42,221 nucleotides of DNA. It comes from Gammaproteobacteria bacterium (lineage in GTDB: Bacteria; Pseudomonadota; Gammaproteobacteria; Xanthomonadales; Marinicellaceae). The stretch spans positions 1 through 42,221 of the forward strand of contig JAJRQG010000091.1 of the NCBI GenBank assembly GCA_024280395.1. Reading direction: 5' to 3'. The notes beneath the pieces are model-generated. The model did no database searches. It was not told the origin of the DNA and saw only the letters and a list, made by a program, of their open reading frames with translations. A program made the translations under genes and the position numbers. Below are positions 1 through 42,221 of the stretch, piece after piece (positions within the stretch are counted from its first letter, which is position 1; each line of letters begins with the position of its first letter).

Positions 1-12
1 CAGATTGTTCAT
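1..12 (-). CDS. mnhD: MnhD/MrpD antiporter subunit, first codons only (partial)
   Basis: An ATG on the minus strand at 12-10 overlaps the TGA stop of the upstream mnhC gene in an ATGA arrangement, and the frame runs off the window after four codons (Met-Asn-Asn-Leu). In Mrp operons the gene after mnhC encodes the large NuoL/M/N-like subunit D, so this is most likely its start. The identity rests on gene order and the coupling overlap, since almost no protein is visible. Confidence 0.5.
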
Positions 13-467
13 TTGTTTTCTCCTGGCACTTCGACAACTTCTGGAGATTGATGGCTTCCTGGAGCTGTAACACCTGCTTGAGTGGCGATTTCACTTTCTA
101 GTTTGGACCGTATATCATCCATATCTAAAGTCCCATAGTGCTTTTTAACTCTAAAGATGAGGGCCAGTGCCAAGGCTTGAATGCCCACACCAATCACAAT
201 GGCTGTTAAAACCAAGGCTTGAGGTACAGGGTCATTCATCACGGCGTTTGCATTGCCATTCATAAATATGGGTGCAATGCCATTTTCAATAAATCCAGAC
301 AACACCAGTATTAAGTTAGCACCCGCTTCGAACATCACTAGTGCCAATAACATGCGAAATATATTTTGTGAAACCAGCAAGCCAAACAGGCCGATTAAAC
401 TCAAAGAAATGGCACCAAAATACAAAATGCCTTCAATGGTAAAATTAATAAACATCAGGTTACTCAT
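9..467 (-). CDS. mnhC: Mrp-type Na+/H+ antiporter subunit C (NuoK-like)
   Basis: This 152-residue membrane protein matches the MnhC/MrpC family, which is related to the NuoK subunit of complex I. Three hydrophobic helices are visible (about residues 12-35, 37-60 and 82-108). The family stretch around NIFRMLLALVMFEAGANLIL and the DPVPQALVLTAIVIG segment before the third helix are typical. A hydrophilic tail of about 40 residues follows. Subunit C assembles with the other Mrp subunits into a cytoplasmic-membrane complex that exchanges Na+ for protons. The gene abuts the upstream MbhE-MnhB fusion and overlaps the next gene by ATGA, so translation is probably coupled. Confidence 0.9.
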   Translation of the reverse strand: MSNLMFINFTIEGILYFGAISLSLIGLFGLLVSQNIFRMLLALVMFEAGANLILVLSGFIENGIAPIFMNGNANAVMNDPVPQALVLTAIVIGVGIQALALALIFRVKKHYGTLDMDDIRSKLESEIATQAGVTAPGSHQSPEVVEVPGENK

Positions 468-1186
468 TAGGCATCCACCTCATCGGTATTTAATGCCAGT
501 AATAAACCAGCCAATTCAGCGCCAACTTTCAAGCCAACGGCCAAGTACAATAAAGGAATGGTTCCCGCAGACCAAAGACTGCCAAATTCTCCGTGTTCTA
601 ATAAAGGCTGCAAGAAATTGCCTTGAGTAAACAATGCCACCAATCCAATGCCAATAAAACTCAATCCAGCAAAAGCTTCAATAAGCGTCACTAAGCCATG
701 ATCAACGGATTTTTGTTTTGGCCGAACAATGCTGCGCATAGAAAAGGCAATGGCTAAAATCACTCCGCCTTGAAAACCACCACCAGGGGTTAAATGACCA
801 TGGCTGATAATATATAGGCCAACAACCAACAACAAAGGGAATATCAAATCAATGGCATTGATTGCAACAAAGCCACTGTCGTTTTCTTCAATTTTTGGAA
901 TTTTATCAGTCTCTTTTGTCGATTTTATAAAACTGGATTTGGTTAACACCAAACCAACCACCGAAGCAGCAGCAAAAAGAATGGACAACTCACCTAAGGT
1001 ATCTAAACCTCGATAAGCCAACACCACTGAAGTCACCACATTGGCAGCGCCGACTTGATCTTTGGCCGAGTCCAAAATAGCCCCACCAACCAACATGGGA
1101 GTATTGCCCAATGGCAAAAAACCAGTAATGACCATTAAGAAAAATGCCAAGCCTGAAATAAACAACAAAGAAGCATATTTAGTCAT
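467..1186 (-). CDS. mnhB: MbhE-MnhB fusion subunit of Mrp antiporter
   Basis: The 239-residue protein is longer than an ordinary MnhB (about 140 residues) because it carries an N-terminal MbhE-like domain. Residues 1-85 contain a signal-like first helix and the segment VVTSVVLAYRGLDTLGE, which in classical operons lies at the C-terminal end of MrpA. Residues 105-235 are the MnhB domain, with the glycine-rich HGHLTPGGGFQGGVILAIAF signature and four membrane helices. The protein should sit in the Na+/H+ antiporter membrane complex. The start overlaps the MbhD-like gene by 8 bases. The split and fused architecture resembles Mbh-type and some proteobacterial Mrp operons rather than the Bacillus mrpA layout. 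Confidence 0.88.
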   Translation of the reverse strand: MTKYASLLFISGLAFFLMVITGFLPLGNTPMLVGGAILDSAKDQVGAANVVTSVVLAYRGLDTLGELSILFAAASVVGLVLTKSSFIKSTKETDKIPKIEENDSGFVAINAIDLIFPLLLVVGLYIISHGHLTPGGGFQGGVILAIAFSMRSIVRPKQKSVDHGLVTLIEAFAGLSFIGIGLVALFTQGNFLQPLLEHGEFGSLWSAGTIPLLYLAVGLKVGAELAGLLLALNTDEVDA

Positions 1187-1460
1187 TTCTATCTCCTTGA
1201 TTGTTGTCGGCCTTTTGGTCTTTTATTTCCCAAAAGCCCAAACGTTTTAAACCTATGGCCAATATTAAACTGCTTAAACCCGCACCAATCGCCGCTTCAG
1301 TCATGGCCACATCGGGTGCTTTCAATAAAGCAAAAATTACCGTTAATACCAAAGAAACAACCGAGGCGGCAACCACGGCTGCAATCATATTGTCTAACAT
1401 TAAAACAGCAATAGCGGCTGCTAGCATTATAAAAACCACAAGGGCAACTATCCAAATCAT
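1179..1460 (-). CDS. MbhD-like (DUF4040) subunit of Mrp antiporter
   Basis: This 93-residue, three-helix membrane protein matches the MbhD/DUF4040 family. The segment LKAPDVAMTEAAIGAGLSS is the family hallmark and corresponds to a stretch near the C-terminal end of MrpA in Bacillus-type operons. It would form part of the antiporter's membrane domain together with the MbhE part of the next gene. It overlaps both neighbours (4 bases upstream, 8 downstream), as expected in a tightly coupled operon. No full-length MrpA is present in the visible part, so this gene and the MbhE domain probably supply the MrpA C-terminal functions separately. Confidence 0.85.
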   Translation of the reverse strand: MIWIVALVVFIMLAAAIAVLMLDNMIAAVVAASVVSLVLTVIFALLKAPDVAMTEAAIGAGLSSLILAIGLKRLGFWEIKDQKADNNQGDRND

Positions 1461-1804
1461 GATGATGTCTCCTTATTTTCTTCTTTCTGTGCCTTCTTCT
1501 TTTTACCCTTCATCTTCCTGGCTTTTGTCCATGGTTTAATTCCACTGCGATAAAATGCTTTGGTGATGGCAGAAGAACTCACTGGGCTGGTTAGTAATAT
1601 AAAACCCAAAATAACAAACAACTTGCTCCACCACAAAGGGTGGATTAATGCCACGCCAACAATCACACCTATGACACCCAAGGTGACGGCTTTGGTGCCG
1701 ACTTGAATTCGGTTATAAACATCGGGCATTCGCAACAAACCCAATGCGCCAAGAAAGATAAAGATGGCGCCGATTAATAGAATGATTTCACCTGCTAATT
1801 GCAT
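1457..1804 (-). CDS. mnhG: Mrp antiporter subunit G
   Basis: This 115-residue protein has three predicted membrane helices (about 5-25, 38-57 and 62-82). The MnhG family signature GLLRMPDVYNRIQVGTKAVT follows the first helix. The C-terminal 30 residues are strongly basic and lysine-rich and probably lie on the cytoplasmic face. Subunit G is a small obligatory part of the hetero-oligomeric Mrp complex. The gene shares one base with mnhF and overlaps the MbhD-like gene by 4 bases. Confidence 0.9.
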   Translation of the reverse strand: MQLAGEIILLIGAIFIFLGALGLLRMPDVYNRIQVGTKAVTLGVIGVIVGVALIHPLWWSKLFVILGFILLTSPVSSSAITKAFYRSGIKPWTKARKMKGKKKKAQKEENKETSS

Positions 1805-2070
1805 TATTTCTCTCCCTTATTGTGAACTTTGGCTTCAATCACTCGTGCGAGTGCAATAATGCCAACAAAAGACAAGATGGAATAAACCAAAGCAATGTCC
1901 AAATACAAAATACTGTCAAAAACTAAAGCCATAAAAATAAGAACAACCGTTGTAATCAAAGCCAAGGCATCAGCACTGACAATTCTATCGGCATTGGTTG
2001 GGCCAAACAACAATCTATATAAAGTGAATAATGCCGCTATGGCAATTAAGGTCATCGCACTGATAATCAT
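1804..2070 (-). CDS. mnhF: Mrp antiporter subunit F
   Basis: The 88-residue protein has three helices and the MnhF signature RLLFGPTNADRIVSADALA around residues 19-37, followed by an acidic LYLDIALVYSILSFVG helix. Its length fits the family (about 90 residues). It is part of the E-F-G block of small subunits and overlaps mnhE by 4 bases. Function as a membrane subunit of the Na+/H+ antiporter is inferred from family and operon. Confidence 0.9.
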   Translation of the reverse strand: MIISAMTLIAIAALFTLYRLLFGPTNADRIVSADALALITTVVLIFMALVFDSILYLDIALVYSILSFVGIIALARVIEAKVHNKGEK

Positions 2071-2570
2071 TTGACAAACTCCTTCAGATAATCTTCAAAC
2101 TTGCTAACAATGGCTTTGGTAGTCGCTTCAATATCAAGATGTTCTGGCACATCAATCCAGTGCACCAACATGCGGTTATCATAAACATCAACCGTCAATG
2201 TGCCTGGTGTTAACGTAATACTGTTGGCAAGGAATAATTTGCCCAAATCAGATTGCATGGTGGTTTTAATTTCAACCATGCCCGGGTGAATTTTCATATC
2301 AAGCGATAAAACCCGTTTGGCTAAATCAAAATTGGCTTTAATTAAGGCATAAAAGAAGTAAGCCAAATATTTCAACAAGCCAAACAAAAAGCCAAAATGG
2401 ATATTCAAACCATTGAGAATTTTCATTTTTGGTGCAGTAATAAGACTAACTATGATAGATATGATGACACCACTGATTAATTCATCAATCGCAAAAGTGG
2501 CGGTTAGTAACAACCACAACAAAAAATTGATGACAAAAGTTAGAGCATAAGGAGAAGATCGTTTTTTCAT
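2067..2570 (-). CDS. mnhE: Mrp antiporter subunit E
   Basis: MnhE-family protein with two or three N-terminal helices and a C-terminal soluble domain containing the conserved block LFLANSITLTPGTLTVDV followed by LVHWIDV. The frame could begin at 2594, but the ATG at 2570 (MKKRSSPYALTF) fits the family start and has a GGAAA ribosome-binding site 5-6 bases upstream, so I prefer it (167 residues). It is the first gene of the visible antiporter operon and is divergent from ispD. The Mrp complex supports Na+ and alkali tolerance. Confidence 0.88.
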   Translation of the reverse strand: MKKRSSPYALTFVINFLLWLLLTATFAIDELISGVIISIIVSLITAPKMKILNGLNIHFGFLFGLLKYLAYFFYALIKANFDLAKRVLSLDMKIHPGMVEIKTTMQSDLGKLFLANSITLTPGTLTVDVYDNRMLVHWIDVPEHLDIEATTKAIVSKFEDYLKEFVK

Positions 2571-2772
2571 TTGTTTTCCAAAATATAAGTACATAAAATG
2601 ACTGATAGTGATAATTTTAACATTTGTTTGTTTGTCTTAAATTGATATGTATCAAAGATTGAAAGGTTGTGCGAAATGGTTTTTTTGTAAAAAAAAGCCA
2701 TAAAAGCTGTGAAAAGCTTTCCTTACAAAGTAGATTAATATTAAATTATTTCATACAGTATTGAGAAAGCTT

Positions 2773-3456
2773 ATGTACGCTATTATTGTTGCAGCTGGAA
2801 GCGGTCAAAGATTTGCTTCGGATACGCCCAAACAGTTTTTAGAAATTGCTGGAAAATTGGCCATTCAACACAGCATTGATGCTTTTGATGGCATGGATGA
2901 GATTGAAGGCATTGTATTGGTGATGCCAAAAAATCAACGTTTGTGGCAGGACATTGAACTGACTGCAAATAAACCCTTAATGTACACAACAGGCGGAGAC
3001 AGCCGAGCACAATCTGTGTTGCATGGTTTATTGATTCTTGAACCATCGGTGACCAATAATTCCTGGATTTTGATTCACGATGCAGCTCGTGTTTGTATAA
3101 GCCAATCAGATATTCAGAAGTTAATGGATACTTGCACCCAACAAAATCAAGGAGGTTTACTGGTCAAACCCATCAATGACACCATTAAATACAGCGACAA
3201 TGGCACGCATGTTAAAAAAACAATCGATCGCAGTAAATTAAGGGCGGCTTTAACCCCGCAAATGTTTCCTTTTAAACAATTATTAGAAGTGTTGGAAGAG
3301 TCAAATAGTGACATGATAACCGATGAAGCCTCAGCATTTGAACAATCTGGTATCATGCCGATAATGGTCAAAGGCAGAAGTGACAATATCAAGATAACCC
3401 ACATTGAAGATTTATTGTTGGCAGAATTTATTTTAAGGAGGCATCAAAATGATTAG
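2773..3456 (+). CDS. ispD: 2-C-methyl-D-erythritol 4-phosphate cytidylyltransferase
   Basis: IspD couples CTP to methylerythritol 4-phosphate in the non-mevalonate isoprenoid pathway. The nucleotide-binding N-terminus AIIVAAGSGQRF is at residues 3-14 and PKQFLEIAGK follows. Further family motifs are GGDSRAQSVLHGL, ILIHDAARVC and TDEASAFEQSG. A TTG at 2761 could extend the frame by four codons, but the ATG at 2773 matches the family start and follows a GAGAAAG stretch. The gene overlaps ispF by 8 bases, as in many gammaproteobacteria. The usual upstream ftsB is absent; the gene is divergent from the antiporter operon. Confidence 0.95.
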   Translation: MYAIIVAAGSGQRFASDTPKQFLEIAGKLAIQHSIDAFDGMDEIEGIVLVMPKNQRLWQDIELTANKPLMYTTGGDSRAQSVLHGLLILEPSVTNNSWILIHDAARVCISQSDIQKLMDTCTQQNQGGLLVKPINDTIKYSDNGTHVKKTIDRSKLRAALTPQMFPFKQLLEVLEESNSDMITDEASAFEQSGIMPIMVKGRSDNIKITHIEDLLLAEFILRRHQND

Positions 3457-3928
3457 AGTAGGTACGGGATATGATGTTCACGCTTTTTGTGAAGGCGACC
3501 ACCTAACACTTGGTGGTGTTGCAATTCCTTTTATAAGCGCCTTTGCTGCCCATTCTGATGGTGATGTATTGATTCATTCAATTTGTGATGCGTTACTTGG
3601 TGCTTTGGCATTGGGCGACATTGGACAACACTTTTCACCCAATGATAACAAGTGGAAAAATTGTGACAGTTCGGTTTTTTTAAAGCACATTATGGGGTTG
3701 ATAAGAGAACAAGGCTATCAAATCAATAATATTGACAGTACGATAATTTGTGAACAACCTAAGATGCAACCGCATATCATCGCCATGCGCGAAAACCTTG
3801 CCCAAATGATGAGCCTAGAAATAAATCAAGTGAGTGTCAAAGCCACAACCACAGAAAAACTGGGCTATTGTGGTCGCGGTGAGGGAGTGGCAGTCCAAGC
3901 TATTTGTTTGTTAACTTTGATTGAATAA
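3449..3928 (+). CDS. ispF: 2-C-methyl-D-erythritol 2,4-cyclodiphosphate synthase
   Basis: IspF cyclises CDP-methylerythritol 2-phosphate to the 2,4-cyclodiphosphate with release of CMP, two steps after IspD. The 159-residue length is typical. Metal ligands are visible as Asp9 and His11 (GYDVHAF) and His43 (DGDVLIHS). The CDALLGALALGDIGQHF and KATTTEKLGYCGRGEG motifs are intact. A perfect AAGGAGG ribosome-binding site lies inside the end of ispD, so the two genes are co-translated. Confidence 0.97.
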   Translation: MIRVGTGYDVHAFCEGDHLTLGGVAIPFISAFAAHSDGDVLIHSICDALLGALALGDIGQHFSPNDNKWKNCDSSVFLKHIMGLIREQGYQINNIDSTIICEQPKMQPHIIAMRENLAQMMSLEINQVSVKATTTEKLGYCGRGEGVAVQAICLLTLIE

Positions 3929-3975
3929 AATTAAAATTAAAATTTTTCTATTTTTAAGAGTTTCCTGAAGGATTC

Positions 3976-4008
3976 TTGACAATATTCATATATTAGTAAA
4001 TACTAATA
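3976..4008 (+). promoter_or_regulatory. Predicted rpe promoter with overlapping palindrome
   Basis: A perfect -35 hexamer TTGACA lies at 3976-3981. A weaker -10 (AATACT, 3999-4004) follows at 17-bp spacing. Overlapping the spacer and -10 is a perfect inverted repeat, TATTAGTA at 3991-3998 and TACTAATA at 4001-4008, separated by two bases. The position suggests a repressor operator. The sequence is AT-rich, so a chance palindrome cannot be excluded. Confidence 0.5.
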
Positions 4009-4033
4009 CTCAATCTAAAATCCGAGTAATCTT

Positions 4034-4696
4034 ATGTCAAAATTTATCATTTCACCGTCTATTTTATCGGCAGATTTTGCCCGTTTGGGCGAAGATACTC
4101 AAGCTGTTTTGGATGCTGGAGCCGACTGGGTTCATTTTGATGTAATGGACAACCATTATGTGCCCAACTTAACCATTGGGCCTATGGTATGTGATGCCTT
4201 GAGAGATTATGGAATTACTGCTCCTATTGATGTGCATTTAATGGTTAAACCAGTAGACAGAATTATTCCAGATTTTGCTAAGGCCGGTGCCAGTATGATT
4301 ACTTTTCATCCTGAAGCTTCTGAACATGTCGATAGATCTTTAGGTTTGATTAAAGAGTCTGGTTGCCAAGCAGGGCTAGTCCTAAACCCCGCAACACCAC
4401 TACATATTTTAGAGCACGTCATGGATAAATTGGATATGATTCTACTTATGTCGGTTAATCCAGGGTTTGGTGGACAAAGTTTTATTCCTGAAACTTTGAA
4501 TAAAGCCCGTGCAGTTCGCGATTTAATCAATAGAAGCGGTAGAGATATTCGTTTAGAAATAGATGGTGGTGTGAAAATTAACAATATAAGGGAAATCATG
4601 CAAGCAGGGGCCGATACTTTTGTAGCAGGTTCAGCCATATTTAATACTGATGATTATAAGGCGACCATTGATGCTATGCGTGCAGAGTTAAAATAA
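4034..4696 (+). CDS. rpe: Ribulose-phosphate 3-epimerase
   Basis: Rpe interconverts ribulose 5-phosphate and xylulose 5-phosphate in the pentose phosphate pathway. The 220-residue TIM-barrel protein contains [15 protein letters not shown] at the N-terminus, the metal-binding [17 protein letters not shown] block (about residues 35-51), DVHLMV, and the phosphate-binding [14 protein letters not shown] and EIDGGVK motifs. Length is normal for the family. It stands apart from ispF by about 105 bp that hold its own predicted promoter. A weak hairpin follows at 4697-4713. Confidence 0.97.
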
Positions 4697-4765
4697 AAAT
4701 CTTTGAAAGATTTCTTAAGAGATAAATTCAGATTTTATTCATACTGATGTGTTAAAATATGCACC

Positions 4766-5188
4766 ATGATGAAACATTTATCCAAATCATTTGTTCTATT
4801 GGTACTATTTCTTGCAAATACCTCATTTCTTAATGCTGCTGGAAAAAAAGATACAACCAGCTTAGAACAAGCCTCAGAGATGGTTAGATTACAGTCAAAA
4901 GGTAAGGTGCTATCAGCTAGAACCACCAATTTTAATGGAGGTAAAGCCCATAGAATTCAAGTTCTAACGCCTTCTGGCAGGGTAAAAATTTTCCAAATTC
5001 CTATTTCTGAATCAAAGTTTAGAAGCCCACAACACTATAACCCCCGTTACACGCATGATAAAACAAATATACGTTCAAATTACCCTACCCATTCAAATTT
5101 TTCAAATTATAGAACGCGAAAGTCCAATTCGCATACAACATCCCGAAACCATTCAACAAGTTCTAGTGGAGACAATAAGAAAAAATGA
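4766..5188 (+). CDS. Small exported PepSY-like protein preceding the two-component system
   Basis: This 140-residue protein has a signal peptide (about residues 1-24, ending near FLNAAG). Its middle (about residues 31-80) resembles a PepSY domain: SLEQASEMVRLQSKGKVLSA, then a strand ending RIQVLTPSGRVKIFQI. The last 55 residues are low-complexity, rich in Ser, Asn, Arg and His. Its stop overlaps the ATG of the response regulator gene (ATGA). Small PepSY proteins often precede PhoP/PhoQ-type systems and may influence the sensor in the periplasm. That role is inferred from position. Confidence 0.7.
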   Translation: MMKHLSKSFVLLVLFLANTSFLNAAGKKDTTSLEQASEMVRLQSKGKVLSARTTNFNGGKAHRIQVLTPSGRVKIFQIPISESKFRSPQHYNPRYTHDKTNIRSNYPTHSNFSNYRTRKSNSHTTSRNHSTSSSGDNKKK

Positions 5189-5868
5189 AAATTTTATTGA
5201 TTGAAGATGATGAAAACTTAAGAGAAGTTTTAGAAAAGAGATTGAAAGAAGAAGGGTTTGTAGTTGAAACTGCTAATAATGGTGAAGATGGGCTGCATTT
5301 GGGCAGAGAGTTTGAATTTGATTTGGCCGTCATAGATTTGGGCCTGCCTAAAATATCAGGAATGGAAGTTATACAAACTCTAAGAGATGAAGATATTTCT
5401 TATCCTATTTTGGTATTAACTGCTCGTGGTTCTTGGCAAGATAAAGTCATGGGGTTGGATGCTGGCGCTGATGATTATTTGGTTAAGCCTTTTCATTTTC
5501 CTGAACTTTTGGCTCGGGTAAATGCATTGGTTCGCCGGTCTGCTGGTTTTTCGTCGCCAGAATTAGTTTGTGGTTATGTGACACTTAATACTTCAACTGG
5601 AGAAGTAAAATCCAGTGGTAAGTTGATTGATTTAACTTCTTATGAATACAAGGTTCTAGAGTATTTGATGCTGCACCAGAATGAAGTAATTTCAAAAAGT
5701 ACGCTAACGGAACACATTTATCACCAAGATTATGATCGCGATAGCAATGTTATTGAAGTGTTTGTTGGAAGACTAAGACGTAAGCTTCAAAATAAGTCAG
5801 TGGAGCAAAAAATCATCGAAACCTTAAGGGGGCGTGGTTACAGAATGCGACCCAATGAAGAAGAATAG
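5185..5868 (+). CDS. OmpR/PhoP-family response regulator
   Basis: A 227-residue DNA-binding response regulator. The receiver domain (about residues 1-115) has the acidic pocket Asp8/Asp9, the phosphoacceptor Asp51 (AVIDLGLPKISG), a conserved Thr in VLTARGSWQDK and Lys in DDYLVKPF. The C-terminal winged helix (about 125-222) contains LTSYEYKVLEYLM and the recognition region SNVIEVFVGRLRRKL. It closely resembles PhoP. It is translationally coupled to the PepSY-like gene before it and the kinase after it, so the three form one signalling operon. The signal is unknown; PhoQ homologues sense divalent cations or envelope stress. Confidence 0.92.
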   Translation: MKILLIEDDENLREVLEKRLKEEGFVVETANNGEDGLHLGREFEFDLAVIDLGLPKISGMEVIQTLRDEDISYPILVLTARGSWQDKVMGLDAGADDYLVKPFHFPELLARVNALVRRSAGFSSPELVCGYVTLNTSTGEVKSSGKLIDLTSYEYKVLEYLMLHQNEVISKSTLTEHIYHQDYDRDSNVIEVFVGRLRRKLQNKSVEQKIIETLRGRGYRMRPNEEE

Positions 5869-7228
5869 TTCAATTCTTAGGCGGTTTTCTCTTAAAAATC
5901 GTTTGTTAACTACGGCTACGTTGGCATTGCTTATAGCTCTAGGTTTAATTGGAGTTGTAATGGACAAAGCATTCAAAGAAAAAACCATGCATCTAGTAAA
6001 AGAACGCTTAGAAGGCTATGTAGAAGCTTTGATTCCAGTCATTGAGCCCACTCAGAATAACAAAATCATGGTACATGAAGTGCTGCCAATACCAAAATTA
6101 ATGCAACCCGTTTCTGGAATTTATGCGCAGATTCTTAGTAATGACTTTAATTGGCAATCGACCTCTATGTTTGGCGTTGATTTGCCCACACCTGAGTGGA
6201 TAACCAGTGGAAAAACAAGTTTTGATGCGCCATTACGTTACCAAGATACTGATTTTTTCAGAATGACTAAAGGTTTGGTGTTTGATACTGAGCATGGCGA
6301 TATCCCGTTTGTCGTTAGTGTATCAGAAGATGCCAAACACTATTTCAGGGAGTTGGATGAATTCAAAGAAAAATTGTGGACCTGGCTAATAGTAACCAGT
6401 ATCACTTTATTGGGAATACAAGGGCTCATCATGAACTGGTCTTTGCGGCCCTTAAAAAGGCTAACCGATGACCTGGCTGATTTAGAAAAAGGGAAAATAG
6501 AAAAAGTTAAAGATGATTACCCTCCTGAGTTAGCAGGTTTGACCACCAACCTTAACCAATTGCTTGAAAATGAGCGGGGGAATTTAGATCGGCAAAGAAA
6601 GACATTGGGAGACCTCGCCCACAGCCTCAAAACTCCACTGGCCATCATTCATTCGGAAATTGAAAATGATAATCAAATTAACAAGGGGTTAATTGCTGAA
6701 CAAATTAACAATATGAATGATATTGTTGAATATCAATTAAAAAGAGCCGCAGTTGCGGGTCACCGTACGTTTACAGTGGGCATCCCAGTAATAGATAAAC
6801 TTGAACAAATTATTAGAACCTTGAATAAGGTTAACCGCAACAAAAAAGTGATTACTCACCTTCAAGTAGCACCCGGTGCAGAATTTTTTGGAGAACATGG
6901 TGACTTGATGGAGTTATTGGGGAATTTATTGGAAAATGCGTATAAATGGTGTGATCAAAATATTTCAATCACCATCAAAACTTTGACTTTATTAAACCGC
7001 AAACGTACAGGGTTGATTATCGAAATAGCCGATGATGGCCCTGGAATCAACAAAGAAAAACGCGAGTTACTTCTAGCACGTGGAGTTCGCGATGACGAAA
7101 AAGTTAAAGGGCATGGCATTGGTTTGTCAATAGTCAGTGACATTGTGGAGTCTTACCAAGGGAAAATTGAAATAAAAAACCATGACTTATTAAAAGGAGC
7201 GCATTTTATCATTACCCTACCACCTTGA
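5855..7228 (+). CDS. PhoQ-like sensor histidine kinase
   Basis: Inner-membrane kinase that should phosphorylate the preceding regulator. From the ATG at 5855 it has 457 residues; a GTG at 5834 is possible but would overlap the regulator gene by 35 bases. It shows an N-terminal helix (about 17-38), a periplasmic sensor region, and a second helix (about 178-200). A HAMP-like segment follows, with the phosphoacceptor His256 in LGDLAHSLKTPLAII. The ATPase domain has the N box (ELLGNLLENAYKW), IADDGPGI and GHGIGLSIVSDIV. The His-box phrase and overall layout match PhoQ. The stop is 3 bases before the next gene. Confidence 0.9.
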   Translation: MKKNSSILRRFSLKNRLLTTATLALLIALGLIGVVMDKAFKEKTMHLVKERLEGYVEALIPVIEPTQNNKIMVHEVLPIPKLMQPVSGIYAQILSNDFNWQSTSMFGVDLPTPEWITSGKTSFDAPLRYQDTDFFRMTKGLVFDTEHGDIPFVVSVSEDAKHYFRELDEFKEKLWTWLIVTSITLLGIQGLIMNWSLRPLKRLTDDLADLEKGKIEKVKDDYPPELAGLTTNLNQLLENERGNLDRQRKTLGDLAHSLKTPLAIIHSEIENDNQINKGLIAEQINNMNDIVEYQLKRAAVAGHRTFTVGIPVIDKLEQIIRTLNKVNRNKKVITHLQVAPGAEFFGEHGDLMELLGNLLENAYKWCDQNISITIKTLTLLNRKRTGLIIEIADDGPGINKEKRELLLARGVRDDEKVKGHGIGLSIVSDIVESYQGKIEIKNHDLLKGAHFIITLPP

Positions 7229-7231
7229 ATT

Positions 7232-7630
7232 ATGAATAAAAGTGTATTAGATTGTATAAATAAAAACCCTTCTGGGTTGAAACACGCCATGAAACTAACG
7301 GACAAGGCATCTTTGATAGGGTTTGATTGGCCAACAATCGATCCAGTCTTTGATAAGATGACTGAAGAAATTATAGAGTTAAAAGAAGCCATTGCTACAG
7401 GTAAGAAAAACAGGGTATTGGATGAACTGGGAGATGTATTGTTTGTTTGCGCGAATTTGGCTAGGCATCTGGGTATTGATCCAGAACAAGCGTTGGACCA
7501 CGCCAATAACAAATTTGAGAAGCGTTTTCGTCAAGTTGAATCGGTGGCAAAGAAAAAACACCCAAAACAAAGCAAATTTGATTTAGAAACACTTGATAAT
7601 ATTTGGAATCAAGTTAAAATATTAGAATAA
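7232..7630 (+). CDS. MazG-like nucleotide pyrophosphohydrolase, single domain
   Basis: The 132-residue protein corresponds to the C-terminal catalytic domain of MazG, which hydrolyses nucleoside triphosphates to monophosphates and pyrophosphate. The IGFDWPTIDPVFDKMTEEI start is typical of that domain. The Mg2+-binding acidic motifs are EEIIELKEA and DELGDVLF, followed by NLARHLGIDPEQALDHANNKFEKRFR. E. coli MazG has two such domains (about 263 residues); here the N-terminal one is missing and a clean ATG sits 3 bases after the kinase stop, so this looks like a genuine short form. Co-transcription with the signalling operon is likely. Confidence 0.85.
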   Translation: MNKSVLDCINKNPSGLKHAMKLTDKASLIGFDWPTIDPVFDKMTEEIIELKEAIATGKKNRVLDELGDVLFVCANLARHLGIDPEQALDHANNKFEKRFRQVESVAKKKHPKQSKFDLETLDNIWNQVKILE

Positions 7631-7730
7631 CCTAATATAAAGTATATTTTAAATAAGGCTTTATTGAATTTATGGAGATTGGCCATATATTGGCAAATTA
7701 CGATTATTTAGATTTTTTGGAGATTTACAA

Positions 7731-8057
7731 ATGAACGAACATATTACTAACGCAACGGACGACAGCTTTGATGCTGATATTAATGGTGACATTCCTGTAT
7801 TGGTTGATTATTGGGCAGAATGGTGTGGACCTTGTCGGATGATTGCACCTATTATTGATGAAGTGGCAACAGAGATGCAAGATCAAATTAAAGTAGTGAA
7901 AGTTGATACAGAAGCTTGTCGAAATACAGCAATTAAAATGGGCGTTCGTGGAATCCCAACTTTAATGGTATTCAAAGGTGGAGAAGTGGTTGATCAGCAC
8001 GTAGGAGCTTTATCAAAGGGACAGTTAGTTGAAATGTTAAACAAACATACAGCCTAA
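7731..8057 (+). CDS. trxA: Thioredoxin 1
   Basis: A 108-residue cytoplasmic thioredoxin that reduces protein disulfides using electrons from thioredoxin reductase. The active site WCGPC has redox cysteines Cys32 and Cys35. The cis-proline region GIRGIPTLM is present as GVRGIPTLMVFKGG. Length and fold elements match E. coli TrxA (109 residues). It has a TTGGAG ribosome-binding region, stands alone between mazG-like and rho, and is followed by a strong hairpin. A trxA-rho neighbourhood is common in gammaproteobacteria. Confidence 0.97.
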   Translation: MNEHITNATDDSFDADINGDIPVLVDYWAEWCGPCRMIAPIIDEVATEMQDQIKVVKVDTEACRNTAIKMGVRGIPTLMVFKGGEVVDQHVGALSKGQLVEMLNKHTA

Positions 8058-8358
8058 ATTCCTTACTGACAAATATTGAAAATTAAGCGGTGTTTGGACT
8101 TAAACACCGCTTAATTCAAAAAAACTATTCTTTTTTAATACTCAACAAAAAATTTAGTTGCCCCAACCAAACCAACATGATAACTTAGCAACATCTAATT
8201 TGAGTCCAACTTAGTATTACTTTTTTATTTTACTGTTTCTTGACTCATTTCCAAACCAAAAATAAATCGAACAAATATATATTATTAAAACAAACGTGTC
8301 TTTTATATTTCTTTATAAAGAACAAACTATCAACAACTATCATCAAAACTAATCAATT
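8058..8358 (+). promoter_or_regulatory. trxA-rho intergenic region with possible rho leader
   Basis: Beyond the trxA hairpin about 240 bp precede rho. A C-rich, G-poor stretch at 8161-8176 lies in the loop of a possible weak hairpin (GTTGC at 8157-8161 with GCAAC at 8188-8192). Such C-rich single-stranded RNA resembles a Rho-loading site, and rho is autoregulated by attenuation in E. coli. A candidate -35 (TTGACT, 8240-8245) has only a poor -10 partner near 8262-8268. I see no small ORF with a good start. Confidence 0.35.
8081..8116 (+). terminator. Hairpin terminator after trxA
   Basis: A perfect 15-bp inverted repeat (8081-8095 and 8102-8116, loop of six bases, core GCGGTGTTT/AAACACCGC) begins 23 bases after the trxA stop. 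The T-run is not immediate; a TTCTTTTTT stretch follows about 12 bases later. It probably ends trxA transcription or protects its 3' end. Confidence 0.75.
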
Positions 8359-9615
8359 ATGAATCTTACAGACCTAAAACAGTTCTCAACAAAAAAATTA
8401 ACCGAAATGGCTGTCGAAGCTGGCATTGAATTAAGAGCCAGAATACGCAAACAAGACCTCATCTTCCATATTCTAAAGAAACATGCCAAAGGAGGAGATG
8501 ATATATACGGCGGTGGCGTGCTTGAAGTACTCCCTGACGGATTTGGTTTTTTGCGATCTCCTGAAGGAAGTTATTTAGCTGGCCCTGATGATATTTATGT
8601 TTCGCCTAGTCAAATCAGAAGATTCGGTTTAAGAACTGGTGATACCATTGAAGGTAAAATTCGTCCTCCCAAGGACTCTGAAAGATATTTTGCAATGCTC
8701 AAAATTAAGACAATTAACTATGAGCCACCTGAAAATACGCGCGGTAAAATACTATTTGAAAATCTCACCCCTTTATTTGCCCAAGATCAGTTAATAATGG
8801 AACGTGGCAATGGCTCTAAAGAAGATTTAACAGCAAGAATAATCGATCTGATCTCGCCTATTGGTAAAGGACAGAGAGGATTAATTGTTTCACCTCCGAA
8901 AGCAGGTAAAACGCTAATGATGCAAAATATTGCAACCAATATTGCTTTAAACAACCCTGAAGCGAAATTATTTGTGTTGTTAATTGATGAAAGACCAGAA
9001 GAAGTCACAGAGATGCAACGCATGGTCCGTGGTGAAGTAATAGCATCAACCTTTGACGAGCCTGCCTCTCGCCATGTAATGGTTGCTGAAATGGTAATTG
9101 AACGTGCAAAACGTCTAGTTGAGCACAAACAAGATGTGATTATTCTGCTTGATTCTATCACCCGTCTAGCAAGAGCCTATAATACTGTCGCCCCCTCATC
9201 AGGAAAAGTACTGACAGGCGGAGTGGATGCTAATGCATTACAAAGACCCAAACGTTTCTTTGGTGCTGCTAGAAACATTGAAGAAGGTGGCAGCTTAACC
9301 ATTATAGCAACCGCTTTAGTAGAAACAGGTTCTAAAATGGATGAAGTGATCTTTGAAGAATTTAAAGGCACAGGTAATATGGAGATTCATTTGGATCGCC
9401 GAGTAGCCGAAAAACGTGTTTGGCCTGCGATAAATATTAATCGTTCAGGAACACGCCGTGAAGAATTAATGGTGCCTCAAGAGTTCTTAAGTAAAGCTTG
9501 GATATTGCGTAAAATTTTACATCCAATGGATGATATACAAGCCATTGAGTTTCTACTAGACAAATTAAAAGATACCAAAACCAATGAAGAATTCTTTACT
9601 TCAATGACACGATAA
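8359..9615 (+). CDS. rho: Transcription termination factor Rho
   Basis: Rho is the hexameric RNA-dependent ATPase that terminates transcription. The 418-residue length matches E. coli (419). Visible parts are the N-terminal helical domain (1-47, [18 protein letters not shown]), the RNA-binding cold-shock-like domain ([30 protein letters not shown]), the Walker A loop VSPPKAGKT, the Walker B region [17 protein letters not shown] and the Q/R-loop segments. The gene ends exactly where the convergent B2 peptidase gene ends, with no intergenic space and no visible terminator, so antisense overlap of transcripts is likely. Confidence 0.98.
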
Positions 9616-9996
9616 TTATTTCAAAACTGTAAATCTTTGATACAAATCTTCTGACTCATTTAGCGGTTCACCTTGGCATTCAACCCAAGCATGAGCCGCT
9701 AAATCGCTATTTTTTTTATTCACACCAAATTTATGTTCAGCTTCATAACCTGCAGATATAAGATATTGATACAACGCAATTGATCGGGGCAAACACTGAC
9801 AATCATTGATTGACCTACATGCCCAGAAATAACCCTTTATAATTGACTGAAGGGGTTTAATATTGACTTGAAAGGCATAAGGCTGGTGGAGTAATTCTCG
9901 ATAGCTAACAGTTTTTAATTGCTCATTTATCCAAATCAAGTGTTTTCTAGACTGTGGCAATAGTTGGAGAGCTCGGATTATGTCAGTTAATTTCAT
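9616..9996 (-). CDS. B2-type RiPP leader peptidase (transglutaminase-like fold)
   Basis: The 126-residue protein matches the lasso-peptide B2 family (Transglut_core3), cysteine proteases that remove the leader from a RiPP precursor. The catalytic Cys68 lies in DCQCLPRSIALYQYLISAGY and His102 in LAAHAWVECQGEPLN, with the typical LYQRFTVL ending. Length fits a stand-alone B2 (a fused B1 domain would add about 80 residues). It overlaps the HPr-kinase-like gene by 14 bases and is the last gene of the locus. It should cut the leader of the 53-residue precursor encoded at 10855-11016. The family assignment is strong; the substrate is inferred from position. Confidence 0.85.
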   Translation of the reverse strand: MKLTDIIRALQLLPQSRKHLIWINEQLKTVSYRELLHQPYAFQVNIKPLQSIIKGYFWACRSINDCQCLPRSIALYQYLISAGYEAEHKFGVNKKNSDLAAHAWVECQGEPLNESEDLYQRFTVLK

Positions 9997-10846
9997 TAAG
10001 CAGATTATACAACCGATCGAGGCTTTTCTTACTGTGTTGATAATTTAAACGGTAGCTTTTAACCTTAGAACTGGCTTGGTGACAAAAAGACAGGTGATTT
10101 TGCAATTCGTTTTTGGCAAATAACTTGGTGGCAACTGAGTGTTTAACAAGAGATTTAATGGCATCAAAAGTATCCATAAATGCTAACCCTGTTTCATCTT
10201 TTGATTTCTGTGCAAATAAGAAAATTGTTTCTGAAACGATGGCATCTTCTTTATACTGCTCATTAGCGACTAATTTCAACTGTGGAAAGTTAGGCAATAC
10301 TGTTAAATTTCCGTCAACAATTTTTAGTGGCAATATGTCATCTGCTAAACGTCGAACTTTTGGTTGTTTATCCATAAATTTGGCAATAGTGGACTTACCA
10401 GTTCCTGAATTACCCGTTAAAATGAAAACCTTATCATTTAAAAAAAAAGCAGAAGCATGCAAACAAAACACCTTATTCATGGCAAGATTCAAAATTAGAA
10501 CTGGGCCCAATAATAAGGTATCATCGGCACAACGAGAATTGCATTGAATTGTCTTTCTATTCAACTGATAACTTTGGTTCTTAGTTTTCAATAAATAACC
10601 TGTTGGCATAGCTGAATCAACACATAAATAATAAGCATTTTCGCCAATGTGCGCGCAATCATTGAATAGATTGGAGAAAACTGAATAATTTGGAGTTACC
10701 GTTGATGTATGAATTACACTACAGGAATTAATTTTACGAAAACTCGAAAGAGCATCAATCCTTTGATCGGACAGATACTCTGAATCAGCGATATGGTAGG
10801 TGTATTGGTCTTGACTGTCAGTCTTAGTGTTGCTTAAATACCGCAC
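9983..10846 (-). CDS. HPr-kinase-like protein of RiPP locus
   Basis: A 287-residue protein with an HPr kinase-like C-terminal domain. Features are CLHASAF (His130), the Walker A loop GNSGTGKST at about 145-153 and the acidic RLADDILPL at 167-174. The N-terminal 110 residues are not recognised. Such proteins occur in RiPP clusters; the paeninodin kinase phosphorylates the precursor peptide, so phosphorylation of a Ser in the neighbouring precursor is plausible. The start is a GTG eight bases after the precursor stop; the nearby ATG is out of frame. It overlaps the B2 gene. Histidine-protein (PTS) regulation is unlikely because no PTS gene is near. Confidence 0.75.
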   Translation of the reverse strand: MRYLSNTKTDSQDQYTYHIADSEYLSDQRIDALSSFRKINSCSVIHTSTVTPNYSVFSNLFNDCAHIGENAYYLCVDSAMPTGYLLKTKNQSYQLNRKTIQCNSRCADDTLLLGPVLILNLAMNKVFCLHASAFFLNDKVFILTGNSGTGKSTIAKFMDKQPKVRRLADDILPLKIVDGNLTVLPNFPQLKLVANEQYKEDAIVSETIFLFAQKSKDETGLAFMDTFDAIKSLVKHSVATKLFAKNELQNHLSFCHQASSKVKSYRLNYQHSKKSLDRLYNLLNEIN

Positions 10847-10854
10847 ATGTTTTC

Positions 10855-11016
10855 TTATAGGCCCAGCACTTTTTCAGATCCAGGATTACCACTGTCACCA
10901 CTGCCAAAGGATCCTCCCATTGTCACATCTCTAATATCACCCAGGCTTACAAGCTCTGGTTTTTTATAATTCTTTTTAATTTGATGTTTGGTTTGTTTTT
11001 TATTTTCTTTAATCAT
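10855..11016 (-). CDS. Lasso-type RiPP precursor peptide (53 residues)
   Basis: A short gene read on the minus strand from an ATG at 11016 to a TAA at 10857-10855, with a GGGAAG ribosome-binding site about 9 bases upstream. The leader (residues 1-33) is lysine-rich and ends YKKPELVSLGDIRDVTM, which fits the lasso leader pattern Y-x-x-P-x-L-x-x-x-G with a Thr at the -2 position. The predicted core is GGSFGSGDSGNPGSEKVLGL. It starts with Gly and has Asp at position 8, compatible with an eight-residue macrolactam ring. Directly downstream are an HPr-kinase-like gene and a B2 peptidase gene. No cyclase or PqqD-like gene is nearby, so the mature structure is uncertain. Confidence 0.8.
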   Translation of the reverse strand: MIKENKKQTKHQIKKNYKKPELVSLGDIRDVTMGGSFGSGDSGNPGSEKVLGL

Positions 11017-11043
11017 TTCATGCTTCCCACATTCTTACCTACT

Positions 11044-11072
11044 ATTATTAACAATTCAAAATTCGTTGTAAA
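11044..11072 (-). promoter_or_regulatory. Candidate promoter of RiPP locus
   Basis: On the minus strand, TTTACA (11072-11067) and AATAAT (11049-11044) are separated by 17 bases, and the precursor ATG lies 27 bases past the -10. The site is between pepN and the precursor gene, which share the strand, so read-through from pepN is the alternative. Confidence 0.4.
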
Positions 11073-11083
11073 GCTAAATATTG

Positions 11084-13705
11084 CTAACTTAACGCCTTAT
11101 CAACAATTTCAAATACATCTGGAGATAAATCTTCAGAATTTTTTATTCTTGTCAATTGTTGTGACATTAATTCTCTTCGAGGTTTATCAAATTTTTTCCA
11201 AGTATTAAATATTGATACCATTCTAGAAGCCACTTGTGGATTGATTTTATTTAAAGCAATCACTTGATTGGCCAAAAACTCATAGCCCTTTCCGGAATCT
11301 TGATGAAAGTGCAATAAATTACTGGAAGAAAAAGCCCCAATCAAAGAGCGAACCTTATTGGGGTTCTCTATGCTAAATGCTTTGTGTTGCATCAATTCAA
11401 CAACATTGTCTAAAGTTCCAAAGGCAGGTGAGGTCGCCTGCAAAATAAACCATTTATCCATGACTAAAGCGTTGTCTTGCCACTTTTCATAGAAATCTAC
11501 CAATAATTCATTGTATCCTTCTGCTTGATTGTGCACATAAAAACTTAAAGCTGAAATACTGTCAGTCATATTATTAGCTGCTTCATACTGTTGTTTACAT
11601 AAGCGCTTAATATCTGGATTGTCAGAACTCATTAAATAAGACAAACAAGTATTTTTAAGGCTGCGTTTTGCCACATCATTAGATTCTACTTTGTATTTCC
11701 CCTCTACAAAATTTTGATTATATACCGATAAAAATTCTACTTCTAAAGCATTGGCCAAAGCTTTTTTTACAAATTCACGTGCCTGATGAAGTGCATCGAC
11801 CTGGATGTCTTCCATTGAAACCATCAAGGTCTTTAAGTCGGGTAATGCTAAAGTTTCTGCCAATAAAGAAGGGTCTGTTTCAAAATCAGTCAATACTTGT
11901 CCAATTGCTTGAACAAAATATTTGGGACAACTCGCATCCTTTTCCTTAAGCATTGTTTCATAAACTTCTACAATTACTTGGTTTGACATAATCTGTGCGG
12001 CATTCCAGCGGTTATACGAATCAGTATCAAATTTTATCAATTGAATTAAATCATCAGTACTCTGTTTAAATTCAACATTCACAGGAGCGGAAAATCCTCT
12101 AAAAACTGAAGCAATAGGTTTTTCGGCTATGTTTTTAAAAACCAATTTATGTTTCTTTTTGGTAAGCTGGAATACTTGCTCATTATTGCCATCTTGATCC
12201 AAAGGCAGCTGATTTCCATCGTTTGAAAATAATGCCACACGCATAGGAATTAACATCGGTTGGTAATCTTTTTTATCTACATTAGCAGGGTGTTTTTGTT
12301 TGATTTTTAATGTATATTCTTGTTTTTTAGCGTTGTATTTCTCTTTGATTTTCATTCTTGGCGTACCATTTTGAGAATACCACAGTTCAAATTGATCCAA
12401 GTTTGTGTTGTTGGCATCAGCTAGGGCTTTTCTGAAATGGTCACAAGTAACTGCTTGACCATCATGGCGTTTGAAATACAAATCAACGCCTTTTCTAAAC
12501 CCTTCCTCGCCAAAAAGAGTATGGTAGATGCGCACGATTTCTGCACCTTTTTCATAAACAGTCAATGTATAAAAGTTATTGATTTCGATGAACGAATCTG
12601 GACGAATTGGATGTGACATCGGACCCGCATCTTCGGTAAACTGGAAAGCTTTAAGTGTACGTACATCTTCTATTCTTTTTACTGCTCGAGATTGCATATC
12701 TGCAGTAAATTCTTGGTCTCTAAAAACCGTTAATCCTTCTTTAAGACTAAGTTGAAACCAGTCCTGACAGGTGACACGATTGCCAGTCCAATTGTGAAAA
12801 TATTCATGGCCAATAACGGCTTCTACACCTATAAAATCCTTGTCAGTAGCTGTTTCTGGGCGGGCTAGCACATATTTAGAATTAAAAATATTCAATCCCT
12901 TATTTTCCATCGCCCCCATATTAAAATCATTGGTTGCCACAATATTGTATTGCGACAAATCATAAGCCAAGCCAAATCTTTGTTCATCCCATTTCATGGA
13001 GCGAATCAATGAATCCATGGCATATTGACAAGCATTGATGTTTTCTTCTTCTACATAAATGCGCAATGCAACATTGTTGCCTTCACTGGTCATGTAGTTT
13101 TCTTCAATATAAGACAGATTGCCCGCAACAACAGCAAATAAATAACTGGGTTTTGGATGTGGGTCAGACCATTTGGCATAATGTTTGCCATTGCTCAATG
13201 TGCTAGAATGAATCAAATTACCATTGGATAACAATACTGGATATTTATCCTTGTTGGCCACCAATGTCACCTCAAAAGGCGCCATTACATCAGGTCGATC
13301 AGGATAATAGGTGATTTTTCTAAAACCTTCTGCCTCACATTGTGTAAGAAAAAATTCACCTGATTGATAAAACCCTTCTAAAGCTTTATTTTTACTGGGA
13401 TAAATCTTGTTTTCAACCTGTAACTCAAAATCATTTGGAAGATTTTCTATTTTCAATGTTTCTTCATCGACAGAATATTCAGAAGCTTGTAACTTTCTTC
13501 CATCCAATATTATGCTCAATAAATCAAGGTTAACACCGTTTAATTCTAGTACATTGTTTGACGATTTATTCTTGTTGAATCTAATTCTGGACTTCACCAG
13601 TGTAAATGTTGGCTCAATCATCAGGGCCAAACTAACAGATTCCACCAAATAATTGGGTTTCTGGTAATCTTTTCTATAAATAACAGGGTTGTTATCGGGC
13701 TTCAT
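11084..13705 (-). CDS. pepN: Aminopeptidase N (M1 family)
   Basis: An 873-residue zinc aminopeptidase that removes N-terminal residues from peptides in the cytoplasm; E. coli PepN has 870. The exopeptidase motif FNMGAMENKGLN precedes the zinc site His300-Glu301-x-x-His304 (VIGHEYFHNWTGNRVTCQDW) and the third ligand Glu in LKEGLTVFRDQEF. The C-terminal half is the long helical domain of bacterial PepN. There is no signal peptide. It stands 67 bp upstream of the RiPP precursor gene on the same strand; a functional link is not implied. Confidence 0.97.
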   Translation of the reverse strand: MKPDNNPVIYRKDYQKPNYLVESVSLALMIEPTFTLVKSRIRFNKNKSSNNVLELNGVNLDLLSIILDGRKLQASEYSVDEETLKIENLPNDFELQVENKIYPSKNKALEGFYQSGEFFLTQCEAEGFRKITYYPDRPDVMAPFEVTLVANKDKYPVLLSNGNLIHSSTLSNGKHYAKWSDPHPKPSYLFAVVAGNLSYIEENYMTSEGNNVALRIYVEEENINACQYAMDSLIRSMKWDEQRFGLAYDLSQYNIVATNDFNMGAMENKGLNIFNSKYVLARPETATDKDFIGVEAVIGHEYFHNWTGNRVTCQDWFQLSLKEGLTVFRDQEFTADMQSRAVKRIEDVRTLKAFQFTEDAGPMSHPIRPDSFIEINNFYTLTVYEKGAEIVRIYHTLFGEEGFRKGVDLYFKRHDGQAVTCDHFRKALADANNTNLDQFELWYSQNGTPRMKIKEKYNAKKQEYTLKIKQKHPANVDKKDYQPMLIPMRVALFSNDGNQLPLDQDGNNEQVFQLTKKKHKLVFKNIAEKPIASVFRGFSAPVNVEFKQSTDDLIQLIKFDTDSYNRWNAAQIMSNQVIVEVYETMLKEKDASCPKYFVQAIGQVLTDFETDPSLLAETLALPDLKTLMVSMEDIQVDALHQAREFVKKALANALEVEFLSVYNQNFVEGKYKVESNDVAKRSLKNTCLSYLMSSDNPDIKRLCKQQYEAANNMTDSISALSFYVHNQAEGYNELLVDFYEKWQDNALVMDKWFILQATSPAFGTLDNVVELMQHKAFSIENPNKVRSLIGAFSSSNLLHFHQDSGKGYEFLANQVIALNKINPQVASRMVSIFNTWKKFDKPRRELMSQQLTRIKNSEDLSPDVFEIVDKALS

Positions 13706-13826
13706 TTTATAACCAAGACAAATTAAAATTACATTATAACTTACTTTTTACAATCTAACGTAAACAATTATCAACCTAGACCTTTTAGATTAACATGAAT
13801 TCAAACTGAATAAATTTTTTCAAAAT

Positions 13827-13856
13827 TTGACACAACAATGGTGTTAAATATATACT
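13827..13856 (+). promoter_or_regulatory. Strong sigma-70-type promoter
   Basis: TTGACA at 13827-13832 and TATACT at 13851-13856 are 18 bases apart, about 30 bases before the ATG of the downstream exported-protein gene, which also has an AGGAAA ribosome-binding site. Confidence 0.7.
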
Positions 13857-13885
13857 GTTTTTAAAATATTAACTAGGAAAATACT

Positions 13886-14290
13886 ATGAAGATAAAGATT
13901 TTGGTACTTTTGTTACTTACGTCTCTGATTGTCTCTGCCAATCCTTTTGCAAAGCCATCGGAGCCTAGTGGAATTTTGAGGTTTAATCAAACACATCCTT
14001 CTGCCAATATTTTTCCAGTTACATTGTTTGAAATTGATGGGAAACAAATTGTTAATCGAAACCCGGCTGTGTGGTTAAAACCTGGCAAACACACCATTAA
14101 AGTGAATTCGAAAATTGATTTAAATAGCCGCAGTAAACCTGTGATTAGCTTGCAAAAAGTCAATACAAGAAAACAAGACAATTTCACTTTAGACATCGTG
14201 GTTGAAGATGGAAAAACTTACTATGTTGGATATGATACCAACGATAGAGACCCAAATAAATGGCGACCAGTACTCTGGAAAGTTAAATAA
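13886..14290 (+). CDS. Small exported protein of unknown function
   Basis: The 134-residue protein has a cleavable signal peptide (about residues 1-18, ending VSANP). The mature part looks like a small beta-rich domain: FPVTLFEIDGKQIVNRNPAVWLKPGKHTIKV suggests a PEGA-like carbohydrate- or wall-associated strand pattern. The end, TYYVGYDTNDRDPNKWRPVLWKV, resembles C-termini of uncharacterised periplasmic proteins. It is monocistronic, with its own strong promoter and a terminator after it. I do not recognise a named family with confidence. Confidence 0.7.
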   Translation: MKIKILVLLLLTSLIVSANPFAKPSEPSGILRFNQTHPSANIFPVTLFEIDGKQIVNRNPAVWLKPGKHTIKVNSKIDLNSRSKPVISLQKVNTRKQDNFTLDIVVEDGKTYYVGYDTNDRDPNKWRPVLWKVK

Positions 14291-14313
14291 AACCCAAAGT
14301 AAAATCTAAGATG

Positions 14314-14343
14314 AAAAGACAGTCAATTATGTGATTGTCTTTT
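14314..14343. terminator. Bidirectional terminator between convergent genes
   Basis: A 12-bp stem with one G-T mismatch (14314-14325 with 14332-14343, core AAAAGACA/TGTCTTTT) is flanked by A and T runs in both directions. It lies between the exported-protein gene (+) and tatC (-), two bases from the tatC stop, and can serve both. Confidence 0.75.
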
Positions 14344-14345
14344 TA

Positions 14346-15086
14346 TTATTCTTTGACAGCTTCTTGTTTGTCTTTTTTCTTTTTTAAAATTTTCCCCATC
14401 ACAATCCCCAGCTCAAACAACATCCACATGGGAATCGCCATTAACGTTTGAGAAATCATATCGGGAGGGGTCAATATCATCCCAACAACAAACACGCCGA
14501 CCACTACATAAGGGCGAGAATTGGCCAATTTTTCAGGTGTTGTTACACCCAATAAGATCATCAATATTACTGCAATTGGCACTTCAAAGGCCAAGCCAAA
14601 GGCAAAGAATAGACGCACCACAATATCCAAATAACTGTTTATATCTGGCATGTAATTGACACCAACTGGTGAAATAGCTGGAATAAATTGAAACAAAATG
14701 GGAAAGATGACAAAGTAGGCAAAGACACAGCCCAAATAAAACAGGAATATACTGGAAAACAACAAAGGTCGGGCAATTCTCTTTTCATTTTTATACAAAC
14801 CTGGTGCAACAAAAGCCCAAATCTGGTACAAAATAAAAGGCATGGCAAGAATAATACTCAATATAAAAACCATTTTAAATGGCGTCAAAAAGGGCGATAA
14901 AACGCCAGTAGCAATCATACTGGAGCCTTCAGGCAAATACTTCATAACGGGAGTAGCCATCAGGGTATAAATCTTTCCAGCAAATGGCAATTGGACAATC
15001 ACAATGACAAGAATGGCCACAACAACCTTCACTAAACGGCTACGAAGTTCTATTAGATGAGATACAAAGGTTTGATGGTCTGACAC
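14346..15086 (-). CDS. tatC: Sec-independent protein translocase TatC
   Basis: TatC is the signal-peptide receptor of the twin-arginine translocase, which exports folded proteins. From a GTG at 15086 the protein has 246 residues and begins MSDHQTFVSHLIELRSRL, matching the family. A TTG at 15098 is an alternative. The GTG overlaps the tatB stop as TAGTG, indicating coupling. Six membrane helices are apparent, with the conserved loops FVAPGLYKNEK and the Glu in LAFEVPI. The C-terminal tail is lysine-rich and cytoplasmic. Confidence 0.95.
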   Translation of the reverse strand: MSDHQTFVSHLIELRSRLVKVVVAILVIVIVQLPFAGKIYTLMATPVMKYLPEGSSMIATGVLSPFLTPFKMVFILSIILAMPFILYQIWAFVAPGLYKNEKRIARPLLFSSIFLFYLGCVFAYFVIFPILFQFIPAISPVGVNYMPDINSYLDIVVRLFFAFGLAFEVPIAVILMILLGVTTPEKLANSRPYVVVGVFVVGMILTPPDMISQTLMAIPMWMLFELGIVMGKILKKKKDKQEAVKE

Positions 15087-15394
15087 TACTTGTTCCAATC
15101 CTTGGTTTCCGGGATTTTTTCACCGGCTTGTTTTGCAATGCCTTTTAATTCCTCAGAAATATCAGACACTGCTTCTTTGGTGTTCTTTAAAATGTTATTT
15201 TCAGCCAAACGTTTATTGAGTTCTTCGGTTTCAAATTCGCTTTGGACTTCACGCTTAACATTTTCAAAGGTTCTTTTGGCCTTACCAATAAAGCGACCCA
15301 TTTTTCTTGCAACAGCAGGCAAACGCTCTGGACCAATCACGATTAACGCAATCACCAAAACCATAAACAGTTCTGAAAAACCAATATCAAACAT
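15086..15394 (-). CDS. tatB: Sec-independent protein translocase TatB
   Basis: TatB (102 residues) binds substrates with TatC. The N-terminal helix MFDIGFSELFMVLVIALIVIG has the conserved Glu8 and is followed by PERLPAVARKMGRFIGKAKR, the hallmark amphipathic helix of TatB. A charged C-terminal tail follows. It lies 87 bp downstream of tatA, an unusually wide gap that contains a REP-like repeat, and overlaps tatC. Confidence 0.95.
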   Translation of the reverse strand: MFDIGFSELFMVLVIALIVIGPERLPAVARKMGRFIGKAKRTFENVKREVQSEFETEELNKRLAENNILKNTKEAVSDISEELKGIAKQAGEKIPETKDWNK

Positions 15395-15440
15395 TACGCA
15401 ATTCCATCATTCCAAAAAAACAGAAACCAATTACCAAACC

Positions 15441-15466
15441 CGTCATTCCCGCGCAGGCGGGAACCC
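15441..15466. repeat. REP-like palindrome (CGTCATTCCCGC...) between tatB and tatA
   Basis: CGTCATTCCC is followed by a perfect 7-bp inverted repeat: TTCCCGC (15446-15452), a four-base loop, and GCGGGAA (15457-15463). ATTCCC-N8-GGGAA palindromes like this are widespread dispersed repeats in proteobacteria (similar to Neisseria dRS3). A diverged copy lies inverted at 18176-18206. It sits within the tat operon and could form an RNA hairpin between tatA and tatB. Confidence 0.7.
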
Positions 15467-15481
15467 ATAACAAATATACAA

Positions 15482-15712
15482 TTAAGACTTATCAGAATCC
15501 TTAGACTTAGACTCAGCTTCATCAGTTACTTTCTCAGCCGTTGCTTCTGTTTTATCTTCTGCAATTTCAGGTTTTTCATCGTCTTTGATGCCTTTTTTAA
15601 AGCCTTTAACAGCTTCTCCCAGGTCTCCACCGATGTTCTTTAATTTTTTTGTACCAAAAATCAAAACAACAATAAGAAGAATTATGCCAATCTGTACAGG
15701 ACTAATACCCAT
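15482..15712 (-). CDS. tatA: Sec-independent protein translocase TatA
   Basis: TatA (76 residues from the ATG at 15712) forms the pore or membrane-thinning oligomer of the Tat system. It begins [20 protein letters not shown], then has the hinge and amphipathic helix [21 protein letters not shown]. The acidic, lysine-rich tail is typical. A TTG four codons upstream is possible but lacks family support. It is the first gene of tatABC. Confidence 0.93.
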
Positions 15713-15814
15713 GTTAATCTCCAAGTAATTTTTAAATATAATGTGGGCATTATAGCTTTTTTAAAGCATTAGTAAAAACTAATATGCCAAAAGCCCTCAG
15801 AGAAAAGAAGATTT

Positions 15815-15850
15815 AACCACGAAGAACATGATGAAAAGCAAGAAAAACAT
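15815..15850. repeat. Nonamer-periodic dispersed repeat
   Basis: Four diverged 9-bp units starting with AACCACGAA at 15815 follow one another. The sequence resembles the element at 26735-26770. It lies in the 15713-15971 gap between tatA and the AT-rich islet; nothing else was found there. Confidence 0.45.
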
Positions 15851-15971
15851 CAGTAAAACCAATCTAAAAACCTCCAGTAGAAGTGATGCTTTAGCTTCGC
15901 CGAATTAAACTCATTTTATTAACTCCCATGTTAGACCCTAACGATTTATAAAGAACCCTGACTGAGATTTT

Positions 15972-16556
15972 TTATTGTCTATTTACTCTAGACTTCAACT
16001 CATGTTTATGAAATTCTTTAGCCAAAGTTTCTATTTCTTGGAAAATACAATCATTTTTTATATTAACATTATTTTTGGTGCTAGATTTTTTTCTTAGTTC
16101 AAAAACAAATGTCTCACATGTGTTCCACATTCTGATAATGTTAGAATAATATAACCTATGAAATAAACGATAATCAAAAGCACCTTCTCTTATTCCCCCA
16201 GCAACAAACTCATAATAATTTAATATATAAATTATTACTTCTCTTTCTTCAAGCCCTTTTTTATCTAGAAGATCTTTCTCTAGGTACTTAGAAAAAGAAG
16301 AGTTTTTATTAACAAGATTGTTAAATTTAGACAATTTTTGGGCAAGCTCTAAATCTGTGATTTCTTGAGTTAAAAGTGAAACTGTTGATGTTCTTCCAGA
16401 TATAATTTGTTGTCTAATTAGAGCTAGTAATCCCATAAATACCGTAATTGCAATACTGTTTACTGTTCTGGTTACAATGATATCATTAATTATTGCTCCA
16501 GCAGAGAATAAAATAAATATGCTGTAGTATAAGTTTTGTTTGTTTTTTTGTGTCAT
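15972..16556 (-). CDS. DUF4760-like membrane protein
   Basis: This 194-residue protein has two N-terminal helices (about 8-26 and 30-48). A cytoplasmic domain with a pattern seen in DUF4760 proteins follows: VIIYILNYYEFVAGGIREGAFDYRLF, then RLYYSNIIRMWNTCETFV. No catalytic motif is visible and the function is unknown. It is the last of three minus-strand orphan genes in an AT-rich islet between tatA and cca. It is preceded by a strong hairpin (16572-16602) only 16 bases before its ATG and has no clear ribosome-binding site, so its expression may be restricted. Confidence 0.65.
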   Translation of the reverse strand: MTQKNKQNLYYSIFILFSAGAIINDIIVTRTVNSIAITVFMGLLALIRQQIISGRTSTVSLLTQEITDLELAQKLSKFNNLVNKNSSFSKYLEKDLLDKKGLEEREVIIYILNYYEFVAGGIREGAFDYRLFHRLYYSNIIRMWNTCETFVFELRKKSSTKNNVNIKNDCIFQEIETLAKEFHKHELKSRVNRQ

Positions 16557-16571
16557 GATTGTTTATCCATA

Positions 16572-16602
16572 AAAAAGCCAACAAAAGTTATGTTGGCTTT
16601 TT
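16572..16602. terminator. Strong 12-bp hairpin upstream of the DUF4760-like gene
   Basis: AAAAAGCCAACA (16572-16583) and TGTTGGCTTTTT (16591-16602) form a perfect stem with a 7-base loop. On the minus strand it ends in six T residues, a good intrinsic terminator for the short ORF at 16625-16666, and it sits just ahead of the next gene like an attenuator. Confidence 0.75.
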
Positions 16603-16624
16603 AATTAGACCAAAATTATTAAAA

Positions 16625-16666
16625 TCAATAATCGTGAAATCCCTCTGAAGTATTGCTTAATTTCAT
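16625..16666 (-). CDS. Possible 13-residue peptide ORF
   Basis: On the minus strand an AGGAG ribosome-binding site lies 7 bases before an ATG at 16666; the frame encodes MKLSNTSEGFHDY and stops at 16625. The terminator at 16572-16602 follows, and a TACAAT-like -10 lies upstream near 16700, with a poor -35. This could be a leader peptide or a tiny secreted or regulatory peptide, or chance. The rest of the 16557-16856 gap holds no other signal I recognise. Confidence 0.3.
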   Translation of the reverse strand: MKLSNTSEGFHDY

Positions 16667-16856
16667 TTTTAAACTCCTAAATGCAAGTATATCTTACATT
16701 GTATCATTAAATACATAGTTAAATACATGTCATAAGTCACATATTTAAGGCTATCTTCTACAAGATGCGGGGATTTTAGCAGAAACCCGCTCATTTTACA
16801 AATCGTGCCAATTTAGAACACTATTTTAATTATTAGTTCCATTATTCGATATTTCT

Positions 16857-17555
16857 CTACCCATCTACAATGCTAGTCGAGAGAATGCCGTCTTCTAAAG
16901 CATTAACCAGCTTATCATTATTGGCTATTAAATCATCTATTATAGTTGTATAACCTTTATTCAAATTTAGATTTTTCTTAAGGTAATCTTGTTGTTTTTT
17001 ATTATACAGTATAAGTTCATCTATTTTAGGAGGGAATTGTGTCTTTGACAAAGTACTTATTACATTGTTGTATTTTGAATTAACATCTTTAGAATGACTA
17101 ATAATGCTTTGGTTTAACTCCTTCAGGCGGTTAATGATTTTTTTATACGTACTTAAATTGAGTTCATAGTTATTGATACTAAAACCTGACTCTATAAAGC
17201 TTAATTTCATATTCTCTTCAGCAATTCTTCCCAAAGAGTCAATTTTTTGTTTTTGCCTTTTTTCTTCAATCCATAGCAATCCAATGCCTACAACCAAGTT
17301 TACCAACGCGGCTAATAAAGGAATTATTATGGCTGTTATTAAGGGAAGGCTTAGGCTAACCCACCACCCCATATACTCATCAGGCACTGCATCCATTCTA
17401 TTAACAATAAATCCTTCGCCAAATATTACATACACAATGGCTTTCCAGTTCCACAATGTCCAGGATATAACAAACGAGCCAACAAAAGGATCTTTGAGCC
17501 TGTCTAGAAAAGTATTTTTTATTGAATCAATTATATTGTTGTCTGTTTTAGTCAT
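16857..17555 (-). CDS. Orphan membrane protein with coiled-coil tail
   Basis: This 232-residue protein has an N-terminal segment LKDPFVGSFVISWTLWNWKA (about residues 16-35), a pattern I have seen in uncharacterised bacterial membrane proteins. A second hydrophobic hairpin spans about 68-97. The C-terminal 120 residues are helical and charged, probably a cytoplasmic coiled coil (LSTYKKIINRLKELNQSII). A good AAGGT ribosome-binding site precedes the ATG. Base composition is AT-rich, like its islet neighbours. No enzymatic motif was seen and the function is unknown; a role in phage defence or stress is only speculation. Confidence 0.6.
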   Translation of the reverse strand: MTKTDNNIIDSIKNTFLDRLKDPFVGSFVISWTLWNWKAIVYVIFGEGFIVNRMDAVPDEYMGWWVSLSLPLITAIIIPLLAALVNLVVGIGLLWIEEKRQKQKIDSLGRIAEENMKLSFIESGFSINNYELNLSTYKKIINRLKELNQSIISHSKDVNSKYNNVISTLSKTQFPPKIDELILYNKKQQDYLKKNLNLNKGYTTIIDDLIANNDKLVNALEDGILSTSIVDG

Positions 17556-17594
17556 GATTTTACCTTCTTAGTAGTTGTAGGTGTTTAGTGGCAA

Positions 17595-17918
17595 TTAAGA
17601 ACTATTTTTTGGATTGTCATATTCTAGTAACCTATAATTTACCTTTGCTTTCACTTCGCCACAAATAGCTACAGTACCTTTTAATAAGTTAATATTATTA
17701 AATGTTTTTTCATTTCTAAACTTAACCTCAAAAGGATTTTTGAACGATTCAGTGATATATTTTATGACTTTTAGTATTGTCACGTCAATTGGTTGTGAGA
17801 TATTTGCATGGTAATCCTTATCAAAACAAGCAAGCCTTTCAATATCGTTTTTGATACTTGGGAAGTCTTGAGCAATAATAGAAGTTGGTAACAGTATTAA
17901 TAAAATGATATATTTCAC
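17595..17918 (-). CDS. Small exported protein of unknown function
   Basis: The 107-residue protein starts at a GTG and has a signal peptide (about residues 1-16, ending SIIAQ). The mature protein contains NDIERLACFDKDY, a form of the D-x-x-x-RLACYD phrase found at the start of various exported proteins, and two cysteines (about residues 31 and 87) that could pair. It lies first in the three-gene AT-rich islet, about 40 bp before the orphan membrane protein. The family is not recognised. Confidence 0.6.
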   Translation of the reverse strand: MKYIILLILLPTSIIAQDFPSIKNDIERLACFDKDYHANISQPIDVTILKVIKYITESFKNPFEVKFRNEKTFNNINLLKGTVAICGEVKAKVNYRLLEYDNPKNSS

Positions 17919-18220
17919 GTGGGATTACTCTTTTAATTTAGTAAGTATTAAACAATACCAAAAAAACTTCAATCTGTCAAAATCAATCTATCCTCATTAA
18001 CTCTTCATAGCTTTGCATTCTTGATTTTAAATATCAAATATAACCGCGGAGGGAATTGCCCCTACATCTTTATTTTTTAATCTATGTAATCTGCGAAATC
18101 TGTAGAAAATAGTTTTTAATGTAAATCTTTTCTCCGCGCCTCTGCGAGATACCATGCTATTATTACGCATTGATTGGATTTCCGATCAGAGTCGGGAATG
18201 ACAGGGACAGGGCTGTGGTT
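17919..18220. repeat. Intergenic mosaic of dispersed repeat fragments
   Basis: This gap between cca and the orphan islet contains no convincing gene. It strings together pieces that look like separate dispersed repeats. These are a CCGCGGAGGG...CCCCTAC piece at about 18045-18065, three 9-bp units starting AATCT at 18079-18105, two units at 18132-18149 (CTCCGCGCC and TCTGCGAGA), and a REP-like palindrome at 18176-18206. It looks like a preferred landing site for small non-coding repeats at the edge of an accessory islet. Confidence 0.5.
18176..18206. repeat. Diverged REP-like palindrome
   Basis: Read on the minus strand, this copy starts GTCATTCCCGA and ends TCGGAAATCC, an imperfect palindrome. 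It is a diverged relative of the element at 15441-15466, in the opposite orientation. Confidence 0.6.
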
Positions 18221-19450
18221 CTATAAAAAAATATGTGAAAGCTTGATTCTTTTAATGAGCTTAATGCGTTCTTGGGTGATTTGCATGCCCAGACTTTCAC
18301 CTACAAAACCTCGATTCAACAATGCCTGAATATCTACTTTCTCCGCTGCTTTTAGGCATTTCTGCAAGTAGCCGGCTTGGGGATATTCTGAAAATTCTAA
18401 CCCCAATCGGCCGGTGGCATCTGCTTGGCAGGCTTGTAGGAATTTTTCGAATTGTGCGGGTTGTTGGTATGCACCTGTGCTATTGAATAGTTTATTGATG
18501 GTTGAGGCTTTGAGCTCGTAAGCTGTGTGTGAGTGTAAATGCCAGCGACAGACAATCAGGGCCAATCTCTTGTATTGAGAAGGAACTTTTAAGCGTTCAC
18601 AAACAGCTTTGACTAACGGAATTCCACCTGCTTCATGGCCCTTGTGTGATGGCAGTATTTCTTTGGGCGTTATACCTTTGCCTAAGTCATGGTTAAATAC
18701 TGCAAATGCAGTATCATTGCCCAAGTTTGCGGCTTTGTCCATTGCCATCATACAATGGATGCCTGTATCAATTTCTGGGTGCCATTTTTTGGTTTGTGGT
18801 ACGCCAAAGAGTTGATTGAATTCTGGGAACAATACTTTCAATGCGTCACAAGCTCTTAATACTTTAATAAACTCTGAGGGTGTTTTCTCATTCAAGGCTT
18901 TGCGCAGTTCTTGCCAGACTCGTTCTGCTACCAAGGCATCGACTTCGCCATTTTCAACCATTTTTTGCATCAGTTGATTGGTTTCTGTGTGAACACTAAA
19001 TCCCAAATGTGCATATCTGGCAGCAAACCTTGCGATACGTAAAATCCTCACAGGATCTTCTGCAAAGGCATCGGAAACATGATGCAATACTTTGTTTTTT
19101 AAGTCTTGTTGACCATTATATGGGTCTGTGATTTCCCCTGTTTCTGTGTCTTGTGCCATGGCATTGATGGTTAAATCGCGCCTTGCCAAGTCATCTTCGA
19201 GTGTCACCGAAACATCGGTATTGAAGGCGAAACCATGATAGCCTTTGGCTGTTTTGCGTTCGGTTCTTGCTAATGCATGTTCATCTTGGGTTGTGGGGTG
19301 CAAAAAAACAGGAAAGTCTTTGCCAATGGGTCGAAATCCTTTGTCCATCATTTGTTGTGGCGTAGCTCCAACCACTACATAATCACGGTCTTTAATATTT
19401 AAACCCAACAACTGATCACGCACAGCACCACCGACTAAATATATTTTCAT
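18221..19450 (-). CDS. cca: CCA tRNA nucleotidyltransferase
   Basis: Cca adds or repairs the 3' CCA end of tRNAs without a template. From the ATG at 19450 the protein begins MKIYLVGGAVRDQLLG; the nucleotidyltransferase carboxylates are Asp21 and Asp23 (KDRDYVVVG). RRDLTINAMAQD, DPYNGQQDL and the RILRIARFAARY helix follow. A C-terminal HD region (FNHDLGKG) matches the multifunctional gammaproteobacterial form. A start at 19459 is possible. The start codon overlaps the slt stop (ATGA). At about 409 residues it matches E. coli Cca (412). Confidence 0.96.
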   Translation of the reverse strand: MKIYLVGGAVRDQLLGLNIKDRDYVVVGATPQQMMDKGFRPIGKDFPVFLHPTTQDEHALARTERKTAKGYHGFAFNTDVSVTLEDDLARRDLTINAMAQDTETGEITDPYNGQQDLKNKVLHHVSDAFAEDPVRILRIARFAARYAHLGFSVHTETNQLMQKMVENGEVDALVAERVWQELRKALNEKTPSEFIKVLRACDALKVLFPEFNQLFGVPQTKKWHPEIDTGIHCMMAMDKAANLGNDTAFAVFNHDLGKGITPKEILPSHKGHEAGGIPLVKAVCERLKVPSQYKRLALIVCRWHLHSHTAYELKASTINKLFNSTGAYQQPAQFEKFLQACQADATGRLGLEFSEYPQAGYLQKCLKAAEKVDIQALLNRGFVGESLGMQITQERIKLIKRIKLSHIFL

Positions 19451-21402
19451 TGGTGACATCCTACGCTAGTGGTTTGATTGGGAATGGTATTGTTTGGCCA
19501 TTGTTTCATGGGAGCTCCATCCACTGGAAAGGTTGGCATCCAATAACTGATTCTTCGGGGTTTTTTATTAATCAACCAATCATAGATAGTGATATTGCTT
19601 AAGATTTTGGTGATGTATCCACGGGTCTCTCGATAAGGAATGGTTTCCGCCCATATATCAGGAGAAGTAGGAAAGCCATGTAACCAATCATCTGCTTTGG
19701 TTTCGCCTGCATTATAGGATGACAAAGCCAATAATGGATGATTGTTGAAACGATCAAATAATTGTCTTTGGTAGAAAATGCCCAGTTGCAAATTAAAATC
19801 GGCATCGTGTAATTGTGGTTTCCCCCAATATTTTACGCCCAATTTTTTACTCAGCCGTTTTGCAGTGGCATCAATTAACTGCATTAAACCCCTGGCATCA
19901 GCCGATGAAATGGCATCGGTTTGCCAAGCACTTTCTTGGGTGATTATCGACATAATCCATTGCGGCAACAAATTGTGTTTATTGGCCAATTGAGTGATTT
20001 CATTTTTGTACGCCAATGGATAACGCATTTCGTAGTTTTTCCACAATCCCAATGCTCCCATAATGGCAGAAACTTTATTGTACCAGCCTTTTTGGTATGC
20101 CAAATCTGCCAAGGCTCTGCGCTCACCAATATTGAGCTTTTGGTAGCCAATTATCCATTCTTTTCGGGCCTCGGTAATCATATCCAAGGCAAACAATTCA
20201 AAGGCATTTCCCAAATGCTCTGGCAGTTTTACAATCAATGTTGCAGCAATGTCTTCTGTACAGATTTCATAGGGCAGATTCATATGGTCTGCTGCCAAAA
20301 ACCCATGATAGCTGGTTTTTAACGCCAATGTTGAGAAGATTGATTTTGCTTGTTTAGCTTTGCCTATTTTTGCATAGGCCCGCGCCAACCAATACTGCCA
20401 GCTGTCTTTGTTGCGTTGAAAATCCGGCATAGCCTTAATAACTTTCACAACAGCTTTCCAATTTTGGTGGTACAAATGATAGCGCACTTCCCATGCATTG
20501 ATTTGTGAATCGTGTTGTGCTGGTGGCAAGGCATTCATCGCAGTGATGGTAAAGGGCAAATAATCCACCGCCGCAAACAGAGCATTGGTCCTTTCAACTT
20601 TTGCTATTTGTTTGGCCGTAAAAGAATAATGCTTTTTCAATCCTGGCCAAATTTTGTAAAATTGTTCAGGCTGTTTTTGCGCCAACTTTTTAGACATGAT
20701 ATAAACCAATTCACGATTTTGTGTATTGTCTTGCCATTTTACCGATTTTTTCAATCCAATCATTGGATCTGACATCAGCTGTTGTGCATGTTTGACCCAG
20801 ACAGGTTGCTTTTTCATCTGGGCTGCTAAATATCGGGCAGTTGATGAGTTATTGACCTTGAAAGTGAGTTTAATTCTTTCCGCCAGTAATTTGTCGGTTA
20901 AATGCCCTTGAGATTTCCACCACTTGAACACAGGATTACAAGCGTCGGGCAAGGACAAACCATTCATCCAAGTATCGGTGATAGCCTGTGGCAAGCCTTT
21001 GAAGTCTTTGGTTTCGATGCGCGCTTGTAAATACCAGCAATGTTTTTTTTGTGAGCCTTTGTTGTTTTTATAACGCGCTAAATAATCTTTCCATTGACCT
21101 TGTTTGCCCAATTCATAGGTTAACATTTCATCCAAGGTTTTCACCAAAGGACTATCAGGATGTTTGGTTTGAAAGGTTTTTATTTCGACAATCGGCAGTT
21201 GGTTTATTTTGGATTTTAATAACGCATAATCCAGATAATGGTTTAAACGGTAATTGGGCTGTTGCTGTTGTGCTTGTTTAACCGCGACTTCATCTCCTTT
21301 GAGTGCTTTGGCATAGGCTTTTTTGAACACAGTCTGCTCAACAGTTAAGGCACTGGCATTAACTGCAAGCAATAAACACATCCATAATAAGGGTTTAATC
21401 AA
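19447..21402 (-). CDS. slt: Soluble lytic murein transglycosylase
   Basis: Slt cleaves peptidoglycan glycan strands with formation of 1,6-anhydromuramic ends in the periplasm. The 651-residue protein has a signal peptide (1-18, ending NASA), a long alpha-superhelical U domain, and a C-terminal lysozyme-like domain. The catalytic Glu490 lies in IMSIITQESAWQTDAISSAD, followed by ARGLMQLIDATAK and LALSSYNAGE. Length matches Slt70 (645). The start is a TTG whose last bases overlap the stop of the HD gene (TTGA); the only nearby ATG would destroy the signal peptide. Confidence 0.94.
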   Translation of the reverse strand: MIKPLLWMCLLLAVNASALTVEQTVFKKAYAKALKGDEVAVKQAQQQQPNYRLNHYLDYALLKSKINQLPIVEIKTFQTKHPDSPLVKTLDEMLTYELGKQGQWKDYLARYKNNKGSQKKHCWYLQARIETKDFKGLPQAITDTWMNGLSLPDACNPVFKWWKSQGHLTDKLLAERIKLTFKVNNSSTARYLAAQMKKQPVWVKHAQQLMSDPMIGLKKSVKWQDNTQNRELVYIMSKKLAQKQPEQFYKIWPGLKKHYSFTAKQIAKVERTNALFAAVDYLPFTITAMNALPPAQHDSQINAWEVRYHLYHQNWKAVVKVIKAMPDFQRNKDSWQYWLARAYAKIGKAKQAKSIFSTLALKTSYHGFLAADHMNLPYEICTEDIAATLIVKLPEHLGNAFELFALDMITEARKEWIIGYQKLNIGERRALADLAYQKGWYNKVSAIMGALGLWKNYEMRYPLAYKNEITQLANKHNLLPQWIMSIITQESAWQTDAISSADARGLMQLIDATAKRLSKKLGVKYWGKPQLHDADFNLQLGIFYQRQLFDRFNNHPLLALSSYNAGETKADDWLHGFPTSPDIWAETIPYRETRGYITKILSNITIYDWLINKKPRRISYWMPTFPVDGAPMKQWPNNTIPNQTTSVGCHQ

Positions 21403-22040
21403 CTGATCTCCGATTCTAATTGTTTTAAAAAATCTAACATATAATCGTGTCTCCTTTGCGCCTCAATTTGCGCAGATTTTGTATGAAAACCCGAATTCAA
21501 TTTTAATAATTTTGAATAAAAATGATCCAGTGTCCATTGTCTATCCTGTGGTTGTCTTTCTATACAAAAAGGATCATCCTCATTGTACAAAGTCGTATCC
21601 ATTTTACCACCTGTCATCATCATGCGTGCCACACCAACCGCTCCGATTGAATCTATTCTATCAGCATCTTGGACAACTTTGGCCTCTAAAGTTTCAGGTT
21701 TAATATTGGCCGAATAACTGTGGGCAGCAATGGCGTGTTTAATTGCCTCGATGTTGGCTTGTGGATAACCCCAATCAGCCAATAATTTTTCTGCTTTTTC
21801 AGCCGACAATGTAGAGGCTTGTGCGCGTAATTCTGACTTCTTGGAAACAGTAAAACAATCATGCAACCAAACCGCAGGAATCACAATACTTAAATCAGCG
21901 CCTTCAATTTTGGAAAATTTAATCGCATTAACAGCCACTCTCTGCACATGCGAAGCATCATGGGCCGCATCTGCTGATTCCAAATTATGAATATAATCAC
22001 TGAATATTTCTGTCCATTTTTGCATATCTTTAGGCTCCAT
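21399..22040 (-). CDS. HD-domain phosphohydrolase (YedJ-like)
   Basis: A 213-residue protein with a metal-dependent HD domain. The His ligand lies in HDASHVQRVAVNA (about 22-34), the His-Asp pair is in VWLHDCF, and another Asp in VVQDADRIDSIGAVG. This arrangement matches the YedJ group of predicted phosphohydrolases, whose substrate is not firmly known. The GTG one codon upstream is a less likely start. It is translated in overlap with slt and lies 10 bp after rdgC. Confidence 0.85.
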   Translation of the reverse strand: MEPKDMQKWTEIFSDYIHNLESADAAHDASHVQRVAVNAIKFSKIEGADLSIVIPAVWLHDCFTVSKKSELRAQASTLSAEKAEKLLADWGYPQANIEAIKHAIAAHSYSANIKPETLEAKVVQDADRIDSIGAVGVARMMMTGGKMDTTLYNEDDPFCIERQPQDRQWTLDHFYSKLLKLNSGFHTKSAQIEAQRRHDYMLDFLKQLESEIS

Positions 22041-22053
22041 CACGTCGGAATCA

Positions 22054-22959
22054 TCACTCTGGTTTTGGAAAAATACTAAACAAGACTTTGTACAACTCAG
22101 TCAACTCTAAACTCATCAAAGTAAATCGTGAATCCATCAACTGTTCTTCTGAATCTATGGTTTCTAAATCCATCTGATCTAAAACTATGTCTGTAAATTT
22201 GATACTTTTCACTGCAAAATCATAGGTCAAAGTAAATTCGATTCTGTCATTAAAAATTAAACCAATTTGCGTAACCAAATAGCCATTGTCAATGTGCCGT
22301 TGCATTTCATCGGTTAAATAATTGACATTTTTGGCACGAATAACACTTTTGGCTTCATCCAAAGTTTCTAAAACCAAGCTTGAACCAAACTCTAAGCCTC
22401 CTTCGGCGTGACCATTGGTGATCCATTTGGTTAATACTGTTGCCATACCTGAAGACTCACCAAAGGCTGTGGCCTTGAATGAACCCATGGTTTGGCGCAA
22501 TTGTGATACCAAATTCTCTGCTGGGTTTTGACTGGCAGAATCGACAACCATCAATTTATGCGTGTTATCAATATAAGCGCCTATTTTCTTTAACTTGGTA
22601 AAAGCTTGTGGCAATAAATCAAACAAGATTTCTTGTTTCATGTCACTTTGCTGTTTACGCCCAGGTTTGTTGCCTGTTTCAGTTCTAATTTGCGAGACCT
22701 TTTCTTGCAGCTGCTGGTTGATTACCATTGATGGCAATATTTTTTCCTCAACTGCCATAGTGAACAATTGTGCGTTGCCGCTTTGCAAACAATACAACTC
22801 ATCATTGCTCAATGAAAAAGGAGAAATCCAGCCCTGGGAGGACATATCTTGCGACCCACATGGTTTGAGTGCATCGTCTTTTAACTGTTCTGAAAGTTTA
22901 TCTGACTCAATGGAAAAATCATTGGGTAGTTGAAATATTCTGGCGTTTTTAAACCACAT
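22054..22959 (-). CDS. rdgC: Recombination-associated protein RdgC
   Basis: RdgC is a ring-shaped dimeric DNA-binding protein that limits RecA activity. The 301-residue protein begins MWFKNARIFQLPNDF, the standard RdgC opening, and carries FALMPLGS-like and GRKQQSDMKQEILFDLLPQAF segments. The conserved R-x-x-x-DLLPRAF phrase of the family appears with Gln in place of Arg. E. coli RdgC has 303 residues. The gene opens a block rdgC-HD-slt-cca on the minus strand and is divergent from the FG-GAP protein gene. Confidence 0.94.
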   Translation of the reverse strand: MWFKNARIFQLPNDFSIESDKLSEQLKDDALKPCGSQDMSSQGWISPFSLSNDELYCLQSGNAQLFTMAVEEKILPSMVINQQLQEKVSQIRTETGNKPGRKQQSDMKQEILFDLLPQAFTKLKKIGAYIDNTHKLMVVDSASQNPAENLVSQLRQTMGSFKATAFGESSGMATVLTKWITNGHAEGGLEFGSSLVLETLDEAKSVIRAKNVNYLTDEMQRHIDNGYLVTQIGLIFNDRIEFTLTYDFAVKSIKFTDIVLDQMDLETIDSEEQLMDSRFTLMSLELTELYKVLFSIFPKPE

Positions 22960-23049
22960 AAGAATCCTTGTTTGTTGTTAATGGGATATTTTAACTGATT
23001 GCTTAATTTGAAAATAGTTATTTGCTCAAATTTTGAAACTCAGTCAAAA

Positions 23050-23103
23050 TTCAGAACTTTTTCAGAAGTTCTTCAGAATTTAACTAAAGTATCTATCTAT
23101 AAT
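23050..23103 (+). promoter_or_regulatory. Three 11-bp-spaced TTCAGAA repeats ahead of a TATAAT box
   Basis: TTCAGAA occurs at 23050-23056, 23061-23067 and 23072-23078, exactly 11 bp apart. A perfect -10, TATAAT, lies at 23098-23103, and there is no recognisable -35; the third repeat falls next to where it should be. Direct repeats at one helical turn next to a -10 are typical of OmpR/PhoP-family activators, so the promoter of the FG-GAP gene is probably activated. The regulator may or may not be the PhoP-like protein at 5185-5868. Confidence 0.65.
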
Positions 23104-23135
23104 TCAACCATCATAAATTTATGGAGTACTAAATC

Positions 23136-24836
23136 ATGTCAATTAAAATACTGATCACAGTAATATTAGTTTCTGTTTTAAATATTATTCAGGCAAAATC
23201 CAATGAGTTGAACATACCCAAAGGATTATCAGCAAGCGAATGGAAAAGCATACAATCTCAGATAAACGACAAATCCCTCCCCCAAGCCAATGCTATTTTA
23301 GATCAAAATTATCTAAAAGCATCCAACGTAGATGCCAACACCAATGTTGGAGATGGCGGAGATGCTTTTGGTGGGGCTGTTGCCATTGATGGCGATACTC
23401 TGGTTGTAGGTGCAAGGTATGAGGATGGCATCGATGATGGGAATGAAAATAATTCAGGTGCTGCTTATGTTTTTGTTAAATCTAATGGTGCATGGGTTGA
23501 GCAAGCCTATTTAAGGGCATCAAACCCAAGCAGTGGTGATCAGTTTGGTATATCTGTTGGGATATCAGGAGATACAATAATCGTTGGCTCTCACTTAGAA
23601 GATACAGATACTGGAAACTCTGGAGCAATCTATGTTTATACACGAACGATGAATGTTTGGTCATTTCAAACCATGTTAAAAGCATCAAACCTTGGCTCTA
23701 ACGATTTTTATGGTTTTTCAATCGCTATTGATTCAGGAACGATTATTGTCGGTGCTTACAAAGAAGATGGTGATGACAGTAGCGCACTAAATGACTATGG
23801 TGCAGCCCATATTTTTACTGGAGCGGGAAATTCATGGTCACTACAGACCAAATTAACAGCTGGTAATTTTGAAATGGGCGATAATTTTGGCTACAGCGTT
23901 TCCATTTCAGGAAATACGGCTGTTATTGGGGCATACAAAGAAGACGGTATTGACGATGGGAATCAAGATGACTCTGGAGCGGCATATGTTTTTGTTCGTT
24001 CAGGTACAGTTTGGTCTCAACAAGCCTATTTAAAAGCCTCTAATGTTGGAGCAATTGACAACTTTGGTGTATCTGTTGGAGTCTCAGGCGATACTATTGT
24101 CGTTGGTTCTTTTAATGAAGATGGTGATGGTGATTCTACACTTGGATCTGGAGCTGCATATGTTTTTACCCGAACAGGTACAGCTTGGAGTGAGAATGGC
24201 ATTTTGAGAGCGGACAATGCCGACATGGGTGATTTATTTGGAAGCTCAGTTTCTATAGATGGCAACAGTATTGTAGTGGGTGCAAAATTTGAAAATGGTG
24301 ATGGTGTTGATGGCTTAGACAACAACAATGCATTTAATGCAGGTGGTGCTTATTTATTTAAACGAATCGGCCCCGTGATTCAACAAACCTATATAAAAGC
24401 ATCCAATGCTGATTTAAGGGATGAGTTTGGTATTGCTGTTGCTGTATCAGGATCGACAATAATTGTAGGCGCCCAAAGAGAAGACAGTGCTTTTGTTGAC
24501 AATCCAGATGACAATACCTTTGTATCTGATGCCCAAGGAGCAGGTGCGGCTTATATATTCACACCGCCAGATTTAATGTTTATCGATGGGTTTGAAACTC
24601 CTGTTGTGGTTAAGTTGTTTCAATATCTAAGTAAAATTAAGTCAAACAGCCAGCTTGAACAAGTCCCTGTTTATTATTCTCAAAGCAACATTTTGGTCTT
24701 TTATGGGCATTCTTTAAAACTTAAAAACAATTATAATAAAGAGGATATTCTGGATGTGGTTAAATTTTGGTTACATGAAGTTTTGATTGAAGAAGGTTTG
24801 TCTGGACAATATGGTTTAGATGTTATTTTTGAATAA
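23136..24836 (+). CDS. Secreted FG-GAP repeat protein
   Basis: This 566-residue protein has a signal peptide (about 1-20). Seven repeats of about 60 residues follow, between about residues 50 and 480. Each has a strand pair such as DGDTLVVGARYEDG followed by SGAAYVFVK and then a LKASN-like spacer, matching FG-GAP_2 beta-propeller blades. Acidic turns (DGDDS, DGIDDGN) suggest calcium binding. After the propeller come FIDGFE and a C-terminal 75-residue domain with no repeats, ending QYGLDVIFE. The protein is probably exported and adhesive; the partner is unknown. The promoter is activator-type and a long hairpin follows. Confidence 0.82.
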   Translation: MSIKILITVILVSVLNIIQAKSNELNIPKGLSASEWKSIQSQINDKSLPQANAILDQNYLKASNVDANTNVGDGGDAFGGAVAIDGDTLVVGARYEDGIDDGNENNSGAAYVFVKSNGAWVEQAYLRASNPSSGDQFGISVGISGDTIIVGSHLEDTDTGNSGAIYVYTRTMNVWSFQTMLKASNLGSNDFYGFSIAIDSGTIIVGAYKEDGDDSSALNDYGAAHIFTGAGNSWSLQTKLTAGNFEMGDNFGYSVSISGNTAVIGAYKEDGIDDGNQDDSGAAYVFVRSGTVWSQQAYLKASNVGAIDNFGVSVGVSGDTIVVGSFNEDGDGDSTLGSGAAYVFTRTGTAWSENGILRADNADMGDLFGSSVSIDGNSIVVGAKFENGDGVDGLDNNNAFNAGGAYLFKRIGPVIQQTYIKASNADLRDEFGIAVAVSGSTIIVGAQREDSAFVDNPDDNTFVSDAQGAGAAYIFTPPDLMFIDGFETPVVVKLFQYLSKIKSNSQLEQVPVYYSQSNILVFYGHSLKLKNNYNKEDILDVVKFWLHEVLIEEGLSGQYGLDVIFE

Positions 24837-24865
24837 GTAATAACCTGTTTTTATTCGACACATTA

Positions 24866-24915
24866 TTCGACCCAGAGATAAATTAAGTTTTTATTTAATT
24901 TGGCTCTGGGTCGAA
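24866..24915. terminator. Long hairpin after the FG-GAP gene
   Basis: TTCGACCCAGAG (24866-24877) and CTCTGGGTCGAA (24904-24915) form a perfect 12-bp outer stem. Inside it, AAATTAA (24880-24886) and TTAATTT (24895-24901) form an inner stem around a T-rich loop. It starts 30 bases after the stop and has no T-run, so it may be a terminator or an mRNA-stabilising structure. Confidence 0.55.
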
Positions 24916-24986
24916 TTAAATTGATTCTGTGATAAATATGTGATTTCCCAATGCTATAGTAGAGGTTATTAATAATTCAAAATATC

Positions 24987-25706
24987 ATGAAAATACTACT
25001 GGCGATTCTTTTCCTCTACACTAGCAGTTCAGTGGCCTATGAGTTTGAATTAAGTAGTTCCAAACTACAAACCCAAATCATTGAGCTCTATACATCCGAA
25101 GGCTGTAGCGGTTGTCCACCCGCAGATAAATGGTTGTCCTCATTAAAACCCAATACAGGTTTATGGAAGGCTTTTATACCCATGGCATATCATGTGGATT
25201 ATTGGGATTACATAGGGTGGAAGGATATTTTTGCTAATGCCAAGAACTCAAAAAGACAACGACAGCACTATAAAAAAGGAAATATCCCGTCAGTCTATAC
25301 ACCTGGTATTCTCAAAGCTGGAAAAGAATGGCGTGCTTGGCGATTTAATACCGCTATTTTACCTTCAGAAAAAATTGTAGGTGTATTAAAAGCAAGCTTT
25401 AAAAATGGAAAATTACACGTGTTTTTTGACAACAAAACAGCCGTCCAATTTTTTAAGTTGAACATTGCTCTACTAGCAATGGATGTTAAAACCCAAGTTA
25501 AAGCAGGGGAAAATGCAGGCGAAAGTTTAGCCCATGATTTTGTTGTCATTAAACAAAAACAATTCCATTCTCATAAAACCCAATGGCAGATACAGATGCC
25601 AAAGGATTTTTTTCAAAGTCAATATCCAAAAACAGCCCTAGCCATTTGGGTTGAAGATTTAAACAATCCAGCGCCTATACAAGCAGTAGGTGGCATTATT
25701 AATTGA
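24987..25706 (+). CDS. DUF1223 thioredoxin-fold exported protein
   Basis: A 239-residue protein with a signal peptide (about 1-17) and a thioredoxin-like domain of the DUF1223 family. The motif LYTSEGCSGCPPADKWL gives a redox-like CSGC pair at about residues 35-38. Family phrases FIPMAYHVDYWDYIGWKD and SVYTPGILKAGKEWR also fit. Its function is unknown; related proteins are annotated as secreted or periplasmic. The stop is close to the next gene, so the two may be co-expressed. Confidence 0.85.
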   Translation: MKILLAILFLYTSSSVAYEFELSSSKLQTQIIELYTSEGCSGCPPADKWLSSLKPNTGLWKAFIPMAYHVDYWDYIGWKDIFANAKNSKRQRQHYKKGNIPSVYTPGILKAGKEWRAWRFNTAILPSEKIVGVLKASFKNGKLHVFFDNKTAVQFFKLNIALLAMDVKTQVKAGENAGESLAHDFVVIKQKQFHSHKTQWQIQMPKDFFQSQYPKTALAIWVEDLNNPAPIQAVGGIIN

Positions 25707-25738
25707 AATCAATGGCTATTTTGTGTACTATTTTCAAC

Positions 25739-26728
25739 ATGAAAAAATTACTCATCATTATTTTATCCTTGGGACTGTTATCAGCTTGCGAATTCAATAT
25801 AAAAATTCCACCAGAAGACAATATCGATAATAAATCTGCGCCTATTTCCTACTTAGCTACCGATTCAATACTTTATAAATATCCGCAACCTGTGGCCAAA
25901 AATATTTATTCAGCCATTGGTGAAACAGATGCGCCTACGTATGAAAATTCTGGGCACAACAACAATCTTTCCTTTATCATTACAACTGATGGTGTGGTAG
26001 TGGTTAATTCTGGTGCTAATTATTTACTGGCAAAAGCATTGCATCAAGAAATTAAAAAACTCACCAAACAACCCGTTAAATATGTGATTTTAGAAAATGC
26101 CCAGGGCCATGCCATGTTGGGTTCAAACTATTGGCAAGAACAAGGGGCAAAAATTGTGGCTCACAAAGATGCAGCTGCGGTGATGAAACGTTATGCCAAA
26201 GCCTCGGTTGAACGCATGCAAGCCCGGCAAAAAGACAAAGGTAAATTTACCGTTGCCACCATGCCTGATATTGTTTTTGATGACAAATACGACATTAATT
26301 TGGGTGGTACTCTTATTCAAGCTCTACATCTAGGACCCGCTCATTCACCTGGTGATATTGTGGTGTGGATTCCTTCAGAAAAAGTGGTAATAGCAGGCGA
26401 CATGGCATTCCATCAACGTCTTTTGCCCGTTACCGATCATACCGATACCGCGGCATGGATTAATACATGGGATACTAAATTCGAAACCTTGGGCGCAGAA
26501 ATTGTCGTCCCTGGACACGGAACACCCACAAACATGACCGAGGTTCGCAAATACACCCGCGATTATTTGATTTATGTTCGTGAACAAGTAGCAAAAATCC
26601 TCGAAGAAGACGGCGACCTCCAACAGGCTTATGAAATGGATCTATCTGCCTATGAGCAGTTGGATACTTTTGATGATTTAGCCAAGCAAAATATTGGTCG
26701 TATTTTTCGAGCGATGGAGTTTGAATAG
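25739..26728 (+). CDS. Metallo-beta-lactamase-fold lipoprotein, metal site degenerate
   Basis: A 329-residue protein starting with a lipoprotein signal (MKKLLIIILSLGLLSAC, lipobox LSAC). An upstream TTG at 25703 is possible but unlikely. The metallo-beta-lactamase fold is recognisable by LGPAHSPGDIVVWIP, VVIAGDMAFH and VPGHGTPTNM, which supply His, Asp and His ligands. The usual first motif HxHxDH is replaced by NAQGHA (NAQGHAMLGSNYW), so most of one zinc site is missing. It resembles the quinoprotein-relay or SoxH-like hydrolase branch. It could be an altered hydrolase or a non-catalytic family member. Confidence 0.75.
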   Translation: MKKLLIIILSLGLLSACEFNIKIPPEDNIDNKSAPISYLATDSILYKYPQPVAKNIYSAIGETDAPTYENSGHNNNLSFIITTDGVVVVNSGANYLLAKALHQEIKKLTKQPVKYVILENAQGHAMLGSNYWQEQGAKIVAHKDAAAVMKRYAKASVERMQARQKDKGKFTVATMPDIVFDDKYDINLGGTLIQALHLGPAHSPGDIVVWIPSEKVVIAGDMAFHQRLLPVTDHTDTAAWINTWDTKFETLGAEIVVPGHGTPTNMTEVRKYTRDYLIYVREQVAKILEEDGDLQQAYEMDLSAYEQLDTFDDLAKQNIGRIFRAMEFE

Positions 26729-26734
26729 TATTTT

Positions 26735-26770
26735 ACCATGAAGGGCTTGAAGAACATGAAGGAAAAAGCA
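26735..26770. repeat. Nonamer-periodic dispersed repeat
   Basis: ACCATGAAG at 26735-26743 is followed without gap by related 9-bp units at 26744-26752 and 26753-26761, each ending TGAAG, and a diverged fourth. It lies directly after the metallo-beta-lactamase-fold gene. The unit resembles those at 15815. Confidence 0.6.
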
Positions 26771-26804
26771 CTATAGAGCAATTTCGTTTACGGATAAGGT
26801 TACC

Positions 26805-27266
26805 CTAAAATAATAATTTTTCGATAAATTCAGATTTAACTTTACGGTATTTATCTTGGGTCATGCCAACACATGTTAGCTTCATTTGATTGTATTGCTC
26901 AACCAGATTCGGGTTCTATAATAAGGCATTTCTGAAACTTAAAAAATCTTCGAATTTTGAACCTTTTTCAATAAGCTGAATGGCCACATCTTCTTCTTTT
27001 CGTGACTCTAGCATGCATAGTTGCTCTGTTCGCATTGTGTCTTCTTTGATTTTAAAACCCAGTTTTTCAATATATGGAATGACGAGCTCTACATTAGTTA
27101 CCCCCACATAAATATCCAAATCCCCTTTTGAAACACAATTTGGAATTGAAGATGCGCCAATGTGCTCTACTTGAGCACTTGGCAACACCTGTGAAATCTT
27201 AGTTTTATATTGCTCATATAGTTCATTGCATTGAATTTGATATTGTTCAGGTTGAAAAAAAATCAT
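26805..27266 (-). pseudogene. GrpB-family nucleotidyltransferase fold, interrupted by an amber codon
   Basis: The frame from the ATG at 27266 (or a GTG at 27281) encodes a GrpB-like protein: QVEHIGASSIPNCVSKGDLDIYV is the family core. It stops at a TAG (26918-26916) just after LSFRNALL. The same frame continues for 36 codons with NPNLVEQYNQMK and KVKSEFIEKLL, which is the normal GrpB C-terminus (F-R-x-x-L-x-x-NP-x-x-x-x-x-Y-x-x-L-K). The protein is therefore split by a single in-frame amber. It could be a pseudogene, a sequencing error or a readthrough gene. GrpB function is unknown apart from its nucleotidyltransferase-like fold. Confidence 0.8.
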
Positions 27267-27333
27267 TTTAACAACATTCACCTCTTATCATTTTTTACCT
27301 TCATGAGCTTCAGTGTCTACATGGTAAATTTTT

Positions 27334-27540
27334 TTATTCTTTAACACCCAAAGATTTGAGTATTATTGCCAATGGGCAGAATCCTGTAAAGCTGGTCTGA
27401 AACAAATTAAACCCAACAAAAGCAGTAAACCATAAAAATGATGGCTTGGTTAAATCTGCCTGACCTAAATAATGGGTCAACCCCAAACTAATCAAAATAA
27501 ACAAACCCGCAAACATAAATATCATATTTCTTAACTTCAT
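27334..27540 (-). CDS. DUF2892 / YgaP-like inner-membrane protein
   Basis: This 68-residue protein has two helices (about 6-25 and 34-50) and the family ending FVGFNLFQTSFTGFCPLAIILKSLGVK, which matches DUF2892 proteins almost word for word. Members are often fused or adjacent to rhodanese domains; none is visible here. It is near the end of a minus-strand run that starts with miaA. Confidence 0.85.
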   Translation of the reverse strand: MKLRNMIFMFAGLFILISLGLTHYLGQADLTKPSFLWFTAFVGFNLFQTSFTGFCPLAIILKSLGVKE

Positions 27541-27603
27541 TATAACTCTTCTCTAATTAAAAACATTCAATAGTATATATTAGTGAAACCTAATGTTCAA
27601 AGG

Positions 27604-27894
27604 TTAATCACAGGATTTTGAAATAACCTGACAATTGCTATCGCGGTAATAGGTACAGCCATTTTGATAAAAGGTAGCACTGCACTCTGATGATTCAAAT
27701 GTAGTATCGGAGCTACTGTTGCCCAGATACAGGGTCCAAATAATTAATATCAAGGAAATCATCCAGCGCAAATCTTTATTAAAATGCTCTCCTTTCCACA
27801 TTAAATAAACACCCAAAGGATAAACAAAAATCAAAGTAGCGATAACAATATTTTTACTTTTTGACCATTTTTTTAATATTTTTTTTATTTTCAT
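27604..27894 (-). CDS. Small membrane protein with Cys-rich tail
   Basis: A 96-residue protein from the ATG at 27894 (a GTG at 27903 is also possible). A basic N-terminus is followed by two helices with the phrase FVYPLGVYLMWKGEHFNKDLRW. The C-terminal 30 residues hold four cysteines (ECSATFYQNGCTYYRDSNCQ and SCD), suggesting disulfides if exposed to the periplasm. Its membrane part is clearly related to the next gene (PLG-x-Y-x-MWK-x-x-x-F-x-x-x-x-RW), so the two are tandem paralogues. Function unknown. Confidence 0.55.
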   Translation of the reverse strand: MKIKKILKKWSKSKNIVIATLIFVYPLGVYLMWKGEHFNKDLRWMISLILIIWTLYLGNSSSDTTFESSECSATFYQNGCTYYRDSNCQVISKSCD

Positions 27895-27909
27895 GTTAAT
27901 CACTATAAA

Positions 27910-28104
27910 CTAAATTGTATTTTCAAGCATTAAATAAATAACTACTATGTTTGCCAATAATCCAACTATTGAAAGTCCCCATCTAAAAAAAGAATTAAAA
28001 CTCTTTTGTTTCCACATATAATACAGACCTAAGGGGAAAATAAAGATCAACAAAAGGATAATATTTATAGTGAAAAATATACTTGTGTCGTTTCTGTCTT
28101 TCAT
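27910..28104 (-). CDS. Small two-helix membrane protein
   Basis: A 64-residue protein from the ATG at 28104; a TTG four codons upstream would overlap the previous gene. It contains two helices joined by IFPLGLYYMWKQKSFNSFFRW, a pattern seen in small superinfection-immunity-like or DUF-type membrane proteins. It starts one base after the stop of the AstE/AspA-like gene, so translation is probably coupled. Its function is unknown. It is the paralogue of the protein encoded at 27604-27894. Confidence 0.6.
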   Translation of the reverse strand: MKDRNDTSIFFTINIILLLIFIFPLGLYYMWKQKSFNSFFRWGLSIVGLLANIVVIYLMLENTI

Positions 28105-28105
28105 T

Positions 28106-29032
28106 TTAATAGGCAATTTGCATTATCGCATCACCGCGATTAACCATTGGATTGTTATTCAAAGAAATCACATAGCCTGCTTTTTTTGCAATACAATCTT
28201 CTTGGTAATCGCCAAAAGGGCCACTGATGGTTCCCGCTACATGTCCACTCTTAATCTTATCACCAATTTTGATATTGGAGTGAAAGAAACCTGAACTTGG
28301 GGCGCGCATCCATTTGCGTGAAAGCAACGTGGTACTGGCATGTTTGGTTTGTTTAAATGTTTTCATTTTCAAATGTTGTAGTACTTTTTTTGTTCCAGAG
28401 ATTGCAACTTGCAAAGAATATTCATCGAATCTCAAAGCTTCTCCTCCTTCAAATACAATGATACTGATTTCTTTGTTAAAAGCAGTTTCTCGTAAGGTCT
28501 TGGGGATTAGATTAGAGTTCAACGTAAAGGGTGCATTGAAAACTTCAGCCAATTCACGACAATGGTCATGAGACAAAACTGTTCTTGTTTGTGGAATATT
28601 GTAACGGCTTTTTCCACCAGTATGGAAGTCAATGATATAATCACAATATGGCAAGATTTGTTGGGTAAAATGATATGCAATTTGACTGGCAAGCGAGCCT
28701 TTGGAATGCCCAGGGAAGGAGCGATTAACATCTTTACCATCTGGCACTTCACGGGAAAAATTGATAAATCCAAAGACATTGAGAATCGGCACACAAATCA
28801 CTGTACCACTATCAACTTGATTGATTTTTTGCTCCAATATTGTTCTTACCACATCAACCGAATTGATTTCATCTCCATGCAAACCTGCCAATAATAACAA
28901 TACAGGTCCTTTTTTTTCGCCTCTTGATACAAAAACAGGCACCTCAATATCTGTACCTGAAGTCAATTTAGCTATGGGCAAATTGATCTGAACCGTTTGA
29001 CCTTTATCGATTTTGGTTCCGGCAATAATCAT
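28106..29032 (-). CDS. Succinylglutamate desuccinylase/aspartoacylase-family hydrolase
   Basis: A 308-residue zinc hydrolase of the AstE/AspA (M14-like) family. Zinc ligands are the His and Glu of LLAGLHGDEINS and the His of CDYIIDFHTGGKSRYN. NRSFPGHSKGSLASQIAY and the Glu in IIVFEGGEALRFDE are also family motifs. The C-terminal part (about 225-308) looks like the beta-sheet domain of the bacterial members. The gene overlaps rimK by ATGA, so it may act on the product of RimK, for example by removing glutamate tails. Free-living arginine catabolism is unlikely because no ast genes are nearby. Confidence 0.85.
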   Translation of the reverse strand: MIIAGTKIDKGQTVQINLPIAKLTSGTDIEVPVFVSRGEKKGPVLLLLAGLHGDEINSVDVVRTILEQKINQVDSGTVICVPILNVFGFINFSREVPDGKDVNRSFPGHSKGSLASQIAYHFTQQILPYCDYIIDFHTGGKSRYNIPQTRTVLSHDHCRELAEVFNAPFTLNSNLIPKTLRETAFNKEISIIVFEGGEALRFDEYSLQVAISGTKKVLQHLKMKTFKQTKHASTTLLSRKWMRAPSSGFFHSNIKIGDKIKSGHVAGTISGPFGDYQEDCIAKKAGYVISLNNNPMVNRGDAIMQIAY

Positions 29033-29901
29033 GTGATTTTTTCCATGTATTCAATAATTTTTTTAGCAACATTAATGCCCGTGGTGTTTTCAATGCCTTC
29101 CAATCCAGGCGATGCATTGACTTCCAAGACCAACGGACCTCGCTTAGATTGTAGCATATCTACTCCCGCAACTCCCAAACCCATGGTTTGTGCTGATACA
29201 ATGGCCGTTTGATTTTCAGCTTCAGTTAACTTGATTGTTTCGCCCTTGCCTCCTTGATGCAGGTTTGAGCGAAACTCACCAGTTTTGGCTGTTCTTTTCA
29301 TGGCAGCAACGACCTTATTGCCAACAACAATGGCTCGAATGTCCGCTCCTTTCGATTCACCAATATACTCTTGAATGATAAATTTCTTATTGGCACTTTG
29401 ATGGGCGTTGATGATTTCTCCAGCATGTTTTCGGTCTTTAATCAGAAAAACACCATAACCTTGAGTGCCTTCTAATTGTTTCATGACAAAAGGAAAACCA
29501 CCCACCGCGGTGATAATTTCATCAATATTGTAAAAATAATGGGTGAAATAAGTCTTGGGCATGCCCACATCCACTTGCGTCAATGCTTGCAAACAATGCA
29601 ATTTGTCACGGGCAGTTAATAAGGCTTGCGAAGTCACAACCGTAGGAATATTTTGTAACTCGAATTGTCGAATTAAAGCCGAACCATAAAAAGTAAAAGT
29701 GGCTCCTATGCGAGGAATAATGGCATCTATAAATTTCAAAGATTGCCCATTGTAATACACCACTGGATTTTTCTTTTCGCTGATAATATTGCAATGCATA
29801 TAATCCACAATAGCCGTATTGTGCTTGGCCTTTTGTGCTTCTTCAAATAAACGCATGGTTGAGTACAGCCGTTTGTTTCTTGATAGGATAAGTATATTCA
29901 T
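29029..29901 (-). CDS. rimK: RimK-like ATP-grasp glutamate ligase
   Basis: A 290-residue ATP-grasp ligase of the RimK family, which adds glutamates to the C-terminus of ribosomal protein S6 or to other acceptors. Evidence: MNILILSRNKRLYSTMRL, the DAIIPRIGATFTFYG motif, ATP-grasp segments PFVMKQLEGTQGYGVFL, QEYI and GADIRAIVVG, and the metal-binding LEVNASPGLEGIE near the C-terminus. E. coli RimK has 300 residues. It is followed in overlap by the AstE/AspA-like hydrolase. The RimK name follows close similarity; the substrate in this organism is inferred. Confidence 0.88.
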   Translation of the reverse strand: MNILILSRNKRLYSTMRLFEEAQKAKHNTAIVDYMHCNIISEKKNPVVYYNGQSLKFIDAIIPRIGATFTFYGSALIRQFELQNIPTVVTSQALLTARDKLHCLQALTQVDVGMPKTYFTHYFYNIDEIITAVGGFPFVMKQLEGTQGYGVFLIKDRKHAGEIINAHQSANKKFIIQEYIGESKGADIRAIVVGNKVVAAMKRTAKTGEFRSNLHQGGKGETIKLTEAENQTAIVSAQTMGLGVAGVDMLQSKRGPLVLEVNASPGLEGIENTTGINVAKKIIEYMEKIT

Positions 29902-29928
29902 AGTTCAATAGGATAGCTTAATTCAAAA

Positions 29929-30858
29929 TTAGCTTTCAATAAAATCCTCCGTTAGCTTTTTTATTCTATCCAAATAGCCACCTTGGGTCGAATCCAACCA
30001 TATAGCATTGTCTTCTTTACGCAACCAAGTCCACTGTCTTTTTGCCAATTGTCGAGTCGCTACGATGCCTTTAAAAATCATTTCTTCCCGGTTCAATTCG
30101 CCTTCGAGATATTGCCACACTTGTCGATAACCCACACAACGCATGGACGGCATGTCAAATGTTATTTTTGGATTGGCTTTGAGTTGTTCAACCTCTTCGA
30201 TAAACCCCTGCTTTAACATAATTTCAAAACGCTGTTCAATGCGTTTGTGCAACAAAGCACGTTCAGGTGCAATCACAATTTTCAAGGTCAGATAATCCAA
30301 TTTATTGCCTTCATCTTCTTGATGCAATTGCGTCATGGTTTTGCCTGAAATTTGATGTACTTCCAATGCCCTTTGTATTCTCTGCGGATCATTTTTGTTA
30401 ATGCGCTCAGCAGAATCAGGATCAATTCGGGTTAATCTTTCGTGCATGCCATCCCATCCAATATCCTCGGCCAATGCAGAAAGTTCGTCACGAACAACCA
30501 CATCCGCATCAGGCAATTTTGACAAGCCTTGTTGCAGCGAACGGTAATACATCATAGTGCCACCTGCCAACAACGGCATATTGCCCATTTTTCGAGAATC
30601 TTCCATCAAACCATAAGCATCATTGACAAAATTGGCCGCCGAATACGACTCCCAAGGATCGATAATATCCACCAATGCATGTGGTGCTTTGATTAAGGTC
30701 TGCTCATCGGGCTTAGCCGTACCTATGTCCATTTGTCTATACACCAAAGCCGAATCCACCGAAACAATATCACAACCATATTGCTCATGCAAAAAAATCG
30801 CCGCATCGGTTTTCCCCGCCGCGGTTGGACCCATTAATAGAATTGATTTTTTGTTCAA
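29929..30858 (-). CDS. miaA: tRNA dimethylallyltransferase
   Basis: MiaA transfers a dimethylallyl group to A37 of tRNAs that read codons beginning with U, using an isoprenoid made by the IspD/IspF pathway. The 309-residue protein has the P-loop GPTAAGKT (10-17), VSVDSALVYRQMDIGTAKP, PHALVDIIDP, AGGTMMYYRSL, and CVGYRQVWQYL. The start is a TTG, since no ATG precedes the P-loop strand, and no good ribosome-binding site is visible. It heads a minus-strand run with rimK (27 bp gap). The usual partner hfq is not next to it. Confidence 0.95.
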   Translation of the reverse strand: MNKKSILLMGPTAAGKTDAAIFLHEQYGCDIVSVDSALVYRQMDIGTAKPDEQTLIKAPHALVDIIDPWESYSAANFVNDAYGLMEDSRKMGNMPLLAGGTMMYYRSLQQGLSKLPDADVVVRDELSALAEDIGWDGMHERLTRIDPDSAERINKNDPQRIQRALEVHQISGKTMTQLHQEDEGNKLDYLTLKIVIAPERALLHKRIEQRFEIMLKQGFIEEVEQLKANPKITFDMPSMRCVGYRQVWQYLEGELNREEMIFKGIVATRQLAKRQWTWLRKEDNAIWLDSTQGGYLDRIKKLTEDFIES

Positions 30859-30894
30859 TGAAAGGTACGAAATAAAAAGAATTTATTATATCCG

Positions 30895-30921
30895 CAGATT
30901 GCACAGATTGCACAGATTACA
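30895..30921. repeat. Three tandem 9-bp units (CAGATTGCA)
   Basis: CAGATTGCA at 30895-30903 and 30904-30912 is followed by CAGATTACA (30913-30921). It lies just upstream of miaA. Read on the minus strand the units become AATCTG-type, related to the element at 18079-18105. Confidence 0.7.
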
Positions 30922-30989
30922 AAGATAACTTAAATATATGTATCATCCACCCATATAAATTATGACGGACAAATAAATCATGGAAATAT

Positions 30990-31214
30990 TCATTCGATTA
31001 TTCTTACTTTTTTCTTAAGAAAAAAAACTTCTTCTACATTTGTTTTAAAAACCCGGGCTATCTTCAATGCCAATGTCACCGATGGAGTGTAAATACCTCG
31101 CTCCAACGTATTGATGGTTTTTCTTGATACTTCCACTAAATCTGCAAGATCAGATTGTGTGAGGTCAAATTTGGCACGCCACACTTTTAGACTATTGTTT
31201 ATTTCTATACTCAT
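30990..31214 (-). CDS. Small XRE-family DNA-binding regulator
   Basis: This 74-residue protein is almost entirely a helix-turn-helix: KFDLTQSDLADLVEVSRKTINTLERGIYTPSVTLALKIARVF. The YxPSxxLALKIA phrase matches the short YozG-like XRE regulators. It is translated in overlap (ATGA) with the preceding four-helix membrane protein, a frequent pairing in which the membrane protein may modulate the regulator or be its target. It probably controls its own operon. Confidence 0.85.
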   Translation of the reverse strand: MSIEINNSLKVWRAKFDLTQSDLADLVEVSRKTINTLERGIYTPSVTLALKIARVFKTNVEEVFFLKKKVRIIE

Positions 31215-31681
31215 TCTTTGTCAAAATATAAGGTACTTAGAGCATGTGATAGACCGACTACTACCATTAACATCATTGCCACAAAATATCCGCTCAATTC
31301 AAATAGATAATTGTTCTTAAATAAAAATTTCCCCACTCCAGAAATAAATATATACACTCCTACAACAATATAAAAAGTAATGAACGCAACAGATTGCGAC
31401 CTTAAGTCATTATTTTTAGTTCTCTCATCGTGTACTTGTCGCAATAATTTTTTATTAGACTTTAATATTTTTGTAATTTTCATAGATTTATATGCATACC
31501 AAATAAGGGTAAGGCTTAAGATTACTATTAAACCATTTAACAAATCAAGGGCAAGTTCTGACCAACTACCTCCAAATTGATACATAATGGCTCCCAATGC
31601 AATAAGAATATTTATTAAAAACCCACTCATTGCGGTATTTACTTTTAAGCCTTTCTCTAATTTATCCAACATATTACTCAT
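31211..31681 (-). CDS. Four-helix membrane protein paired with XRE regulator
   Basis: A 156-residue protein from the ATG at 31681 (a TTG at 31702 is possible). It has four predicted helices (about 18-36, 43-62, 95-116 and 126-148 in this numbering). The phrase VHDERTKNNDLRSQSVAFITFY between helices 2 and 3 resembles the DER-x-x-x-x-x-x-K-A-x-x-x-T-F pattern of DUF2178 proteins, which are commonly encoded next to small XRE regulators. Function unknown; sensing of a membrane signal is inferred only from the pairing. Confidence 0.7.
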   Translation of the reverse strand: MSNMLDKLEKGLKVNTAMSGFLINILIALGAIMYQFGGSWSELALDLLNGLIVILSLTLIWYAYKSMKITKILKSNKKLLRQVHDERTKNNDLRSQSVAFITFYIVVGVYIFISGVGKFLFKNNYLFELSGYFVAMMLMVVVGLSHALSTLYFDKE

Positions 31682-32044
31682 AATATAACGCTCAATTAAC
31701 ACAATGTAACGCCAAGGTTACAGTAATATTTTCAAAAGTCAAATTATTTATATAAAAATATTGCTTTTCAAAAATAAACATACGAATAGTGTTTAATTCC
31801 GTGGGCTTTTATTTGATGGATGGCTTGTACCAAATCAACATGGTAAACACTACATCTAGCATGGGCGTTATGTTGATTTCGGATTCTTCTGGGTTGTTTA
31901 AATATCTTGTTTTTATCTATGACCTCTAGTGTAACGACCCTTCCTTGCGTATTTGTGACAAGATAATTGCTTCATGAGTTCCAATTTGTTTCTGATTAGT
32001 TTTATAATGGAGGCATACTCACAGACAATGAAAAGGAAAATTTT
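31682..32044 (+). other. Intergenic region: exbD relic and predicted promoter of the M3 peptidase
   Basis: Apart from the exbD relic, this 363-bp gap holds a perfect TATAAT (32003-32008) about 37 bases before the M3 peptidase ATG, with no good -35, and an AAGGAAAA ribosome-binding site. The stretch 31682-31767 is AT-rich with nothing recognisable. Confidence 0.45.
31768..31916 (-). pseudogene. Decayed exbD remnant
   Basis: On the minus strand, from 31916, the frame reads KTRYLNNPEESEINITPM and then LDVVFTMLI, nearly the ExbD consensus around its membrane helix (E-I-N-x-T-P-M-x-D-V-V-F). The codon at the expected start is ATA instead of ATG. The sequence then continues in another frame as DLVQAIHQIKAHGIKHYS, which resembles the ExbD C-terminal domain, and ends at a TGA (31770-31768). 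The middle of ExbD (about 60-70 residues) is missing. No exbB or tonB is adjacent. I read it as an internally deleted, frameshifted relic; two short matches could still mislead. Confidence 0.55.
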
Positions 32045-33886
32045 ATGCTCAATGCAAAACACTATTTTGATACTTTAAACAATGACTATTTGGCCGTCCA
32101 CCGAGAAAAGGAAGATCTTTTTTGGTCGACTTATATGGCAACAAGTGATCAATCTGAAGAATTTGCTTTGTCTGAAAAAAAATGGGCTAATTTTATTTCC
32201 GATGCGAGCCGCATCAGTGAAATAAAAGCCCATATCAAACAAATACCCGATGATAACTCGGAAGAAAATAAAGCCACAAAACAGGGTTTAAAAGGTTGGT
32301 TGGCACTGTTTGAGTCCAATGCCTTGGAATCTGTTAACGAACAGAATTTAAAAGCAGATCTAATCAATGCTGAAGCAATATTGTTTGAGAAAAAGAAAAA
32401 TCATATAATGACTTTTACCGATGAAAAGGGTCAATCAGTTGAAGCCAGTACAATCGCGTTAGCATTGAATGTCAAAGCCAATGACAATGAAAGTGTTCGG
32501 TTAAGTTCACACCAAGCGTTTCTTGACCTTGAACAATGGGTATTAAACAATGGCTTTATTGAGTTAGTTAAATTGCGTAACCAATTTGCTCGTTCTTTGG
32601 GCTATGATAATTTTTTTGATTATTCAGTGGTTAAAACTGAGCACATGACCAGCGATGAATTGTTTGCGATTTTAGAAGATTTTGAAAAACTAACTCGCGA
32701 TACGAACATTACCAGCATCAATAATTTGAAAGAAGAAAAAGGAGAGAATGCCACCAAAGCGCACAATTTTTACTTTAGCTTTGCAGGTGATGCGACGCGA
32801 GCACTCGATCCTTACATGCCATTTTCTGGCTCTCTTCGGGCCTGGGTAGAATCTTTTGGTCGTTTGAACATAGACTACGCTGGCGCTGAATTAACGCTGG
32901 ATTTACTCGATAGAAAAGGCAAGTATCAAAATGGTTTTTGTCATGGACCGATTCCTTCTTATTATGACAATGGTCAATGGGTTGCTGCCAAGGTCAACTT
33001 TACCAGCAACGCGCTTCCCAGTCAGGTTGGCAGTGGTTATAGTGGTATCAATACTTTGTTCCACGAAGGTGGTCATGCAGCTCATTTTTCCAATGTGGCA
33101 CAAAATTCACCGTGCTTTTCTCAAGAATTTGCACCGACTTCGATGGCTTATGCCGAAACACAATCGATGTTTTGTGACAGTTTATTGAGTGATGCCGATT
33201 GGTTAAAGACCTATGCCAAAGACAAAAATGGCAAAGTCGTTCCAGATAAAGTCATTAAGGCACTAATTGAAACCAAACAACCTTTCTTTGCTTATGGCGA
33301 ACGCAGTATTATGATTGTTCCTTATTTTGAGCGCGCACTTTACCAAATGAATGATGAAGATTTAACGGCTGAAAACATCACCCAGCTAGCAAGGAAAACT
33401 GAACAAGAAATCTTAGGTCTAGAATGTAGTCCACGTCCCTTGTTGGCTATTCCACATCTGTTGTCGGATGAATCTGCTTGCTCTTATCAGGGTTACTTGC
33501 TTGCCAACATGGCGGTTTATCAAACCCGCGCCTACTTCACAGAGAGGTTCGGTTATTTGTGTGATAATCCAAAAATTGGCCCATTGTTAACAAAACATTA
33601 TTGGAATCCGGGCAATAGTATGAGTCATGATGAAACCATCCAAAGTTTAACTGGTGAAGGTTTCAATGCCAAATATTTGGCCGATGTATGTAATTTATCT
33701 GTTGATAAAGCGTGGGAATTGGAAAAAGCCAAAGTCAAAGAACTGGAGCAAAGATCACAAGCCCCATTGGCCGATCTCAATGCAAAAATACAAGTGGTTG
33801 ATGGCATTAAAATTTTGGCCAGTAATGAAGTATCTATAGATGATATGTGTAATGACTTTGAACTGGCTATTGAAAAAATATCGTAA
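32045..33886 (+). CDS. M3-family metallopeptidase (oligoendopeptidase-like)
   Basis: A 613-residue cytoplasmic zinc peptidase of the M3 (thimet/oligoendopeptidase F) family, which cuts short peptides. The zinc site is His340-Glu-Gly-Gly-His344 in NTLFHEGGHAAHFSN, with the third ligand expected in the FAPTSMAYAETQSMFCDS helix. YDNFFDYSVVK in the first half, and SSYYD-like and FMPFSGSLRAW segments, also fit. No signal peptide is present. It stands alone behind its own promoter. Confidence 0.9.
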   Translation: MLNAKHYFDTLNNDYLAVHREKEDLFWSTYMATSDQSEEFALSEKKWANFISDASRISEIKAHIKQIPDDNSEENKATKQGLKGWLALFESNALESVNEQNLKADLINAEAILFEKKKNHIMTFTDEKGQSVEASTIALALNVKANDNESVRLSSHQAFLDLEQWVLNNGFIELVKLRNQFARSLGYDNFFDYSVVKTEHMTSDELFAILEDFEKLTRDTNITSINNLKEEKGENATKAHNFYFSFAGDATRALDPYMPFSGSLRAWVESFGRLNIDYAGAELTLDLLDRKGKYQNGFCHGPIPSYYDNGQWVAAKVNFTSNALPSQVGSGYSGINTLFHEGGHAAHFSNVAQNSPCFSQEFAPTSMAYAETQSMFCDSLLSDADWLKTYAKDKNGKVVPDKVIKALIETKQPFFAYGERSIMIVPYFERALYQMNDEDLTAENITQLARKTEQEILGLECSPRPLLAIPHLLSDESACSYQGYLLANMAVYQTRAYFTERFGYLCDNPKIGPLLTKHYWNPGNSMSHDETIQSLTGEGFNAKYLADVCNLSVDKAWELEKAKVKELEQRSQAPLADLNAKIQVVDGIKILASNEVSIDDMCNDFELAIEKIS

Positions 33887-33999
33887 TGGTAAACTTGGCA
33901 GTACAAGTTAATAAAGGACTTGTCCAAGAGAATAACTGACATAAGATCCATGGCACTAAACAGGTTTATAATGCCAGGATTAATGACTAAAGGTTAAAT

Positions 34000-34431
34000 A
34001 TGAAAAACAACAAAGAAACAAAGGGATTTTTATTCCAAAAGAAAAACAAGGTATCGGTATGGGTTTCAACCCACCCTTATGCAGATATTCCTGATGAATA
34101 TTTTGAAGAAACACTTTTCAAAAACGGTACTCGCGCTAAAAATCAGTGGTCTGAGAACTTTAAGATACGCTATTTTGCCCCAGAACATTTAGAAACAAAT
34201 GGAGCAATGGAAGGGACTATACAAATCGATAAAGCCATTGGAGAATGCTCCTATGCTGATTCATTTATCAAAAATCTAATGAACAAGGCTAAAAAGAAAG
34301 ACCTGTTGTCCATCACATGGGCGGTTTTAATGTATGAGTTTGAATATAGCAACAAACATACAGGCATGGGCAAAGATGATTATCTTACACTGCTTGGTGC
34401 TTTTGATTACGATGCCGAAGAAGCTTTTTAA
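34000..34431 (+). CDS. Imm22-like immunity family protein
   Basis: The 143-residue protein resembles Immunity protein 22. It starts with KVSVWVSTHPYADIPDEYFEE and ends with ITWAVLMYEFEYSNKHTG, as do family members that have a VxxWVG start and a VxLLYDFEY end. Imm22 proteins neutralise polymorphic toxin domains. No toxin gene is adjacent, so it may be an orphan immunity gene or have another role. It is followed after 3 bases by the YgjP-like peptidase gene, suggesting co-transcription. The family call is by remembered pattern and should be tested. Confidence 0.55.
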   Translation: MKNNKETKGFLFQKKNKVSVWVSTHPYADIPDEYFEETLFKNGTRAKNQWSENFKIRYFAPEHLETNGAMEGTIQIDKAIGECSYADSFIKNLMNKAKKKDLLSITWAVLMYEFEYSNKHTGMGKDDYLTLLGAFDYDAEEAF

Positions 34432-34434
34432 AGC

Positions 34435-34932
34435 ATGCCAAAATCACTGAAGTACATCAGAGCCTACCCACAAAACATTCAAGACCAAAATATGTTAGAT
34501 GATGGTCAATTAGCAATTTTTTTATTGAAAAAATATCCAAAACTCCATTCCATTGCCAATGACAAAGACCTGCGCGAGTATGCAATGGACATAAAAAATC
34601 AATACATGAAGAAATCATCTCCATTGAGCAAGGTGATTTATGATGGCAAAATTCATGTGATTAATAATGCCCTTGGGTTGCACAGCTATGTACCTCGAGT
34701 TCAGGGAAATAAAGTGAAAATGAAAAATGAACTGCGTGTGAGTTCTGTTTTCAAAAAAGCCCCATTAGAATTATTGAACATGATAGTCGTTCATGAACTG
34801 GCTCACCTCAAAGAAAAACAACACGACAAAGCTTTCTATAAACTCTGCCAACACATGCTACCCGATTACCACCAACTTGAATTTGATATGCGATTGTATA
34901 TGACTCAGATAGAAATAGCAGAGATCTATTGA
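34435..34932 (+). CDS. YgjP-like (DUF45) metallopeptidase
   Basis: A 165-residue protein with a zinc-binding motif HELAHLKEKQHDKAFYKLC at about 121-139, giving HExxH with a third His 6 residues later. This matches the DUF45/YgjP group related to WLM and SprT-like peptidases. The length is shorter than many members (about 220), with the N-terminal sheet reduced. It starts 3 bases after the Imm22-like gene. Its substrate is unknown. Nothing recognisable follows in 34933-35113 apart from a short GGTCTTT/AAAGACC palindrome. Confidence 0.75.
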   Translation: MPKSLKYIRAYPQNIQDQNMLDDGQLAIFLLKKYPKLHSIANDKDLREYAMDIKNQYMKKSSPLSKVIYDGKIHVINNALGLHSYVPRVQGNKVKMKNELRVSSVFKKAPLELLNMIVVHELAHLKEKQHDKAFYKLCQHMLPDYHQLEFDMRLYMTQIEIAEIY

Positions 34933-35113
34933 TTGTTTAAGGAAGCTATGAAAGCCTAAGAAAACTCTATTAATCAGAGCTTCTACAGGAGTAGGCTGTT
35001 TATTAGCCCATATAGAATCAACTTAATTTATGCTTTTGGTCTTTTAAAGACCCCGTTGTAGGGAGAATTTGAATGTCAAAGAGCTTCTTACAATTTTTCA
35101 ATCTATCTATCGT

Positions 35114-35168
35114 TCAACCATGTGGTTGACTTTTTAGAGTTTACCATTATAATCAACCAAATGGTTGA
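35114..35168 (+). promoter_or_regulatory. Dual ArsR operator and apparently leaderless promoter
   Basis: Two copies of TCAACCA-N2-TGGTTGA lie at 35114-35129 and 35153-35168, 39 bp centre to centre. Between them are TTGACT (35126-35131) and a perfect TATAAT (35148-35153) at 16-bp spacing. The first palindrome covers the -35 and the second covers the start region and the ATG at 35161. Transcription should start within a few bases of the ATG, so the mRNA is probably leaderless. Binding by the ArsR-type product would block its own promoter. Confidence 0.75.
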
Positions 35169-35496
35169 TTATAAAAATAAAAGATTAACAGAAATTTTCA
35201 AAGCAATGGGTGATGAAACGCGTCGCCGACTGTTAACTCAATTGTGCCAGCAAGGTGCCACACGTGTAACTGAGTTGGCCAAGCATTATGATATGTCACT
35301 GAATGCTATATCTAAACACATCAAAGTCTTAGAAAAAGCAGAGTTAATCAACCGAACAACTATTGGTAGAATCCATCTTATTGAAGCTAACTTAACCAAC
35401 GTTTCATTGGTTGAAGACTGGTTTAAGCAGCTCAAATCAATTTGGAAGCTGCGTTTAGACAAATTAGAAGAAATTATTGGAGAACAAAATGAATGA
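35161..35496 (+). CDS. ArsR-family transcriptional regulator
   Basis: A 111-residue winged-helix repressor from the ATG at 35161. An upstream GTG (35122) would lie inside the promoter. The motif FKAMGDETRRRLLTQLCQQGATRVTELAKHYDMSLNAISKHIKVLEKAELI is typical of the ArsR group that accompanies SRPBCC proteins. It has no ArsR metal-binding CxC motif, so it is unlikely to sense metals. The gene overlaps the SRPBCC gene by 8 bases. Two palindromes at its promoter point to autoregulation. Confidence 0.9.
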   Translation: MVDYKNKRLTEIFKAMGDETRRRLLTQLCQQGATRVTELAKHYDMSLNAISKHIKVLEKAELINRTTIGRIHLIEANLTNVSLVEDWFKQLKSIWKLRLDKLEEIIGEQNE

Positions 35497-35917
35497 GTTA
35501 TCGCTTAATATAAATAAAACAATAAAAGCCCCCATTGAAAAAGTGTTTGATGCATGGTTAAACCCAAAATTGTTGTCATTATTCATGACTCCAATGCCAG
35601 GAATGCCACCTTCAGATGTCACAACCGATGCCAAAGTGGGCGGCGTTTTTACTATCATCATGAAAGCAGGGGAAGACCAGCTACCACACACGGGCAAGTA
35701 TTTAGAAATCAATCGCCCCAATAAATTGGTTTTTACATGGCAATCCCATAATTCAATAGATGGCAGTACAGTTACTTTATTATTTGATGAAATGAATAAA
35801 AATACCACGAATATTAGACTTTCCCATGAGAAATTCATAGATGAAAAAGCCCGTGATGACCATCAAGGCGGATGGGGAAATATTCTAAACGTTTTAAACA
35901 GCCTGATGACTGAGTAA
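35489..35917 (+). CDS. SRPBCC / AHA1-like domain protein
   Basis: A 142-residue protein of the START/Bet v1 superfamily, from the ATG at 35489 with an upstream GGAG. It shows INKTIKAPIEKVFDAWLNPKLLSLFM at the start, typical of the AHA1-type subfamily, then GKYLEINRPNKLVFTWQS and HQGGWGNILNVLNSLM at the end. Such proteins bind small hydrophobic ligands and are often cotranscribed with ArsR regulators, as here. The ligand is unknown. Its stop lies one base from the convergent dcd stop. Confidence 0.88.
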   Translation: MNELSLNINKTIKAPIEKVFDAWLNPKLLSLFMTPMPGMPPSDVTTDAKVGGVFTIIMKAGEDQLPHTGKYLEINRPNKLVFTWQSHNSIDGSTVTLLFDEMNKNTTNIRLSHEKFIDEKARDDHQGGWGNILNVLNSLMTE

Positions 35918-35918
35918 G

Positions 35919-36488
35919 CTACTTCATTCTTGGCAAAGTTACGCCTTTCTGACCTTGGTATTTGCCTTTTTTATCTTTGTAAGAAACTTCGCACTCTTCA
36001 TCTGACTCGAAGAATAGAAATTGAGCCACACCTTCGTTGGCATAAATCTTGGCAGGCAAGGGTGTGGTGTTGGAAAATTCTAATGTTACGTGACCTTCCC
36101 ATTCGGGTTCTAACGGTGTGACATTGACGATAATTCCGCAACGGGCATAAGTAGATTTCCCCAGACAAATGGTTAAAACATTGCGAGGGATTTTGATGTA
36201 CTCGACCGTTCTTGCCAAACAAAATGAATTGGGTGGAATAATACACACATCAGACTTGATATCGACAAAACTTTCAGGATCGAAATTTTTGGGATCAACT
36301 ATAGATGAGTTGATATTGGTAAATATTTTAAATTCATCGGCACAACGCACATCATAACCATAACTGGAGGTACCATAAGAAATCCGCTTGTTGTTTTCAT
36401 CCGATGTCACTTGACCTTGTTCAAAAGGAGTAATCATGCCATGCTCTAATGACATGCGGCGGATCCATTTGTCTGATTTTATACTCAT
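35919..36488 (-). CDS. dcd: dCTP deaminase
   Basis: Dcd converts dCTP to dUTP, feeding dTTP synthesis. The 189-residue length is normal. Motifs: [19 protein letters not shown], the substrate-binding [36 protein letters not shown] with the catalytic Glu in TLEFSN, and [29 protein letters not shown]. It lies 9 bp after the apbC gene on the same strand, an arrangement also found in related bacteria. Confidence 0.97.
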
Positions 36489-36497
36489 AGGTCTCTC

Positions 36498-37541
36498 TTA
36501 TAAATTGTGCAATTTAAGTTCTGGTTTATTTATATTTAAATTAATCGGCAATTTTGCCATCAATTGTACAGTTTTTAAGGCAATTTCCATGCCCTTATTT
36601 GAGATGTCTGAATCAACTCCCCAGACATTTTCTGGGCTCCCTTCATCCATGTTCTGTCTTATATTGATATTCAACGGCAACTGACCCAATAAATGTGTAT
36701 CAAATTTCTTCAGCATTTTATCTGCCGCACCTTCGCCAAATATATGGGATTCATGATTGCAGTTGGGACAAGTAAAGACGCTCATGTTTTCAATCACTCC
36801 CAACACAGGAATCTCAACCTTTTCGAACATAGCAAAAGCTTTTTGCGCATCAATCATGGAAATATCTTGTGGTGTCGTCACAACCAGTGTGGCGGTTACT
36901 GGTATTTTTTGAATCATGGTCAATTGGATGTCGCCCGTTCCAGGAGGCAAATCAATCAACAAATAATCCACATCCTTCCAGCGGGTTTCTTCGACCATTT
37001 GCATCAAGGCTTTAACAATCATTGAGGCGCGCCATATGGCTGGTGATTCTTCATCAATCATATAGCCCAATGACATACTCTGAATGCCATTGGCATTAAC
37101 TGGCAAGAAACTTTTGTTGTCTGGAGAAGCTGGTTTGCCATGATCACCCAACATTCTTGGCATACTGGGACCATAAATATCCGCGTCTAAAATAGCCACA
37201 GTCGCGCCGAGTTTCTGCAAAGACTTGGCCAACATCACGGTTACAGTGGATTTTCCTACTCCGCCTTTGCCTGATGCTATAGCGATAATATTCTTCACCC
37301 CCTTAACCGGCTCAATGCCTTGTTTGGCTTTGTGTGTTCGGACAATAGAACTCAATTTGAAGTCTTGGCCATCCATGCACTGGCTGATTGATTGCTTGAT
37401 CGTGTCCTCGAATCCAGCAAAAGGAAATCTCAATTTAACCTCTAATCCAGAATCGTCTTTCACTTCAACCCCTGATGTATAGTTTAGATTTGTTATTGGG
37501 TTGATTGTGTCTTCAATACACTGTTTAATTCTTTTAATCAT
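36498..37541 (-). CDS. apbC: Iron-sulfur cluster carrier ATPase (ApbC/Mrp)
   Basis: A 347-residue ApbC/Mrp protein that carries [4Fe-4S] clusters to target apoproteins. A short N-terminal DUF59-like domain (1-90) precedes the deviant Walker A loop ASGKGGVGKSTVTVML (about 109-124). Walker B (DYLLIDLPPGTGD) and the cluster-binding CPNCNHESHIFGEG follow. E. coli Mrp has 369 residues. It overlaps pgi by 8 bases. The gene name mrp is avoided here because the window also holds Mrp antiporter genes, which are unrelated. Confidence 0.94.
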   Translation of the reverse strand: MIKRIKQCIEDTINPITNLNYTSGVEVKDDSGLEVKLRFPFAGFEDTIKQSISQCMDGQDFKLSSIVRTHKAKQGIEPVKGVKNIIAIASGKGGVGKSTVTVMLAKSLQKLGATVAILDADIYGPSMPRMLGDHGKPASPDNKSFLPVNANGIQSMSLGYMIDEESPAIWRASMIVKALMQMVEETRWKDVDYLLIDLPPGTGDIQLTMIQKIPVTATLVVTTPQDISMIDAQKAFAMFEKVEIPVLGVIENMSVFTCPNCNHESHIFGEGAADKMLKKFDTHLLGQLPLNINIRQNMDEGSPENVWGVDSDISNKGMEIALKTVQLMAKLPINLNINKPELKLHNL

Positions 37542-39096
37542 CTTGTAAAACTCTGGATAATAATTGTTCGGTTGATTGGTCCAAATGCATTTCTTTTAAA
37601 CTGCCATCATGCATGTGATCGACAATATTTCTGGCAATATTTTTGCCCAATTCCACACCGGGTTGGTCAAAACAATTGATGTTCCAAATAACCGATTGGA
37701 CAAATATCATGTGCTCATACAATGCCAATAGTTGACCTAAAGAACTTGCTGATACCTCTTTCAATAAAAAAGTGGTACTGGGTCGGTTACCTGGGCAATG
37801 ATTTTGTACATTGCCATCATGACAACCATTCATCAAAGCCGCTGATTGGGACAGCATATTAATCAATAAATAATTTTGTGAAGAATCCTGTGATGCCCCT
37901 TGCTTGTCCAACACGCCTATAAAATCAATCGGCAACACATCATTTCCCTGATGAAACGCCTGAAAAAACGCATGCTGCGATAACAACCCATGATCGCCAA
38001 ATACCCAAGGCGAACTAGAATGTTGCAAATGCCTGCCTTTCACATCGTGCATCTTACCATTGCTTTCCATCATCAATTGTTGCAACCACGCAGGCAAATT
38101 TCTTAATCGAATATCATAAGGAATCGCCGCATAAGCATGCAAGTGCATAAAATTTCTGTACCAAATTGAAATCAAGGCCATCAGTACTGGTACATTTTTA
38201 GAAAACTCGGTATTTTCAAAATGGCCATCAATTTTTTCGGCCCCTGCCAAGAATTCTTCAAAACGCTGCTGGCCAATCGCCATCAACACAGGAAATCCAA
38301 TTGATGACCAAACAGAAAAACGACCACCAGTTGCGTGATTAAACGGCATCACATGTGATTGCGGAATATTCAATTCTGAAACTTTATCTAGACTTGCTGT
38401 TGCTACCACAAACGATTGATTGTTGGTATCGGGTTGGTATCCATTAGTATTTTCCAATAGTCCCATAATGGTCTGGGTGTTTTTAACCGTTTCTATGGTA
38501 CCCAAACTCTTTGAACTGATACAGAATATGGTACGAGTTATGTCGATAGATTGTTCCAATAGTTTTAATGCCACATCATCGACGCTGGGATAAAACTCTA
38601 CTTTAATTTTATTGTTAGTTTGACAATCAGTTAAGGCCTGTACCGCCAATTTGGGCCCAAGATACGAACCGCCAATACCGATATTAACCACAAATTTTAC
38701 TTTTTTTCCAAATCCTGTGAGCCACTTTCCTGTTAGATAGTTGTCAGCAACTGCAAACATTTGTTCACGGTCTTGTAACAAATCATCCGTCGTGTTTAAC
38801 TTTCTTTGCGCGGTATGGGTAACAGGCTTGCCTTCATTAATGTTGATGTTTTCACCAGCAAATAATGCACGAATCTTATCCGATAGATTGGCATCTTCTG
38901 CCAGTTTTATCAACTCATCCAGAACATCATTGGTTAACCAGTTCTTGGAGAAATCAACAAAGATATCAGCCACTTCGTGCGAGAGATGTTCCACCCTTTG
39001 CTTGTCACTGGCAAACAAAGCCGATAAATCCTTGAGCGATTCATCCCCTGCTAATTGTTTGAGCTTCTGCCATTGATGAGAATATTGTTGATTCAT
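37534..39096 (-). CDS. pgi: Glucose-6-phosphate isomerase
   Basis: Pgi interconverts glucose 6-phosphate and fructose 6-phosphate. The 520-residue protein contains VNIGIGGSYLGPKLAV, the signature FNHATGGRFSVWSSIGFPVLMAIG, and the C-terminal INCFDQPGVELGK with the conserved Gln and Lys. It is shorter than E. coli Pgi (549) because of trimmed ends. It leads the pgi-apbC-dcd run on the minus strand. Confidence 0.97.
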   Translation of the reverse strand: MNQQYSHQWQKLKQLAGDESLKDLSALFASDKQRVEHLSHEVADIFVDFSKNWLTNDVLDELIKLAEDANLSDKIRALFAGENININEGKPVTHTAQRKLNTTDDLLQDREQMFAVADNYLTGKWLTGFGKKVKFVVNIGIGGSYLGPKLAVQALTDCQTNNKIKVEFYPSVDDVALKLLEQSIDITRTIFCISSKSLGTIETVKNTQTIMGLLENTNGYQPDTNNQSFVVATASLDKVSELNIPQSHVMPFNHATGGRFSVWSSIGFPVLMAIGQQRFEEFLAGAEKIDGHFENTEFSKNVPVLMALISIWYRNFMHLHAYAAIPYDIRLRNLPAWLQQLMMESNGKMHDVKGRHLQHSSSPWVFGDHGLLSQHAFFQAFHQGNDVLPIDFIGVLDKQGASQDSSQNYLLINMLSQSAALMNGCHDGNVQNHCPGNRPSTTFLLKEVSASSLGQLLALYEHMIFVQSVIWNINCFDQPGVELGKNIARNIVDHMHDGSLKEMHLDQSTEQLLSRVLQDD

Positions 39097-39454
39097 ACTT
39101 TCTGAAATGGTATCAAGACCCTGTAAATTGATTGAGCATTGTATGCAATCCTTGTTTATTGGTCAATTGGTATATAGTCGATTGACTCATTATTGTGATA
39201 CACAATACGACTGTTTAATTTCCAAAAAAAAACCCATTCAATCCTGAATGGGTTTAATAATGCTATAAAATGTATATTTTGTTTAGTGCCCTGTATATGT
39301 TCTGATGAGGAAATGAAAAGTAACCTGTTTCAAAACTTGTGTGTATATTAGCAACGAATAGGCATTTGTGCAACTTTTGTTTGATTTTATGGTAAAAACA
39401 CCAAATAATTGAGTTTATTTCGAATAAATCCTGGCGTTTGTTGTTTTTTTGCAA
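39097..39454. other. Intergenic region between pgi and folK
   Basis: About 358 bp. The strong minus-strand terminator at 39231-39256 lies here. The frame at 39263-39454 begins with a TTG right after the folK stop but has no support and is not called. The rest is AT-rich with no recognised element. Confidence 0.5.
39224..39256 (-). terminator. Intrinsic terminator of the pcnB-folK operon
   Basis: AAACCCATTCA (39231-39241) and TGAATGGGTTT (39246-39256) form a perfect 11-bp stem with a 4-base loop. Read on the minus strand it is followed by a run of nine or more T residues. It is 200 bp past the folK stop. Confidence 0.88.
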
Positions 39455-39916
39455 CTAAAAAACATCGATTATATCTTTGGCAATAACCTCATGATTGATA
39501 AAATCTTCCAATTTGCCAAGTTTCGGTAACACTAAATTGGGATTTAATTCATACAAAGGGGTCAAAACAAAGCTTCTTTGGGTTAAATAGGGATGCGGAA
39601 TAACAAGTTGTGGCTGATTAACAACAATATCTGCATACAACAAAATATCAATATCAATGATTCTTGGCCCCCACTTTTCTATTTTCTCTCTGCCCAATTT
39701 AATTTCAATTTGTTGGAATTCGTGCAATAAATTTTTAGCAGAAAGGCGTGTCTTGATTTCAATTACCGCATTAACGAAATCCTGTTGGTCAACTTTCCCC
39801 CAAGCTTTGGTTAAATATAATCTAGAGGTTTTAGTGACTTCAAGGTCATGGATTGCAGAAATAGCAGAAATGGCATCCTTTATATTTGCCTTGCTGTCAC
39901 CGATATTGCTGCCCAA
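39455..39916 (-). CDS. folK: 2-amino-4-hydroxy-6-hydroxymethyldihydropteridine pyrophosphokinase
   Basis: FolK transfers pyrophosphate from ATP to hydroxymethyl-dihydropterin in folate synthesis. Visible motifs are GSNIGDSKANI, LGREKIEKWGPRIIDIDILLYADIV (Asp-x-Asp ligands) and IPHPYLTQRSFVLTPL. The first usable start codon is a TTG at 39916, inside the conserved Y-L-G-L-GSN strand, giving 153 residues and losing the first strand. The frame stays open upstream: PKPLVCYLGLGSN is encoded in frame, overlapping the end of pcnB. No ATG, GTG or TTG is available there. The frame is -1 relative to pcnB behind an A10 run, so a frameshifted PcnB-FolK fusion is possible. Confidence 0.88.
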   Translation of the reverse strand: MGSNIGDSKANIKDAISAISAIHDLEVTKTSRLYLTKAWGKVDQQDFVNAVIEIKTRLSAKNLLHEFQQIEIKLGREKIEKWGPRIIDIDILLYADIVVNQPQLVIPHPYLTQRSFVLTPLYELNPNLVLPKLGKLEDFINHEVIAKDIIDVF

Positions 39917-39930
39917 CCCAAGATAACAGA

Positions 39931-41193
39931 CTAACGGTTTAGGTTTTTTCTTTTTCGGCGCGGCTTTTTTTTTTGAAAAATCAGTTCTTTTTGCTTAGTC
40001 TTAGACTGTGTTTGGATATGTGTCCACCAATCTCCCAATAATTCTAGCTCTTCACTTTCTTGCTTTCTTAAAATCAAGAAATCATAAGCAGCTCTAAAAC
40101 GTTGATGCTCTAGGGTAAAAAATACCTTTTTCCCAATTGTTGTCTTAAATCTGAATTGCAACAACCAAATATTGCGAATGCCAATTTGTACAATTCTAGG
40201 AATGGCCAGGGTTTTTCTGGTGATGTGAAATACATCATTGGATGCCTTATTAATGGCATCGTACTCGGACAATCCTGAATTGAGGTATTTATCGGTAAAA
40301 GCAACCGACATTGGCCACAAGAAACACGAAAAAAGAAAGATTGGCGTAACACTTTTGCCTGATTTAATCCGAGAATCCGTACTGGTCAATGCTCTTTGAA
40401 TAAATTCGTAATGATCGTTGTTTTTACTGATTTCTTTACTGGCATGCGGGAAAATCAAAGAGAACAACATCATTTCATTCATCAATTGGAAAGCCGCCAA
40501 AGCATTGCCACAATGAAACAACTTAACCAACTCATCAAACAACCTCGCCATAGAAACATTGGATAAGGTTTTGTATTGTTTTAACATCGCTTGCTTGGTT
40601 TGGTCTGATATTGTCAAACCCAGTTTTGCTTCAAACCTTATGGCACGAATCATTCGCACCGGATCCTCGATTATTCTTTTGCTGTCATCACCAATAAATT
40701 TTAACCGATGTGCCTTAATGTCATCATATCCTTCACAATAATCCAAAATATTGCCATTTTCAATATCCAGATACAAAGCATTGCAGGTAAAATCTCGACG
40801 AATGGCATCCTGCTCAATCGTTCCATACACATTGTCCTTAATAATGTGCCCTTGTTTGACCACTCTTTCGCCTTCTTGTGCAACGCCTCTAAATGTGGCA
40901 ACTTCGTACATTTGATGGTTATGATAAACATGTGCCAGACGGAAACGCCGACCAATTAATCGACAGTATCTCTGAAACACGTCTTTAATTTGATCAGGGG
41001 TGGCATTGGTGGCAATGTCAAAATCCTTTGGGTGCTTGCCCAACAACAAATCACGCACCGCACCACCCACAATATAAGCTTGATAACCATGCTCTATAAG
41101 TTTGGTTATGATGGCTTGTGCTGAAGGGGATATTTCATCGGTACTTACACCATGCTGTGATTGGTTATAAGTTTGAAGTTTGATATTAGACAA
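39931..41193 (-). CDS. pcnB: Poly(A) polymerase I
   Basis: PcnB adds poly(A) tails to RNA and promotes decay. The 420-residue protein has GYQAYIVGGAVRDLLLGKHPKDFDIATNATPDQI (nucleotidyltransferase Asp-x-Asp in DFD), RRDFTCNALYLDIENG, and RMIRAIRFEAKLG. It belongs to the same superfamily as the Cca encoded at 18221. The C-terminus is strongly basic (KKPRRKRKN), typical of PcnB. The start is a TTG; no ATG lies near. The stop overlaps the open folK frame. Confidence 0.95.
   Translation of the reverse strand: MSNIKLQTYNQSQHGVSTDEISPSAQAIITKLIEHGYQAYIVGGAVRDLLLGKHPKDFDIATNATPDQIKDVFQRYCRLIGRRFRLAHVYHNHQMYEVATFRGVAQEGERVVKQGHIIKDNVYGTIEQDAIRRDFTCNALYLDIENGNILDYCEGYDDIKAHRLKFIGDDSKRIIEDPVRMIRAIRFEAKLGLTISDQTKQAMLKQYKTLSNVSMARLFDELVKLFHCGNALAAFQLMNEMMLFSLIFPHASKEISKNNDHYEFIQRALTSTDSRIKSGKSVTPIFLFSCFLWPMSVAFTDKYLNSGLSEYDAINKASNDVFHITRKTLAIPRIVQIGIRNIWLLQFRFKTTIGKKVFFTLEHQRFRAAYDFLILRKQESEELELLGDWWTHIQTQSKTKQKELIFQKKKPRRKRKNLNR
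39964..39974 (-). promoter_or_regulatory. Slippery A10 run with A_AAA_AAG heptamer in pcnB
   Basis: On the minus strand, ten A residues are followed by G. In the pcnB frame this reads CAA AAA AAA AAG, so the last seven bases form the A_AAA_AAG heptamer known from dnaX. A -1 slip there leads directly into the folK frame. Transcriptional slippage on the A10 run would have a similar effect. Confidence 0.45.
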
Positions 41194-41322
41194 TTTTTAC
41201 TGTGACTCGCTATTTTTTTACTTTACCATTAGCTAATATAAGGGGATAATACACCGCTTGTGTTATTGCTAACTTAAATTTAACGCAAGTTTAACATCTA
41301 TTTGAAAAATTTGGAGAAATAA

Positions 41323-41646
41323 ATGACATTTGTCGTCACTGAAGCATGCATAAAGTGTAAATACACCGATTGTGTAGAAGTCTGTCCTGTGGATTGCTTT
41401 CACGTAGGTCCAAATTTCCTTGTCATCGATCCCGAGGAGTGCATCGACTGCACCCTGTGCGAACCCGAATGCCCAATAGAAGCCATATATCCTGAAGATG
41501 ACTTACCAGAAGGACAAGAAAAATTCATCAAAATCAATGCCGACCTGAGTGAAAAATGGCCAGTTATCACCAGCATGATTGATGCGCCAGAAGACGCAGA
41601 AGAATGGGAAGCAGTAGTAGACAAATTACATTTGCTGGAAGAATAA
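41323..41646 (+). CDS. fdxA: Seven-iron ferredoxin
   Basis: A 107-residue ferredoxin of the FdxA/FdI type that carries one [3Fe-4S] and one [4Fe-4S] cluster and serves as a low-potential electron carrier. N-terminal cysteines are Cys9, 12, 17, 21 and 25 ([19 protein letters not shown]), and the second set is Cys40, 43, 46 and 50 ([13 protein letters not shown]). The C-terminal acidic extension is typical. A GGAG ribosome-binding site precedes the ATG. It is divergent from pcnB. Confidence 0.96.
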
Positions 41647-41780
41647 ACCTGGGAGCGCGGGCGGCTCGCCTGCATAATAACTCATATCGGGTAGTTGGGT
41701 TTAGCCAACACAAAAGAACTCCAATCTCGGTTAGAATACTTCAACACAATAAGTATTTAATTCGATATAAAATCAAATAA

Positions 41781-41858
41781 AACCACAGAGGGCACTGAGC
41801 TCACAGAGGTTTTTAAGTCCCAAGTCCAGATATAGAAATCTTTTCTCCCTCTGTGGTT
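41781..41858. repeat. Nonamer repeat within a 12-bp inverted repeat
   Basis: AACCACAGAGGG (41781-41792) and CCCTCTGTGGTT (41847-41858) are perfect inverted repeats. The left arm opens a run of three related 9-bp units (CCACAGAGG at 41783, then units at 41792 and 41801). Eight T residues follow shortly after the right arm, so it may also terminate fdxA transcription. Confidence 0.6.
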
Positions 41859-41989
41859 AACAGCCTTTTTTTTAATGCTTCTCCACCCATTGCCGAAAAA
41901 CCACCAACCTGCTACAATGATTTTATCTACTTAAGGATTGAAAGTTTAATTCTTGTATTAGACAAATATGCGTCTGTTCGATTATTTAA

Positions 41990-42041
41990 CGTAATATACG
42001 CATAAATATATTTCGCAGTATACGCAATTGCGTATATTACG
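41990..42041. repeat. Nested palindromes of TATACGCA units
   Basis: CGTAATATACGCA (41990-42002) and TGCGTATATTACG (42029-42041) form a perfect 13-bp inverted repeat. Nested on the right side is a perfect 18-bp palindrome, TATACGCAATTGCGTATA (42019-42036). Three copies of an (A/G)TATACGCA-like unit are therefore present. This could be an operator cluster or the core of a small repeat. Confidence 0.6.
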
Positions 42042-42221
42042 ATGTTGTGTTTCATACTGCCAGCCGCACATTTTAGCACTTTCGGTTTTTGCCAACACAA
42101 AATTCCAACGCTCAAAAAACCAAAAGAGCTAAAATTTCCCAACGCTCGAATTGAATATTCCAATTAAATTTTATAGATTTGTCAAAAAATGACAAGTCTT
42201 ATGAAAACCACATTTGGAGAA

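Follow-up and report, generated by a model that had tools for sequence, protein, structure and literature searches.

The three-gene set A-K-B2 found between pepN and rho in the window (the whole stretch of 42,221 nucleotides analysed here) is, with a probability that we put at about 0.8, one part of a lasso-peptide pathway whose cyclase and recognition protein (B1) are encoded elsewhere on the chromosome, the pieces being derived from a compact cluster that was dismantled. In the genome sequences the five genes are conserved and co-occur, have separate homes in the window's genus (g1) and lie side by side in relatives. Most likely, this three-piece pathway has been kept across most of g1 and, with partly different neighbours, in a second genus of the family Marinicellaceae (g4). 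Lasso peptides are usually mined from genomes by the clustering of their genes; in g1 the lasso genes are not contiguous but occupy three loci, contiguity being usual for such genes though outside the chemical definition of the class.

The locus between pepN and rho

The features of the locus, which belongs to a genome of 3.77 Mb in 158 contigs, are listed in Table 1. The original prediction, made from the sequence alone, described a 53-codon gene with a lasso-style leader, a kinase-like gene beginning 8 bases after it and then a B2 peptidase, flanked by pepN and rho and unaccompanied by any cyclase or PqqD-like gene in the window. These coordinates and this gene order hold: K starts 8 bases past the stop codon of A and overlaps B2 by 14 bases, and a profile search of the whole genome returned no Asn_synthase or PqqD match on the window's contig. 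The flanking genes were named by eye and we take them to be pepN and rho; rho is not kept as a neighbour of the locus in relatives.

Table 1. Features of the A-K-B2 locus and its flanks (positions in the window).
Feature	Position	Strand	Basis or remark
A, lasso precursor, 53 aa	10855-11016	-	NCBIfam model and family alignment
Leader of A	10918-11016	-	
Core of A (GGSFGSGDSGNPGSEKVLGL)	10858-10917	-	
Stop codon of A	10855-10857	-	
K, putative precursor kinase of HPr-kinase/PEPCK fold, 287 aa	9983-10846	-	Conserved residues, fold of the model
B2, leader peptidase, transglutaminase-like cysteine protease, 126 aa (Cys68, His102)	9616-9996	-	Profiles
Promoter-like site, TTTACA-17-AATAAT	11044-11072	-	pepN-A gap; consensus scan
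pepN, housekeeping neighbour	11084-13705	-	A-K-B2 sits behind pepN in g1
rho	8359-9615	+	Other flank, convergent with B2

Precursor A scores 22.6 bits against the NCBIfam model lasso_leader_L3 (cut-off 19), a model matched at E 0.1 or better by all 11 family precursors. Across the 11 aligned rows, the leader is invariant at Y(-17), P(-14), L(-12), G(-8), D(-7), R(-5), D(-4), V(-3), T(-2) and M(-1), and the core at G1, G2, S3, G5, G7, D8, S9 and G10. Gly1 and Asp8, which had been noted as placed for an eight-residue ring, are thus constant in the family. Position 4 of the core is Pro in 10 of the 11 rows and Phe in the window's A, the only row without Pro4 and one whose tail deviates as well. 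None of the 11 cores ends in Ser.

Peptidase B2 lies above cut-off in two profile families (NCBIfam lasso_biosyn_B2, 56.8 bits, cut-off 33; Pfam Transglut_core3, 63.8 bits, cut-off 26) and is itself the sole Transglut_core3 match of the genome. The Cys68 and His102 singled out by the original prediction are invariant in 12 of 12 aligned sequences. A search with the structure model of B2 gave no match among solved structures at E 0.001 or better. The B2 frames of g4 (L076, L083) stop about 8 residues past the HAWVE motif, without the C-terminal stretch of g1.

For kinase K, HprK-related models match far below cut-off only (NCBIfam HprK_rel_A, 17.8 bits, cut-off 200). All 18 kinases compared, which come from the family and from other phyla, keep H130, the P-loop (147-153) and D169-D170 unchanged. 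The AlphaFold model (pLDDT 90.3, 18 sequences in the alignment) is nearest to solved PEP carboxykinases (best E 3.7e-6) and then HPr kinases (best E 9.9e-5), with modest TM-scores of 0.24-0.41 by query length among the matches listed; a kinase-family sequence search of solved structures gave P-loop matches only. As modelled, K has an HPr-kinase-like fold, and it carries the H, GxGKS and DD residues of lasso precursor kinases.

Upstream of A, the pattern TTTAC(A/T)-16/17-(A/C)ATAAT occurs 56-62 bases before the start in all nine g1 pepN-A gaps read (of 11 genomes); it was written after the gaps had been viewed, and the nine gaps are not independent. Dinucleotide shuffles contain it in at most 0.2% of cases each, and in a consensus scan of the region promoter-like sites were no more numerous than in shuffles.

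Cyclase and B1 candidates elsewhere in the genome

One of two explanations offered beforehand for the missing genes was that they lie elsewhere, and a full-genome search for cyclases and PqqD-like proteins had been proposed. That search gave five Asn_synthase matches and one PqqD match, and yielded one candidate for each role, both on other contigs. The candidate cyclase (C54:12703-14379, 559 residues) lacks an N-terminal Cys and carries SGGMDS. Its match to lasso cyclase models exceeds chance. Against the lasso cyclase model it scores 107.7 bits (cut-off 525) and against asparagine synthase 118.6 bits (cut-off 267); that both scores are below cut-off and the second slightly higher counts against our reading. 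For comparison, a cyclase segment taken from a compact outgroup cluster scores 64.6 and 85.4 bits on these two models, respectively. In the cyclase tree (row asn_L039, in a wrong frame, was disregarded) the family cyclases form one clade (SH-aLRT 100), with the cyclases of clusters and apart from four other asparagine synthases. The candidate B1, the genome's only PqqD match (C9:52755-52949), has lasso_PqqD_Strm as its best NCBIfam match (46.3 bits, cut-off 70), a model on which the B1 of a compact outgroup cluster scores 60.9 bits.

The remaining Asn_synthase matches were rejected as cyclases: C128 is an ordinary enzyme with an N-terminal Cys (421 bits to asn_synth_AEB, cut-off 267), C149 is a short fragment, and C141 and C48 are other enzymes, by appearance QueC and GMP synthase.

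Co-occurrence in Marinicellaceae

The family sample comprised 33 genomes (11 of g1, one of g2, 18 of g3 and three of g4). K occurs in 13 of them (g1 10, g4 3), a strong cyclase match (E 1e-70 or better) in 14 (g1 11, g4 3), PqqD in 12 (g1 10, g4 2, both by the protein of the window's genome and by Pfam) and Transglut_core3 in 13 (g1 9, g4 3, g3 1); matches to the last in G032 and G016 fall in frames of 528 and 734 residues and, by length, are not B2. In this sample the three loci are confined to g1 and g4, the 19 genomes of the other two genera being without them save for weak cyclase matches in two (G001, G009). Among 15 g3 pepN loci inspected, a LysR-like gene (by eye) adjoins pepN in 13, the other two loci being unreadable. 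All 13 genomes that carry A and K have a strong cyclase match. The lasso-cyclase-like gene and the single PqqD-like gene on other contigs both track A-K-B2 across genera, in support of the prediction's first explanation. It had added that a cyclase elsewhere would make this an ordinary split lasso locus; the cyclase candidate was found, and "ordinary" fits poorly, there being three conserved homes and not one displaced gene.

Conservation of the precursor in relatives, another check proposed in advance, is borne out by a precursor of the A type upstream of K in 13 of the 13 family genomes with K. Over core positions 1-10, seven distinct g1 genes give pN/pS 0.14 (pS 0.67, pN 0.09) and three g4 genes give pN 0 at pS 0.50. 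The constant precursor upstream of K, the invariant Gly1 and Asp8 and the low core pN/pS together argue that the A locus is more than a chance reading frame.

A few draft genomes show gaps, which count against our reading: G028 and G030 yielded no PqqD, G027 neither K nor B2, and G021, where the locus ends at a contig edge, no B2. The assembly of G027 (L156, placed in g1) is incomplete or mixed, since its rho is only 67% identical and no close pepN is present. Such gaps, the dispersal of the genes, the early end of B2 in g4 and the deviant core of the window's A are what would be expected if these were relics of a former lasso cluster and the peptide were no longer made in this species. We nevertheless consider such decay very unlikely, as all frames are open, active-site residues are kept, the promoter-like site is conserved and the core shows the low pN/pS given above.

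Compact clusters outside the family

Profile models were built from members of Marinicellaceae and then extended over outgroups. When 398 genomes of the order were searched with the alignment model, 39 proved to have a precursor, of which 13 belong to the family and 26 to outgroups; the stretches of 20 of these 26 were read. A cyclase match was present in every one of the 20, precursor and cyclase matches being weaker in the distant L236-L241, and eight contain the complete series C-A-K-B2-B1 (L222-L226, L232-L234). In five of the eight (L222, L223, L232, L233, L234) an FKBP gene faces B1; the precursor of L234, which is on the same contig as L091, was read by eye. The compact clusters and g1 have the same precursor type and the same five genes, and five of the clusters share the FKBP neighbour of B1; the genes are contiguous there, whereas in g1 they lie in three places. 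In the family no cyclase was seen near A, either on the window's contig or within about 8 kb to each side in L075, L079 and L083.

A pattern scan of GTDB genomes confirmed 26 loci from 109 matched stretches, 12 in the family and 14 in others labelled Lysobacterales, Rhodanobacteraceae, Xanthomonadaceae, Oceanospirillales, Contendobacter, Deltaproteobacteria, Anaerolineales or Chloroflexi, and Acidobacteriota or Thermoanaerobaculia. A cyclase match accompanies 13 of these 14 named non-family loci (L096 is without); four of the 14 are on contigs that also supplied some of the 20 outgroup stretches. The precursor pattern missed L091, L098 and L121, where precursors were found by eye, and reported none for L095. 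Most outgroup precursors read have Ser or Thr at core position 3 and Asp or Glu at position 8, the absence of other letters at the latter not being independent evidence because the pattern demanded D or E near it. Four genomes of f5 (L222, L223, L232, L233) share the core GPTPGVGESG, which has both Thr3 in place of Ser3 and Glu8 in place of Asp8.

These data bear on the second explanation offered by the original prediction, a minimal RiPP pathway in which the core is only cut and phosphorylated and never ringed, the distant cyclase and PqqD serving other purposes. Such a pathway would account for A, K and B2 alone being adjacent and for a cyclase candidate under the lasso cyclase cut-off. We judge it highly improbable and this part of the prediction unsupported, in view of Gly1 and Asp8 that never vary in the family, the strong cyclase in every genome with A and K, the cyclase beside the same precursor type in outgroup stretches and the exchange in f5 of Asp8 for Glu8, which could also be ringed (the pattern, as said, allowing only these two).

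Past the FKBP gene facing B1 in L222, L223, L232 and L233 lie genes that by eye resemble those of an ABC ATPase and a permease, preceded in three of the four by a GntR-like gene; the ATPase and permease are a possible exporter. One stretch (L231, genome G090) holds two precursor-cyclase pairs in opposite orientation, about 7 kb apart.

Homes of the three pieces

In g1, B1 comes after three genes: one for an ECF sigma factor, a small one that matches no Pfam model and probably encodes the anti-sigma factor, and DUF3106. The gap between DUF3106 and B1 is 24-62 bases in nine of the 10 g1 loci (one was not measured), and B1 faces FKBP, by eye, in nine of 10, the tenth being cut. Two FKBP proteins, one from the window's genome and one from L222, exceed the cut-off of 100 bits for the NCBIfam model BamJ, with 103.7 and 100.3 bits, respectively. 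The cyclase stands directly behind rlpA, with a gap of -1 to 2 bases in all nine g1 loci measured, two further ones being cut at contig ends. A-K-B2 is directly behind pepN.

The g4 arrangement differs from that of g1. In G031 DUF3106 and B1 overlap by 4 bases and A-K-B2 is about 10 kb from pepN; no FKBP gene was seen beside the g4 B1 within the 15 kb read, and the cyclase has neighbours other than the rlpA of g1.

That the separateness of the three loci is an artefact of draft assemblies, the window's own being in 158 contigs, has a negligible chance of being true, given that from genome to genome each locus keeps conserved housekeeping neighbours of its own, that no cyclase or PqqD appears in the 31 kb and 10.8 kb that the window shows to either side of A, and that in G026 the matches to the three loci are on three contigs, where they begin at 53, 62 and 158 kb.

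Possible history of the pathway

The outgroup C-A-K-B2-B1 clusters and the FKBP gene facing B1 point to a compact cluster that was taken apart and whose pieces were retained. The ancestral state would have been C-A-K-B2-B1 facing an FKBP gene; in g1, B1 would still face FKBP, now behind the ECF sigma operon, with A-K-B2 settled behind pepN under its own promoter-like site and the cyclase directly behind rlpA. As FKBP faces B1 both in compact clusters and in g1, the B1 locus is suggested to be the old cluster site. The breakup may have proceeded in more than one step, since in g4 B1 is without FKBP, the cyclase has another home and A-K-B2 is some distance off pepN.

The trees give a mixed picture. 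Those of B1 and K are poorly resolved (p-AU 0.142 and 0.195 for a grouping of family, f5 and f10), so that they neither establish nor reject an origin shared with the outgroup clusters that adjoin FKBP, and the g4 B1 falls outside the g1 B1 clade. The rho tree joins g1 with g3 at 100/100, on two distant outgroup rows only, one of them from the doubtful G027; the pepN tree is ambiguous (g1 with g3, support 65; g1 with g4, p-AU 0.646; g3 with g4, p-AU 0.461). Because the rho and pepN trees disagree, the history may have been either that g3 lost all three loci jointly or that they were gained once, before g1 and g4. These conflicts, the g4 arrangement and the deviation of the window's core were counted against our reading.

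Predicted biosynthesis and relation to known systems

In lasso biosynthesis, as described in two reports, B1 binds the leader, boosts the kinase and helps B2, after which the cyclase closes the ring (PMC10368454; PMC9266682). For the present genes we infer corresponding enzymatic steps, a phosphorylation site and a product. B1 (on C9) would bind the leader at Y(-17), P(-14) and L(-12) and raise the activity of K on the linear precursor, which K would phosphorylate, most likely at core Ser3; B2, aided by B1, would recognise Thr(-2) and cut after Met(-1); and the cyclase (on C54) would activate Asp8 with ATP and then close the Gly1-Asp8 ring around the tail. The calculated [M+H]+ is 1821.861 for the linear core, 1803.851 for the ringed form and 1883.817 for the ringed form bearing a single phosphate.

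The nearest likeness is to the bsf cluster of Bradymonas sediminis (BsfA, BsfK, BsfB1, BsfB2, BsfC), (PMC10368454). Bsf and the g1 system share the YxxPxL leader, a predicted Gly1-Asp8 ring, core Ser3, an HPr-kinase-like kinase with H...GxGKS...DD, discrete B1 and B2 and the lack of a C-terminal Ser. They differ in that the bsf genes form a single cluster, which also includes a D transporter and a nucleotidyltransferase gene, whereas the g1 system occupies three loci, and in leader position -2, which is Ile in bsf and Thr in the window's A. BsfK uses Ser3, and its H, K, S, D and D residues are important (PMC10368454); on our own reading H130, the P-loop and D169-D170 of K correspond to them. 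The bsf product also went undetected in that work (PMC10368454).

The paeninodin-type kinases PadeK and ThcoK resemble K in being HPr-kinase-like, in taking the linear precursor as substrate and in their conserved His-Lys-Asp-Asp, but they phosphorylate a C-terminal Ser (PMC9266682), which no family core has. Ser3, found in 11 of 11 cores, would be the likely carrier of the phosphate mark, given that BsfK uses it and that every core lacks a C-terminal Ser; the equally conserved Ser9 may be an alternative site.

Needed genes far from the precursor are reported for other peptides, namely the PAD tailoring gene of citrulassin (PMC9266682) and unclustered protease genes of lanthipeptides (PMC8960859). 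In those cases it is an accessory or final step that is remote, whereas here it is the class-defining cyclase and the recognition protein. According to the RRE-Finder report, of almost 8,000 proteins that match its discrete lasso-RRE model best, only about 4,000 co-occur with the peptidase and cyclase, and the remainder are treated as possible false positives (PMC7470986). On our reading of the present case, some lone RRE genes can belong to a dispersed yet conserved pathway, and the homes described above give concrete places in which to search. Literature searches, which covered few subscription journals and are thus weak evidence of novelty, returned no recognised account of a dispersed lasso pathway, and with the same coverage GGSPG was not found together with "lasso".

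If our reading is true, these genera would offer a natural experiment on the role of a lasso peptide whose genes have ceased to travel together and whose core hardly varies. The near-fixed core and the settling of the genes in envelope and stress operons (the cyclase follows rlpA; B1 stands after an ECF sigma factor gene and next to one for an FKBP/BamJ-like protein) invite the tentative and, on balance, doubtful idea that the peptide is a housekeeping phospho-lasso, an internal signal or envelope factor, and not a weapon against competitors.

Other features of the window

Two frames of the window (18221-19459 and 39931-41193) resemble, by eye, relatives of tRNA-nucleotidyltransferase or poly(A)-polymerase. 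At its start (9-1804), four small frames resemble, again by eye, subunits of a Na+/H+ antiporter of the Mrp/Mnh type, a set that runs past the window edge.
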